Source of the DNA: Kaistia algarum
GTDB lineage: Bacteria; Pseudomonadota; Alphaproteobacteria; Rhizobiales; Kaistiaceae
Assembly: GCF_026343945.1 (NCBI RefSeq)
Contig: NZ_JAPKNJ010000001.1
Coordinates: 2,294,001 to 2,358,000 of the forward strand
Length of the DNA: 64,000 bases
Direction of reading: 5' to 3'
Part shown: positions 1 through 64,000 of the stretch, in pieces
How positions within the stretch are numbered: position 1 is the stretch's first letter
Layout: the number at the start of each line of letters is the position of its first letter
Notes under the pieces: generated by a model
What the model was told of the DNA's origin: nothing
Database searches by the model: none
Seen by the model: the letters and a program-made list of their open reading frames with translations, nothing else
Made by a program: the position numbers and the translations under genes

Positions 1-573
1 GGTATGGCCCGATTGCGAGAAGATCAGCGCGACCTCGTTCGGCCGCGATGTCTCCGCATGCATCCATTGCTTCTTGCGCCCGACGAGCGCGGCGCAACGC
101 AGGCCCAGCCGCTGGAATTTGTGTTCGGCGTCGATGGCGGTCACTTCGGAAATGCCGGTGGCGTAAATGCCGATCCAACTCGCCGCCTGCAGCAGGCGGG
201 CACCTTCCTCGAGTTGCCGCGGGATCAAATCCTCCAGCGCGCGCTGGATCGCGGCCAGGGAGTTGCGTGCCGTCTTGCGGACGATGTTCTCGATCGAATC
301 GTCGGGAACGATCTGCTCATAGGCGAATGGCGCGGAGGGGACGAGGCTCTGCGCCAGATGCAGCTTGAAGTCCTGGTAGCCCTCATAGCCGAAGCGCCGG
401 CAGAACCGCATGACCGTCGGGTCGCTGACCTCGCATTCCTGCGATAGCCGCGCCATGCTCATATGGATGACCTTGCCGGGATGAGACTTGACGAAGCTGC
501 ACAGCCGCTGCTCGGCCGGACCCATCCGGTCGTTCTCTTGAAGGATGCGCTGCAGCAGGCTGTTCGTCGACAT
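1..573 (-). CDS. RpiR/MurR-family transcriptional regulator (partial, C-terminus off the left edge)
   Basis: 191 codons are open from an ATG at 573 to the window edge. Residues about 1-75 match the RpiR-type N-terminal helix-turn-helix domain: a helical lead-in, then the HTH around 37-63 ('RLSQECEVSDPTVMRFCRR'). From about residue 130 the SIS sugar-phosphate-binding domain begins ('GIYATGISEVTAIDAEHKF') and is cut off near an 'IFSQSGHT' segment typical of SIS folds. Members sense phosphosugars and control nearby sugar catabolic genes. The start lies one base after the stop of the phosphatase gene, so this is the last visible gene of a four-gene minus-strand operon and probably regulates it (inference). 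The family call is firm; the effector is unknown. Confidence 0.9.
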   Translation of the reverse strand, partial: MSTNSLLQRILQENDRMGPAEQRLCSFVKSHPGKVIHMSMARLSQECEVSDPTVMRFCRRFGYEGYQDFKLHLAQSLVPSAPFAYEQIVPDDSIENIVRKTARNSLAAIQRALEDLIPRQLEEGARLLQAASWIGIYATGISEVTAIDAEHKFQRLGLRCAALVGRKKQWMHAETSRPNEVALIFSQSGHT

Positions 574-574
574 G

Positions 575-1249
575 TCAGGGGTCCGCCGGTCGATAGGCCA
601 GGAGATCGAGTAGCCGGGTGATACGCTGGCCGCGCGACGTCTCGACGAGCGGACCCCCGCCCCAGGGCACGACGAAGAACGGCGCGTCGGCGGCTTCCGC
701 GGTCGCCGCGTCGACAGCCGTATCACCCACATAGGCGAAGGCGCCGCCCGGCAGCCCCATGAGCCGCGCCACCGCCAGCAGATGCCCTGGATCCGGCTTG
801 CAGGCAGGGACCGCGTCGGCACCGAGCACGGCCTCGAACAGCGGTCCGATACCGAGGAGGTCAAGAATGCGCAGGGTAAGGGCGTGCGGCTTGTTCGTGC
901 AAATGCCGAGCCGGAATCCCGCCTGCCTGAGCCGGTCGAGATCGGTACGGACATCGCTATAGAAGCGTGTCAGGCTGACCGGCGCCTCGTCATAATTGCG
1001 CAGATAGCCGGCGAGCGCGTCGTCGATCGTTGCCGTGTCGCTCGGCAGCCTCAATTCGACGAACATGTCGAGAAGCAGGCGGCGAGGGCCATTGCCGATG
1101 AAGCGTTCAATAAATGCCGCCTCCTGTACCGGCCAGCCTTGAGCGCGCAGATAGCCATTCACCGCGGCGGCGATATCGGGCGCGCTGTCGATCAGGGTAC
1201 CGTCGAGATCGAAGATCAGCGCTTGATAGGCCGGCGTTGGGGTCGCCAT
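575..1249 (-). CDS. HAD-superfamily phosphatase, phosphoglycolate phosphatase (Gph)-like
   Basis: About 224 residues with the full HAD set: motif I 'FDLDGTLID' near residues 13-21 with both catalytic Asp, motif II Thr in 'ICTNKP', motif III Lys in 'KPDPGHLL', and motif IV 'YVGDTAVDAATAE'. Length and the 'FIGNGPRRLL' cap segment fit the Gph branch, which removes phosphate from small phosphorylated metabolites. I chose the ATG at 1249 because GGGAG sits 9 nt upstream; an ATG at 1276 overlapping the kinase stop (ATGA) is the alternative and adds nine residues. It sits between a sugar kinase and an RpiR regulator, so its substrate may be a sugar phosphate of this pathway rather than phosphoglycolate (inference). 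Confidence 0.88.
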   Translation of the reverse strand: MATPTPAYQALIFDLDGTLIDSAPDIAAAVNGYLRAQGWPVQEAAFIERFIGNGPRRLLLDMFVELRLPSDTATIDDALAGYLRNYDEAPVSLTRFYSDVRTDLDRLRQAGFRLGICTNKPHALTLRILDLLGIGPLFEAVLGADAVPACKPDPGHLLAVARLMGLPGGAFAYVGDTAVDAATAEAADAPFFVVPWGGGPLVETSRGQRITRLLDLLAYRPADP

Positions 1250-1272
1250 GAACTCGGTCTCCCTGGTCGCGC

Positions 1273-2796
1273 TCATGGGTCGAGCGCCGCTTCGGAGATC
1301 GTCGCGAAACTCTGCGACAGCGCCGGATAGAGCGAGTGGAAGATCTCGAATGCGCCGCGCAGGACTTGCCCGGCGGCCTTGTCCGGCGTCTGCCGCGTCA
1401 ACGGGCGGCAGAGCGCGGCGGCCGTATGCGTGTCGGGCCAGATGCCAGTGCCGACGCCAGCGACCAGCGCCGCGCCAAAAGCTCCGCCCTCAGCCGCGCC
1501 CTCCGTCGTGACAACCTCGCAGTCGAACAGATCGGCTTGCATTTGCCGCCAGAGTTCGGAGCGCGCGCCACCGCCTGAGGCCTTGATCACCGTGTGGCCG
1601 GTCCCGGTCCGCTTCATCAGGGCGTAAATGTCATAGAGCGCATAGGTCACGCCCTCCATGACGCTGCGCGCCAGGTCGCCAGCGTCATGGCGGGCCGTCA
1701 GGCCGATGAACGCGCCACGCGCCAGAGGGTCCGGATGCGGGCAGCGCTCGCCATAGAGATAGGGCAGGAAGAACAGCCCGCGCGATCCCGCCGGGCTTTG
1801 CGAGGCACGTTCAACGATCTCGTCGAAGGAAAGCTCATCCGCCGCCGGCCCGAAAGCGCCCATCACGCCGCGGAACCAGGCCATCGCGCCGCCGGCATTG
1901 AGCGAGACGCCCATGCAATGCCAGGCTTCCGGCGCGACATTGCAGAAGATCTGGAGGCGGCCGTCCGGATTGTCTTCCGGGGCCGTGAGCGCACCAGCGA
2001 CGATCCCGGCTGTGCCGATCGTGGTCTGCAATTCGCCCGGCGCCATCACGCCAGAGCCCAGCGTCTGGATGACGCTGTCGCCACCGCCGCCGACGACAGG
2101 AATCCCTTCCGCGAGGCCGAAAAGCGCAGCGCCGGACCGGCTGACACGGCCGGTGATCGCGTGCGATTCATGACAGGGCGCCAGCAATGCCGGATCGATA
2201 TCGACGCGATCAAGCAGCGGCCGCGACCAGCTGCGCTGGCGCACATCGAAGAGGCCGGTGCCGGAAGCGTCCGAAACCTCGGTCGCGATCTCGCCCGTCA
2301 AGATCAGGCGGAGATAGTCCTTCGGGTTCAGTACATGCCGCAGGTGTGCGTATAGCGCCGGCTCATGGTTGCGCATCCAGAGGATCTTGCCGCCGGTATA
2401 GCCGATCAGCATGCGGTTGTTGGTCAGCGCCAGCAGAGCCTCCGCGCCGCCGGCCCGTTCCGTGATCTCGGCGCATTCGGCCGCGTTGCGCTGGTCGTTC
2501 CACAAGAGGGCCGGCCGCAGGACGTTGTGCGCCTCGTCGAGTGGCGTCATGCCGTGCATCTGGCCGGAAAGCCCGATGCCGCCGATCTCCGCGTCCGGCC
2601 GCTGCTGCAGCACGCCGGCAACGGCGCGCCGTGCACCTTCGATCCATAGCGAGGGATCCTGCTCGGTCCAACCGGGGCGCGGCTGCGAGACGCCATAGCT
2701 CTCGGTACGGCTGGCCAGCACGGCACCATCGGCGTCGATCAGCAACGCCTTGCATCCCGACGTGCCGATATCGATCCCCAGCAGGGCCAGAATCAT
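1273..2796 (-). CDS. FGGY-family carbohydrate kinase, xylulokinase (XylB)-like
   Basis: 507 residues, normal for FGGY kinases. It begins with the phosphate-1 loop 'LGIDIGTSGCKALLIDADG', has 'GLSGQMHGM' near residue 80 as in xylulokinases, 'TIGTAGIVAGA' in the phosphate-2 region, and ends with the FGGY signature region 'IKASGGGARSELWRQMQADLFD'. The expected reaction is ATP-dependent phosphorylation of a ketose or polyol, with D-xylulose the first guess. It starts 3 nt after the aldehyde dehydrogenase stop and lies just ahead of the phosphatase gene, so the three are probably co-transcribed. No isomerase or transporter for the sugar lies within the window, so the substrate cannot be fixed from context. 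Confidence 0.88.
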   Translation of the reverse strand: MILALLGIDIGTSGCKALLIDADGAVLASRTESYGVSQPRPGWTEQDPSLWIEGARRAVAGVLQQRPDAEIGGIGLSGQMHGMTPLDEAHNVLRPALLWNDQRNAAECAEITERAGGAEALLALTNNRMLIGYTGGKILWMRNHEPALYAHLRHVLNPKDYLRLILTGEIATEVSDASGTGLFDVRQRSWSRPLLDRVDIDPALLAPCHESHAITGRVSRSGAALFGLAEGIPVVGGGGDSVIQTLGSGVMAPGELQTTIGTAGIVAGALTAPEDNPDGRLQIFCNVAPEAWHCMGVSLNAGGAMAWFRGVMGAFGPAADELSFDEIVERASQSPAGSRGLFFLPYLYGERCPHPDPLARGAFIGLTARHDAGDLARSVMEGVTYALYDIYALMKRTGTGHTVIKASGGGARSELWRQMQADLFDCEVVTTEGAAEGGAFGAALVAGVGTGIWPDTHTAAALCRPLTRQTPDKAAGQVLRGAFEIFHSLYPALSQSFATISEAALDP

Positions 2797-2799
2797 CGG

Positions 2800-4263
2800 C
2801 TAGGACCCCTGCGGCAGGTCATGGCGCACGCGGATATGCTTGAAATTCATATATTCCAGCATACCCTCACGCCCGTGCTCATAGCCGACGCCGCTCTGCT
2901 TGCGCCCGCCATAGGGCGCGTTCATCACACCGGCATCGACATTGTTGACCGCGACATTTCCATAGTCGAGACGCGTCGTCAGATAGCGCACCTCATCGAG
3001 GTCCTTCGCATAGACATAGGAGGCGAGCCCGTAGGGCGTGTCATTCGCCAGTGTGATGGCCTCGTCCAGCCGGTCGAATGGCATCACGCCGATCAGGGGG
3101 CCGAACGTCTCCTCGCTCATCACCTTCATCTCATGCGTGCAGCCGGTCACGATGGTCGGGCGAAAGAAGTGGCCGCGCGCGAACTCGTCTCCCTCGGGCG
3201 CCGATCCGCCGGTGACGAGGCGGGCGCCCTTGGCGAGTGCGTCGGCCAGATGCTCGCGGGTCTTCGCCAACGGTGCGGCCGAAGCCATGGCGCCCAGATC
3301 GGCATCGGGCCTGTCCAGCCCGTTGCCGATGGTCAGCGCCTCGGCGGCGACCGCGAGCTTGGCAACGAATTCGTCCAGGATCGGCCGGGCGACATAGGCC
3401 CGGTTTATCGCGATGCAGATCTGGCCCATGTTCCGGAACGAGCGCCGTGCGGTTCCCTTTACCGCGGCATCGAGATTGGCCGATTGCGTGACGATGATCG
3501 GGCAGTTGCCGCCCAACTCCAGCGACATCCGCTTGACGCTGGTGCAGGAACGCTGGATGTGCAGCCCGACGCTGCTCGATCCGGTGAAGGCGATCTTGTC
3601 CACGCCCGGATGTTCGACCAGCGCCTGCCCGACGACCGAGCCGGGCCCGGTGACGACATTGACGACGCCAGCGGGGATCTTGGCCTCGTCAACCTTCTGC
3701 GCGATCGCCAGCGCCGTAAACGGCGTCAGGTCGGCCGGCTTGATGACGATGGTGCAACCGGCGGCGAGCGACGCGCACAGCTTCCATCCGACCAGTTCGG
3801 CCGGATAGTTCCAGGGCGTGATCGCCGCCACCACGCCGATCGGCTCCCGGATCACCAGGCTTTCATGGTCCGTCGTATCGTTCGGAACGATTTCGCCATG
3901 CACGCGGACCGCCTCTTCCGCGTAGAAATGACAGGCCTCGGCAAGCTTCAGGATTTCGCCGCGAGCCTCGTTGAGCGGCTTGCCCTGCTCCATTGTCATG
4001 ATCCGGGCCATCCGGTCGGCGTCAGCCGAAATCAGACCGCCAAGCCGCTTCAGCGCCGCCGACCGCGCGCGGCCCGGGAGGTCGGCCCAGCCGCGGAAAG
4101 CTCGCCTGGCCGCGGCGACGGCCGCATTCACTTCCTCGCCCGTCGAGGCGGCGATCTCACCGATCACCTCGCCGGTTGCCGGGTTCTCGACAGGAACCCG
4201 TCCACCTGCTCCGACCTTCCAACTGCCACCGATGAACAGCTTCCCATTCAGCTCAGAAATCAT
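2800..4263 (-). CDS. NAD(P)+-dependent aldehyde dehydrogenase, GabD/lactaldehyde-type
   Basis: 487 residues of the ALDH superfamily. Visible are the cofactor segment 'TPWNYPAEL', the general-base Glu in 'LELGGNCPI', the catalytic Cys in 'MGQICIAINR', and the C-terminal 'EETFGPLIGVMPF'. It oxidises an aldehyde to the acid; the closest branches are succinate-semialdehyde, lactaldehyde and glycolaldehyde dehydrogenases. I chose the ATG at 4263 (AGGG about 8 nt upstream); an in-frame ATG at 4293 has no ribosome site. It is the first gene of the ALDH-kinase-phosphatase-RpiR operon. An AT-rich stretch near 4337-4362 could hold the promoter, but I find no well-spaced -35/-10 pair there. Confidence 0.9.
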   Translation of the reverse strand: MISELNGKLFIGGSWKVGAGGRVPVENPATGEVIGEIAASTGEEVNAAVAAARRAFRGWADLPGRARSAALKRLGGLISADADRMARIMTMEQGKPLNEARGEILKLAEACHFYAEEAVRVHGEIVPNDTTDHESLVIREPIGVVAAITPWNYPAELVGWKLCASLAAGCTIVIKPADLTPFTALAIAQKVDEAKIPAGVVNVVTGPGSVVGQALVEHPGVDKIAFTGSSSVGLHIQRSCTSVKRMSLELGGNCPIIVTQSANLDAAVKGTARRSFRNMGQICIAINRAYVARPILDEFVAKLAVAAEALTIGNGLDRPDADLGAMASAAPLAKTREHLADALAKGARLVTGGSAPEGDEFARGHFFRPTIVTGCTHEMKVMSEETFGPLIGVMPFDRLDEAITLANDTPYGLASYVYAKDLDEVRYLTTRLDYGNVAVNNVDAGVMNAPYGGRKQSGVGYEHGREGMLEYMNFKHIRVRHDLPQGS

Positions 4264-4934
4264 GTCGCGTCCCTGCGGCTCGATGCCCGGCATAGCTATC
4301 GTCCAAGTCAGTGCGGACGAGACGAGCCTGGCTCAGAATATAGCATAACTACATGATCACAAGGGAGCGCCCACCAAATTTCCCGGGAGCGCGCCGATAG
4401 GGCGCCATCGCCATAAGCGATTATAATAGCGTCATATTTGGCTCTGCTAAAGCGGTATGAGTGGAGTGCAGAGGGATGGAGTGCGGGATCGCAGCGCGCT
4501 TTCGGCCAGAGATCCGGCTAAAACGACAGAGAGAAGGTAGTTTTACTACGGACACGACAGCCGAGTCTGGATAGAATTCAGTAGCCGTGGTCGCCAGGAG
4601 CCAGTGCAGATTCAGACATTCGCGGTGTACGCGTCCGTCGAGCGCCTCGACAACGGTGTCGTCGGAAGGCTTCCCGTTCGGCTCAGTTGAAGAGGATGCC
4701 ACTCGTATGTTGCCGCAGATACGGAGCCTGGGGCTATCGCCGGGCGCAGCCGTTCGCCGTCGGCGATAACCTTCCGCACCGCTGTCGCCGCCATCGAGGC
4801 CGGTGACGGCGATCGTGCTGCGGCGCTGGAAGGCCGAACCTATCGCCGGCGCCCGCGCTTCCTGCTCTGTCAATGGATCAAGCGGAGGGCAACCCGGCCC
4901 CTGAACATTGGCAGCGACGTCTGGCCGCTTCAAA
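4264..4934. other. Gene-poor scar between the ALDH operon and tRNA-Arg
   Basis: About 670 bases with no convincing intact gene. A 170-codon open frame on the minus strand (4421-4933) spans most of it, but only a short internal part resembles a known protein (the IS3-type fragment below); the rest is not recognisable. The interval touches the 3' end of tRNA-Arg(CCT), and tRNA 3' ends are common integration sites, so it reads as the remains of an old insertion (inference). I saw no integrase gene and no direct repeat of the tRNA 3' end inside the interval. Confidence 0.5.
4577..4693 (-). pseudogene. IS3-family transposase (OrfB, DDE integrase core) fragment
   Basis: On the minus strand this stretch encodes 'PNGKPSDDTVVEALDGR' followed by 'VHRECLNLHWLL'. 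This corresponds to the conserved end of the IS3-family OrfB core, typically 'PGKPTDNA.IE.FNGR.R.ECLN.HWF', which carries the catalytic Glu. Only about 39 codons are recognisable; the first two catalytic Asp and the N-terminal half are absent, and the downstream reading is unrelated. It is therefore a decayed remnant, not an active element. Flanking inverted repeats were not found. The family match is by eye. Confidence 0.7.
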
Positions 4935-5011
<77 letters not shown>

Positions 5012-5092
5012 AGGCCGTTTGGCGACGCCTCCTCTAGCATGATCCGCGCGCCGCGTGCACCCCCGTTTCCGCCGGGCCGGGAACGTGGGAGC

Positions 5093-6028
5093 ATGGCGGC
5101 GATGTTCGCATTCCGGAGCCATGTTGTTGCCGCGAAGAGGCTTCCATGCCATCGCTTTGCCATGCTCGTCGGCATGATCACCATCATGGCAGGCGCGGGC
5201 GAATCGGCGGCGGATCCGGTGGAGAGCGGCTTGAGCGAAGCGAAGGCGCGGTCGGCGGCTGGCGTGGAGCGGCTGCTCGGCGGATCGCGCTGCGATCTCG
5301 TAGCGGGCGAGGGCGGCCTGGTAGCGTCGGTCGTCGACGGCGACACCATCATCCTCGACAGCGGCCTCGAAGTCCGCCTCGCCGGCATCCAGGCGCCGAA
5401 GCTGCCGCTTGGCCGTCCCGATTTCGCGCCATGGCCGCTCGCTGGCGAGGCCAAGGCCGAACTGGAGCGCCTGGCCCTCGGCGCCGCCGTGGAGCTGCGC
5501 TATGGCGGGACGCGGCGTGACCGCTATGGCCGAGCGCTCGCTCAACTTTTCGTGCTGTCGGAAGATGGCAGCGAGACCTGGCTTCAGGAGAAAATTCTCG
5601 CCGCCGGCCTCGCGCGGGTCTATTCCTTCGCCGATAATCGGCAATGCATCGGCGCTCTGACCGGAACCGAGCGGGTGGCCAGACGTTCCACTCTTGGTCT
5701 CTGGGCAGATCCGTACTACGAGGTTTCCTCGGCGACCAATCCAGCTCTTGCGCGTCGGCGAGACAGCTATGATCTGGTAGAGGGCCGTGTCCTTTCCGTC
5801 GGTGAACGCGGTCCTATCCTCTATCTTGATTTCGGACTTACCTGGTCGACGGACTTTACGGTGGTCCTGTCGAGCGAGGCGGCTGCGGCGCTTGCCGAAA
5901 TCGGCTGGAAGGCCGGTGATCTTGTAGGACGACGCGTGCGGGTCAGGGGTTGGATCGAACAACGCGGCGGTCCGAGCATTCGGGTGACGCATCCCGAGCA
6001 GCTCGAGCTGCTGGACGACGGTGGGTGA
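5093..6028 (+). CDS. Secreted thermonuclease-like (SNase/TNase-fold) protein
   Basis: 311 residues. After a basic N-terminus and a hydrophobic stretch (about residues 22-35, a possible signal peptide) comes an SNase-like fold: 'VASVVDGDTIIL', 'VRLAGIQAP', then 'RDRYGRALAQLFV' with the Arg typical of the nuclease active site and 'LQEKILAAGLARVY'. The C-terminal half carries an OB-like segment ('LVEGRVLSVGERGPILYLDFG'). The likely role is phosphodiester cleavage of nucleic acid in the periplasm or outside the cell, though not all members are active. I took ATG 5093 (GGGAG just upstream); ATG 5102 is possible. An open frame running back into the tRNA is an artefact. It overlaps the next gene by 1 nt, so both are probably one transcript. 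Confidence 0.82.
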   Translation: MAAMFAFRSHVVAAKRLPCHRFAMLVGMITIMAGAGESAADPVESGLSEAKARSAAGVERLLGGSRCDLVAGEGGLVASVVDGDTIILDSGLEVRLAGIQAPKLPLGRPDFAPWPLAGEAKAELERLALGAAVELRYGGTRRDRYGRALAQLFVLSEDGSETWLQEKILAAGLARVYSFADNRQCIGALTGTERVARRSTLGLWADPYYEVSSATNPALARRRDSYDLVEGRVLSVGERGPILYLDFGLTWSTDFTVVLSSEAAAALAEIGWKAGDLVGRRVRVRGWIEQRGGPSIRVTHPEQLELLDDGG

Positions 6029-7530
6029 TGAGCGAAGGCGCGACGGACGGGTGCTGCGTCCGCAACGAGAGGCCGCGGTGGCGCGGCGCGGTGTTCGCGA
6101 TGCTGGCGGGGCTTCTCCTCGCCGGCTGCACAACCGCGCTTGAAGGAACCTATGGTCCGCCGACCACGGTCGCCGGATCGGCCAATCCGGCGCCGGTGGA
6201 TCCCGTCCAGGCCCGGATCGGGGCCGAGGAGCATCCGCGCATCGTCGCCAGCTATGGCGGCGTCTATCACGACGACAAGCTGGAGCGGACTTTGGCGCGC
6301 ATCGTCGGCCGCTGCGTCGCCGCCTCCGACGATCCCTCCCAATCCTACCGGATCACGATCCTGAACAGCCCTTCGGTCAACGCTTTCGCGTTGCCCGGCG
6401 GCTATCTCTATGTGACGCGCGGCCTCTTGGCGCTCGCCAATGATTCCTCCGAGGTCGCGGCGGTGATCTCGCATGAGATGGGGCACGTCACCGCCAATCA
6501 CGCCATGCAGCGCCAGAACAAGGCCCGCGCCGCCGTCATCGTCAGCCGCGTCGTCACCGATGTGCTGCAGGATGGCGAGGCTGGGCAGCTGGCGCTTGCC
6601 TCAAGCCAGCGCACGCTCGCCGCCTTCTCGCAGCAGCAGGAACTGGAGGCCGACGCGATCGGCGTGCGGACCATCGGCAAGGCCGGCTACGATCCCTTCG
6701 CCGCCGCGCGCTTCCTCGATCTCATGGGCCGCTACGCGGCCTATAAGTCGGCCGGAACGGTGCAGGACAAGCGCCCGGACTTTCTCGCCACTCATCCGGC
6801 GACGCCGCAACGCGTGGATTTCGCGATCCGCGCCGCGCGCCAGTTCGGTGCGCCAGGGATCGGCGAGGTCGATCGCGATCGCTATCTCCAGGGCATCGAC
6901 GGCATGATCTTCGGCGACGACCAGACGCAGGGTTTCGTGCGCGGAAAGACCTTCCTGCATCCCACGCTCGGCGTCGGCTTCGCTGTGCCGGATGGCTTCG
7001 TGCTCGACAATACCAGCGACGCTGTGTTGGCGACCGGACCGGACGGAACCGCGCTGCGCTTCGACGGCGCCAATCTTCCCGCGGGCTCGTCGCTGGCGAC
7101 CTATATCGCCTCCGGCTGGGTCAATGGCCTCGACGCGGCCTCGATCCAGACCTTTTCGGTCAACGGGCTCGAGGCGGCTTCCGCCAAGGCGCAGGCCAAG
7201 GGTTGGGTGTTCCGCATCGCGGTAATCCGCGTCGGGCCCAACGCCACCTATCGCTTCATCTTCGCCAATGAGAGCGATACGCCCGGCCTTGAGCAGGCCG
7301 CGCAGGCGACGATCCAGAGCTTCCGCCACCTGACGCAGCAGGAGGTCGCGGCGCTGCAGCCGCTGCGCATCCGCCTCGTGACGGTGGCGCCGGGCGATAC
7401 CGTGCAAAGCGTGGCGGCGCGCATGCGCGGCGTCGACCGTCCGCTCGATCTCTTCCAGGTCCTCAACGACATCAAGCCGGGTGCCGGCCTGCCGGCAGTC
7501 GGCCAGAAGGTGAAGATCGTCGCGGAATAG
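6028..7530 (+). CDS. M48-family metalloprotease lipoprotein with C-terminal LysM-like domain
   Basis: 500 residues. It has a lipoprotein signal with lipobox 'LAGC' (Cys34), then an M48 peptidase domain with the zinc motif HEMGH (His149-Glu150-His153) and the third-ligand region 'QQQELEADAIGV' downstream. The last 50 residues ('VAPGDTVQSVAARM...GQKVKIV') resemble a LysM-type peptidoglycan-binding unit. The family (LoiP/BepA/YfgC-like) acts in periplasmic protein quality control at the outer membrane. The start was set at ATG 6028, which overlaps the nuclease stop (TGATG). Anchoring plus LysM suggests action near the cell wall (inference). Confidence 0.9.
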   Translation: MSEGATDGCCVRNERPRWRGAVFAMLAGLLLAGCTTALEGTYGPPTTVAGSANPAPVDPVQARIGAEEHPRIVASYGGVYHDDKLERTLARIVGRCVAASDDPSQSYRITILNSPSVNAFALPGGYLYVTRGLLALANDSSEVAAVISHEMGHVTANHAMQRQNKARAAVIVSRVVTDVLQDGEAGQLALASSQRTLAAFSQQQELEADAIGVRTIGKAGYDPFAAARFLDLMGRYAAYKSAGTVQDKRPDFLATHPATPQRVDFAIRAARQFGAPGIGEVDRDRYLQGIDGMIFGDDQTQGFVRGKTFLHPTLGVGFAVPDGFVLDNTSDAVLATGPDGTALRFDGANLPAGSSLATYIASGWVNGLDAASIQTFSVNGLEAASAKAQAKGWVFRIAVIRVGPNATYRFIFANESDTPGLEQAAQATIQSFRHLTQQEVAALQPLRIRLVTVAPGDTVQSVAARMRGVDRPLDLFQVLNDIKPGAGLPAVGQKVKIVAE

Positions 7531-7587
7531 GGCGACGGCACCCGCGACATATCCCAAGCGCACAAGCTGGCGGAGATAAGGTGAATT

Positions 7588-7682
7588 CCCTCCCCGCGCT
7601 GCGGGAGAGGGAGTTCGCCGCGTGTTTCATAGGTAAGCGACCTAATCCCGGCCGCCGCCTCTCCCGCGCAGCGGGGGAGGGA
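7588..7682. repeat. Pair of REP-like GC-rich palindromes in inverted orientation
   Basis: Two imperfect palindromes, at 7588-7611 (CCCTCCCCGC, gct, GCGGGAGAGGG) and 7658-7682 (CCTCTCCCGC, gca, GCGGGGGAGGG), are near reverse complements of each other. They sit between the convergent ends of the M48 gene and ilvD. Each can fold alone and the two can pair together. This is the usual form of dispersed repetitive extragenic palindromes in alphaproteobacteria; here they may also act as a two-way transcription stop (inference). A related hairpin lies at 47520-47543. Confidence 0.75.
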
Positions 7683-7732
7683 TGGGGAGGAGGCGAGCCG
7701 CCGTGAACTTGGCCGCTCGCGCTCGCGCGTGG

Positions 7733-9583
7733 CTACTCGACCTGCGTCACGTCGCGCACCGCGCCGCGATCGGCGCTGGTGGCCATGGCGGCGTAGGCGC
7801 GGAGCGCCGGGGTGACGTTGCGCTTGCGGGGCGCCGTCGGCTTCCAGCCGGCCTTGCCCTTGGCATCCATTGCCGCGCGGCGGGCCGCCAGTTCCGCATC
7901 GGAGATGGCGATGCGGATCGAGCGGTTGGGGATGTCGATCTCGATCGTGTCGCCCGGCTCGACCAGCGCGATGGCGCCGCCCGAGGCGGCTTCCGGTGCG
8001 GCATGGCCGATGGAGAGGCCCGAGGTGCCGCCCGAGAAGCGACCATCGGTGATGAGGGCGCAGGCCTTGCCGAGGCCGCGCGACTTCAGATAGCTCGTCG
8101 GATAGAGCATCTCCTGCATGCCGGGTCCGCCCTTTGGCCCTTCATAGCGGATGATGACGACGTCGCCTTCCTTGACGCGCTTGTTCAGGATGCCGTGGAC
8201 AGCATCATCCTGGCTCTCGAAGATCACGGCCGGACCGGTGAATTTCAGGATCGATTCGTCGACGCCCGCCGTCTTCACGATCGCGCCATTGGGGGCGAGA
8301 TTGCCCTTCAGGACAGCGAGGCCGCCATCCTTGGAGAAGGCATGCGGAACGTCGCGGATCGCGCCCTTTTCGCGGTCGAGATCGAGTTCCTCCCAGCGCG
8401 AGGACTGGCTGAAAGCCACCTGCGTCGGCACGCCGCCCGGCGCCGCCTTGAAGAATTCGCGCACGCTTTCCGAGTTGGTCTGGCGGATGTCCCAGCGCGC
8501 CAAAGCCTCGGCCATGGTCGAGGAATGGACGGTCGGCAATTCTGTGTTGAGCAGATCGGCGCGGGCGAGTTCGCCGAGAATGGCCATGATGCCACCGGCG
8601 CGGTGGACGTCCTCCATATGGACGTCCTGCTTGGCGGGCGCAACCTTGGAGAGCACGGGAACGCGGCGCGACAGGCGGTCGATGTCGTCGAGCGTGAAGT
8701 CGATCTCGGCCTCATGTGCGGCGGCGAGGATGTGCAGCACCGTATTGGTCGAGCCGCCCATGGCGATATCGAGCGTCATGGCATTTTCGAACGCGCCGAA
8801 GGAGGCGACGTTGCGCGGCAGCACGCTCGCGTCGTCCTGCTCGTAATAGCGCCGCGTGATGTCGACGATCAGATGGCCGGCCTCGACGAAGAGGCGCTTG
8901 CGGTCGGAATGGGTGGCCAGCGTCGAGCCATTGCCCGGCAGCGACAGGCCGAGCGCTTCGGTCAGGCAGTTCATCGAATTGGCCGTGAACATGCCCGAGC
9001 ACGAGCCGCAGGTCGGACAGGCGGAGCGCTCGATGACGGCGACGTCCTCGTCGGACACCTTGTCGTCGGCGGCGGCGACCATGGCGTCGACGAGGTCGAG
9101 GGCGACCTTCTTGCCGTGCATGACGACCTTGCCGGCCTCCATCGGACCGCCGGAGACGAAGATCGCCGGGATGTTGAGGCGGAGCGCCGCCATCAGCATG
9201 CCGGGGGTGATCTTGTCGCAATTGGAGATGCAGACCATGGCGTCGGCGCAATGCGCGTTGACCATGTATTCGACGCTGTCGGCGATGATCTCGCGGGAGG
9301 GCAGCGAATAGAGCATGCCGTCATGGCCCATCGCGATGCCGTCATCGACGGCGATCGTGTTGAACTCCTTGGCGACGCCGCCGGCTTGCTCGATCTCGCG
9401 CGCGACCAACTGGCCGAGATCCTTGAGATGGACATGGCCGGGCACGAACTGGGTAAAGGAATTCACCACCGCGATGATGGGCTTGCCGAAATCGCCGTCC
9501 TTCATGCCCGTCGCGCGCCAGAGGCCGCGGGCTCCGGCCATGTTGCGGCCATGGGTGGTGGTACGAGAGCGATAGGCGGGCAT
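7733..9583 (-). CDS. ilvD: Dihydroxy-acid dehydratase
   Basis: 616 residues, the same length as E. coli IlvD. It dehydrates 2,3-dihydroxy-isovalerate and 2,3-dihydroxy-3-methylvalerate in valine and isoleucine synthesis, using an Fe-S cluster and Mg. Visible are the cluster Cys regions '[15 protein letters not shown]' and '[19 protein letters not shown]' and the C-terminal '[14 protein letters not shown]'. The start at ATG 9583 (encoding [10 protein letters not shown]) is backed by GAGG upstream and matches family starts; in-frame codons before it belong to no domain. It stands alone, convergent with the M48 gene and divergent from the TerC gene. Confidence 0.97.
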
Positions 9584-9744
9584 TTTATCCTCGCATCGGT
9601 GGCGATTGGCGTGGGGTTTCGCCGGGCCTCTGACGGGCCGGTGACGATAGATAGTCTCGTTGCACAAGAATCCGAAGGGTGTCGAGCGATTTTGCCGATG
9701 CCGCCCCTTGAAAGGGCAACAAACGGTTCACAGCTAACGCTCCA

Positions 9745-9833
9745 CGAGCGGGGTCCGGGCCCCTCTGGCGGTGAGTCGCCCACCGTGATGTCGGACCCTT
9801 TGAGCATATGGCACGGCGACCAGGGCCCGCTCG
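9745..9833 (+). promoter_or_regulatory. Candidate structured RNA leader of the TerC-family gene
   Basis: CGAGCGGG (9745-9752) is perfectly complementary to CCCGCTCG (9826-9833), which ends directly at the start codon at 9834. Inside it, GTCCG (9753-9757) pairs with CGGAC (9792-9796), and inside that CGGTG (9769-9773) pairs with CACCG (9781-9785). The outer stem lies between the AGGG ribosome site (9822-9825) and the ATG, so folding could mask translation start. TerC genes are often controlled by yybP-ykoY manganese riboswitches, but I do not see that motif's conserved GGGGAGUA segment, so the class is unknown. Confidence 0.45.
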
Positions 9834-10826
9834 ATGAATCTCGTTCCTTTTCTCGCCACCGATTTCCTCGGCCAGCCGCTGACGGCCTGGGCGATCTTCT
9901 TCGTGATTATAGTGGCGCTGCTCGCCTTCGATCTTGGCTTCGCCAACAAGGGCGACCACGAGATCGGCATACGCCGCAGCCTGGTGTTCTCGGCCCTCTA
10001 CATCGCCGTGGCGCTCCTGTTCGGCGCCTGGGTCTGGCACGACCTCGGCGCCACCGCGGGGATGGACTACCTGACTGGCTTCCTGGTCGAGAAGAGCCTC
10101 GCGCTCGACAATATCTTCGTCATCTCGCTGATCTTCGCCGCCTTCGCCATTCCGCGCGCCTATCAGCACCGCGTGCTGTTCTGGGGCATTGTCGGCGTTG
10201 TCGTGCTGCGCGCGATCATGATCGGCGTCGGCGCGGCGCTGATTTCGAATGTCTCCTGGATTCTCTATGTCTTCGGCGCCTTCCTGCTCTTTACCGGCGT
10301 GAAGATGCTGTTCGCCGGCGACGAGCCGGTCGACATCGAGAAGAACCCGGTGATCCGCTTCGTGCGACGCTTCATCCCGGTGACGGCGAAGCTGCATGGA
10401 CACAATTTCTTCGTGCGAGAGGCGCGGCCCAGGGACGGCAAGCTGGCGCTGGTGGCGACGCCGCTTTTCCTCGCGCTGGTGTCGATCGAGATCGCCGATA
10501 TCGTCTTCGCCGTCGACAGCGTGCCGGCCGTGTTCGCGATCACGACCGATCCCTATATCGTCTACACGAGCAACATCTTCGCTATCCTCGGCCTGCGCGC
10601 GCTCTATTTCGCGCTCGCCGCCGCGGTGCATCGCTTCCACTATCTGAAATATGCGCTGGCGCTGGTGCTGATCGCCGTCGGCGGCAAGATCTTCTGGGCG
10701 CATCTGGTTGGGCCGGTGAGTTCGGCGGTGTCGCTCTCCCTCACCCTCGGCCTGCTCGCCGGCGGCGTCATTCTCTCGCTGTGGAAGACTCGCGGCGAGG
10801 CGAAGAACGCCGTTCAGCGCGGCTGA
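9834..10826 (+). CDS. TerC/Alx-family integral membrane protein (probable metal ion exporter)
   Basis: 330 residues with about nine hydrophobic membrane segments. Family signatures are the early 'FDLGFANKGDHEIGIRRSLVFSALYIA', 'LVEKSLALDNIFVISLIFAAFAIP', 'YVFGAFLLFTGVKMLF' and 'LVSIEIADIVFAVDSVPAVFAIT'; the acidic residues in these membrane segments are the proposed metal site. Alx/TerC proteins are linked to manganese export and tellurite or pH responses. The family's usual length is 300-350. The start follows AGGG by 8 nt, and the leader can fold (see the leader entry). The stop overlaps the convergent M20 gene by 13 nt. Confidence 0.93.
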   Translation: MNLVPFLATDFLGQPLTAWAIFFVIIVALLAFDLGFANKGDHEIGIRRSLVFSALYIAVALLFGAWVWHDLGATAGMDYLTGFLVEKSLALDNIFVISLIFAAFAIPRAYQHRVLFWGIVGVVVLRAIMIGVGAALISNVSWILYVFGAFLLFTGVKMLFAGDEPVDIEKNPVIRFVRRFIPVTAKLHGHNFFVREARPRDGKLALVATPLFLALVSIEIADIVFAVDSVPAVFAITTDPYIVYTSNIFAILGLRALYFALAAAVHRFHYLKYALALVLIAVGGKIFWAHLVGPVSSAVSLSLTLGLLAGGVILSLWKTRGEAKNAVQRG

Positions 10827-11983
10827 AGCGCGGTCTCGACGAGGCGGGCCAGATAGGACGAGCCGATCGGCAGCGCCTCGTCGTTGAAGTCATATTCCGG
10901 GTTATGCAATCCCGCGCTGTCGCCATTGCCCATGAAGATGAAGGCGCCGGGTCGCTCCTGCAGCATGTAGGAGAAGTCCTCGCCGCCCATCATGGGTGCA
11001 ACGTCGGTATCGACATTCGCCGCGCCGACGATCTCGCCCGCGACGCCGGCGGCGAACAGGGTCTGGTCCGGATGGTTGCGGGTCACCGGATAGTTGCGGT
11101 GATAGCTGACGTCGATCGTGGCGCCATGGGCGAGGGCGATGCCGGAGGCGATCTCGCGGATCCGGCGTTCGGCGAGGTCGCGCATCGCGGCCGTCAGGCT
11201 GCGCACCGTGCCGCCGATATCGGCCGAACCGGGAATGACGTTGTGGACGAAGCCGGAATGGAACTTCGTCACCGAGACGACCACCGCCTCGAGCGGGTCG
11301 ACCGAGCGCGAGACGATGCTCTGCAGAGCCTGCACCAGCTGGGTGCCGATCAGGATCGGGTCGATCGTCGCATGCGGCTTGGCGGCATGGCCGCCATGGC
11401 CGACGACGCGGATCTCGAACTCATCCGTCGCGGCCATTATCGGGCCGGAGCGGATGGCGAAGCGGCCGATCGGGAGGCCGGGCATATTGTGAAGACCATA
11501 GACCTCGTCGATGGCAAAGCGGCTCATTATGCCGTCGTCGACCATCGCCTTGCCGCCGGCGCCGCCCTCTTCGGCCGGCTGGAAGATCACCACCGCCGTG
11601 CCGTCGAAATTGCGCGTCTCGGCCAGATAGCGCGCGGCGCCGAGCAACATGGCGGTATGCCCGTCATGGCCGCAGGCGTGCATCTTGCCGGGAACGGTCG
11701 AGGCGTAGGGCTTGCCGGTCGCCTCTTCGATCGGCAGCGCGTCCATGTCGGCGCGCAGGCCGATCGTGCGGCCCTCGGTGCTGTTGCGGCCATGAATGAC
11801 ACCGACGACGCCGGTCCGGCCGATGCCCGTCGCGATCTCGTCGACGCCAAAATCCCGCAGATGGTCGGCGACCACCTCGGCGGTGCGGTTGACGTCGTAG
11901 AGCAGCTCCGGGTGGCGGTGAAAGTCATGCCGCCATGCCGCAATATCGTTCTGGAATTCGGCGAGACGGTTGATGATCGGCAT
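10814..11983 (-). CDS. M20-family amidohydrolase (hippurate hydrolase/aminoacylase-like)
   Basis: 389 residues with the M20D layout: 'DFHRHPELLYD' at the N-terminus, 'RADMDALPI' with a metal-binding Asp, 'HACGHDGHTAMLLGAA' with metal His residues, 'FQPAEEGGAGGKAM' with the catalytic Glu pair, the dimerisation lid in the middle, and 'MGGEDFSYML' near the end. Such enzymes cleave N-acyl amino acids or related amides; the substrate cannot be told from sequence. ATG 11983 has GGAG 6 nt upstream. It lies 53 nt downstream of ureG on the same strand and could be read through from the urease operon, but no functional link is evident. Confidence 0.9.
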   Translation of the reverse strand: MPIINRLAEFQNDIAAWRHDFHRHPELLYDVNRTAEVVADHLRDFGVDEIATGIGRTGVVGVIHGRNSTEGRTIGLRADMDALPIEEATGKPYASTVPGKMHACGHDGHTAMLLGAARYLAETRNFDGTAVVIFQPAEEGGAGGKAMVDDGIMSRFAIDEVYGLHNMPGLPIGRFAIRSGPIMAATDEFEIRVVGHGGHAAKPHATIDPILIGTQLVQALQSIVSRSVDPLEAVVVSVTKFHSGFVHNVIPGSADIGGTVRSLTAAMRDLAERRIREIASGIALAHGATIDVSYHRNYPVTRNHPDQTLFAAGVAGEIVGAANVDTDVAPMMGGEDFSYMLQERPGAFIFMGNGDSAGLHNPEYDFNDEALPIGSSYLARLVETALQPR

Positions 11984-12036
11984 GGAACACTCCGCAGCGG
12001 GACGAGCGGCCAGTCTAGCTGCACCGCAGCAGAAAA

Positions 12037-12663
12037 TCACGCGGCAGCTTGCAGCCCACCCGCCCGTTCGATGAAGGCGACGACGTCATCGACATTGTGC
12101 CCGGCCCGGACATTGGTGAAGACGAAGGGGCGGTTGCCACGCATCTTCTTCGAATCGCGGTCCATCACTTCGAGCGACGCGCCAACCATGGGGGCCAGGT
12201 CGATCTTGTTGATGACAAGGAGGTCCGAGCGGGTGATGCCAGGCCCGCCCTTGCGCGGAATCTTGTCGCCGGCCGAAACGTCGATGACATAGATCGTGAG
12301 GTCGGCGAGTTCCGGCGAAAAGGTCGCGGCGAGATTGTCACCGCCCGATTCGATCAGGATCACGTCGAGCGCGGGGAAGCGACGGTTCAGATCCGCGACG
12401 GCGGCGAGGTTGATCGAGGCATCCTCACGGATCGCCGTATGGGGACAGCCGCCGGTCTCGACGCCGAGGATGCGGTCCGCCGTCAGCGCACCGGAGCGCG
12501 TCAGGAACTCGGCATCCTCCTTGGTGTAGATGTCGTTGGTGATCGCGGCGATGTCGTAGCGGTCGCGCAGTTTCTTGCAGAGCGCATCCATCAGGGCCGT
12601 CTTGCCAGACCCGACGGGACCGCCGACGCCGACCCGCAGGGGGCCGTTGGAAGAACGGGTCAT
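12037..12663 (-). CDS. ureG: Urease accessory GTPase UreG
   Basis: 208 residues. The P-loop 'GGPVGSGKT' starts near residue 14, followed by '[11 protein letters not shown]', the '[17 protein letters not shown]' Cys-Pro-His nickel/zinc site, '[18 protein letters not shown]' and 'NKIDLAP' (G4). UreG uses GTP to drive nickel delivery into apo-urease together with UreD, UreF and UreE. It overlaps the 3' end of ureF by 4 nt and is the last gene of the urease cluster. Confidence 0.97.
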
Positions 12664-13386
12664 GAGCGGTATAGCCTCGTATATTGGGTTTCGTGTTTCA
12701 TGCTGGCGATGTCGGCCCGGAACGCAGCCCCGCCCAGCGCATCGAGCGGCAGTTCACTTGTGCGACGGACGACGCTTTCGATTACCGGGCCGAGACCGGC
12801 GATGATGCGCTGCCCGTCCGTCTGGCCGAGCGGAACGGCGCGCAGGCCTGCCGAGACAATGTTCGCGGTGAAGGCGTGCAGATAGGCGTGCCGCGCCGGC
12901 TCGCAGGCGACGCCATGGGCAGCCGCGGTGGCCGCCACCGCCAGCGCGAAGGGCGTGCCGTCCTCGCCCTCGATCGCGATGGCCAGGCGCTCCAGCGTCT
13001 CGCTCGGCCAGGCGGCGCGCACCGCGATCAGGAAGGCGCGGCCCTGGGCGAGCGCTTCGAGCCGTCGCTCGGCGCTGGGCTGAAAAGCCGTGGCGAGTTC
13101 GGCGATCTCTGCGAGTTCGTGATGCCGGCCCGCAGACGCCGCGCGCCAGCCATGGGCGAAGAGGATCGCATCCGAACGGCCGGCGCCATGTTCGAGAATG
13201 GCCGCCACCCAAGCGGAGAGATCGGCGGCGGAGCGCACCGTGCCGTCCTCGATCGCCCATTCGAGCCCATGCGAATAGCTGAAGGAGCCAACGGGAAAGG
13301 AAGGCGACAGCCAGGCCATAAGCCGGTGCAGGCCGGCGTAATCCAGCCCTATCCCGTCAGAAGGCGGCGTCGCGGGCACCCCGCCG

Positions 13387-13394
<8 letters not shown>
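12660..13394 (-). CDS. ureF: Urease accessory protein UreF
   Basis: 244 residues starting [10 protein letters not shown]. The all-helical UreF fold is marked by '[20 protein letters not shown]' near the N-terminus, '[19 protein letters not shown]' in the middle, and the conserved tail '[14 protein letters not shown]', which in Helicobacter takes part in the UreD-UreF-UreG complex. It couples UreG GTP hydrolysis to nickel insertion. The start ATG at 13394 overlaps the last codons of ureE by 8 nt. An upstream in-frame extension through the ureE His region is a shadow of that repeat and is not used. Confidence 0.95.
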
Positions 13395-14010
<616 letters not shown>

Positions 14011-14011
14011 C

Positions 14012-14500
14012 TTAATCTCGGATCAGATCGTCGGGATGCCACGGAACTCCGGGCATGAAGTGCAGATCGAGCACCTGCTCAATGGCGTAAGGACAAGTCT
14101 CAGGGAAAGTGTCTCTCGGCAGGCCGGTTTCGGCCGCGGCTTTCATCCTCGCGACTTCATATCGCCGGGCTATCGCCTGACCCGGATAGTCGCGCAGGCT
14201 GGGGCTATCATCAAGTTCTGATGCCAGCTCTTCCCGCGCCTCGATGATGGATGCTTGCCAGCCGCCCTTTCGTTGATCCGGCTGAAATTCCCATTTCAGC
14301 AGATGTAATAGCAAGACCAGGAGACGACTGCGAATTTCCCGGCGCTGCGATCGACCCGAGCTCTCGATCTCCTCGGCGACATTCTCCCAGTCGACCTCAT
14401 TGTGTCGACGATCCCGAAGCTTCTCCGCCTGGTCCTGTGTCCAGGCGTAGAAGTCTCCCTCATAATCGACAGTCGGGTGGGTGGCCGCCTTGGTGCTCAT
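14012..14500 (-). CDS. DUF29-domain protein embedded in the urease operon
   Basis: 162 residues matching the DUF29 pattern: '[26 protein letters not shown]' then '[21 protein letters not shown]' then '[18 protein letters not shown]', with a charged helical C-terminus. The function of the family is unknown. It is placed tightly between ureC (9-nt gap) and ureE (1-nt gap), so it must be read on the urease transcript. By eye its base composition is less GC-rich than ureC and ureE, suggesting later arrival (inference). It is either a passenger or a locally recruited urease-related factor; nothing in the protein suggests metal binding. Confidence 0.85.
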
Positions 14501-14509
14501 GTCCCCAAT

Positions 14510-16222
<1,713 letters not shown>

Positions 16223-16293
16223 CGATCCGTCTCCGAAAGGCGCGTCGGCCCGATTCTGTTTCTCGCCGAGGTCCGGCGACGCATAGTCTACGT

Positions 16294-16599
16294 CTAGAGC
16301 GAACCCATGACGGCCTGCTGGAAGCCATAGACCTTGCGCTCGCCGCCGAAGGGAACGAGCGTCACGGTCCGCGTCTGGCCCGGCTCGAAGCGCACCGCCG
16401 TGCCGGCGGCGATGTCGAGCCGGAGACCGCGCGTCTTGTCACGGTCAAAGGCGAGCGCGTGGTTGGTCTCGAAGAAGTGATAGTGGCTGCCGACCTGGAT
16501 CGGCCGATCACCCGTGTTCGACACGTCGAGCGTCAGTGTCGGCAGGCCGGCATTGAGCTCGATGTCATCATGGCCGGTGATGATTTCACCTGGATGCAT
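16294..16599 (-). CDS. ureB: Urease beta subunit
   Basis: 101 residues, as expected for the small beta subunit ('[18 protein letters not shown]', then '[17 protein letters not shown]', then '[17 protein letters not shown]'). It packs against UreC in the (ABC)3 trimer. The ATG at 16599 has AAGGA 8 nt upstream; an in-frame ATG at 16620 would overlap the end of the DUF1272 gene and lacks a site. Downstream is ureC. Confidence 0.97.
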
Positions 16600-16616
16600 G
16601 GACGTTTCCTTCGGGT

Positions 16617-16886
16617 TCATGCGACGGCGCTGTGGGGGACGCGCTGCGCAAGGCAGTCGCCCTCGCGCAGGACGCGGATCGTGGAGGGCGGATTGCGGAT
16701 GAGCTTGTCGGCCGGACGGATCGGGCGAGCGACGAGGCCGCCGCCGCAATTGGGGCATCGGCCGGCAAAGACGCTCTCGGCGCAATGGGCGCAGAAGGTG
16801 CACTCGAAGGTGCAGATCCGCGCCTCCGCGCTCTCCGGCGGCAGGTCGCGATCGCAGCATTCGCAATTGGGGCGAAGCTCAAGCAT
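16617..16886 (-). CDS. DUF1272-domain small zinc-ribbon-like protein
   Basis: 89 residues with nine Cys in the first 47: '[11 protein letters not shown]', '[16 protein letters not shown]' and '[11 protein letters not shown]'. This is the DUF1272 pattern, probably binding zinc in a treble or ribbon arrangement. It lies between ureA (10-nt gap) and ureB (17-nt gap), all in the same direction. DUF1272 genes turn up in rhizobial urease clusters, so this placement is known, but no role has been shown. A metal-handling or regulatory role is speculation. Confidence 0.9.
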
Positions 16887-16896
16887 GGCTTTGCCT

Positions 16897-17199
16897 TCAG
16901 CGGATCGGCTGGTGGACGGTGACGAGCTTGGTGCCGTCCGGGAAGGTCGCCTCGACCTGAACGTCGTGGATCATGTCGGCGATGCCGTCCATGACTTGGC
17001 CGCGCGAGACGACATGCGCGCCGGCTTCCATGAGATCGGCCACCGTGCGCCCGTCACGCGCGCCCTCGACGACATAATCGGTGATGAGCGCGATAGCCTC
17101 GGGATGGTTGAGCTTTACACCGCGCTCCAACCGCTTGCGAGCGACGATCGCCGCCATGGAAACGAGCAGCTTGTCCTTTTCCCTCGGTGTCAGAATCAT
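16897..17199 (-). CDS. ureA: Urease gamma subunit
   Basis: 100 residues, the standard length, starting '[20 protein letters not shown]' and containing '[24 protein letters not shown]' and '[20 protein letters not shown]'. It forms the outer part of the UreABC trimer. The start at ATG 17199 matches the family; codons open upstream belong to the ureD end region. It is the second gene of the operon after ureD. Confidence 0.98.
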
Positions 17200-17224
17200 C
17201 GAGTCAGTCTCCCGCTTCCATTTC

Positions 17225-18085
17225 TCAACAGTGCCAAACACGCGGCAGCGGACGTCCTCGGAGGGCCTCGACCACCCTGCGGAGATCCTGCCGCAGGATC
17301 TGGCTGGATTGTGCCACAAATCGCATATTCAGGAGGCCCGGCCAAGCGCTGGCGCCGGCTTCGGATACGCATTCGGCGAATACATCGCGAATGGCGCCGA
17401 GATGAGCCGGGGCGTCCGGCGCGGCATAGAGCAGGCTGCCGATCGCCGTCGCGCCGCCGCCGGTCGCACCACCGCCCAAAATCGTGGCCGCGTCGCCGTC
17501 CAGAACGATGCCGTCGGCGAAGATAAGCCGTCCGTCGCGGCGAACACGCCAGCGATCGGCGAGCGAAAGAGTCCGGACGGTCTCGCCCATCGCACCTCTG
17601 CCGAAGACGATCGTTTCGGCGAGGAGAGCCGTCGCATTGCCGGTCAGTTCGACTTCCAGCCGGCGGTCGAGTCCCGAGCGGTCGAAAAGGATGGTCTCCT
17701 GCGGCAGCCAGTCGAGCGTGGCGCCGTTCGCGACCGTGAGGCGGTTGATAACGAAACCGGGGCCGGCGGGGCTGCGATAGATCCGCTCGGCCGCCTGCGT
17801 CGTGACGACCGCCTCCGTACCCTCGCCGATGTCGACTTCGAATTCCAGATGGTCGCCGCCGGTGATGCCGCCGGAGGTGTTCAGCAACACCGCCTGCATG
17901 GGGCCACCGAGCTCGGGCCGGGGCAGACGGATCTTGCAGCAGCCTTGCTGATAGAATTCCCAGAGCCTCGTCGCGCCGTCGTCGAAGCGGAGCGCGATGC
18001 GCGCATGTCCGCGTGCACGCTGCATCACCGGAGGCAAATCGGTCGGAATTGAGCGTGTTTCGGCGGCAGGGGCGAGGTTCAACAT
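17225..18085 (-). CDS. ureD: Urease accessory protein UreD (UreH)
   Basis: 286 residues. Conserved features are '[22 protein letters not shown]', '[11 protein letters not shown]', '[22 protein letters not shown]' and 'GRGAMGE'. UreD is the scaffold that binds apo-urease and recruits UreF and UreG for nickel loading. I chose the ATG at 18085; no strong ribosome site precedes it, and the upstream extension has no family match. It is the first gene of the minus-strand operon ureD-ureA-DUF1272-ureB-ureC-DUF29-ureE-ureF-ureG. Confidence 0.93.
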
Positions 18086-18110
18086 GGAGGCACGATCGGT
18101 CAACCGGCAC

Positions 18111-18127
18111 GGCTTGTAAAGCAAGCC
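18111..18127. promoter_or_regulatory. Inverted repeat in the ureD/dac divergent intergenic region
   Basis: GGCTTG (18111-18116), five bases, then CAAGCC (18122-18127): a perfect 6-bp dyad, 26 bases upstream of the ureD start codon. It is the only clear symmetric element between the divergent urease operon and the carboxypeptidase gene and is a candidate operator. I could not match it to a known regulator. Confidence 0.35.
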
Positions 18128-18254
18128 TTTATCGTGCCTGGCTGAGGGGGCCGGTCGCCCGGCTTTGCCAAAGCGGCTCCCTTTCGATATGGTTGCCGGA
18201 GAATGCGATGGCCTGACGCATGAGCCTCGCCGACCCAAATCTCAGGACTGACCC

Positions 18255-19559
18255 GTGACGCGGCCGATCGCCCATCTCTTCGCCACGCTCATAGCCTTCT
18301 TGCTCGCCGCTGGTTCGGCTGCTGCTATCGAGACGCCCTATCTCGTTGCCGACATGGATAGCGGCAAGGTGCTGTCAGAGCGCAACGCGCACCAGCTCTG
18401 GTATCCGGCTTCGGTGACGAAGCTGATGAATGCCTATGTGACGTTCAAGGCCCTTCGCGAGGGCAAGATCACCCTCCAGACGGAAGTCGTCGTCACGCCG
18501 GAGGCTCTCGCCGAGCCGCCCAGCAAGATGGGCTTCAAGGTCGGCACCGTCATCGACCTCGACAACGCGCTGAAGATGATGCTGGTGCATTCCTCCAATG
18601 ACATCGCGGTCGCCGTCGGCGAGACGGTCGGCGGGACCGAGGCTCATTTCGTCGACATGATGAATGCCGAGGCCGCGCGCCTTGGCATGAGTTCAACGCA
18701 TTTCGTCAACCCCAACGGCCTTCCGGGGCCGGGGCAGGCCACGACGGCGCGCGACCTTGCCGTGTTGGCTCACGCGCTCTGGACCGAATTTCCCGAAAGG
18801 CGACCTCTGTTCCAGATCTCGGCGATCCGGTCGGGCAAGAAGGTAATGAAATCGGCCAACTCGCTGCTGGAGCGCTATCGCGGCACGGTCGGCATGAAGA
18901 CCGGCTTCATCTGTTCGTCCGGCTTCAACATCGTCGCCGTCGCCAGCCGCAATGGCCGCACCTTGATCGCTGTCGTGCTGGGCTCGGATACGGCCAAGGA
19001 TCGTGCCGAGCTAACGGCGCGGCTGATGAATGATGGATTCGGCAAGCCCTTTTCGCTGACGCCGCGCCCAACGCTTGCGAGCTTTCGAGGCACGTCGCCC
19101 GTCCCCTATGCGATCGACATGCGCGATGATGTCTGCGGCAAGAAGAACAAGGGCGAGAATGAGGACGATGCTGCCGCCGGCCAGCCCTTTGCGAGCGCGC
19201 TCGACCCTCGCTTCAAGCTGATGGAGCCTGTGGTTGTGACGACGCTTGGCCGCCGGACGCCGGCCGGCGACGTTCAGTCGGCGTCGACGGATCCTTCTGC
19301 GGACGACACACCTGCGGCGAAGCCGGCCAAGCCGGTGAAGAAGAAGGTCGTCAAGAAGAAGGCGACGAAGCCCGACGTTGCCGCCGGTGACGGCCGCGCC
19401 CTGCCCACGCTGGTCGACACGAATCCAGCGGCGCCGGTCGCCGTCTCCGGCCAGAAGGCCGAAAAGACTGGCAAGGCGTCGAAAATCGAGATCGGTGTGC
19501 CCTTCGACTCGACGGACATCGCGCCGCTGCCGGACGTGCCCGCCCCGGCGACCCAGTGA
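18255..19559 (+). CDS. D-alanyl-D-alanine carboxypeptidase (S11 family, DacA/DacC-like)
   Basis: 434 residues. A signal peptide (about 1-24, ending SAAA) is followed by an S11 serine peptidase domain with the three penicillin-binding motifs: SxxK at Ser53-Lys56 ('ASVTK'), SxN at Ser113-Asn115, and KTG at 215-217. It trims the terminal D-Ala from peptidoglycan stem peptides in the periplasm. The C-terminal 150 residues are Lys/Ala/Pro-rich ('KKKVVKKKATK') and lack the classic PBP5 C-terminal anchor. The start is GTG with CAGGA upstream. Its stop overlaps the start of the COG0523 GTPase (GTGA), so the two are translationally coupled. Confidence 0.93.
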   Translation: MTRPIAHLFATLIAFLLAAGSAAAIETPYLVADMDSGKVLSERNAHQLWYPASVTKLMNAYVTFKALREGKITLQTEVVVTPEALAEPPSKMGFKVGTVIDLDNALKMMLVHSSNDIAVAVGETVGGTEAHFVDMMNAEAARLGMSSTHFVNPNGLPGPGQATTARDLAVLAHALWTEFPERRPLFQISAIRSGKKVMKSANSLLERYRGTVGMKTGFICSSGFNIVAVASRNGRTLIAVVLGSDTAKDRAELTARLMNDGFGKPFSLTPRPTLASFRGTSPVPYAIDMRDDVCGKKNKGENEDDAAAGQPFASALDPRFKLMEPVVVTTLGRRTPAGDVQSASTDPSADDTPAAKPAKPVKKKVVKKKATKPDVAAGDGRALPTLVDTNPAAPVAVSGQKAEKTGKASKIEIGVPFDSTDIAPLPDVPAPATQ

Positions 19560-20707
19560 GCGGTCGAAGGGGGCGGAAGCCTCCGATCCCGCTATCGGTC
19601 CTGACCGGCTTCCTCGGCGCCGGTAAGACGACCCTCCTCAATCGCCTGCTGAGCGACCCCTTGCTTGCCGGCACGGCCGTCATCGTCAACGAGTTCGGCG
19701 AAGTCGGGCTCGATCATCTGCTGGTCGGCAAAGCCGACGAAGGGATCGTCGAGCTTTCCTCCGGCTGCCTCTGCTGCACGATCCGCGGCGAACTCGTCGG
19801 AACGCTTGAGGACTTGCTTCGGGCGGTCGACAATGGCCGGCTGGAGCGGCTCGACCGCGTCGTCATCGAGACCACCGGGCTGGCCGATCCGGCGCCGGTG
19901 CTGCAGAGCGTGCTGCTGCATCCCTACCTCTCGATCCGCTACGCCCTCGACGGCGTCGTGACGCTGCTCGATGCGGTGAACGGTGCCGGGACGTTCGCTC
20001 GCCATATCGAGGCGGCGCGTCAAGTCGCGGTGGCTGACCGGATCGTTCTGTCAAAATCGGATCTTGTCGATCCAGCACCCGCGATCGCCGCGGCGCGACG
20101 GCTGAACCCCACCGCTCCCATCCTCGATGCGGCGAAAGGCGAGGCCATGCCGGCCCGTCTGTTAGGCGTCGCGCCGTTCACGACCGAGGGAAAGATCGAC
20201 GAAGTCGCTCTCTGGCTCGCCGAGACGGCGGATGACGGCCACGGGCATCATGACCACGGCCATCATCATGACGGGCATGGACATCACCACGAACACCACC
20301 ACCACGACGTCAGCCGCCATGATGAGCGCATCCGCAGCTTCGTCGCCCGGCGTTCGGCGCCGCTGCGCGTGGCAGCGCTGGAGGCGTTCCTCGCCGGCGC
20401 GATCCGCGATTATGGGCCGGAGATGCTGCGCATCAAGGGCCTGGTCAATACGCCGGACGAGCCTGAGCGGCCGCTGCTCGTTCAGGCGGCACAGCGCGTG
20501 CTGCATCCGCCCGAGCGTCTCCCGCATTGGCCGGGCGCCGATCGCACATCCGTGCTCGTCTTCATCGTTCAGGATATGAGCGAGGCGGCATCCCGGGATC
20601 TGGCGGACAGCTTTGCAGGGATGCCGTCGCCGGACAGGGCGAGTCTCGAAGCGACGGCCGATAACCCGCTCGCGATCTCAGGCTTCAGCGGCCGTTTCGC
20701 CGGCTGA
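19556..20707 (+). CDS. COG0523 (CobW/YjiA/ZigA-type) GTP-binding metallochaperone
   Basis: 383 residues. It has Walker A 'GFLGAGKT' (18-25), the family's CxCC motif 'GCLCC' (Cys71/73/74), 'VVIETTGLADPAP', and 'VLSKSDLVD' (G4). Residues about 229-255 form a His-rich insert of metal-binding character. The C-terminal CobW domain follows ('GPEMLRIKGLVN'). Members deliver zinc or cobalt to client proteins using GTP. The GTG start overlaps the carboxypeptidase stop by 4 nt, an arrangement that suggests joint expression. I saw no Zur-type operator upstream. Confidence 0.9.
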   Translation: MSGRRGRKPPIPLSVLTGFLGAGKTTLLNRLLSDPLLAGTAVIVNEFGEVGLDHLLVGKADEGIVELSSGCLCCTIRGELVGTLEDLLRAVDNGRLERLDRVVIETTGLADPAPVLQSVLLHPYLSIRYALDGVVTLLDAVNGAGTFARHIEAARQVAVADRIVLSKSDLVDPAPAIAAARRLNPTAPILDAAKGEAMPARLLGVAPFTTEGKIDEVALWLAETADDGHGHHDHGHHHDGHGHHHEHHHHDVSRHDERIRSFVARRSAPLRVAALEAFLAGAIRDYGPEMLRIKGLVNTPDEPERPLLVQAAQRVLHPPERLPHWPGADRTSVLVFIVQDMSEAASRDLADSFAGMPSPDRASLEATADNPLAISGFSGRFAG

Positions 20708-20713
20708 GGTCAG

Positions 20714-21463
20714 CTACCACCGGCCTTCGGCGCCTTGGACCCGTGCCGCGCCGATGATCGGCCCCGGTCCGCCGCCGGGCGCCTCCTCCTGGAGCAGGAA
20801 CGCGCAGCCGTCGGCGTCGTCCTGGTGGTACTTTCCCATCGGCAGGTCGACTTTGATCGGCTCACCGCGCCACATGGCGATCGGGTGCATGCGGCGGACG
20901 ACATTGTAATAATCGAGAGTGCGGTTGCGGTTCTCCCCCCGGCCGACCGGGACGCGGACGTGGCTGTCATAGAGCACCAGCCACAACGTCGCCTTGCGCG
21001 GTGCCCCGTCCTCGCCCTTTCCGACGGAAACGCTCACCGCATCACCCGACATGCCGACGTCGATCGGGACGAGCGGCGCCTCGCTTTTCCGGATGGCGTC
21101 GGCGACGGCGGTCTCGTTACTGCCGACAACCGGCGCGCGCCCGTTAACGACGACCTGCGGCGTATAGACCTGACGGTCGCCGCGCGCGCTGGCATAGGAT
21201 TTCTGGCGCGCCGTGAATTCGTGATCGGCGAGCGTGTCCTTCCAGCCCTGGTAGTCCCAATAATCGACGGAATAGGAGAGCGCGATGACGTCGGGGCGCT
21301 TCGAATATTCCTCGAGCAATTCGTCGGCCGGCGGGCAGGAGGAGCAGCCCTGGCTGGTGAAGAGCTCCACCACCGCGCGCACGCTGCGTTCTTCGGCCGA
21401 GACGCCCGATGCGAGACTCGAACAGACCAGAATAGCGACAAGAGCCGGCCGCTGGGCACGCAT
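20714..21463 (-). CDS. DUF1223-domain secreted thioredoxin-like protein
   Basis: 249 residues. A signal peptide ending 'SGVSAEE' is followed by 'VVELFTSQGCSSCPPADELLEEY', a CxxC (Cys40, Cys43) in a thioredoxin-like position, and 'SYSVDYWDYQGWKDTLA' typical of DUF1223. The family is common in alphaproteobacteria; function is undefined, though a thiol-redox role in the periplasm is plausible. ATG 21463 was chosen because it gives a clean signal peptide; there is no strong ribosome site. It is convergent with the COG0523 gene (6-nt gap) and downstream of acnA. Confidence 0.88.
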   Translation of the reverse strand: MRAQRPALVAILVCSSLASGVSAEERSVRAVVELFTSQGCSSCPPADELLEEYSKRPDVIALSYSVDYWDYQGWKDTLADHEFTARQKSYASARGDRQVYTPQVVVNGRAPVVGSNETAVADAIRKSEAPLVPIDVGMSGDAVSVSVGKGEDGAPRKATLWLVLYDSHVRVPVGRGENRNRTLDYYNVVRRMHPIAMWRGEPIKVDLPMGKYHQDDADGCAFLLQEEAPGGGPGPIIGAARVQGAEGRW

Positions 21464-21621
21464 GGAGAGAGCCGATCTACGGTGACTGCCGAACTTTCCG
21501 GCAAACTGTTTGATGCAGCTTTGCTTTAGGTCCCCGGGCGATCGCAAACCAGTCAATTTCGGGTGACTGCCGCGTCATCGCCGAGACGGCGGCGCCAGCG
21601 GCGCCGCCGTGGTTCGTTGGA

Positions 21622-24309
<2,688 letters not shown>

Positions 24310-24587
24310 GATGGACTGGTCCTCGGTTCGGTCGCAGGAACGCCTAGCCGAAGTCGATGCACGAAGCGTGCCCGACCCGGTCAGGCCACTGCGGGACGGC
24401 GGCGGAACAAGGCTTCCGCATGGCTTCCGTCGCCTCAGTGTTGACTCAGGTCTTCGCCGCGGCGCACCGGGCGCCGGGTTGCAGGCCTTATAGTGAATTT
24501 CGTAAGGAGAAGCCAGAACAAGGAAACTCGCTGCCGTTGGAACCTTTCGAACCTGCGTCGAGGGGCCGCGCTGGCGTCGGAGGCTCG

Positions 24588-25196
24588 GTGAACCGTCTTG
24601 AAGTCCTTGAGCTTTCGGTCGATCGCGGCGGCAGGCGCATTCTGTCCGGCCTGTCGTTCGCCCTCGCCGCGGGCGACCTCATCGTCCTGTCCGGGCCGAA
24701 CGGGGCCGGAAAGTCGACCTTGCTGCGGGCCGTGGCAGGCCTGCTGCCACTTGCCGACGGCGCGGTCCGCTGGTTGCCGCAGGACCAGCCATTGGCCGAA
24801 TCCTGTCACTATTTCGGGCATCTCGATGGGCTGAAGCCGGCCCTCACCGTCGCGGAGAATCTGGCCCTGTGGTCGAAGGTCGCAGGCGCGCGGGGTCTGA
24901 GCGTCGGCGAGGCGCTGGAACGGATCGGGCTCGACGCGCTGGAGGACCTGCCGGCGGCCTATCTCTCCTCCGGGCAGAAGCGGCGGGTCGGTTTTGCGCG
25001 ATTGCTTCTGACGCTCCGTCCTCTCTGGCTGCTCGATGAGCCGACCTCTGCGCTCGACATCGCGGCGGAGGCGGCATTCGGCTCGATTCTCGCCGAGCAT
25101 CTGGCGGGTGGCGGCGCGGCGATCGTCGCGACGCATCGGCGTCTGCCGGTCGCGGCGACGGCCGAACTGGCGCTTCGTCCGGAGACCGGCGAATGA
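24588..25196 (+). CDS. ccmA: Heme exporter ATP-binding protein CcmA
   Basis: 202 residues of an ABC ATPase: Walker A '[11 protein letters not shown]', Q/H-loop region '[21 protein letters not shown]', signature '[17 protein letters not shown]' and Walker B '[12 protein letters not shown]', with the CcmA-typical H-loop 'VATHRRL'. CcmA powers CcmABCD, which loads haem onto CcmE for cytochrome c maturation. The GTG at 24588 has GGAGG 5 nt upstream and fits the family start; the upstream open frame has no homology. It overlaps ccmB by 4 nt (ATGA). Confidence 0.94.
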
Positions 25197-25858
25197 GCCT
25201 CTTCCTCGCGCTCATCGGACGAACCGCCCGCCTGTCGCTGCGCGCCGGGGGCGGGGCCTATACGGGACTGGTCTTCTTCCTCTCGGTCGTCGCCGTGGTG
25301 CCGTTCGGCGTCGGCCCGGACATGCCGCTGCTGGCGCGGATCGGACCGGCGATGCTGTGGATCGCGGCGCTTCTCGCCACGCTGCTCGGCCTGGATCGGC
25401 TTTTCCAGGACGACCGCGACGATGGAACGCTCGATCATCTGATGCTGTCGGGTCTGCCGCTCGAACTGGTCGTTCTGGCCAAGGCCATCGGACACTGGCT
25501 GGCGACCGGGCTGCCGCTGATCGTCGGCACGCCGGTCTTCGGGCTGATCCTCGGCCTCGACGCGCCGACGATCACGCTGGTCGCGGCGACGCTCCTGCTT
25601 GGAACCCCGGCACTGACCCTGATTGGCGCCATTGGGGCGGCGCTGATCACCGCGATGCGTCGTGGCGGTCTCGTGGTCGCGGTGCTGGTGCTGCCCTTCA
25701 CCATCCCAGTGCTGATCTTCGGCGTCAGCGCGATCTCGGGTGTGGGCGGCAATGGGCCGTCGACCGCGCCCTTTCTGTTTCTCGCTGCCTTCTCGCTGGC
25801 CTCGGCCGTTCTGGCGCCGATCGCGGCGGCCGCGGCGCTCCGTGCAGCCCTGGATTAG
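25193..25858 (+). CDS. ccmB: Heme exporter permease CcmB
   Basis: 221 residues with six hydrophobic segments and the CcmB signatures 'LDRLFQDDRDDGTLDHLMLSGLPLE' (shortened) and 'TPALTLIGAIGAALI'. It forms the membrane part of the CcmAB complex acting on haem-CcmC-CcmE at the inner membrane. Its stop overlaps that of the convergent putA by 4 nt. The usual next genes ccmC and ccmD do not follow and are not elsewhere in this window, so the cluster is split or they lie at another locus. Confidence 0.94.
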   Translation: MSLFLALIGRTARLSLRAGGGAYTGLVFFLSVVAVVPFGVGPDMPLLARIGPAMLWIAALLATLLGLDRLFQDDRDDGTLDHLMLSGLPLELVVLAKAIGHWLATGLPLIVGTPVFGLILGLDAPTITLVAATLLLGTPALTLIGAIGAALITAMRRGGLVVAVLVLPFTIPVLIFGVSAISGVGGNGPSTAPFLFLAAFSLASAVLAPIAAAAALRAALD

Positions 25859-28800
25859 CCGATCGTCATCAGGCTGGCATTGCCGCCCGCTGCTGCCGTG
25901 TTGGTGCTGATCGACATTTCCTCGACCAGCATGGCGAGCGGGAAATCCTCACGGCCGGCGGCAAGGCCCTCGGGCGATACCGCATGGACGGGGATGATGG
26001 GTCCATCCAGCGCCGCGAGTTCGATCTGCAGGCGGATCAACGCGTCGCCGCCGCCTTCGAACAGCACGGCCGCCACGGGGCTGTCGCGCTCGCTTTCCCC
26101 GAATACACGTTCCTGCAGGGATGTCGGCAACGCATTTCGGCCGAAGGGAGCATCGGCCGGAAGTACAGGGCGGTTTCCGGTGGCCAGGGCGGCGGCGACC
26201 GCGGCGTGGAACCCGGTCTCGGTCTCGGCCTGGACGAGGAGGCGACCGCGCGGGCGCAAGCGGTATTCGTTACGCTCGCCGACCGGGCCGGGCAGTTCGA
26301 GAGGCCGTGTCGATGGCGCCAGGGTGCGGTAGCGGTCAAATGATGTGGCTGCCGCAGACAGTCCACTTTCCTTCAGCCAGTCGAGATAGGCGACGAGGGT
26401 ATTCGTTGCTGTGCCGACCTGCCAGCTGGATGCGGCCGGATTCCCATGGCCAAGTCGCTGGAGATAGAGTGGGCCGCCGGCCTTCGGGCCTGTGCCCGAG
26501 AGGCCATTCCCGCCGAAGGGCTGAACACCGACGACCGCGCCGACTATGTTGCGGTTCACATAGATATTGCCGGCGCGAATGCTGCCAGTCACCGCCGCAA
26601 TCGTCTCGTCGATGCGAGTGTGCAGGCCGAAGGTGAGGCCATAGCCGGTGGCATTCACCGCCTCGATCAGGGCCGGCAGTTCGTTGCGACGATAGCGCAG
26701 GACATGCAGCACCGGACCGAAGACCTCGCGCTCGACATCGCCCAGCTCGCCGATCTCAATGAGGGCCGGGGGCACAAAGCTGCCGGTGGCCGTTTCTGGC
26801 GGAAGGGGCAGCGAGTGTACCCTGAAGCCTCGTTCGGCCATGGCGGCGATATGCGCCGAGAGCAGTGCCGCCGCCTCGGCGCGGATCACAGGGCCGATAT
26901 CCGTGGAGAGGCGATCCGGCTTGCCGATCGTCAGTTCGGCCATGGCGCCCAGGATCATCTCGATCGTGCGGTCGGCAATGTCCTCCTGCAGACACAGGAT
27001 GCGCAGCGCCGAACAACGCTGGCCCGCGCTGTCGAAGGCGGATTGCAGCACATCGGCTGTCACCTGCTCGGCGAGAGCCGAGGAATCGACGATCATGACG
27101 TTGAGCCCGCCGGTCTCCGCCACGAGCGGCACGTTGCGACCCTCCGGCGTCAGGCGCTCTGCGAGGCTCGCCTGGATCCGGCGGGCGACTTCGGTCGAGC
27201 CCGTGAACAGGACCGCGCGGGTTCGCGGATCGGCGACGAGCGCCGCACCGACGTCGCCTTCTCCCGGAAGGAGTTGCAGGGCCGCCGGCGGGATGCCGGC
27301 GCTGCGCAAGATGCGGATAGCTTCCGCCGCGACGAGGGGTGTCTCCTCCGCCGGCTTGGCCAGCACCGGATTGCCGGCCGCGAGCGCTGCCGCGATCTGG
27401 CCAGTGAAGATGGCGAGCGGAAAGTTCCACGGGCTGATGCAGACGGTCGGCCCCAGCGGGCGGCTGCCGTCGTCCGCCCGTTCCGCCTCGTCTGCGTAGA
27501 AGCGCAGGAAGTCCACGGCCTCGCGCACTTCCGAAACAGCGTTCGGGATCGTCTTGCCGGCCTCGCGCACCAGCAGGCCGATCAGCGAGATCATTGCGGC
27601 CTCGAACCGGTCCGCTGCCCGACGCAGGATCGCGGCGCGTTCGGCGGCGGGTGTCGCCGACCAGATCGGTGCCACCGCGTCGGCATGGTCGAAGGCGCTG
27701 GCGATATCGGCCGTGGCGGCGGTCACGGCGGAGCCCACGACGTCGCGGCGGTCGGCGGGGTTGCGGATCGTCTCGGCCTTGCCTTCGTGAATTTCGCCGC
27801 CGACCATCGGCCGCGCCTGCCATTTCCGGCTGCCTTCGCCGACAAGATGGGCCGCGAGCGTGGCAATCTGCGGCTCGCTGGCGAGGTCGAGGCCCAGCGA
27901 GTTGATCCGCGCGCCATGGATATGGCGCGGCGGCCGGATGGAGGGATGCGGGCTCCCCATGGGCACCAGCGCGGCGGCCTCGGCGACGGGATCGGCGACG
28001 AGGTCCTCGATCGGTACCGCCGGATCGGAAACGCGGTTCACGAACGACGTATTGGCGCCGTTCTCCAGCAGGCGGCGAACAAGATAGGCGAGCAGCGTCT
28101 CATGTGTTCCGACCGGCGCATAGATGCGACAGGGGCGGCCGAGGCGATCGGCACCGACGACCTCCTCATAAAGCGGCTCGCCCATGCCATGGAGACATTG
28201 AAACTCATATTGGCCGGCATAGAAGTTCGCGCCGGCCATCTTCATGATCGTCGCCAGGGTCTGCGCGTTGTGGGTGGCGAATTGCGGGAAGATCGCGTCC
28301 GGCGCGGCGAGCAGACGCCTGGCGCAGGCAAGATAGGAAACGTCGGTGTGGAGCTTGCGCGTAAAGACCGGGAAATCCTCCAGTCCTGCCTCCTGCGCAC
28401 GCTTGATCTCGCTGTCCCAGTAAGCGCCCTTCACGAGGCGCACCATCAGCCGCCTCCGGCTGCGTCGGCCAAGATCGATAAGGTAGTCGATGACGAAGGG
28501 GCAGCGCTTGCCATAGGCCTGAATGACGAAGCCGATGCCGTTCCAGCCTTCCAGTTCGGCATCGAAGCAAAGCGCTTCCAGGAGGTCGAGCGAGAGTTCG
28601 AGTCGATCGGCCTCCTCCGCATCGATGTTGAGGCCGATATCGTAGCGCCGCGCGAGGCGGGCGAGGCTCGTAAGGCGCGGCAAGAGTTCGACCATGACGC
28701 GTTCGGCCTGGGCGCGCGAATAGCGTGGATGCAGCGCCGATAGCTTGATCGAGATGCCGGGGCCTTCATAGATGCCGCGTCGGCCGGCTGCCTTGCCGAT

Positions 28801-29670
28801 CGCGTGGATCGCCTGCTCATAGGCCGCGAAATAATGATCGGCATCCGCTGCCGTCATCGCGGCCTCGCCGAGCATGTCGTAGGAATAGCGGAAGCCTTTC
28901 GCCTCCATGCGCCGGCTGTTGGCGAGGGCCTCGCCGATTGTCTGTCCGGTGACGAACTGCTCACCCATCAGCCGCATGGCGATCTCGACGCCCTTGCGGA
29001 TCACGCCTTCTCCGCCGCGCCCGATGAGGCGTGACAACGCCGACGAGAGTCCTTCCTCGCTGGATGTGCCCGTCAGCCTCCCCGTTACGACCAGACCCCA
29101 GGTGGCGGCGTTGACGAAAAGCGACGGGCTCTGACCGACATGGGCGCTCCAGTCGCCGGCGGCAATCTTGTCGCGGATCAGCGCGTCGCGGGTCGCGCGA
29201 TCGGGAATCCGCAGCAGCGCTTCGGCAAGGCACATCAGCGCCACGCCTTCCTGAGTGGACAGCGCATATTCGCGGATGAGGCCCTCGACGCGGCCGGATC
29301 CGGGCTTGGCGCGCAGTCGCTCGACCAGATCGCCGGCGATAGCCGCCGCCTCGGCGCGGGCGACGTCCGGAAGCGCGGCCTCCGAAATGAGCAGCGGCAT
29401 ACATTCCAGTTCCGGGCGCCGCGCCGCCGCGGCGATGCGGGCTCGCAGCAGGCTCAACGAGCGAACGCTGCGCGCCAGATCGAGAAACGGCATCTCCGGC
29501 GAATCGGAGCCGGAAATCGAGCCGGCTTCCGTGCCCTCGGCATCAGTGATCGCCATGAGCAGGCCCTGCTTCGCCAGGGCATGGGGCGATTTTCCGAGTT
29601 CCGCCGCAGCCGCCTGCAGTCGCGCCTTCCATTCCTCGTCGACCTTGATGCCGATCGTGGTGGTACCCAT
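25855..29670 (-). CDS. putA: Trifunctional proline utilisation protein PutA (RHH repressor / proline dehydrogenase / P5C dehydrogenase)
   Basis: 1271 residues. Residues about 5-45 form a ribbon-helix-helix DNA-binding domain ('IGIKVDEEWKARLQAAAAEL'). The FAD-dependent proline dehydrogenase barrel follows in the middle ('GPGISIKLSALHPRYSRAQ', 'RLVKGAYWDSEIKRAQ'). The aldehyde dehydrogenase part has 'SPWNFPLAIFTGQIAAAL', Glu in 'VAETGGLNVMIVD' and catalytic Cys in 'DSAGQRCSALRIL'. It oxidises proline to glutamate and, when not membrane-bound, represses its own gene. ATG 29670 has AGGAG 7 nt upstream. The RHH domain fits the phased operator array found just upstream. Confidence 0.96.
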   Translation of the reverse strand: MGTTTIGIKVDEEWKARLQAAAAELGKSPHALAKQGLLMAITDAEGTEAGSISGSDSPEMPFLDLARSVRSLSLLRARIAAAARRPELECMPLLISEAALPDVARAEAAAIAGDLVERLRAKPGSGRVEGLIREYALSTQEGVALMCLAEALLRIPDRATRDALIRDKIAAGDWSAHVGQSPSLFVNAATWGLVVTGRLTGTSSEEGLSSALSRLIGRGGEGVIRKGVEIAMRLMGEQFVTGQTIGEALANSRRMEAKGFRYSYDMLGEAAMTAADADHYFAAYEQAIHAIGKAAGRRGIYEGPGISIKLSALHPRYSRAQAERVMVELLPRLTSLARLARRYDIGLNIDAEEADRLELSLDLLEALCFDAELEGWNGIGFVIQAYGKRCPFVIDYLIDLGRRSRRRLMVRLVKGAYWDSEIKRAQEAGLEDFPVFTRKLHTDVSYLACARRLLAAPDAIFPQFATHNAQTLATIMKMAGANFYAGQYEFQCLHGMGEPLYEEVVGADRLGRPCRIYAPVGTHETLLAYLVRRLLENGANTSFVNRVSDPAVPIEDLVADPVAEAAALVPMGSPHPSIRPPRHIHGARINSLGLDLASEPQIATLAAHLVGEGSRKWQARPMVGGEIHEGKAETIRNPADRRDVVGSAVTAATADIASAFDHADAVAPIWSATPAAERAAILRRAADRFEAAMISLIGLLVREAGKTIPNAVSEVREAVDFLRFYADEAERADDGSRPLGPTVCISPWNFPLAIFTGQIAAALAAGNPVLAKPAEETPLVAAEAIRILRSAGIPPAALQLLPGEGDVGAALVADPRTRAVLFTGSTEVARRIQASLAERLTPEGRNVPLVAETGGLNVMIVDSSALAEQVTADVLQSAFDSAGQRCSALRILCLQEDIADRTIEMILGAMAELTIGKPDRLSTDIGPVIRAEAAALLSAHIAAMAERGFRVHSLPLPPETATGSFVPPALIEIGELGDVEREVFGPVLHVLRYRRNELPALIEAVNATGYGLTFGLHTRIDETIAAVTGSIRAGNIYVNRNIVGAVVGVQPFGGNGLSGTGPKAGGPLYLQRLGHGNPAASSWQVGTATNTLVAYLDWLKESGLSAAATSFDRYRTLAPSTRPLELPGPVGERNEYRLRPRGRLLVQAETETGFHAAVAAALATGNRPVLPADAPFGRNALPTSLQERVFGESERDSPVAAVLFEGGGDALIRLQIELAALDGPIIPVHAVSPEGLAAGREDFPLAMLVEEMSISTNTAAAGGNASLMTIG

Positions 29671-29691
29671 CGTGCTCTCCTGCGATGGTCT

Positions 29692-29746
29692 GGTTTTACC
29701 ATCGGCGATAGACGGGTGCAACCACCTGAATGGTTCGGGTTTAACC
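29692..29746. promoter_or_regulatory. putA promoter with three GGT-N3-ACC elements spaced exactly 23 bp
   Basis: GGTTTTACC (29692-29700), GGTGCAACC (29715-29723) and GGTTTAACC (29738-29746) have centres at 29696, 29719 and 29742, so spacing is 23 bp each time. On the minus strand TTGCAC (29721-29716), a 17-bp spacer and TAAAAC (29698-29693) form a plausible promoter for putA. Its -35 falls in the middle element and its -10 in the proximal one. The middle element contains GTTGCA, the core bound by E. coli PutA. Binding by the PutA RHH domain is inferred. Confidence 0.6.
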
Positions 29747-29910
29747 GAGGTCTTCGTGAACCATGTCCGCGATCAGGCCTTCATCGATAGGCCGATCCGG
29801 AGACAGGAACGGTATCGAGCCGCACCGAATCGTGGCATTTCCGAGTCGGCCGCGAGTTGCGATAGCGTGGATGCTGTGCTAACGAACGCGCGGCTTTCGG
29901 GCGGGCCAAT

Positions 29911-29939
29911 TTGACGGGTTCCATTCGTCGAAGAAAATT
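29911..29939 (+). promoter_or_regulatory. Possible promoter of the atpHAGDC operon
   Basis: TTGACG (29911-29916), a 17-bp spacer, then AAAATT (29934-29939), about 80 nt upstream of the atpH start. The -35 is good and the -10 weak. The rest of the 29747-30016 interval holds no gene that I can support. Confidence 0.3.
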
Positions 29940-30016
29940 CTAATCCGATCAAAGTGTTGCGATTGCGACCCAGGCGGTGCCGATTGCCCGGCGATAGGTC
30001 TGACAGCGAGGTTCAG

Positions 30017-32106
<2,090 letters not shown>

Positions 32107-32120
32107 ACCCCACGGTTTCG

Positions 32121-32147
32121 AGCCGGCTCCGGATAACGGGACCGGCT
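32121..32147 (+). other. Intercistronic hairpin between atpA and atpG
   Basis: AGCCGG (32121-32126) pairs with CCGGCT (32142-32147), with further pairing TCC/GGA inside. There is no U-run after it, so it looks like an mRNA-stabilising or translation-tuning hairpin rather than a terminator. Confidence 0.45.
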
Positions 32148-32172
32148 TCCATTCCGCTCGACAGGGACGGTC

Positions 32173-33054
32173 ATGCCGAGCCTCAAGGAACTTAGAAATC
32201 GCATCACTTCGGTGAAGGCGACCCAGAAGATCACCAAGGCGATGCAGATGGTCGCCGCGGCTAAGCTGCGCCGCGCCCAGGCGGCGGCCGAGGCTTCGCG
32301 GCCCTATGCCGAGCGGATGAGCGCGGTGCTGTCGAATGTCGCGGTCGGCGTCGCCGGCCGGGCCGATGCGCCCCGCCTGCTGGCGGGCACCGGTTCGGAC
32401 GCGACGCACCTTCTGATCGTCTGCACCGCGGAACGCGGCCTCTGCGGCGCGTTCAATTCGTCGATCGCGAGACTTGCCCGGGATCACGCCGTTGCGCTGC
32501 AGCGCGAGGGCAAGATCGTCAAGATCCTTTGCGTTGGCAAGAAGGGCTACGACCTGCTCCGCCGCCAGTTCAAGGATCAGATCATCGAGCTGATCGAGCT
32601 GCGCACGGTCAAGCAGATCGGCTTTGGCAATGCGGAGACGATCGGCCGCAAGGTGCTCTCGCTCTACCAGAAGGGCGAGTTCGACGTCGCGACTCTCTTC
32701 TATGCAAAGTTCCGTTCCGTCATCCAGCAGATACCAACGGCGCAGCGGGTCATCCCTGCCGAGGTCGATGGTGGCGAGGCGGTCGATCGCAGCACTTCGG
32801 TGATCTACGAATACGAGCCCGACGAGGCAGCAATCCTCGAGGATCTGCTGCCGCGCAACGTCTCGGTGCAGATTCTCTCGGCGCTCCTGGAGAATGTAGC
32901 GTCGGAGATGGGCGCCAAGATGTCGGCGATGGACAGCGCCACGCGCAATGCCGGCGAGATGATCAAGAAGTACACGCTCCGCTACAACCGGACGCGCCAG
33001 GCGATGATCACCAAGGAACTGATCGAGATCATTTCGGGCGCCGAGGCGCTCTGA
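32173..33054 (+). CDS. atpG: ATP synthase F1 gamma subunit
   Basis: 293 residues. The N-terminal helix '[20 protein letters not shown]' and C-terminal helix '[20 protein letters not shown]' plus '[15 protein letters not shown]' are the coiled-coil rotor shaft inside the F1 hexamer; '[16 protein letters not shown]' is the usual internal signature. It converts proton-driven rotation into conformational change of the beta subunits. It is read between atpA and atpD. Confidence 0.98.
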
Positions 33055-33074
33055 CCGGATTTTTGGAAGGCTAG

Positions 33075-34529
<1,455 letters not shown>

Positions 34530-34555
34530 TCGCCTCGAAAAGGAGCTAGGGCCCG

Positions 34556-34960
34556 ATGGCTGATCCGTTTTCGTTCGAACTCGTCTCGCCGGAGCGGCTC
34601 CTGCTCTCCGAGCCGGTGCTTTCCGTTGTCGTTCCCGGCGCGGAAGGCGAGTTCACCGTCCTGAAGAACCACGCGCCGTTCATGTCGACGATCCGGCCGG
34701 GCATCGTGACGGTTACGCCGGTGTCCGGCGCGTCGCAGCGCTATTTCATCCGCGGCGGCTTCGCGGATGTGAGCCCCTCGGGTCTCACCATCCTCGCCGA
34801 ACTCGCCGTTCCCGCCGAGAGCATCGATCCGGCCCTGATCCTCAAGGAGATCAAGGACGCGGAGGAGGATCTCGCCGACGCCAAGGACGACGAAAGCCGT
34901 TCGGTGGCGGCGCAGAAGCTCAGCCAGCTCAAGGAAGCGCAGGCCGCTCTCGGCCAGTGA
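34556..34960 (+). CDS. atpC: ATP synthase F1 epsilon subunit
   Basis: 134 residues with the beta-sandwich '[20 protein letters not shown]', '[20 protein letters not shown]' and '[19 protein letters not shown]', followed by a C-terminal helical pair. It belongs to the central stalk and inhibits ATP hydrolysis. AAGGAG precedes the ATG. It is the last gene of the operon; a strong terminator follows the stop by 21 nt. Confidence 0.97.
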
Positions 34961-34981
34961 ATTCCGCCAATACAACGATCG

Positions 34982-35011
34982 AACGGCCGCCTTTGGGCGG
35001 CCGTTTTCGTT
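34982..35011 (+). terminator. Rho-independent terminator after atpC
   Basis: AACGGCCGCC (34982-34991), loop TTTG, GGCGGCCGTT (34996-35005), then TTCGTT. The 10-bp perfect stem with a T-rich tail is a clear terminator. It also lies immediately beyond the stop of rppH from the other strand, where the tail is AACG-rich and less ideal, so it may act both ways. Confidence 0.85.
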
Positions 35012-35529
35012 CATGAGGCCAGATGGCGGAAGGCTGCGACGACCTGCTCGTAGACCTTGCGCTTGAACGGGACGATCAGGCTGGGCAGCGCGTCGAGCCG
35101 CTCCCACCGCCACGAGATGAATTCAGCCTCATGGGCGCCGCCGCCAGGTGACAATACGTTGATCTCGCTCTCCTCGCCCTCAAAGCGGAAGGCGAACCAT
35201 TTCTGCCGCTGACCGCGGTATTTTCCCTTGAGCGCGACACCGACGAGATCCGGCGGCAGGTCATAGTCGAACCAGCCCTCGGCTTCCTCGATCAGCGTCA
35301 CGGACCGGATGCTCGTCTCCTCAAACAGCTCGCGATACGCGGCCGGCAAGGGCTCCTCGCCCGGGTCGATGCCACCTTGGGGCAGCTGCCAGACGGGGTC
35401 GCCCGCGACCAGCTCGGCATTCGGCGAGCGCTCGCCGATAAAGACCTGCCCGGCGGCGTTGAAGACGACGGTCCCGACGCAGGGACGATAGGGCAAGGTC
35501 GAGGGATCGACCGGTTTCTTCTTCGACAT
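35011..35529 (-). CDS. rppH: RNA pyrophosphohydrolase RppH (Nudix)
   Basis: 172 residues. The Nudix box is '[20 protein letters not shown]' followed by TSI; 'VWQLPQGG' before it and 'WFDYDLP' after it fit RppH. It removes pyrophosphate from mRNA 5' ends and triggers decay. ATG 35529 has GGAGG 8 nt upstream; an in-frame ATG at 35559 adds ten residues without support. It converges on the atp operon terminator. Confidence 0.95.
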
Positions 35530-35613
35530 GGGATCATCCTCCAGCGCAGGAGCCGGCAATCTATCGGCTCGCAGGCGGCGGATGAAGCGACATTTGGATG
35601 ACGCTCCCTGCGA

Positions 35614-35889
35614 TCAGGGATCGCGGATGATGATCTGACCCGATGGGTCGTCAGGCGGCTCCGGGGCCGGCGAGTCGGCGGCGGGAGGCGGGGGCGGCGC
35701 AGGGGGCAGCGCCGGCAGAGCCACGCTGGCGATCGGTTGGCCTCCGTCCGGATCATGGAACCAGACCGCCCAGCCGACGACGAAGAGCGTGGCAGCCAGC
35801 GCAATGCCGAGCGCAAAGGGCCAGAGGCGTGACGGTCGCCGGCTCCGGTCGCGACCGAGGCCGAGGGGGGCGGTGTAATCCTCCGACAC
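35614..35889 (-). pseudogene. Truncated N-terminus of a divergent polysaccharide deacetylase (DUF610/YibQ-type) protein
   Basis: 91 residues: 'MSEDYTAPLGLGRDRSRRP', one membrane segment (about 23-43), then a Pro/Ala-rich linker ending 'GQIIIRDP' and stop. This start, anchor and linker resemble the N-terminus of the divergent polysaccharide deacetylase proteins normally encoded between ctpA and rppH in Hyphomicrobiales, which run to roughly 400 residues. Only 84 nt separate its stop from rppH, so the catalytic domain is absent. It may be a remnant or a small membrane protein that is still made. The family link rests on memory of the N-terminal pattern and on position. Confidence 0.55.
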
Positions 35890-35940
35890 AGGTCGGCTCC
35901 AGAAGCTGCGATGGCTGGGGTAAGCGTCGGATCATAAAGG

Positions 35941-35962
35941 AACGGCGCCCGAGGGCGCCGTT
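35941..35962 (-). terminator. Terminator after ctpA
   Basis: AACGGCGCC (35941-35949), loop CGAG, GGCGCCGTT (35954-35962): a 9-bp perfect stem directly after the ctpA stop. On the minus strand it is followed by CCTTTATG, a modest T-tract. It separates ctpA from the truncated deacetylase gene. Confidence 0.7.
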
Positions 35963-35968
35963 CTGGGA

Positions 35969-37303
35969 TCAGTTCGGAACGGCCGCCTTCGGGTCCGGCG
36001 GGAAGGCGCTGTTCGCCTGCTTGCCGTCGAGCAGGCCGATCGCCTGCTGAAGCTGCTTGTCGTCCTTGGCCTCCGGCGGGACATAGGCCTGAGAGCCGCC
36101 GCCTTCCTGGCCGCCAGCTTCGTTAGCGAGGTGACCCTTCAGCGATGCTTCGCCCTTGGTATCGGTCACCTGGTCCTTCAGCTCCGGCGGCAGGTCCTGC
36201 AGGACCTGAATATCCGGATCGATGCCCTTGGCCTGGATCGAGCGGCCGGCCGGCGTGTAGTAGCGCGCCGTCGTCAGGCGGATCGCGCCGTTGGAGCCAA
36301 GCGGGATGATCGTCTGTACCGATCCCTTGCCGAAGGAGCGGGTGCCGAGGATCGTCGCCCGCTTCTGGTCCTGCAGGGCGCCGGCCACGATTTCCGATGC
36401 CGAAGCGGAGCCACCATTGATGAGGACGATGACGGGCTTGCCGTCGGTCATATCCCCGGGCCGGGCGTCGTAGCGCGTATTCTGGTCCGAATGGCGCCCG
36501 CGCGTCGCGACGATCTCGCCATGGTCGAGGAACGTATCGCCGACCGCGACCGCCTGATCGAGCAGGCCGCCGGGATTGTTGCGCAGATCAAGGATGAAGC
36601 CCTTGATCTTGTCCTTGCCGATCTGGTCGTCGAGCTTCTCGATCGCCGTCTTCAGCCCGTCAAAGGTCTGTTCGTTGAAGGAGGAGATGCGGATATAGCC
36701 GACATCGCCTTCGGCGCGCCACTTGACCGACTGGATGCGGATGACGTCGCGGACGATCTTGACGTCGAAGGGCTTGGCGGTGCCCTTGCGCTGGATCTGC
36801 AGTGTGATCGGCGTATTGACCGCGCCGCGCATCTTCTCGACGGCTTGATTGAGGTTCATGTTCTGAACCGAGTCGCCGTCAATGGCGACGATCAGGTCTC
36901 CGGCCTGGATGCCCGCCTTGGCGGCCGGCGTGTCGTCGATCGGGGATACGACCTTGACCGCGCCGTCCTCCATGGTCACCTCGATCCCGAGCCCGCCGAA
37001 TTCGCCGCGGGTCTGGACCTGCATGTCCTTGAAGTCTTTGGGATTCATGTAGCTCGAATGCGGATCGAGCGAGGTGAGCATGCCGTTGACGGCCGCCTCG
37101 ACCAAGGCTGAATCCTCGGGCTTTTCAACATAGTCCGCCCGGACGCGCTCAAACACGTCGCCGAACAGATTGAGCTGCCGGTAGGTATCGGACACGGCGG
37201 CCTGCGCGGCCGTCGGTACGAGCCCGGGCATCTGGCTCAGCGTCACCGTGGCCGCGGCGCCGATGATCGTGCCGGCCAGGAGCAGGGTAGCATTGCGAAT
37301 CAT
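35969..37303 (-). CDS. ctpA: Carboxy-terminal processing protease CtpA (S41 family)
   Basis: 444 residues: an N-terminal signal or anchor (about 2-36), a PDZ domain ('GGLGIEVTMEDGAVKVVSPIDD', shortened, to 'NLNQAVEKMRG'), and the S41 protease with 'GFILDLRNNPGGLLDQAV', the catalytic Ser in 'NGGSASASEIVAGALQD' and the Lys in 'GTRSFGKGSVQTI'. It cleaves C-termini of periplasmic proteins, including cell-wall hydrolases. The start ATG 37303 overlaps the EnvC stop by 4 nt (ATGA); an ATG at 37339 would overlap more and lacks a site. Coupling to an EnvC-like factor fits a wall-remodelling role. Confidence 0.95.
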   Translation of the reverse strand: MIRNATLLLAGTIIGAAATVTLSQMPGLVPTAAQAAVSDTYRQLNLFGDVFERVRADYVEKPEDSALVEAAVNGMLTSLDPHSSYMNPKDFKDMQVQTRGEFGGLGIEVTMEDGAVKVVSPIDDTPAAKAGIQAGDLIVAIDGDSVQNMNLNQAVEKMRGAVNTPITLQIQRKGTAKPFDVKIVRDVIRIQSVKWRAEGDVGYIRISSFNEQTFDGLKTAIEKLDDQIGKDKIKGFILDLRNNPGGLLDQAVAVGDTFLDHGEIVATRGRHSDQNTRYDARPGDMTDGKPVIVLINGGSASASEIVAGALQDQKRATILGTRSFGKGSVQTIIPLGSNGAIRLTTARYYTPAGRSIQAKGIDPDIQVLQDLPPELKDQVTDTKGEASLKGHLANEAGGQEGGGSQAYVPPEAKDDKQLQQAIGLLDGKQANSAFPPDPKAAVPN

Positions 37304-38655
37304 CCGCCAACCTTTTCGTCGTTGGATCGCGCCCACCATGGGGCCGGGTCGATCGAGGTTCCGTCTTTTCTGAATTCGACATAGAGCATGGGCTGCGTAG
37401 CGCCAATACCGTCGACATTATTACTGGCCAGCAACCGCGATCCCATGACCGCCACCGGCTCGCCTGCCAGCACGAACTGCCCGAGTTCGACGTCGATCCG
37501 CTCCATTCCTGCCAACAAGATATGATATCCGCCGCCGGCATTGATGATCAAGAGTTGACCGTAGGACCGGAACGGTCCGGCGTAAACTACCCACCCATCG
37601 GCGGGTGACGATACGCCGTTCCCGGCGCGCGTCGCGATCGAAATTCCCTGCGTTGTACCGCCCAGTCCGTCGGCGTCGCCGAAGCCCTTCATCTGGACCC
37701 CATTGACCGGCATCGGCAGCATGCCCTTGGTATTGCCAAAGGCGACAGCCGGCGCGATGCGGTTGCGCGCGCCGAGGCTGTCCGGGTTCGGCGATGCCTT
37801 GCCGGACTCGAGCGCGGCCTGGTTGTCGGCTTCGGCCTTGCTTGCCGCCGCGGCGGCATCCGCGGAGGCCGCGACCTGCTTCTCCAGGCTCGCGATCAGG
37901 TCCTTGAGACTGGTGGCCTTGCGGGCGAGTTGCTCGGAGCGGGATTGCTCGTCGGCCAATTGCTGCTCGGACGCGACGCGCGCCTTCTTCTTTTCTTCGA
38001 CCAGGAGCTGGATCCGCGTGCGCTCCTCGGCGAGCGCGGTCGAATCGGCGCGCATGCGGTCGCGCTCGCGCTCCTGCTCGCCCTTGAGCGCGAGGAGATG
38101 CTGGAGGTCACCTGCCAGCTGGATGGCTTCGCCCCGCAGCTCCGGTACCACCGCCCCTAGCAGCATGGCACTTCGGACTGCTGAGAGGGCATCCTGAGGC
38201 CGCACAACAATGGCGGGCGGCGGCTTGCGGCCCATACGTTGCAAAGCGGCCAGCACATTGGCCAGGGTTCCCCGGCGCGCGGCGAGCGAATCGTGGACCG
38301 TCTTCTCTTCGTCGAGCAGGCTGCTCATGCGCTGCTCGGCCTTGTCGATCTTCTTCTCGAGTTCGGTGGCGCGCTCCCCGGTGTCGACCAACGCCGATGT
38401 CAACGACGTGCTGTCATTGTCGAGCTTTGCGATTTCGGATCGCAAGGCTTCCTGTCGCTCTTTTGTGACGTCAATGTCGCGGGTGATCGCGTCGAGTTCC
38501 GCGCGGCGGGCACTTTGTTCCGCCGCTGTCGGCGCGGTGCTTGCGGGCGTGACGCCTTCATCGGCGGCGTGCGCTTCCGGCGACAGCAGCGCCAGCAGCA
38601 GCGCGGCGAACGCGGCAGCTCTTAGCGACGGCGCGGAATGCTGAAGTCGATGCAC
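37300..38655 (-). CDS. EnvC-like murein hydrolase activator (coiled coil + LytM/M23 domain)
   Basis: About 451 residues. A signal peptide (30 residues ending 'PEAHA') is followed by a long coiled coil (about 50-290, 'ELEKKIDKAEQRMSSLLDEEK', shortened, etc.) and a C-terminal LytM domain ('GVSSPADGWVVYAGPFRSYGQ' region, 'LLIINAGGGYHILLAGM'). The usual HxxxD and HxH zinc ligands are not evident, so it is probably a non-catalytic activator of amidases during septum splitting, as EnvC is. I chose GTG 38655, which gives a normal signal peptide; a GTG at 38775 overlaps the rlmH stop (GTGA) and would add 40 residues. Confidence 0.88.
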   Translation of the reverse strand: MHRLQHSAPSLRAAAFAALLLALLSPEAHAADEGVTPASTAPTAAEQSARRAELDAITRDIDVTKERQEALRSEIAKLDNDSTSLTSALVDTGERATELEKKIDKAEQRMSSLLDEEKTVHDSLAARRGTLANVLAALQRMGRKPPPAIVVRPQDALSAVRSAMLLGAVVPELRGEAIQLAGDLQHLLALKGEQERERDRMRADSTALAEERTRIQLLVEEKKKARVASEQQLADEQSRSEQLARKATSLKDLIASLEKQVAASADAAAAASKAEADNQAALESGKASPNPDSLGARNRIAPAVAFGNTKGMLPMPVNGVQMKGFGDADGLGGTTQGISIATRAGNGVSSPADGWVVYAGPFRSYGQLLIINAGGGYHILLAGMERIDVELGQFVLAGEPVAVMGSRLLASNNVDGIGATQPMLYVEFRKDGTSIDPAPWWARSNDEKVGG

Positions 38656-38771
38656 GTTCGACGGCCCGAAGGAGGTGTCCGGACGGTCGCAAGCGCGACC
38701 CCAAAGGTCGACCGCCAATCTACCGTCGCTTGTTGCTTCGCTAGCCAAGAATTGCGGCCGAAGCGCGACGG

Positions 38772-39251
38772 TCACTCACGATGATAAGGATGGCCGGACA
38801 AGATTGTCATCGCCCGGTAGATCTGCTCAGCGAGCAGCAGGCGGACGATCTGGTGAGGCCATGTCATCTGACCAAAGGCCAGCGTCTCGTCGGCGCGGGA
38901 CTTGAGCGCGGCGCCATGGCCGTCGGCACCGCCGATCGCGAATACGAGGTCACCGAGCCCGTCATCGCGCAGCCGTCCGATCTTGCGGGCGAACTCGACG
39001 CTGGTCGGAGCACGGCCGCCTTCGTCTAGGGCGACCAGCCGGGCGCCGGGCGGGAGGGCGGCGATAAGCATCGTCGCTTCCTGGGCCATGCGGTCCTCGC
39101 CGCGACCGGCCCGGCTCTCGGAAAATTCCCGAGTGACGACATCAAGGCTCAGGCTGCGGCCGGCATGGACGGCGCGTTCTAGATAACGCTCGACGAGAAG
39201 CCGGTCGGGGCCCGTTTTGAGTCGTCCGACCGAGAAGATCGAAATGCGCAT
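38772..39251 (-). CDS. rlmH: 23S rRNA pseudouridine-1915 N3-methyltransferase RlmH
   Basis: 159 residues, the family's size. The SPOUT knot is shown by 'LVALDEGGRAPTSVEFARKIG' (shortened), 'LVFAIGGADGHG' and the C-terminal 'LLLAEQIYRAMTILSGHPYHRE', which is near invariant. It methylates pseudouridine 1915 of 23S rRNA on the assembled 70S ribosome. It lies 12 nt after rsfS, another ribosome-linked gene. Confidence 0.97.
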   Translation of the reverse strand: MRISIFSVGRLKTGPDRLLVERYLERAVHAGRSLSLDVVTREFSESRAGRGEDRMAQEATMLIAALPPGARLVALDEGGRAPTSVEFARKIGRLRDDGLGDLVFAIGGADGHGAALKSRADETLAFGQMTWPHQIVRLLLAEQIYRAMTILSGHPYHRE

Positions 39252-39263
39252 GGGCGATCCGGC

Positions 39264-39647
39264 TCAGCCGGCCGGATTCTCCGTTACCGGACGCAGCGCC
39301 CCGGTCTTTGGAGCATCAGACGACCACATCTTCTCCAGATTGTAGAAGCTGCGGACTTCCGGCCTGAAGACATGGACGATCACGTCGCCGGCGTCGATCA
39401 GTACCCAATCGCAATGCGGCATGCCTTCGACGCTCGCGACGCGGCCACCGGCCTCCGCTATATCGCGGGCGATATGATCCGCGATGGCGCCGACATGGCG
39501 TTGCGACCGGCCGGTGGCGATGACCATGAAGTCCGCCAATGCCGATTTGCCTGCGATGTCGATGGATACGATCTCCTCCGCCTTCGAATCGTCGAGGCTG
39601 TCGAGGATGATTTTGAGAACGTCGTCCGCCGCAATCTGCCGGCGCAC
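39264..39647 (-). CDS. rsfS: Ribosomal silencing factor RsfS
   Basis: 127 residues from GTG 39647. Features are 'DSLDDSKAEEIVSIDIAGKS', 'ADFMVIATGRSQRHVGAIAD', 'MPHCDWVLIDAGDVIVHVF' and 'VRSFYNLEKMW', all typical. It binds ribosomal protein L14 and blocks subunit joining in starvation. No ribosome site precedes GTG 39647; in frame 57 nt upstream, a CTG at 39704 follows AGGAAAG closely and would add 19 residues, so the true start is uncertain. Confidence 0.94.
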   Translation of the reverse strand: MRRQIAADDVLKIILDSLDDSKAEEIVSIDIAGKSALADFMVIATGRSQRHVGAIADHIARDIAEAGGRVASVEGMPHCDWVLIDAGDVIVHVFRPEVRSFYNLEKMWSSDAPKTGALRPVTENPAG

Positions 39648-39771
39648 GGCCGTCCGATGAGGAACGCGCTCCAGCGCGGCCTCGGTTTGAATTGCCGTCG
39701 TCAGTGGTTCTTTCCTTTCGCCATAGGGCGTATCGGGCCTTTCAAGAGGGCCGTGATCGGAACTCTCCCAA

Positions 39772-39785
39772 GCAGCCTAGGCTGC
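39772..39785. repeat. 14-bp perfect palindrome upstream of rsfS
   Basis: GCAGCCTAGGCTGC at 39772-39785 is a perfect palindrome between the end of nadD and the start of rsfS. It could be a protein-binding site or a chance feature. A second dyad, CGCGGTT-TG-AACCGCG (39826-39841), abuts the nadD stop and may be a weak terminator. Confidence 0.35.
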
Positions 39786-39842
39786 CCGTCTAAAACATAG
39801 GCACGAGAAGGTGAAGCTTTCAAGACGCGGTTTGAACCGCGG

Positions 39843-40493
39843 TCAAGATGATTCATCTCGTGTCTTTCCTGCGGCACGTAGCGCCGTCGAGGAAAGGGCC
39901 GTTCTTCTTCCGTGCAGGAAGATCCAGGCGGGCGGATCGAGCCCGGCTAGGGCTCCGGCCCGATCTTCCCCGATTCGGTAAGGAGCCAGCGCTGTTGCGG
40001 TAGCCGAAACGGTTGCCGCATAGGTGCTGCCGGGTCGGTCGAGGACAGCAATCGGCATCATCGACGCGATCTCGCGCCATTGCCGCCAGCGGTGGAACTG
40101 GCGAAGATTGTCGGCGCCCATGATCCAGACGAAGCGCACGCCCGGCCGCCGGGCCTTCAGGATGGCCAGTGTTTCGGCAGTGAAGCGCGTGCCGAGCGCC
40201 GCTTCGACGGCGGTGACGCGAATCTTCGGCTCGCCGCGCGCCAGCTGTCGCGCTGCCTCGACGCGGCGGGCGAGCGCGCCCGGTGCATGCTCCTTCAAGG
40301 GATTGCCGGGAGTTACGAGCCACCAGAGCTGGTCGAGCCGCAGGCGACGGATGGCGGCCCGGCTCACCATCAGATGGCCGTCATGCGGCGGATCGAAGGA
40401 GCCGCCGAAAAGGCCGATGCGCTGCCCGGCGCTCGCCTGCGGCAGCTTCAGCGCCAGCCGAAGCGAAGGGTCGGACAGATCGTCCGACGTCAC
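39843..40493 (-). CDS. nadD: Nicotinate-nucleotide adenylyltransferase NadD
   Basis: 216 residues from GTG 40493. The nucleotidyltransferase motif '[18 protein letters not shown]' is near residue 27, followed by '[11 protein letters not shown]', '[16 protein letters not shown]' and the C-terminal 'ALSSTALRA' (the ISSTxIR-type motif). It makes nicotinate adenine dinucleotide in NAD synthesis. The start overlaps the proA stop by 4 nt (GTGA). The N-terminal 20 residues before the motif are a variable extension. Confidence 0.95.
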
Positions 40494-41782
40494 GGCCGCG
40501 TCTGCCCGGCGCCATGAACACGGTACTTGAACGAGGTGAGCTGCTCGACGCCGACGGGGCCGCGGGCATGCATCCGGCCGGTCGCGATGCCGATCTCGCC
40601 GCCGAAGCCGAACTCGCCGCCATCGGCAAACTGGGTCGAGGCATTGTGCAGCACGATGGCTGAATCCACTTCCGCGAGGAAGCGATCGGCCGCTTCCTGA
40701 TCCGCGGTGAGGATCGCGTCGGTATGGTGCGAGCCATAGGTCTCGATATGATCGATCGCCGCGTCGAGCCCGTCCACGACCTTCACGGCGATGATGGCGT
40801 CGAGATATTCGGCCGACCAATCCTGCTCGGCGGCCGGCGACGCCTCGGGCACCAGGCGGCAGGTCTCGGCATCGCCGCGGATCGTGCAGCCGGCCTCGAT
40901 CAGCGCGCGCACGATCGGCACCAGATGGGTAGCGGCGACCGCCTTGTCGATGAGCAGCGTCTCTGCGGCGCCGCAAACGCCCGTGCGGCGCATCTTGGCG
41001 TTGACGATCAGGGGGATCGCCATGGCGAGGTCGGCGCCGGAATGGACATAGATGTGAACGATGCCTTCGAGATGGGCGAAGACAGGCACGCGCGCCTCGT
41101 CCTGGATGCGGGCGACGAGGCTCTTGCCGCCGCGCGGTACGATGACGTCGATCAAGCCGCCGAGCCCGTCCAGCATAGCGCCGACGGCGGCGCGGTCGGC
41201 GGTGGGCACCATCTGGATCGCGGCGCCGGGAAGGCCGGCCGCCTCGAGGCCGCGCACCAGCGCCGCATGGATGACCGATGACGTGCGCAAGGTGTCGGAG
41301 CCACCGCGCAGGATCACGGAATTGCCGGATTTGAGGCACAGTGCGCCGGCATCAGCCGTCACATTGGGACGGCTCTCATAGATCACGCCGATGACGCCGA
41401 GCGGCGTGCGGACGCGCTCGAAGTGCAGGCCGTTCGGCCGGTCCCAGGCGGCGATCACCGTGCCGACGGGGTCGGTGAGATCGGCGATCTCCTCGACGCC
41501 GCGTGCCATCGCTTCGATGCGGGAAGGGCTGAGCGTGGCACGGTCGACGAAGGAGGGAAGCGCGCCGGACTTCTCGATCGCAGCGACGTCGAAGGCATTC
41601 GCCTCCAGGATGCGCGTTTCGGAAGCGCGGATCTCGGCGGCCATGGCCCGAAGGGCGGTGTCCTTGGCGTGCGACGGGGCGAGGGCGATCTTGCGGGCAG
41701 CGGCGCGGGCCGTGCGGCCGATGGCCTGCATCACCGCCGCGACGTCTTCGCTCTCTCGCTTCAGCACCATTGTCGTCGTCAT
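40490..41782 (-). CDS. proA: Glutamate-5-semialdehyde dehydrogenase (gamma-glutamyl phosphate reductase)
   Basis: 430 residues. '[28 protein letters not shown]' (shortened) and '[10 protein letters not shown]' mark the cofactor site, the catalytic Cys is in '[17 protein letters not shown]', and '[11 protein letters not shown]' plus '[27 protein letters not shown]' (shortened) close the family signature. It reduces glutamyl-5-phosphate in proline synthesis. ATG 41782 has GGGA 8 nt upstream. It follows proB by 71 nt. Confidence 0.97.
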
Positions 41783-41853
41783 GATCGTTCCCGTTTGTCC
41801 CGCAGGACCCTCTTCATCGTTGCCTGGAGGACCTAGCTCCACCCGAAAAGCGG

Positions 41854-44605
<2,752 letters not shown>

Positions 44606-45249
44606 CTGTCTTGCTCTTTCCTATCCGCCCTGTTTCTTCCGCACCCCAGGCCTTCAGGCTGGTCCAGACCCTGCGCTCCAGAACGAAGCGCTCGATCGGC
44701 ACGGCCCCGCGGGCGGCGACCGAGCGAACCATGCCGGAATCGCGGAACTGGAAGCCGCACTTCTCGACGACCCGGCGCGCCGCCGCGCTGTTGACGCGGA
44801 TCGCACACCATATCCGCTCCGCGCCGCCCGCGGAGAAGGCATCGTCGATCACAGCGTGCGCCACCTCCGTGCCATAGCCCTTGCCCCAGAATCGCTCGGC
44901 GATCCAGAAGCAGATCTCGAAGCCGTCCGGCCAGGTGTCGCTCCGGCTGTGGAAGCCGGCGCCGACCAGTCCGCCTTCCGCGCGCGAAACGGCAACATAG
45001 CTGGCGCCCGATGTCGAGGAACGGGCGCGTTCGCGCTCGATCCAAATTTCGGCGTCGCCGCGCCGATAGGGATAGGGGACGCTCACCAGCCCCATCGCGA
45101 CGCGGGGGTTGTCGAGAGCCGCCGTCAGCGCGGCTACATCCCGTGTCCTTGGCTGACGCAGGAGCAGACGTCGTGTCCGCAGCCCCCGTTCATCGTCGTC
45201 CGTCGCTTCCTCACCGCCGTCGTCCTGCATCGGGGCCTCCCGTCGGGCC

Positions 45250-45283
45250 AAAAAGAAAAGGGGAGATGGCGTCCCATCTCCCC
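45250..45283 (-). terminator. Rho-independent terminator after rpmA
   Basis: GGGGAGATGG (45260-45269), loop of four, CCATCTCCCC (45274-45283): a perfect 10-bp stem, followed on the minus strand by CTTTTCTTTT. It ends the rplU-rpmA transcript, so the GNAT-obgE-pro block probably needs its own promoter or readthrough. Confidence 0.9.
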
Positions 45284-45346
45284 GTCTTTCGGACCGTCAG
45301 GTTCGGCCGGGTCGATGCGACACCGGCGTTCCTAAGGAATGACCGG

Positions 45347-45619
45347 TTATTCTGCAGCCTCCATCACCGCCGGGGCGACGGATACGTAGGTGCGGCCATT
45401 GGCTTTGCGACGGAACGCGACATGCCCGTCCTCGACGGCGAAGATCGTGTGATCCTTGCCGATGCCAACGCCGGTGCCGGGATGCCACTGCGTCCCGCGC
45501 TGACGAATGATGATGTTGCCGGAAATGACGGCTTCGCCGCCGAACTTCTTGACGCCGAGGCGACGACCCGCGGAGTCGCGGCCGTTGCGCGAAGAGCCGC
45601 CTGCCTTCTTGTGTGCCAT
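45347..45619 (-). CDS. rpmA: 50S ribosomal protein L27
   Basis: 90 residues, starting '[20 protein letters not shown]' and containing '[23 protein letters not shown]' (shortened), standard L27. It sits at the peptidyl transferase centre. ATG 45619 is preceded by GGAG. It follows rplU by 150 nt, the usual pairing. Confidence 0.98.
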
Positions 45620-45769
45620 GATCTCAACTCCAGTTCCGCTCGGGACCGCTGCCCAATCGGGCGGCCGTTCCCGGCTCACGCACGCGGATCGCGGCGGAGC
45701 CCTGTTCCAATGTGACGCCCTGCGGCGTTCGTCTCAAGCCGCGCCCGAAGGCGAGGCGTTGGCCGCCGC

Positions 45770-46087
45770 TCAGGCGCCCGCCGAGATCCCGGTGATCTTG
45801 ACGACGGTCAGATGCTGACGGTGGCCGCGGCTGCGCTTCGAATTCTGGCGCCGACGCTTCTTGAACACAAGGATCTTGCGCGTGCGCATCTGGTCGACGA
45901 TCTCGCCGGTGACCGTTGCGCCTGCAACCAGCGGAGCGCCGACGGTAGTGCCGTCTTCGCCGCCGACCAGCAGCACTTCATCGAAGGTCACGGTGTCGCC
46001 GGCTTCGCCGGTGAGCAGCTCGACCTTGAGCTCGTCATTGGCGGCAACGCGATACTGCTTGCCGCCCGTTTTGATGACTGCGAACAT
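45770..46087 (-). CDS. rplU: 50S ribosomal protein L21
   Basis: 105 residues: '[20 protein letters not shown]', '[20 protein letters not shown]' and 'LTVVKITGI', the full L21 pattern. It binds 23S rRNA. It has its own promoter just after trmD (46192-46219) and a leader of roughly 100 nt. Confidence 0.98.
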
Positions 46088-46191
46088 TGTTCTTTCCGTT
46101 GTTCAGCTCAGCCTCAAAGGGCCGGCTTCTTTCAGTCAGGTTTCAACATGAAAAACGGCTGAGCCGCTATGGCGAGCCGTGATCGGCCGCT

Positions 46192-46219
46192 CTTATACGG
46201 GTAGAGCCGTTTCTGTCAA
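46192..46219 (-). promoter_or_regulatory. Promoter of rplU-rpmA
   Basis: On the minus strand TTGACA (46219-46214), a 16-bp spacer, then TATAAG (46197-46192). Both boxes are near consensus for the housekeeping sigma factor. It lies in the short gap after the trmD stop, so L21 and L27 are transcribed separately from the ffh operon. The leader downstream can form small CGGCT/AGCCG stems. Confidence 0.75.
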
Positions 46220-46233
46220 GCCGGAGTGGCCGT

Positions 46234-46956
46234 TCAGCGCCGATTTCCTGCGTTTTGCGCGTAGCCGGCGAAGAGGTCCGGTCGGCGCTCGCGGGTAATG
46301 CGCTCGGCCTCGGCGCGGCGCCAGCGGGCGATCGCCGCATGGTCGCCGGAGAGCAATATCTCGGGAATGCTGCGGCCTTCCCATTCGCGGGGGCGGGTGA
46401 AATGCGGATATTCGAGCAGGCCGCCCTCGAAGCTCTCCTCATCGCCCGACGTGCTGGCGCCCATGACGCCGGGCAGTAGGCGCACGACGGCGTCCAGGAG
46501 CACCATGGCGCCCAGCTCGCCGCCGGAGAGGACGTAGTCGCCGATCGAGACCTCCTCGAGCCCGCGCGCCTCGATCACCCGCTCGTCGACGCCCTCGAAA
46601 CGGCCGCAGAGAACGAGCGCGCCGGTGCCGGCGGCCAGCTGGCGCACCCGCGCCTGGTCGAGCGGACGGCCGCGCGGGCTCATCAGCAGGCGTGGGCGCC
46701 CGTCAGGTTCGGGGATGGCGGCATCAATGGCTGCGGCGACGATGTCGGCGCGCATGACCATACCCGGCCCGCCGCCAGCCGGCGTGTCGTCAACATTGCG
46801 ATGGCGCGAGGTCGCCGAGGCGCGGATGTCTCGCGTTTCCAGCGACCAGATGCCCTCCGCGAGGGCCTTGCCGGAGAGCGAGGTTCCCAGCGGACCGGGA
46901 AACATGTCGGGGTACAGCGTGAGTACCGTGGCGCGCCACGGCGCGCTGGAACTCAC
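46234..46956 (-). CDS. trmD: tRNA (guanine-37-N1)-methyltransferase TrmD
   Basis: 240 residues. SPOUT knot motifs are '[18 protein letters not shown]', '[13 protein letters not shown]', '[18 protein letters not shown]' and '[20 protein letters not shown]' (conserved across TrmD). It methylates G37 of tRNAs to prevent frameshifting. The GTG start overlaps the rimM stop by 4 nt, with GGAGG upstream. It is the last gene of ffh-rpsP-rimM-trmD. Confidence 0.97.
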
Positions 46957-47504
46957 GGTGCCTCCTCCGCCTCGCCTTCGCCGCCCTCTTCCCGCGCCTC
47001 GACCTCCGGCGGCGGGACGATGACGATCCGCTTGCCCCTTATGTCGACCACCGGTGCGACGGCACGGGTGAAGGGCAGATAGAACGAGCGGCCGCCGCCA
47101 GCCGGTTCGACCTCGATCAGGTCGCCGGCGCCGAAATTCTGCACGGCGAGGATCCGGCCGAAGGCCGTGCCGTCTTCGAGTTCGGCTTCGAGGCCGATCA
47201 GGTCGGCATGGTAGAAATCATCCTCCTCGTCGAGCGCCGGCAGGAGCGCGCGGTCGACGAAGAGCTTTTGATTGCGGAGCGTCTCGGCGCCGTTCCGGTC
47301 GCCGATACCCTTGACGCGGGCGATGATGGCCTCGCCCTGCGCACGCAGGTTGGTGATCTCGACGACGCGGCCGTCACCCATCGTCAGCGGACCGTAATCG
47401 GCAAGGCCGAGCGGATCCTCCGTATAGGCGTTGACCTTCACCTCGCCGCGAATGCCGTGCGCGGCGCCGAACTGGCCGAGGAGGATCTTCTCCGAACCTG
47501 TCAT
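46953..47504 (-). CDS. rimM: Ribosome maturation factor RimM
   Basis: 183 residues. '[20 protein letters not shown]' opens the RimM domain, and the C-terminal PRC-like barrel carries '[15 protein letters not shown]' and '[13 protein letters not shown]'. It helps assemble the 30S head. It ends with a Glu/Gly-rich tail. It is read after rpsP across a hairpin (47520-47543). Confidence 0.96.
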
Positions 47505-47519
47505 CCGAGCCTTCCTGGC

Positions 47520-47543
47520 GCTCCCTCTCCGTGGAGAGGGAGC
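47520..47543 (-). repeat. REP-like hairpin between rpsP and rimM
   Basis: GCTCCCTCTCC (47520-47530), loop GT, GGAGAGGGAGC (47533-47543): an 11-bp perfect stem. There is no T-run after it. It resembles the palindromes at 7588-7682 and may adjust expression of rpsP relative to rimM-trmD (inference). Confidence 0.7.
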
Positions 47544-47552
47544 GGGGGAACC

Positions 47553-47915
47553 TTACTCGGCAACGGCGGCCGCAGCGGCTTCGGCCTTCTTGGCCTTCTC
47601 GGCGGCGCGCTCCTGCGCCTTCTTGCCGGGGAGGGCCTGCTTCGGGTTGTTGCGCACTTCGCGCTTCAGGAGACCGGCGGCGTCCAGAAAGCGCTCGACA
47701 CGGTCGGTCGCCTGCGCACCCATCGACAGCCAGTGCTTAGCGCGCTCGACGTCGAGAACGACGCGGTTGGCGTGGTCCTTGGCCAGCATCGGATCGAAGG
47801 AGCCGATACGCTCGATGAAGCGGCCGTCGCGGGGAGCGCGGGCGTCGGCGATGACGATGCGGTAGAACGGACGCTTCTTGGCGCCAGCGCGGGCGAGACG
47901 GATCTTGAGGGACAT
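47553..47915 (-). CDS. rpsP: 30S ribosomal protein S16
   Basis: 120 residues: '[20 protein letters not shown]', '[15 protein letters not shown]' and '[20 protein letters not shown]' are S16 signatures. The C-terminal tail is Lys/Ala-rich, longer than in E. coli as usual in alphaproteobacteria. AGGA lies 8 nt before the ATG. It follows ffh by 49 nt. Confidence 0.98.
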
Positions 47916-47964
47916 TTTCTTCTTCCTTTCGAACGAAACTGAATTGTGACTGGCGCTATGGCGC

Positions 47965-49512
47965 CTATTTCTTCTTTCCCGGGAATCCGGGGAAACCGCC
48001 GCCGAGGCCGGGGAGCTTCGGGCCGCCGAGACCGGGCAGACCCCTGCCCAATCCCTGCGAGAGACCCTGGGAGAGGCCGGGCGGCAATCCGCCGGCGCCG
48101 CCGCCCATCTGCTTGGCGAGCTTTTCAAGTTCGGCCGGATCGACATTGGGCATGCCGCCCATGCCGCCACCGCCGAGCGCGCCCATCATCTTGCCGAGCA
48201 CGCCGCCGCCCTTCTGCTTACCCATGGCCTTCATCATGTCGGCCATCTGGCGGTGCATCTTGAGCAGGCGGTTGATTTCCTCGACCTTGGTGCCGGAGCC
48301 GGCCGCCACCCGCTTCTTGCGGCTTGCCTTGAGCAGGTCCGGATTGCGGCGCTCGGCCTTCGTCATCGACGAGATGATCGCGACCTGGCGCTTCAGCATG
48401 CCATCGTCGAGATTGGCGCCTTCCATCTGCTTCTTGATCTTGCCGACGCCGGGCATCATGCCGAGCATGCCCGACATGCCGCCGATCTTTTCCATCTGGC
48501 GGAGCTGGTCGGCGAGGTCGTCGAGGTCGAAGATGCCCTTTCGCATCTTCTCCGCGGCCTTCTTCGCCTGCTCCATGTCGATGTTCTGCGCCGCCTTCTC
48601 GACGAGCGAGACGATGTCGCCCATGCCGAGGATGCGGTTGGCGATGCGGCCGGGATGGAAATCCTCCAGCGCATCGGCCTTCTCGCCGGTGCCGAGCAGC
48701 TTGATCGGCTTGCCGGTGACGGCGCGCATCGACAGCGCGGCGCCGCCGCGGCCATCGCCGTCGGTGCGCGTCAGCACGATGCCGGTGATGCCGACGCGCT
48801 CGTCGAAGGAGCGGGCGAGATTGACGGCGTCCTGGCCTGTCAGGCTATCGGCAACGAGCAGGATCTCGTGCGGCTTGGCGATGGCCTTGATGTCGGCCAT
48901 CTCGACCATGAGCGGCTCGTCGATATGCGTGCGACCGGCGGTGTCGAGGATGACGACGTCATAGCCGCCGAGGCGCGCGGCCTGCAGCGCGCGTGTCGCA
49001 ATATCGGTTGGCGACTGGCCCATGACGATGGGCAGCGTGTCGATGCCGTTCTGCTCGCCGAGGACGCGAAGCTGCTCCTGCGCGGCCGGACGGCGCACGT
49101 CGAGCGAGGCCATCAGGACTTTCAGCTTCTGTTGCTGCGTCAGGCGGCGCGCGATCTTGGCGCTGGTCGTCGTCTTGCCCGAGCCCTGCAGGCCGACCAT
49201 CATGATCGGAACCGGCGCCGGCGCGTTCAGATCGATCGTCTCGGCCTCGGAGCCCAGCATCTCGACGAGCTGGTCATGGACGATCTTGACGACCATCTGG
49301 CCGGGCGTCACCGAGCGGATGACCTCGGCGCCGACGGCTCGGCTGCGAACCTTGTCGGTGAACGAGCGCACCACGTCGAGCGCGACGTCCGCCTCGATCA
49401 GAGCGCGGCGCACCTCGCGCATCGCCTCGTTGACGTCGTTCTCCGAAAGCGCACCGCGGCGGGTGAGCTTGTCGAAAATGCCGGAAAGGCGTTCGGAAAG
49501 AGAATCGAACAT
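47965..49512 (-). CDS. ffh: Signal recognition particle protein Ffh (SRP54)
   Basis: 515 residues. The NG domain has '[20 protein letters not shown]', '[14 protein letters not shown]' and '[20 protein letters not shown]' (G4/G5 region); the M domain is Met/Gly-rich and ends '[13 protein letters not shown]'. With 4.5S RNA it carries nascent membrane proteins to FtsY. ATG 49512 starts the family's '[16 protein letters not shown]'. It leads the operon with rpsP, rimM and trmD, with a leader of roughly 145 nt from the promoter at 49663-49691. Confidence 0.97.
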
Positions 49513-49652
49513 CGGACTCGCTTGCTTCAAAGGATCGCCACCGACCCGCCACCACGCAAATAAGATCGGCGCCCGCGGGCGCAACGCGCTGGCGGACGTG
49601 GACCTCCGGAATCTCGTTCCGGTCAGTGGCTCGGAGGAAACCTCTTCGCGAT

Positions 49653-49691
49653 AATTCCGCGGCTGATAAGCAAAAACCGCGGAATTGTCAA
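49653..49691 (-). promoter_or_regulatory. ffh operon promoter overlapped by a 10-bp inverted repeat
   Basis: On the minus strand TTGACA (49691-49686), a 17-bp spacer, then TATCAG (49668-49663). Around it AATTCCGCGG (49653-49662) and CCGCGGAATT (49677-49686) are perfect inverted copies: one arm abuts the -35 inside the spacer, the other lies just after the -10. This is the geometry of an operator. No cognate regulator can be named. Confidence 0.65.
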
Positions 49692-49765
49692 TCAGTCGGC
49701 GAATTTCCGGTCGGCTTCAGGGGCGAGCCCGGTACCGCCGATGCCGACGTCGCCCTGCCGCATGG

Positions 49766-50089
49766 TCAGTAGCGGGTGAGGGTGCCGCTGCGCGAAACCG
49801 TGCCGCCGTTCGGGCCCGTGGTCGAGCCGCCATAGTTGATCGAGCCGTTGCCGGTGCCATAAGCATATCCCTGATGGTTCACGGTGCCGCCATTGGGGCC
49901 GGTCCAGGCGCTATTGCGCTGGCAACCCGAGCCATAGGTGCATTGGCCGGAGCCGGAACCCGTATAGGTGCCGCGCGGCGTGGTCACGACCGAGTTCCGG
50001 GTCCAGGCCGAGGCCGGGGTCATCGCGGCGAAGACGGACGCCGCGGCGAGGGCGGCAGCGAGAACCATACGGGAAGCGGAAGTCTTCAT
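49766..50089 (-). CDS. Small secreted Gly/Thr/Ser-rich protein with repeats
   Basis: 107 residues. A signal peptide ends near 'MTPASAW'; the mature part has two 'TGPNGGTV' repeats (about 63-70 and 91-98) alternating with Asn/Gly/Ser-rich spacers, ending 'SRSGTLTRY'. Two Cys (50, 56) may form a disulfide. Similar short proteins occur in Hyphomicrobiales with no known role; a beta-rich surface or matrix protein is possible. AGGAG lies 8 nt before the ATG. It is divergent from the two-component system and may be its target (inference). Confidence 0.75.
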   Translation of the reverse strand: MKTSASRMVLAAALAAASVFAAMTPASAWTRNSVVTTPRGTYTGSGSGQCTYGSGCQRNSAWTGPNGGTVNHQGYAYGTGNGSINYGGSTTGPNGGTVSRSGTLTRY

Positions 50090-50180
50090 CGTCTTTTCTC
50101 CTTGGCTGTCGAGGGATCGGTTCGACGTGTCCAGGATCGGCGCCGCAGTTTGCGCGAGGTTTGCCGGATCGGGTCTTCCT

Positions 50181-50195
50181 GTAAAGTTTTGTAAC
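50181..50195 (+). promoter_or_regulatory. Direct repeat TGTAA-N5-TGTAA upstream of the response regulator
   Basis: TGTAA at 50181-50185 and again at 50191-50195, one helical turn apart, in the divergent interval between the small secreted protein gene and the response regulator. OmpR/PhoB-type regulators bind such direct repeats, so this is a candidate autoregulatory site. The match is by pattern only. Confidence 0.4.
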
Positions 50196-50246
50196 GATGG
50201 CCTCCTCGACGTTGCGGCGTCATTCGAGAAGAGGCAGCTTCGCCCC

Positions 50247-50969
50247 ATGGAAACGATGTTCAAGACGCCCGTTCTTCTCGTGGTCGAGGATGATCGCGAG
50301 ATCGGCGCTCTCCTTTCGGAGTTTCTTGGCCGCGAGGGCTTCCGTATCGAACTCGCCGTCTCGGGCGTCGCGATGGACACCGTGCTGCGCCGGGTCGAGC
50401 CAGACCTCGTCATCCTGGATTTGATGCTTCCGGGCGAGGGCGGGCTTTCGATCTGCCGGCGCCTGCGGGCGCGCAGCCGGGTTCCGATCATCATCCTGAC
50501 CGCAAAGGACGATGATGTGGACCGCATCGTCGGCCTTGAGCTCGGCGCCGACGACTATATCGGCAAGCCGTTCAACCCGCGCGAATTGCTGGCACGGATC
50601 CGCGCGATCCTGCGCCGCGCCGAACCCCTGCCGGCCGAATCGGCACCGCGTCGACGGCGGCGCTTCGGTGCTTTCGTGGTCGATCTCGATACGCGCAGCC
50701 TCGAGGCGGACGGACGGCGGATAGCGATCACGGCGGCTGAGTTCGATCTCCTGGCCTGCTTCGTCGAACACCCTCGCCGCGTGCTCTCGCGCGACCAATT
50801 GCTCGACTGGACGCGCGGCCGCATGGCGGATCCGTTCGATCGCACCATCGACGTCTCGGTCAGTCGGCTGCGGCGCAAGCTCATCGACGCCAGCCCGGAG
50901 GCGGAGACGCTGATCACCACGGTTCGCAATGGCGGCTATCTCTTCGCCGGCGAAGCGAGGGAGGTCTGA
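50247..50969 (+). CDS. OmpR-family response regulator
   Basis: 240 residues. The receiver domain has the acidic pair Asp15-Asp16 ('VVEDDREIG'), phospho-acceptor Asp58 in 'VILDLMLPGEGG', and Lys in 'DDYIGKPFNPREL'. The winged-helix DNA-binding domain is at the C-terminus ('ITAAEFDLLACFVEHPRRVL', 'DVSVSRLRRKLI', 'TVRNGGYLF'). The ATG at 50247 (or 50256) was preferred; upstream codons are non-homologous. The histidine kinase gene follows after 3 nt, so they form a pair. Confidence 0.95.
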   Translation: METMFKTPVLLVVEDDREIGALLSEFLGREGFRIELAVSGVAMDTVLRRVEPDLVILDLMLPGEGGLSICRRLRARSRVPIIILTAKDDDVDRIVGLELGADDYIGKPFNPRELLARIRAILRRAEPLPAESAPRRRRRFGAFVVDLDTRSLEADGRRIAITAAEFDLLACFVEHPRRVLSRDQLLDWTRGRMADPFDRTIDVSVSRLRRKLIDASPEAETLITTVRNGGYLFAGEAREV

Positions 50970-50972
50970 ACC

Positions 50973-52331
50973 GTGCTGCGCCTCAGCCTCGCCTGGCGCA
51001 TCACGCTTGTCCTGATCCTTGCGCTGATCGCGCTCCAGATCGTCTCATCGGTCGTCTATTTCGTCCAGCGGGACGCGACGACGGCATCGGGCTTCCGGGC
51101 GCCGCTGCCGGATCAGGTGGCGGCGCTCGCCATCCTCATGGACAAGCCGGCCGGCGAGGAAGCCCAGCTGCTGCTGCGTGCGCTCAACGGTCCGAGCCTA
51201 TCCGTCTCCATCGTCGATGAGCCCGTCCCGATCCAGATCGAGGCGCGGCGGCTTGCCTGGCTGGAGCGGGCGATCCGGCGCAATCTGCCCCAAGGAGACG
51301 CGCGCGCCGTTCTCGTGAGTTCGGATGGGGCTTCCACCGGCGATGCATCGATCCGCCGCCGGTGGGGCGGGCTTTTTGCGCGCGATCCGGTCGAGATCAT
51401 CATCGGGCTCTCGGGGGAACGTAGCCTTCACGTGCGCCCGACCGACGGCCTTAGTGTCCGCCTGTTCGGCCTGCCCGCCGGCTTCATCGCCAGCCTGCTC
51501 GGCTTTGCTATCGCGCTGCTGGCCGGGTTCGCGATCCTGCGCGAGACGCGCCCGCTGGCTCGCCTCGCCGTCGCGGTGGAGCGCTTCGGACAGGGCATGG
51601 AGGCCGAGGCGTTGCCCGAGACGGGCGCGCCCGAGATGCGGGCGCTGGTTCGCGCCTTCAATGGCATGCAGGCGCGTATAGCAGGGCTGGTGCACGGCCG
51701 GACCTTTGTCGTGGCTGCGATCGCGCACGATCTGCGCACCCATCTGACGCGGCTGCGTCTCCGCGTTGCCATGATATCCGAGGATCGCATACGCGAGCGG
51801 GCGGAGCGCGACGTCGAGGACATGCAGGCGCTGGTCGAGGAGGCACTGTTCTATGCCAAGGCGACGCGCAGCCGCGACGATCGCACGATGTTCGATCTGG
51901 CGTTACTCGTCGACGAGGTGTGCCTGCCCAGAGCGGAGCTTGGCGCGAGCGCGGCCTTCGCGCGGCCGCAGGACCCCATCTTCCTTTCGGCGTCGCGCCT
52001 TTCCATCGGGCGGGCGATCGGAAATCTCGTCGACAACGCGATCCTCTATGGTGGCTCGGCGGAACTCTCCATCGAATGTCGGGAGGGGGAGGTGGCGGTC
52101 TGGGTTGACGACCGGGGCCCTGGCATACCGGAGAGGGAGCGCGAGCGGATCCTGGAGCCCTTCGAGCGACTCGAAACCTCGCGCGGGCGGGACACGGGCG
52201 GTACTGGTCTGGGGCTCGCCATCGTCCGGGAGATCGTCGACGCCCATGGCGGGCGCGTCGTTATTCAAAACCGGCCCGGCGGTGGCTCGCGCTTCGGTCT
52301 GGTGCTGCCGCGTTCTCCGCCTGTCGGATAG
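50973..52331 (+). CDS. EnvZ-type sensor histidine kinase
   Basis: 452 residues: membrane segments about 9-31 and 168-190 enclose a periplasmic domain of about 135 residues; a HAMP domain (about 190-240) follows; then the dimerisation domain with phospho-acceptor His252 ('AIAHDLRTHLTRLR') and the ATPase domain with N box 'IGNLVDNAILYGG', G1 'DDRGPGIP' and G2 'GGTGLGLAIV'. The position after HDLRT is His257, where EnvZ-like kinases usually have Pro. The start is GTG 50973 with GGAGG upstream. The signal sensed is unknown. Confidence 0.94.
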   Translation: MLRLSLAWRITLVLILALIALQIVSSVVYFVQRDATTASGFRAPLPDQVAALAILMDKPAGEEAQLLLRALNGPSLSVSIVDEPVPIQIEARRLAWLERAIRRNLPQGDARAVLVSSDGASTGDASIRRRWGGLFARDPVEIIIGLSGERSLHVRPTDGLSVRLFGLPAGFIASLLGFAIALLAGFAILRETRPLARLAVAVERFGQGMEAEALPETGAPEMRALVRAFNGMQARIAGLVHGRTFVVAAIAHDLRTHLTRLRLRVAMISEDRIRERAERDVEDMQALVEEALFYAKATRSRDDRTMFDLALLVDEVCLPRAELGASAAFARPQDPIFLSASRLSIGRAIGNLVDNAILYGGSAELSIECREGEVAVWVDDRGPGIPERERERILEPFERLETSRGRDTGGTGLGLAIVREIVDAHGGRVVIQNRPGGGSRFGLVLPRSPPVG

Positions 52332-52419
52332 ACCTTCCCGTCATGCGGAAAGGCGCAAACGCGCTATTGCAATCGGCCAGGGGCCGCGACCTATCTCTGG
52401 CCGCGCCCCGCCCAAAGGT

Positions 52420-52923
52420 TTACTTGCAGCTCTTGCCCATGGCATCGAGCGACGCCGAGATGCCGGAGAGGGAGTAGCTGTCCGTCGTTACCGTCCCACG
52501 GCTGGACGTTCCGTTCACGCTCATGGCGTGGCCTTTCTTCATCGCCTCAATCATCGCGGTCTCTTCGGCCGCATTTTCGATCCAGGCGCCGTCTTCCTTG
52601 GTGAACATGGCGAATTTCTGCCCGTCAATATCGACGGTCACCTTGGAGCCTTCCTTGAAGCGGTAACCGATGATGACGGAGACCTCGCTCCGCACATTCT
52701 CGGTCGGCCGCGCCGTGATCATGAAATAGGACGGGTCCCGGTTGACGCCATCCGGCTTCTGCGTCTTGGGTTGCGAGGCGGCGTAGCAGACCTTGCCCCG
52801 CTTGTCCGAATAGGCATAGGCGCTCCAATCCTTGAAGGTGCCGACGCGATTCGGGGTCTGGGCGTGCGCGATGCCGGCGAAGCCGACTACCAGCGCGATT
52901 GTCGCGATCCTGATTGCGTTCAT
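52420..52923 (-). CDS. Invasion-associated locus B (IalB) family protein
   Basis: 167 residues. A signal peptide ends 'GIAHAQ'; the mature part has 'VGTFKDWSAYAYSDKRGKVCYAASQPK' (shortened) with the family's first Cys, and ends 'LDAMGKSCK' with the second. IalB-family proteins are periplasmic or secreted in alphaproteobacteria; the name comes from Bartonella, and most members have no shown role in invasion. ATG 52923 has GAGG just upstream; a GTG at 52938 is in frame. It converges on the histidine kinase gene. Confidence 0.9.
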   Translation of the reverse strand: MNAIRIATIALVVGFAGIAHAQTPNRVGTFKDWSAYAYSDKRGKVCYAASQPKTQKPDGVNRDPSYFMITARPTENVRSEVSVIIGYRFKEGSKVTVDIDGQKFAMFTKEDGAWIENAAEETAMIEAMKKGHAMSVNGTSSRGTVTTDSYSLSGISASLDAMGKSCK

Positions 52924-53123
52924 TATCCTCTCACCCACGTTTCAGCTCGCCGAACGGCGAGGAAACCGCCAGCCTTCCGAACGAATTTCAAATTGGCGGG
53001 GTCACATTAACATTCCGTGAACCAAGCCGTCATCGTCAAGCTGATTAAGCTCGGTACCGTGATTTGAAGGTAGGTTGGGGCAAGACTATGGCCCGAGCTT
53101 GTCCGATCGTGGATCGGTTGCGA

Positions 53124-53501
53124 TCAGATGGTTTCGCCGGGCGCTTTCTTCGCGAGCGCGCGGCGCGCCGCTTCGCGATGGACCGGGGTCAGATGAGCGC
53201 CGAGCATGGAAAGCGCGGTCATCAGTACGGTGGCATCGTCGGCAAAGCCGATGCCGACCAGAAAATCTGGGATCACGTCTACAGGCAATACGAAATACGC
53301 CAACGCCCCCATGATTGTGGCGCGGACGCGAAAGGGCGTCTTGGGATCCAGGGCGCAGAAATAGGCCGCGACCACATCTTCGGAAAAGGGGACGTGAGCG
53401 GCGGCACGGCGCAAGGTCGGCCACAGATCACGCCGCACGCGCTCCGCGCGTTCGGCGAAACTGTCCGCCCCGTAGGTCTTGTCCCGCTTTGCACCGAACA
53501 T
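53124..53501 (-). CDS. DUF1232 (YkvA-type) membrane-associated protein
   Basis: 125 residues. The core 'GALAYFVLPVDVIPDFLVGIGFADD' (shortened) is the DUF1232 signature, a membrane-associated helical hairpin; an N-terminal basic region precedes it. Function is unknown. The gene is alone on the minus strand between the IalB gene and phaR. The 100 nt on either side hold nothing else that I can support, apart from a short dyad GGCCCG/CGGGCC at 53522-53539 upstream. Confidence 0.9.
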   Translation of the reverse strand: MFGAKRDKTYGADSFAERAERVRRDLWPTLRRAAAHVPFSEDVVAAYFCALDPKTPFRVRATIMGALAYFVLPVDVIPDFLVGIGFADDATVLMTALSMLGAHLTPVHREAARRALAKKAPGETI

Positions 53502-53643
53502 CGCTTCAACCTCGTCCGAGAGGCCCGGAATGTCGGGCCCTGATGGAGGTAGGAACGAACAAGGCCCGCTGCAACGGCTAGATAAACGGCAGATGTTCCC
53601 GCTCGACAGCGTCCAGGCGATACCGCCGCCTTGCTGACCGCGA

Positions 53644-54249
53644 TCAGGGCTTCCCGGCGAGCGCCTCGATCTTCTTCTGCATCTCGTCGAGCTGGCGCTT
53701 CAATGTATCGAACTCGGCCTCGGCCTTTCCTTCGGCACGCGGCTCGACCTTCGCATCGGGCCGCCCGGCGCGATCGGAAGTCGTTCCGTCGGGCCTGCCA
53801 CCGCTGAAGGGCAGGAACATGCGCATGGCCTGCTCGAACATCTCGGTGTTGCGCCGTACCGTTTCTTCGATCGCTGTGAAGGCGCTCGGGCCGAAGGCGT
53901 TCGCCATCTGGCCGCGAAGCTTGTCGGAATCGCGCGTCAGGCTGTCGATGGAAAAGTCCAGATAGGTCGGCACCAGATTCTGCATCGAATCGCCGTAGAA
54001 GCGAATCAACTGGCGCAGGAAGGTGATCGGAAGCAGATTGTGCCCCTTGTTTTCCTGCTCGAAGATGATCTGAGTCAGTACGGAGCGGGTGATCTCGTCA
54101 CCGCTCTTGGCGTCGAAGACGACGAAATCCTCGCCCGTCTTCACCATCGTCGCCAGATCCTCCAGCGTAACATAGGTGGAGGTACCGGTATTGTAGAGCC
54201 GCCGATTGGCGTATTTCTTGATCGTCGTCGGTTCTTGATCCTTAGCCAT
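53644..54249 (-). CDS. phaR: Polyhydroxyalkanoate synthesis repressor PhaR
   Basis: 201 residues. 'TIKKYANRRLYNTGTSTYVT' and 'GEDFVVFDAKSGDEITRSVLTQI' (shortened) form the PHB-accumulation regulatory DNA-binding domain; the C-terminal part has a coiled coil ending 'LKRQLDEMQKKIEALAG'. PhaR represses phasin and pha genes and binds PHB granules, so synthesis of polymer relieves repression. ATG 54249 has GGAG 6 nt upstream. It is divergent from phaA-phaB, with a candidate operator between. Confidence 0.95.
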   Translation of the reverse strand: MAKDQEPTTIKKYANRRLYNTGTSTYVTLEDLATMVKTGEDFVVFDAKSGDEITRSVLTQIIFEQENKGHNLLPITFLRQLIRFYGDSMQNLVPTYLDFSIDSLTRDSDKLRGQMANAFGPSAFTAIEETVRRNTEMFEQAMRMFLPFSGGRPDGTTSDRAGRPDAKVEPRAEGKAEAEFDTLKRQLDEMQKKIEALAGKP

Positions 54250-54384
54250 ACCCGCTCCCACGCTGACGCTGGACGTCGACTGTCGGTTGCGGCGCTGCGT
54301 GCCCAAAGACCCGGCGCCCAAGATGCAACCGTCTCCTCTCCCATGCTAACGATAGGGGCTTTTGAAGGGCTCCGCCATCCTTTT

Positions 54385-54430
54385 GTGCAGCGCATTGCTG
54401 CAGCTTTGCTGCGCGGTCGCTGCAACGCAG
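54385..54430. promoter_or_regulatory. Candidate PhaR operator region between phaR and phaA
   Basis: CTGC-AAC-GCAG lies at 54420-54430, an exact fit to the CTGC-N3-4-GCAG site described for PhaR of Rhodobacter. Just upstream, 54385-54413 is packed with further TGC/GCA units (GCAGCGCATTGCTGCAGC and TTGCTGC). The region is about 100 nt upstream of phaA and 170 nt upstream of phaR, so it could control both. Confidence 0.6.
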
Positions 54431-54529
54431 CAGTGGCCGTTCGGGCCTCCGGTTGACAGCGCAGGCGGAGCCTGTCTTGGATCGAAGAGAACAGCCCGGA
54501 TAGCGGCCCAACCAATCGAGGACATGGTC

Positions 54530-55711
54530 ATGGCTCAGCAAAACGACATCGTGATCGCCAGTGCCGGACGGACGGCGGTCGGTGCTTTCAACGGATCCTT
54601 CGCCTCGACGCCAGCCCACCAGCTCGGCGCTGCCGTGATCAAGGCCGTCCTGGAGCGAGCCAAGACGGAGGGCGGCGAGGTCGATGAAGTCATCCTCGGC
54701 CAGGTGCTGACGGCGGCGCAGGGGCAGAATCCAGCGCGTCAAGCCTCGATCGGGGCCGGGCTGCCGATCGGGACGACAGCCTGGGGCCTTAATCAGGTCT
54801 GTGGCTCGGGCCTTCGCGCCGTGGCGCTCGGCATGCAGCAGATCGCCTCGGGCGATGCCTCGGTCATCGTGGCCGGCGGTCAGGAATCCATGTCGCTCTC
54901 GACGCATGCCGCCCATATGCGCGCCGGCACCAAGTTCGGTGATCTGAACCTCATCGACACCATGATCAAGGACGGGCTCTGGGACGCCTTCAACGGCTAC
55001 CATATGGGCGTCACTGCCGAGAACGTCGCGCGTGAGTTTCAGATCACGCGCGAGCAGCAGGACGAGTTCGCCGTCGCCTCGCAGAACAAGGCCGAGGCCG
55101 CCCAGAAGGCTGGCCGGTTCAAGGACGAGATCATCCCCTTCACCATCGCGTCCAAGAAGGGGGACATCGTCGTCGAGAATGACGAGCATATCCGCGCCGG
55201 CACCACGCTGGAGGCCGTTGCCAAGCTGCGTCCGGCCTTCGCCAAGGATGGCTCGGTGACGGCGGCCAATGCGTCGGGGCTTAACGACGGCGCGGCCGCT
55301 GTTGTACTGATGACAGCGGCGGAAGCGGCGCGGCGCGGCGTCACGCCGCTCGCCCGGATCGCCTCCTGGGCGACGGCCGGCGTCGATCCGGCCTTGATGG
55401 GCACCGGCCCGATCCCGGCTTCGAAGAAGGCGCTTCTGAAGGCGGGATGGTCGGCCGACGATCTTGATCTCGTCGAGGCAAACGAGGCTTTCGCCGCTCA
55501 GGCCTGCGCGGTGAACAAGGGTCTCGGCTGGGATACCGCCAAGGTCAACGTCAATGGCGGCGCAATCGCCATCGGCCATCCGATCGGCGCTTCGGGCGCC
55601 CGCATCCTGGTGACCTTGTTGCATGAGATGGCGCGGCGCGATGCGAAGAAGGGCTTGGCGACGCTCTGCATCGGCGGCGGCATGGGCATTGCGATGACCG
55701 TCGAGCGCTGA
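54530..55711 (+). CDS. phaA: Acetyl-CoA acetyltransferase (beta-ketothiolase) PhaA
   Basis: 393 residues. Catalytic Cys is in '[16 protein letters not shown]', the His in '[14 protein letters not shown]' and the second Cys in '[12 protein letters not shown]'. It condenses two acetyl-CoA to acetoacetyl-CoA, the first step of PHB synthesis. ATG 54530 was chosen because GAGG sits 8 nt upstream; ATG 54524 is too close to it. It is followed by phaB after 59 nt. Confidence 0.97.
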
Positions 55712-55770
55712 ACGACAATCGTGAAATCGGCTGGAATTAAACCGGCCATTCCAAGGGGAGCAAGGACGCC

Positions 55771-56499
55771 ATGGGAAGAGTGGCCCTCGTAACGGGCGGC
55801 ACGCGCGGCATCGGTGCGGCGATCGCCATCGGGTTGAAGTCAGCCGGCCACACGGTCGCGGCGACCTATCACGGCAATGTCGAGAAGGCCGAGGCTTTCC
55901 GCGCCGAGACGGGGATCGAGACGTTCCGGTGGGACGTGAGCGATCCTGAGGCGAGCGCCAAGGGCGTGGCCGAGGTCGCGGCCGCGGTCGGACCGGTAGA
56001 GGTGCTGGTCAACAATGCCGGCATCACCCGCGACGGCTGGTTCCACAAGATGGATTATGACGCCTGGTCGAGCGTCATCAGCACCAATCTCGGCTCGATG
56101 TTCGCCATGACCCGGCCGGTCATCGAGGGGATGCGGGATCGCAGCTTCGGCCGCATCATCAACATCTCGTCGATCAACGGCCAGAAGGGCCAGCTCGGCC
56201 AGGTCAACTATTCGGCCGCCAAAGCCGGTGTCATTGGCTTCACCAAGGCGCTGGCGCTCGAGAATGCGCGCAAGGGCGTCACGGTCAACTGCATCTGCCC
56301 CGGCTATATCGACACCGAGATGGTCGCCGCCGTCCCGGAGAAGGTCCTGGAAGGCATCATCGCCCAGATCCCGGTCGGGCGTCTTGGCCAGGCTGCGGAG
56401 ATCGCCGCGCTCGTCGCCTATCTCGCCTCGGACGCGAGCGGGTTCATGACCGGCTCGGTCCTCACCATCAATGGCGGCCAATATATCGCCAATGGCTGA
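55771..56499 (+). CDS. phaB: Acetoacetyl-CoA reductase PhaB
   Basis: 242 residues, short-chain dehydrogenase fold: '[20 protein letters not shown]' binds NADPH, '[11 protein letters not shown]' follows, and the catalytic Ser-Tyr-Lys are in '[23 protein letters not shown]' (shortened). It makes (R)-3-hydroxybutyryl-CoA for polymerisation. AAGGGGAGCAAGG precedes the ATG. The polymerase phaC is not in this window. Confidence 0.97.
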
Positions 56500-56513
56500 A
56501 CGCGGGCGAAGCG

Positions 56514-56534
56514 CCTCCGGCTATTTGCCGGAGG
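56514..56534. terminator. Hairpin between convergent phaB and the NYN gene
   Basis: CCTCCGGC (56514-56521), loop TATTT, GCCGGAGG (56527-56534). It starts 15 nt after the phaB stop and overlaps the last codons of the NYN gene. There is no clear T-run, so termination is only likely, not certain. Confidence 0.5.
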
Positions 56535-58362
56535 GCTTCCGGTTCTGGCTGTAGGCGGCGAGAATCCGCTGGATCTCGTCGCCGATGTCGCCATCGTCGG
56601 CCGCAGCCTCAGGAGCCTGCGGAACCGCCTTCTCCGGGCTCAGCTGGTTCGAAGCCGGTGCGCTGGTATTCGCCTCGCCTTCTTCGACCACCAAGACGTC
56701 GACCGCTTCCGCGATCGCGGCCAGGATCGAAGTCTCGATCGGATCCTTGTCAGATCGATCGACCGCTTCTGCAGTCGGCGGCGCGGTCCGACGCGCCGGC
56801 GGACGGACGGTGGCGACCGCGCTTCGTGCCGGTGCCGGTGAAGCGGGAACTGGCGGACTGGGCGGAGCTACCTCGGGCGGGTTCGGCGAGCGCGCGATCC
56901 TGGGCCGCGGCGGACCGATCGGCGTTCTCGGACGCACGGGCTCTTCTGCTTCGAGGATCGGTGGCTGGGCCGTGGGGCGCGGCGCAGGCGCGGCGCGCGG
57001 CGCAGGCACAGGTTCGTCCGCGTTGGCGGCTGCCGGCGGTTGCGGCTGCGGTCGCGGCGCGACCGGCTGAGGTGCCCGGCGCTCGACCTCGTGCCGAGGG
57101 GCTGCGACGGCCGGGGCAGGCGCTTCGGGAGCCGGGGCCGCTGGACGGACGGAAATCGGGCGAATCGGCTGCGGCAGCGGCTGTTCCGTTCCGCGCAGGA
57201 TGATCGGGCGGGGCTTTGCCGGACTTTCGGGCGCAGCGGGCATGGGCGGCGGCGAGGGGATCGGCGTCAGCTTGGCCGTTGAAGTGGGTGCTGCGGGCCT
57301 CTGCGGCTGCGGAGGCGGCATCGGGATTGCCGGGGCAGTCACAGGCGGCGCAACCGCCGCTGGCGGCGGCAGGGCGGGAACCTCCGCGGTGTTGGCGCGC
57401 CCAGAAATCCAAGCCTTGACCTGCATCTCGACCGCGTCGTCGACTTCTATGCCCGCATTGCGGGCGAGATAAAGCACCTGCTCCTTGAACACCTCGGCAA
57501 GACGCTCGGGCGTATCGGTCACGGAGAACACGTGCCCCTTCAGGGCGAGGCCCTTGACGACGAAGGCTACCTGCCGGCGCGTTGCGCTGCGGCCCGCGGC
57601 CACAAGGCGCACCGCGACGTTCTCAGCCGTCGTCTGAAAATGATAGCCGTTCTCGGTGATCTCGTGCGACAGCGCTCGGAACAGTTCGGCGAAGACCTTG
57701 GGCGTGAAAAGCGGAACGCTCGTCGCCTGATGGATCCGCCGCGCCAACGAGGCGAGATCGTCCCGTTCGCCCGCGGGCCGCCCGGCAGGGGCGTCTTCAT
57801 CCGGCTCGTCGGTTTCCGGCGGTTCCGCGTCGGCGGTCGGCCCGAGCACGGCGATCAACGCCGCCTCCTCGATCGTGCCGTCGGCAATGGCCCGATAGCC
57901 GGCCGGCGTCATGGCGGAGGAGTAGATCGTCGTCGAACGATTATAGGACCGGAGACGGAAGATCACCGGCGTCAGGTCGGTGTCGGCGGAGAGAAGAATG
58001 AACTCGTCGAAGCCCGTCTGGTGGCCGAGGGCGTCGACGGTGTCGAGCACCATCTGGATCTCGGCGGAATTCCGATCCCGGCCCGGCAGGGGCGGGCAAT
58101 CAACGATCTGGAAACCTTGGCTGGCGAAAGCCGGCCGCGCCTTGCCGAGGAGCTTGGGATCGGCATAGCAGCGGCGCATCAAGATACGGCGGCGGACGGG
58201 TGTGTCGCCGACCGGGGTGATGAGCTGGCCGGATTCAATCGCTTCAATCCAAGCCCCGGGACGTGAGGCGAAGCGACGGGCCATGCCGGGATCGCGCGCG
58301 CGTAGGCTGAGATAGAGGCTGTCGTAGTCGACAAACAAGACAGTCTTGACTGCGGCCGTCAT
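56521..58362 (-). CDS. NYN-domain protein with OST-HTH-like region and Pro-rich tail
   Basis: 613 residues. The N-terminal NYN domain (PIN-like nuclease fold) has 'TVLFVDYDSLYLSLRAR', 'DRNSAEIQMVLDTVDAL' and 'FDEFILLSADTDLTPVIFRL', which carry the acidic residues expected of the site. Residues about 200-310 ('HQATSVPLFTPKVFAELFRAL', shortened) look like an OST-HTH/LOTUS-type RNA-binding unit. About 250 residues of Pro/Ala-rich linker follow, then a short conserved helix ('EIQRILAAYSQNRKPSGK'). An RNA-processing role is likely; the target is unknown. ATG 58362 has GGGAG 6 nt upstream. Confidence 0.85.
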   Translation of the reverse strand: MTAAVKTVLFVDYDSLYLSLRARDPGMARRFASRPGAWIEAIESGQLITPVGDTPVRRRILMRRCYADPKLLGKARPAFASQGFQIVDCPPLPGRDRNSAEIQMVLDTVDALGHQTGFDEFILLSADTDLTPVIFRLRSYNRSTTIYSSAMTPAGYRAIADGTIEEAALIAVLGPTADAEPPETDEPDEDAPAGRPAGERDDLASLARRIHQATSVPLFTPKVFAELFRALSHEITENGYHFQTTAENVAVRLVAAGRSATRRQVAFVVKGLALKGHVFSVTDTPERLAEVFKEQVLYLARNAGIEVDDAVEMQVKAWISGRANTAEVPALPPPAAVAPPVTAPAIPMPPPQPQRPAAPTSTAKLTPIPSPPPMPAAPESPAKPRPIILRGTEQPLPQPIRPISVRPAAPAPEAPAPAVAAPRHEVERRAPQPVAPRPQPQPPAAANADEPVPAPRAAPAPRPTAQPPILEAEEPVRPRTPIGPPRPRIARSPNPPEVAPPSPPVPASPAPARSAVATVRPPARRTAPPTAEAVDRSDKDPIETSILAAIAEAVDVLVVEEGEANTSAPASNQLSPEKAVPQAPEAAADDGDIGDEIQRILAAYSQNRKPSGK

Positions 58363-58552
58363 GAACTCTCCCTGCGGCACAACCAGGTCACATCGTCAAA
58401 TCGGCGATCGGCCATAACCCGTGAATGCCCCAGGACAACGTGGCCGGCGGGGCGACAAACCTTGTAGCGATTCCTCTCGTCGCTGTCTCGCCTTCTTGAT
58501 AGGCCCGACAAGAGGGGAGGCAAGCTCGATCATCGTCGATCGAGCGCCTGCG

Positions 58553-60169
58553 TCAATGGCGGAAGTGACGCATTCCCGTGAACACCATGGCGAGGCCTGC
58601 GGCATCCGCCGCGGCGATCACGTCTTCGTCGCGAATCGATCCACCTGGCTGGATGATCGCGGTGGCGCCCGCCTCGGCCGCGGCAAGCAGGCCGTCGGCG
58701 AAGGGAAAGAAGGCGTCGGAGGCGACGACGGAACCGATTGCGAGGCTCTCGGAAAGGCCAGCCGCCCGAGCAGCGTCCGCTGCCTTCTTGGCGGCGATGG
58801 TTGAGGAATCCACGCGGCTCATCTGCCCTGCGCCGATGCCGACCGTCGCCCCATCCTTGGCATAGACGATGGCGTTCGACTTGACGTGCTTGGCGATGCG
58901 GAAGGCGAACAGGAGATCCGCCAGCTCAGCCTCGGTCGGCGCGCGCTTCGTGACGACGCGGATATCGTCGCGTCCCACGCGGCCGGCGTCGCGGTCCTGC
59001 GCCAGGAAACCGCCGGCGACGGTGCGGAGCGAAAGGCCCGGTTTCGCCGGGTCGGGAAGCGCGCCGGCGACCAGCAGGCGGAGGTTCTTCTTGGCCGCGA
59101 CGATAGCGATCGCTTCCTCGCTTGCGTCGGGGGCGATGATCACCTCGGTGAAGATCTCGACGATATCGCGGGCCGCTTCGGCATCGAGCGTGCGGTTGAG
59201 CGCGACGACGCCGCCAAAGGCGGAGACGGGATCACAGGCCAGAGCCCGCCGATAGGCCTCCACAAGCGATGAACCGGTGGCGACGCCGCTGGGATTGGCG
59301 TGCTTGATGATCGCGACGGCGGCGCTCGCCGCCGGATCGAATTCGGCAACCAGTTCGTAGGCCGCGTCGGTATCATTTATGTTGTTATAGGAAAGCTGCT
59401 TGCCCTGGAGCTGCTGCGCCGTAACGACGCCGGGGCGGTTCTCACCCGTAGCGTAGAAGGCGGCGCTCTGGTGCGGATTCTCGCCGTAGCGCAGCACCTC
59501 CCGCAGAGTTCCACCGAGGCTGCGCCATTTCGGCGCGGTATCGCCGATGCGACCGGCAAACCAGTTGGACACAGCGGCGTCATAGGCGGCCGTGCGGGCG
59601 AAAGCCTTGGCCGCCCAGCGCTTGCGGGCTTCCAGCGTCGTGGCGCCGTCATGGGCCGACAGGACCGAGAGGAAATCACCATAATCGTCCGGGTCGACCA
59701 GAATCGAGACGAAGCCGTGGTTCTTGGCCGCGGCGCGTGTCATGGCCGGCCCGCCGATGTCGATATTCTCGACTATGGTCGCATAGTCATCCGTCGCGGC
59801 GATCGTCTCCTCGAACGGATAGAGGTTGGAAACGACGAGATCGAAAGGCTCGATGCCGTGTTCCTGCATTTCAGCCGCATGAACCGGGTCGTTGCGAAGG
59901 GCCAGCAGACCGCCATGGATCTTCGGGTGCAGCGTCTTGACGCGGCCGCCAAGGATCTCGGGAAAGCCGATCCAGTCGGCGACATTCGTCACCGGAAGAC
60001 CCGCCGCTGCGATCGCCTTTGCCGTCGAACCGGTCGCGAACAGGCTGACGTCGCGGCGATGCAGGGCTTCGGCCAGCGCGATGGCGCCGCGGAGATCGGA
60101 AACGGAGAACAGGGCGCGCTTCAGGGGAACCAGATCGGGAGCTTGGACCTTCGGCGGCGCTACAGTCAT
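58553..60169 (-). CDS. purH: Bifunctional AICAR transformylase / IMP cyclohydrolase PurH
   Basis: 538 residues. The N-terminal cyclohydrolase (MGS-like) domain has '[19 protein letters not shown]' and '[16 protein letters not shown]'; the C-terminal transformylase part has '[14 protein letters not shown]', '[11 protein letters not shown]' with the catalytic Lys-His, '[20 protein letters not shown]' and '[10 protein letters not shown]'. It performs the last two steps of IMP synthesis. It follows the heparinase-like gene by 101 nt, the usual Hyphomicrobiales order. Confidence 0.98.
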
Positions 60170-60270
60170 CTCAATCCTCGAGGCTTGCGGGCTGTCTTGA
60201 ACAGCGGATCGATGGGAGGCCCGCGCGATAGCACGTTTTCTCGTCTCGTGCAGCCTTGAGCCGGCTTCGA

Positions 60271-62034
60271 TCAGACTTCGGAGGACGGATCGTCGATGCC
60301 GTCGCTATCGGCGCGGCGACGACCGCCCGGTTCCACGACGCGACGGAACTGCCACTTCACCTGCGCCTGCCGCAGAGCCCTGCCGTGGATGACGATCTGC
60401 TCAGCCCGGCGACTGCCGCGTATGTCAGAAAGGCGAATGCTCTCCTCGATCGCGACCTCTGCTCCGTCTGTCTCGAATTCCCAGGCTGACCCGTCGGGCA
60501 GCGCGAGCAATACGCCGTGTCCGCTCTTGATCCGGCTGGCCTTGACGGCGGAATGCAGGTGGAAACGGATGGCGAAGGAATCGCGACCGCCCTTGGCGAT
60601 CGTTCCGCCGCTCGGAGACGTGAAGCTGTCGCTGCCGGATATGCGGTCGCCATAGCGCGAAAGGGACAGTCGCCGCGTGTGCAGGATGCCGTAGCGCGAG
60701 ACGTAGCCGTCATGCGAGGCGGTGATGACCGTTTCGCCGCGCTCTTCCTGCCGCGCCAGGGAAACGCGGGTCGGGCCAGAGAGGATGACTTCGCCGAGGC
60801 GGTCGGCGAGATAGCCTCCGGTGAGGAAGCGGCAGGACGACGAATCGTTGAGCGTTGCCGTCGAATGCGCGGCCGTTGTGCGGGCGAGGCGGCGGAGCGC
60901 CGTGGCGCCCGGTGCCGGCACGCCGCAATTGACGATGATCGGCTGGCGTGACGCACTCATCTCGAAGGCGAGGCAGCCCGCATGGGCGTTTGCCGACAGC
61001 ACGGGCTGAGGCGGTGGTCCGGTGTCGACGATCACCACCGTCTCGCCGGCATCGAGCCGCTGATAGCCGGCATAGGGGGCGTTCCGGACCGGGGCGCCGC
61101 GCGCGTCGTCATAGGCGAGGACCGTTGCGAGAAGCCCGAGCTGGGTCTCGCCCATGCCGTTGAACTTCGCAAAGGAGCCGTCGCCATGCCGGAAGAAGCG
61201 CAGCATCGGCATCATCCGGTCGATCGCGCCAAGCAGCGGCGGCGTCGGCTGCAGGCCGCGCGCGGTGAAAGCCTGACGCAGCGGCAGCAGATCGACGAGC
61301 ACCTCGAGTACCGTGCCCGGATTGCGATCGACATGACCACCATCCGGCAGGATCTGGCGCGCGAGTTCCTGATCGATGAAACGGGAGGCCTGTCGTGCAA
61401 AGCGGGTCTGGTCGGACAGGGAAAGGCTGGCAGCGGCCAGCGCCATGGCGACCCGCAGTCGTGGCAAGCCGGGCCGCACGTCACGGGCGACGCGCCGCAG
61501 CAACCGGACTTGCCGCGTCAGCGAGCGCATGAAGCGACGATAGAAGCCGTGGTCGCAACCGTCGAGAACGAGCGGGGTCTGGGCTAGCCAGGATATCACC
61601 CGGCGAGCTATCACCTCGGGGTCGCGGGCGACCGGATCGTGGCTTCTCTGGAAGCGAATCCATTCGTCGACGAGCGCCCTCGCGTTGGAGCGCGAGACGG
61701 TAAGATCGGAGGCGCGCAGATGCCGCAGCCAGCCGAAGCCGTGCAGACCGGCCGCCCATGCCCTTGAGGGCGCTTCGATTTCGAAGACCGAGAATCCGGA
61801 TACGTCGACCACCTCGCCGGCAAAGACGAAGCGTCCGGCATAGATGTCGTGGGCGATGGTCGGGTCGGCGGTGCGAAGATCCGTCGGCGCGATCAGCAGG
61901 CGCTCGGGCACCTGGCCGAAATAGCGCCAGCGATAGAGAAGGCCGGCATGAAAGGCATAGCGAGAGCCACGCCACGCCGATCCGACCGCGTAGCGGACGA
62001 GCCGCCCCTGACCGGATCCCGCGCCCAGCGCCAT
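60271..62034 (-). CDS. Heparinase II/III-like protein
   Basis: 587 residues. The N-terminal half is an alpha-helical toroid ('[20 protein letters not shown]', '[20 protein letters not shown]'), and the C-terminal half is a beta-sandwich of the heparinase II/III type ('[20 protein letters not shown]', '[15 protein letters not shown]', '[20 protein letters not shown]'). Family enzymes are polysaccharide lyases, but this Hyphomicrobiales group between rsmB and purH has no proven substrate; cell envelope polysaccharide is a guess. There is no signal peptide at the chosen ATG. It lies 108 nt after rsmB. Confidence 0.9.
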
Positions 62035-62142
62035 CGCCTCTAGCCCTCGTTCTTGCCGCCGGCGCCCGCGCGACGAATCGTTCTCTTACCGTATCGTCGG
62101 CAATCTAGCGACCGCGGCGAGCGAATTGAACCAGCTTTGCGG

Positions 62143-63504
62143 TCAGCCAAGCTTGCGCAGACGCGCGGCGAAGAAGCCGTCGAGGCCGGAAAGCCGAGCA
62201 TCCTCCATGACGAGATCGGAGGGCAAGCTTCTCAGGAAGCCGTTGCGGCAGATTTCCCCAACCCCGCCGACATCCGATGGCTGGATCGGCTCCAATGCCA
62301 GCGGCAGTTCGGCGAGTGCGCGATGGATCTGCGCCTCGCCCTCTTCCGTCTGAAGCGAGCACGTGCAGTAGACCAGCGTCCCGCCCGGCTTCAGCATCCG
62401 CGTCGCCTGTTGCAGCAGCCTTGCCTGGATCTCGACGAGCGCCGTCACATCCTGCGGTCGCTTCAGCAATGCGACGTCAGGATGGCGGCGGATGGTGCCG
62501 GTTGCCGAGCAGGGCGCGTCGAGCAGGACGGCGTCGACGGGCTCGGCTGGCAGATAGTCGCCCGCGTCGGCGGCAACTACTGTGGCATCGAGCCGAAGGC
62601 GGGCGAGGTTTTGCCGAACGCGGGCCAGGCGCGCGTCGGAAATGTCGACGGCGGTTACCTTCGCTCCGGCGACGGCGAGCTGGGCCGTCTTTCCGCCCGG
62701 CGCGGCACAGAGGTCGATAACGGACTTGCCGGCGATGTCACCCAAGAGACGGGCCGGGAGGGCGGCGGCGGCGTCCTGGACCCACCATTCGCCATCGGCA
62801 TAGCCGGGAAGCGCCTCGAGCGGACCATGGCTCGCGAGACGGATCGAGCCGGTCGGCAGCACGATGCCGCCCAGCCTCTCCGCCCATTCGGCGGGCTGGG
62901 ACTTGACCGAAAGATCGAGCGAGGGCTCGCTGACCTGTGCGCTGGCAATCGCGAGCGCCGTTGCCTCGCCATATGCCCTGGTCCAGCTTTTCAGCAGCCA
63001 GGGCGGCGTATTCAGCTTCGGGGCGTCCTGCGAGGCGACGATCTCATCGCGGGCTCCGGCAACCCGGCGCAGCACGGCGTTGGCGAGGCCCTTGAAATGC
63101 CGCGCATCGCGATCGGCATCGGCAAGGCTCACGGCGAGAGAAACCGCAGCGTGGTCAGCAACCTCCATGAACAGGATTTGTGCGATCGCAGTATCGAGGA
63201 TCGCGGCCATTCGGCCGCTCTTTCGAGGCAGCGGCTTGTCGAGAAAGCGGCCGAGCGCATCGCGGATCTGGCCGTGCCGACGAAGCGACATGCCGAGGAT
63301 CGCACGCGCCAGAGCGCGTTCGCGCGTCTCCAGTGCGGCGAAGGGGCCGTCGGAGGATTCCAGAACAGCATCGGCCTGCCGGCCGTCGCTCAGGATCGCG
63401 TCGAGTGCGGCGGCGGCAGCGGCACGGGCGGCAAGCCCCGGCACGGAAGACACGGCTGGACGCTTCGACCGCTGTCCCTGCGGCTCGCGCGGGCTCAACC
63501 CCAT
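62143..63504 (-). CDS. rsmB: RsmB/NOP-family 16S rRNA (cytosine-C5)-methyltransferase
   Basis: 453 residues. An N-terminal NusB-like helical domain ('[18 protein letters not shown]', '[20 protein letters not shown]') precedes the methyltransferase with '[20 protein letters not shown]', '[17 protein letters not shown]' (general Cys) and '[14 protein letters not shown]' (nucleophile Cys). It methylates C967 of 16S rRNA in RsmB orthologues; the exact target here is inferred. The start overlaps the htpX stop by 10 nt. Confidence 0.94.
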
Positions 63505-64000
63505 GGTCCCTGGCGACCGCTCGCGGTCGATCCACCGGCTCGCCTGGCGCCAAAGCCTCCCGGCAGGCCGACGCGGGACGCGGCGGGGGCAGGTCCCATC
63601 TCCCGGTCCATGGCCATCAGCGCCGCGATCCGGTTTTCGGTCGCGGGGTGGGTCGAGAAAAGATTGTCCATACGCTGACCAGAAAGGGGGTTGATGATGA
63701 AGAGATGGGCCGTCGCCGGATTGGCCTCGGCCGCCTCGTTGGGAATGCGACTTGCCTCCCCGGCGATTTTCGAAAGCGCCGAGGCGAGGGCACGGGGCTG
63801 GCCGGAAATCTCCGCGCCCATGCGATCCGCAGCATATTCGCGCGAACGGCTGATGGCCATCTGCACCAGCATCGCGGCAATCGGCGCCAGAAGCGCCGCC
63901 GCGATGGCGCCGATCGCGCCGAAAGGACTGTTCGAATCGCGCCGGCCGCCAAAGAAGAAGGCGAAATTCGCGAGCATCGACACCGCGCCGGCGATCGTCG
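63495..64000 (-). CDS. htpX: M48 protease HtpX (partial, N-terminus off the right edge)
   Basis: 168 codons of the C-terminal part are in the window. '[20 protein letters not shown]' at the edge, a membrane stretch '[20 protein letters not shown]', then '[14 protein letters not shown]' with the third zinc ligand Glu, and '[16 protein letters not shown]' are HtpX hallmarks. The HExxH motif lies beyond the edge. HtpX is an inner-membrane protease for misfolded membrane proteins. The tail after 'MGPAPAAS' is Gly/Arg-rich. Confidence 0.95.

Follow-up and report, generated by a model that had tools for sequence, protein, structure and literature searches.

The window, a stretch of 64,000 nucleotides of Kaistia algarum DNA, carries putA on the minus strand with atpH as the divergent gene beside it. 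Upstream of putA, three GGT-N3-ACC boxes start at 29692, 29715 and 29738 and have their centres at 29696, 29719 and 29742, in two steps of 23 bp, and 21 bases separate the proximal box from the putA ATG at 29670 (Table 1). The initial annotation had described three boxes at an exact 23-bp spacing, which is borne out by the coordinates; the arrangement is far above chance.

Table 1. Features of the putA upstream region in the window (coordinates are window positions).
Feature	Position	Strand	Description
putA	25855..29670	-	1271 aa; RHH, proline dehydrogenase and aldehyde dehydrogenase domains
RHH DNA-binding domain, putA codons 1-46	29533..29670	-	alignment to 2gpe and 2rbf
Possible fourth box	29659..29667	-	plus strand GGTGGTACC, putA strand GGTACCACC; putA codons 2-4
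Ribosome site AGGAGAG	29675..29681	-	from the sequence
Proximal box	29692..29700	-	plus strand GGTTTTACC, putA strand GGTAAAACC; 23 bp from the middle box
Proposed putA -10 TAAAAC	29693..29698	-	from the sequence, putative; within the proximal box; implied start near 29686
Middle box	29715..29723	-	plus strand GGTGCAACC, putA strand GGTTGCACC; same sequence as the site in the E. coli PutA crystal
Proposed putA -35 TTGCAC	29716..29721	-	from the sequence; inside the middle box; absent from the calls of the consensus scan
Distal box	29738..29746	-	plus strand GGTTTAACC, putA strand GGTTAAACC; 23 bp from the middle box

The encoded PutA unites the domains of both enzyme activities, proline dehydrogenase and P5C (aldehyde) dehydrogenase, in one chain (PF01619, PF14850, PF18327 and PF00171), and its residues 1-46 align with the ribbon-helix-helix (RHH) domain in the E. 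coli PutA structures 2gpe and 2rbf. The domain matched five distinct PDB sequences of PutA RHH structures with E values from 3.8e-7 to 5.9e-6; the third structure match, 2jxg, is presumably the RHH domain of P. putida PutA. These domain and structure matches confirm the N-terminal RHH domain that had been proposed from the reading frame. Strand residues 5, 7 and 9 of the PutA domain face the DNA bases. The residues corresponding to Thr5 and Lys9 are the same in all 17 aligned domains. The closest named PutA is that of Kaistia hirudinis, with 79% identity across the first 250 residues.

The box alone is only about twofold enriched in the window (14 matches of GGTN3ACC against 7.4 expected), and it is therefore the phased pair that is the rare feature. 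In a pattern search, GGTN3ACC-N14-GGTN3ACC has no second occurrence in the whole 5.26-Mb genome, and no pair with gaps of 12-15 exists elsewhere in it, whereas the control pattern read backward gives four matches per strand. A chance arrangement, in keeping with the weak enrichment of the single box, has a negligible probability given that the pair is unique and that boxes recur before RHH-putA genes; it is ruled out by the whole-genome search and by shuffles.

The middle box matches the DNA site in the E. coli PutA structure 2rbf, cGGTTGCACc, for which the table in PMC4655474 gives the base-readout positions GGTTGCAC. The earlier statement that GTTGCA, recognised by E. coli PutA, sits in the middle box is correct, while the suggestion that the operator is undescribed does not hold for the box itself, which is the known E. 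coli PutA site. For phased PutA operator arrays in Alphaproteobacteria, a literature search of openly licensed papers found no description; the array belongs to the known category of PutA operators, with a lineage and an arrangement that are new. In the two flanking boxes, GGT and ACC are retained around the centres TAA and AAA instead of TGC, and the middle box is the predicted strongest PutA site.

E. coli PutA is an established autogenous repressor of putA and putP that acts through its RHH domain (PMC8249747, PMC5293562), and the sole E. coli target reported by gSELEX is the putA/putP spacer, which fits the single array in the present genome. The likeness extends to the RHH family, to the identity of the middle box with the crystal site, and to the position of the sites upstream of PutA's own gene. 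The arrangement is different, however: the E. coli put region has a single GGTGCAACC besides four copies of GGTN3ACC with one mismatch, and the E. coli sites are spaced 25, 45 and 132 bp apart (outside 21-23) in a region shared by putA and putP, whereas the window has three boxes at exactly 23 bp, two of them with AT-rich centres. The E. coli type of divergon, with putP divergent from putA, is not found here, as atpH occupies that side.

MetJ, Arc and other RHH repressors likewise have small pseudo-palindromic sites in a row, each bound by RHH dimers. MetJ boxes are contiguous 8-mers, whereas the PutA boxes are about two turns apart, a spacing that suits a much larger protein.

The boxes are conserved upstream of RHH-putA genes well beyond the window. 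In 57 non-redundant upstream regions of 250 nt, GGT-N3-ACC occurs 84 times against 2.9 expected (100 dinucleotide shuffles, largest value 8), and the gaps N0, N1 and N4-N8 are near chance. The two-base gap is also raised (14 occurrences in seven upstreams against 2.8), partly because of GGTTAACC in two upstreams of Alcaligenaceae type (L045 and L082), where this two-base-gap form replaces GGTTGCACC before RHH-putA. The centre is TGC, on either strand, in 52 of the 84 boxes, and T follows 54 of 72 TGC-centred boxes.

An enlarged set of 132 sequences was reduced to 74 once similar ones were removed, and at least one exact box is present in 62 of these 74 upstreams (30/37 in Alphaproteobacteria, 32/37 in the others), with a pair at 21-23 bp in 26 and at 23 bp in 13. 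The remaining 12 have no exact box, and all of them contain near-matches of a class defined post hoc (GGTTGC, GCAACC or GGTTAACC). As a control, the 8680 bases upstream of 28 RHH-less putA genes contain a single box, and none occurs before the eight that come from the genus; "RHH-less" denotes here genes for which no alignment with the RHH part of the query was obtained, and starts were set at the nearest in-frame Met, some of which are doubtful (L093 and L100, the latter also with an internal stop). The conservation check proposed with the array was therefore positive, with strong enrichment in RHH-PutA relatives and 23 bp as the commonest step.

The statistics were compiled without L072 and L077 (too little upstream sequence), L181 and L200 (start not located), the duplicates L083-L089, L117 and L118, and the short RHH frames L120 and L121, which are not PutA; L129-L142, L155-L171 and L173-L178 are also outside them, and L097 and L105 were left out of the control for their short flanks. 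L124, which free end gaps had misclustered, was added manually to the 57-member set as its own representative. L230-L238 were found later and inspected separately; among them, the second-copy RHH-PutA genes L236 and L237 of two genomes have no box within 150 bases upstream; GGTTGCGCC boxes do occur before the other copies, L234 and L233.

PutA itself is not the only regulator that might bind such boxes and control putA. According to PMC6168545, putA of Caulobacter is activated by the Lrp-like PutR, and the regulon survey of Proteobacteria in PMC5343134 places putA under TyrR and HypR, the GntR-type HypR regulon including putA in Shewanellaceae and Aeromonas. An Lrp-like reading frame lies close to a bifunctional putA of the genus (L210), as putR would, and FadR-type sites also contain GGT-N3-ACC (TGGtaCgaCCA as tabulated in PMC4655474). 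An improbable origin of the boxes is nevertheless what we see in such a regulator, whether Lrp-like or of the HypR or FadR kind, as the boxes track the RHH part of PutA (62/74 upstreams with it, 1/28 without), the site is the one in the E. coli PutA crystal, and no boxes precede any of the eight RHH-less putA genes of the genus. Nor are the outer T and A of FadR-type sites conserved: among 72 TGC-centred boxes, 18 have a T ahead of GGT and 4 have an A behind ACC, and a FadR/GntR-type site of the form TGGTN3ACCA is accordingly unsupported. PutR, which controls putA in the same class, is a separate activator, and the bifunctional PutA of that system has no DNA-binding domain reported in PMC6168545; in the window, in contrast, the enzyme itself bears the DNA-binding domain and the sites look like repressor sites.

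An RHH profile search of 14 genus genomes gave a match in nine, of which seven are PutA (frames of 1292-1348 aa) and two are short frames. RHH-putA is divergent from atpH in all seven RHH genomes, and exact upstream boxes occur in six of them; the seventh (G004) has GGTTGCTCC-N14-GGTATAGCC, with one mismatch in each box at a 23-bp distance, and its sole exact match falls in codons 2-4. G004 and K. hirudinis (L003) share one and the same upstream sequence. Across the genus, GGTN3ACC-N12-15-GGTN3ACC matches in 7 of the 14 genomes: four matches are RHH-putA arrays (G000, G001, G005 and G013), and G002, G009 and G012 have one paired-box match each, away from their putA. The RHH genomes G004, G007 and G008 give no paired-box match owing to mismatches or a 33-bp step.

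The genus is split between RHH-PutA beside atpH and RHH-less PutA elsewhere (L090 of G010 and L210-L216). One genome (G010) has, besides a bifunctional PutA, a longer PutA frame with 64% identity to that of the window from residue 59, and this frame is without an RHH part and without upstream boxes.

The position of the boxes in the putA-atpH intergenic region would also be expected if they belonged to the divergent atp operon. However, the flank gives no PutA match, and the 600 bases preceding atpH are free of boxes, in all six RHH-less genus genomes where atpH could be located (the seventh, G006, yielded no atpH and is outside this count). A promoter-like motif upstream of atpH, TTGCGA-N17-TAACGA (window 29857-29885, plus strand), is kept in 13 of the 13 genus genomes with atpH found and is likely the atp operon promoter. 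An element of the atp operon is very improbable and was rejected, since this motif stays while the boxes are absent.

We consider PutA the predicted binder of the boxes and the autorepressor of putA, with a probability of roughly 85% from the comparisons of sequence made here. The autorepression operator suggested in the initial annotation is supported to this extent. One RHH dimer would occupy each pseudo-palindrome GGT-N3-ACC, strongly at the middle box and more weakly at the AT-centred flanking boxes, and PutA dimers on adjacent boxes, about two helical turns apart on the same face of the DNA, would help each other to bind. The proposed -35 (TTGCAC) and -10 (TAAAAC) would fall within the middle and proximal boxes, so that PutA on the DNA would keep RNA polymerase away, and when proline is plentiful PutA would leave the DNA for the membrane, as is described for E. 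coli PutA. Several observations count against this reading: in the DNase I footprint of Ralstonia solanacearum PutA on epsA, as given in PMC9132996, the box is absent; 12 of the 74 upstreams are without an exact box; the second copies L236 and L237 are boxless; the E. coli spacings are outside 21-23; and Caulobacter uses PutR.

The spacing of the boxes follows a helical pattern. Exact boxes no more than 70 bp apart form 58 pairs, of which 14 have a spacing of 23 bp, nine of 22, six of 21 and none of 24; a further nine are spaced by 31-34 bp and four by 10. The 29 pairs at 21-23 bp compare with a mean of 2.5 and a largest value of 9 in 5000 trials of random placement, and the 14 at exactly 23 with a null mean of 0.8 and a largest value of 6. 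The vector strength for an 11-bp period is 0.72 (null largest 0.455), and 0.55 for the 29 pairs outside 20-24 bp. These pair counts are not independent events, as some arrays contribute more than one pair, the window itself supplies two of the 14, and kinship among Burkholderiaceae remains. The exact 23 of the initial annotation survives as the mode of the spacings and not as a fixed number; it belongs to a roughly in-phase set of 10, 21-23 and 31-34 bp. In the genus, the distal-to-middle step is 23 bp in the window and 33 or 34 bp in five others, about one turn more (exact boxes in four, a mismatch in L116). Six upstreams from Cupriavidus and Pseudomonas (L055, L061, L066, L069, L071 and L074) have two sites separated by 10 bp, roughly one turn, and some of these sites are mismatched.

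On the minus strand, TTGCAC (29721-29716) and TAAAAC (29698-29693) have 17 bases between them, so that the motifs, the 17-bp spacing and the overlap with the boxes that were proposed earlier all stand; the match to consensus is weak (3/6 and 4/6), and the consensus scan for promoters does not call TTGCAC-N17-TAAAAC. Over the whole set, the excess of -10-like hexamers is greatest at exactly 17 bp downstream of GGTTGCRCC (z 5.8). The peak falls to z 3.6 when seven Burkholderiaceae with TACGAT or TAGGAT are removed and to 2.5 when the 23-spaced boxes are removed as well, and in these two reduced sets a distance of 28 bp scores 3.7 and 3.6. Among Alphaproteobacteria with at least two boxes, the proximal box is not significantly more -10-like than the other non-TGC boxes (10/20 against 10/27, p 0.55). 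On balance, we favour a putative promoter whose -35 and -10 are overlapped by the middle and proximal boxes.

Even spacing of PutA sites could also arise with non-cooperative binding, either because one large dimer needs the room of two turns or because the boxes cover promoter elements 17 bp apart. A 23-bp step places TTGCRC and the TNNNAC of the next box 17 bp apart, a geometry by which the promoter alone could favour 23 (and 22 with GTGACA), and the peak of -10-like hexamers at 17 agrees with it. The recurring steps of 10 and 31-34 bp are, however, not explained by a promoter spacer, and the distal box of the genus lies outside the promoter core and still keeps to 23 or 33-34 bp, a difference of about one turn. 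Independent binding is therefore unlikely, though it is far from negligible. Cooperativity through helical phase is the somewhat better supported, putative explanation; at 23 bp, about 2.2 turns, neighbouring boxes are imperfectly in phase. What is new here is phasing as an apparent general preference of PutA operators.

The centre of the box varies with the RHH residues of the cognate PutA. TGC-centred boxes make up 70 of 93 where residues 4 and 7 are Thr and Gly, and none of 10 where they are Gly and Ala, a combination found in four genus genomes; the other counts are 0/3 for Gly4/Gly7 (L152), 2/7 for Ser4, 1/2 for Gln4 and 0/1 for Val4. The PutA of the window has Thr4 and Gly7, and one of its three boxes has a TGC centre. 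In the four genus genomes the middle box is GGTGACACC and the middle-to-proximal step is 22 bp (the proximal box of L115 is mismatched), and GTGACA-N17 leads into the proximal box, with the -35 register chosen post hoc. It is suggestive that the residue change accompanies the change of box centre, with Gly4 present in two lineages only.

The subclade would have replaced TTxG by GTIA in the RHH strand, with Gly for Thr4 and Ala for Gly7; its box centres would have become GAC, ATT or AAT in place of TGC, and the distance from the middle to the proximal box would have shortened to 22 bp, against 23 otherwise. The 17-bp promoter spacer would be kept at the shorter step because the -35 shifts from TTGCAC to GTGACA inside the box. 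A subclade that combines changed RHH residues, changed box centres and a 22-bp step is also new here, and a recoding of the box, by which the operator code of the subclade was rewritten, is a tentative interpretation. Equally tentative is the joint reading, in which a whole-turn spacing grammar (about 10, 21-23 and 31-34 bp) across Pseudomonadota is combined with an operator code rewritten in one genus subclade.

These findings add an alphaproteobacterial group to those in which PutA probably represses its own gene; in this class, control of putA by the activator PutR has been described. The general spacing preference is relevant to the question of how an enzyme dimer of large size, with a single small DNA-binding domain, serves as a repressor. 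The joint alteration of RHH residues and box centres in the subclade makes RHH recognition directly testable with a few short oligonucleotides.

The possible fourth box has its centre 33 bp from that of the proximal box and may be coincidental; a box in codons 2-4 is present in three of nine upstreams with MG[ST]T starts. K. hirudinis (L003) has GGTTCCACC at the same putA codons. An inverted repeat, CCATCG...CGATGG (window 29667-29688), spans the putA ribosome site and start codon.
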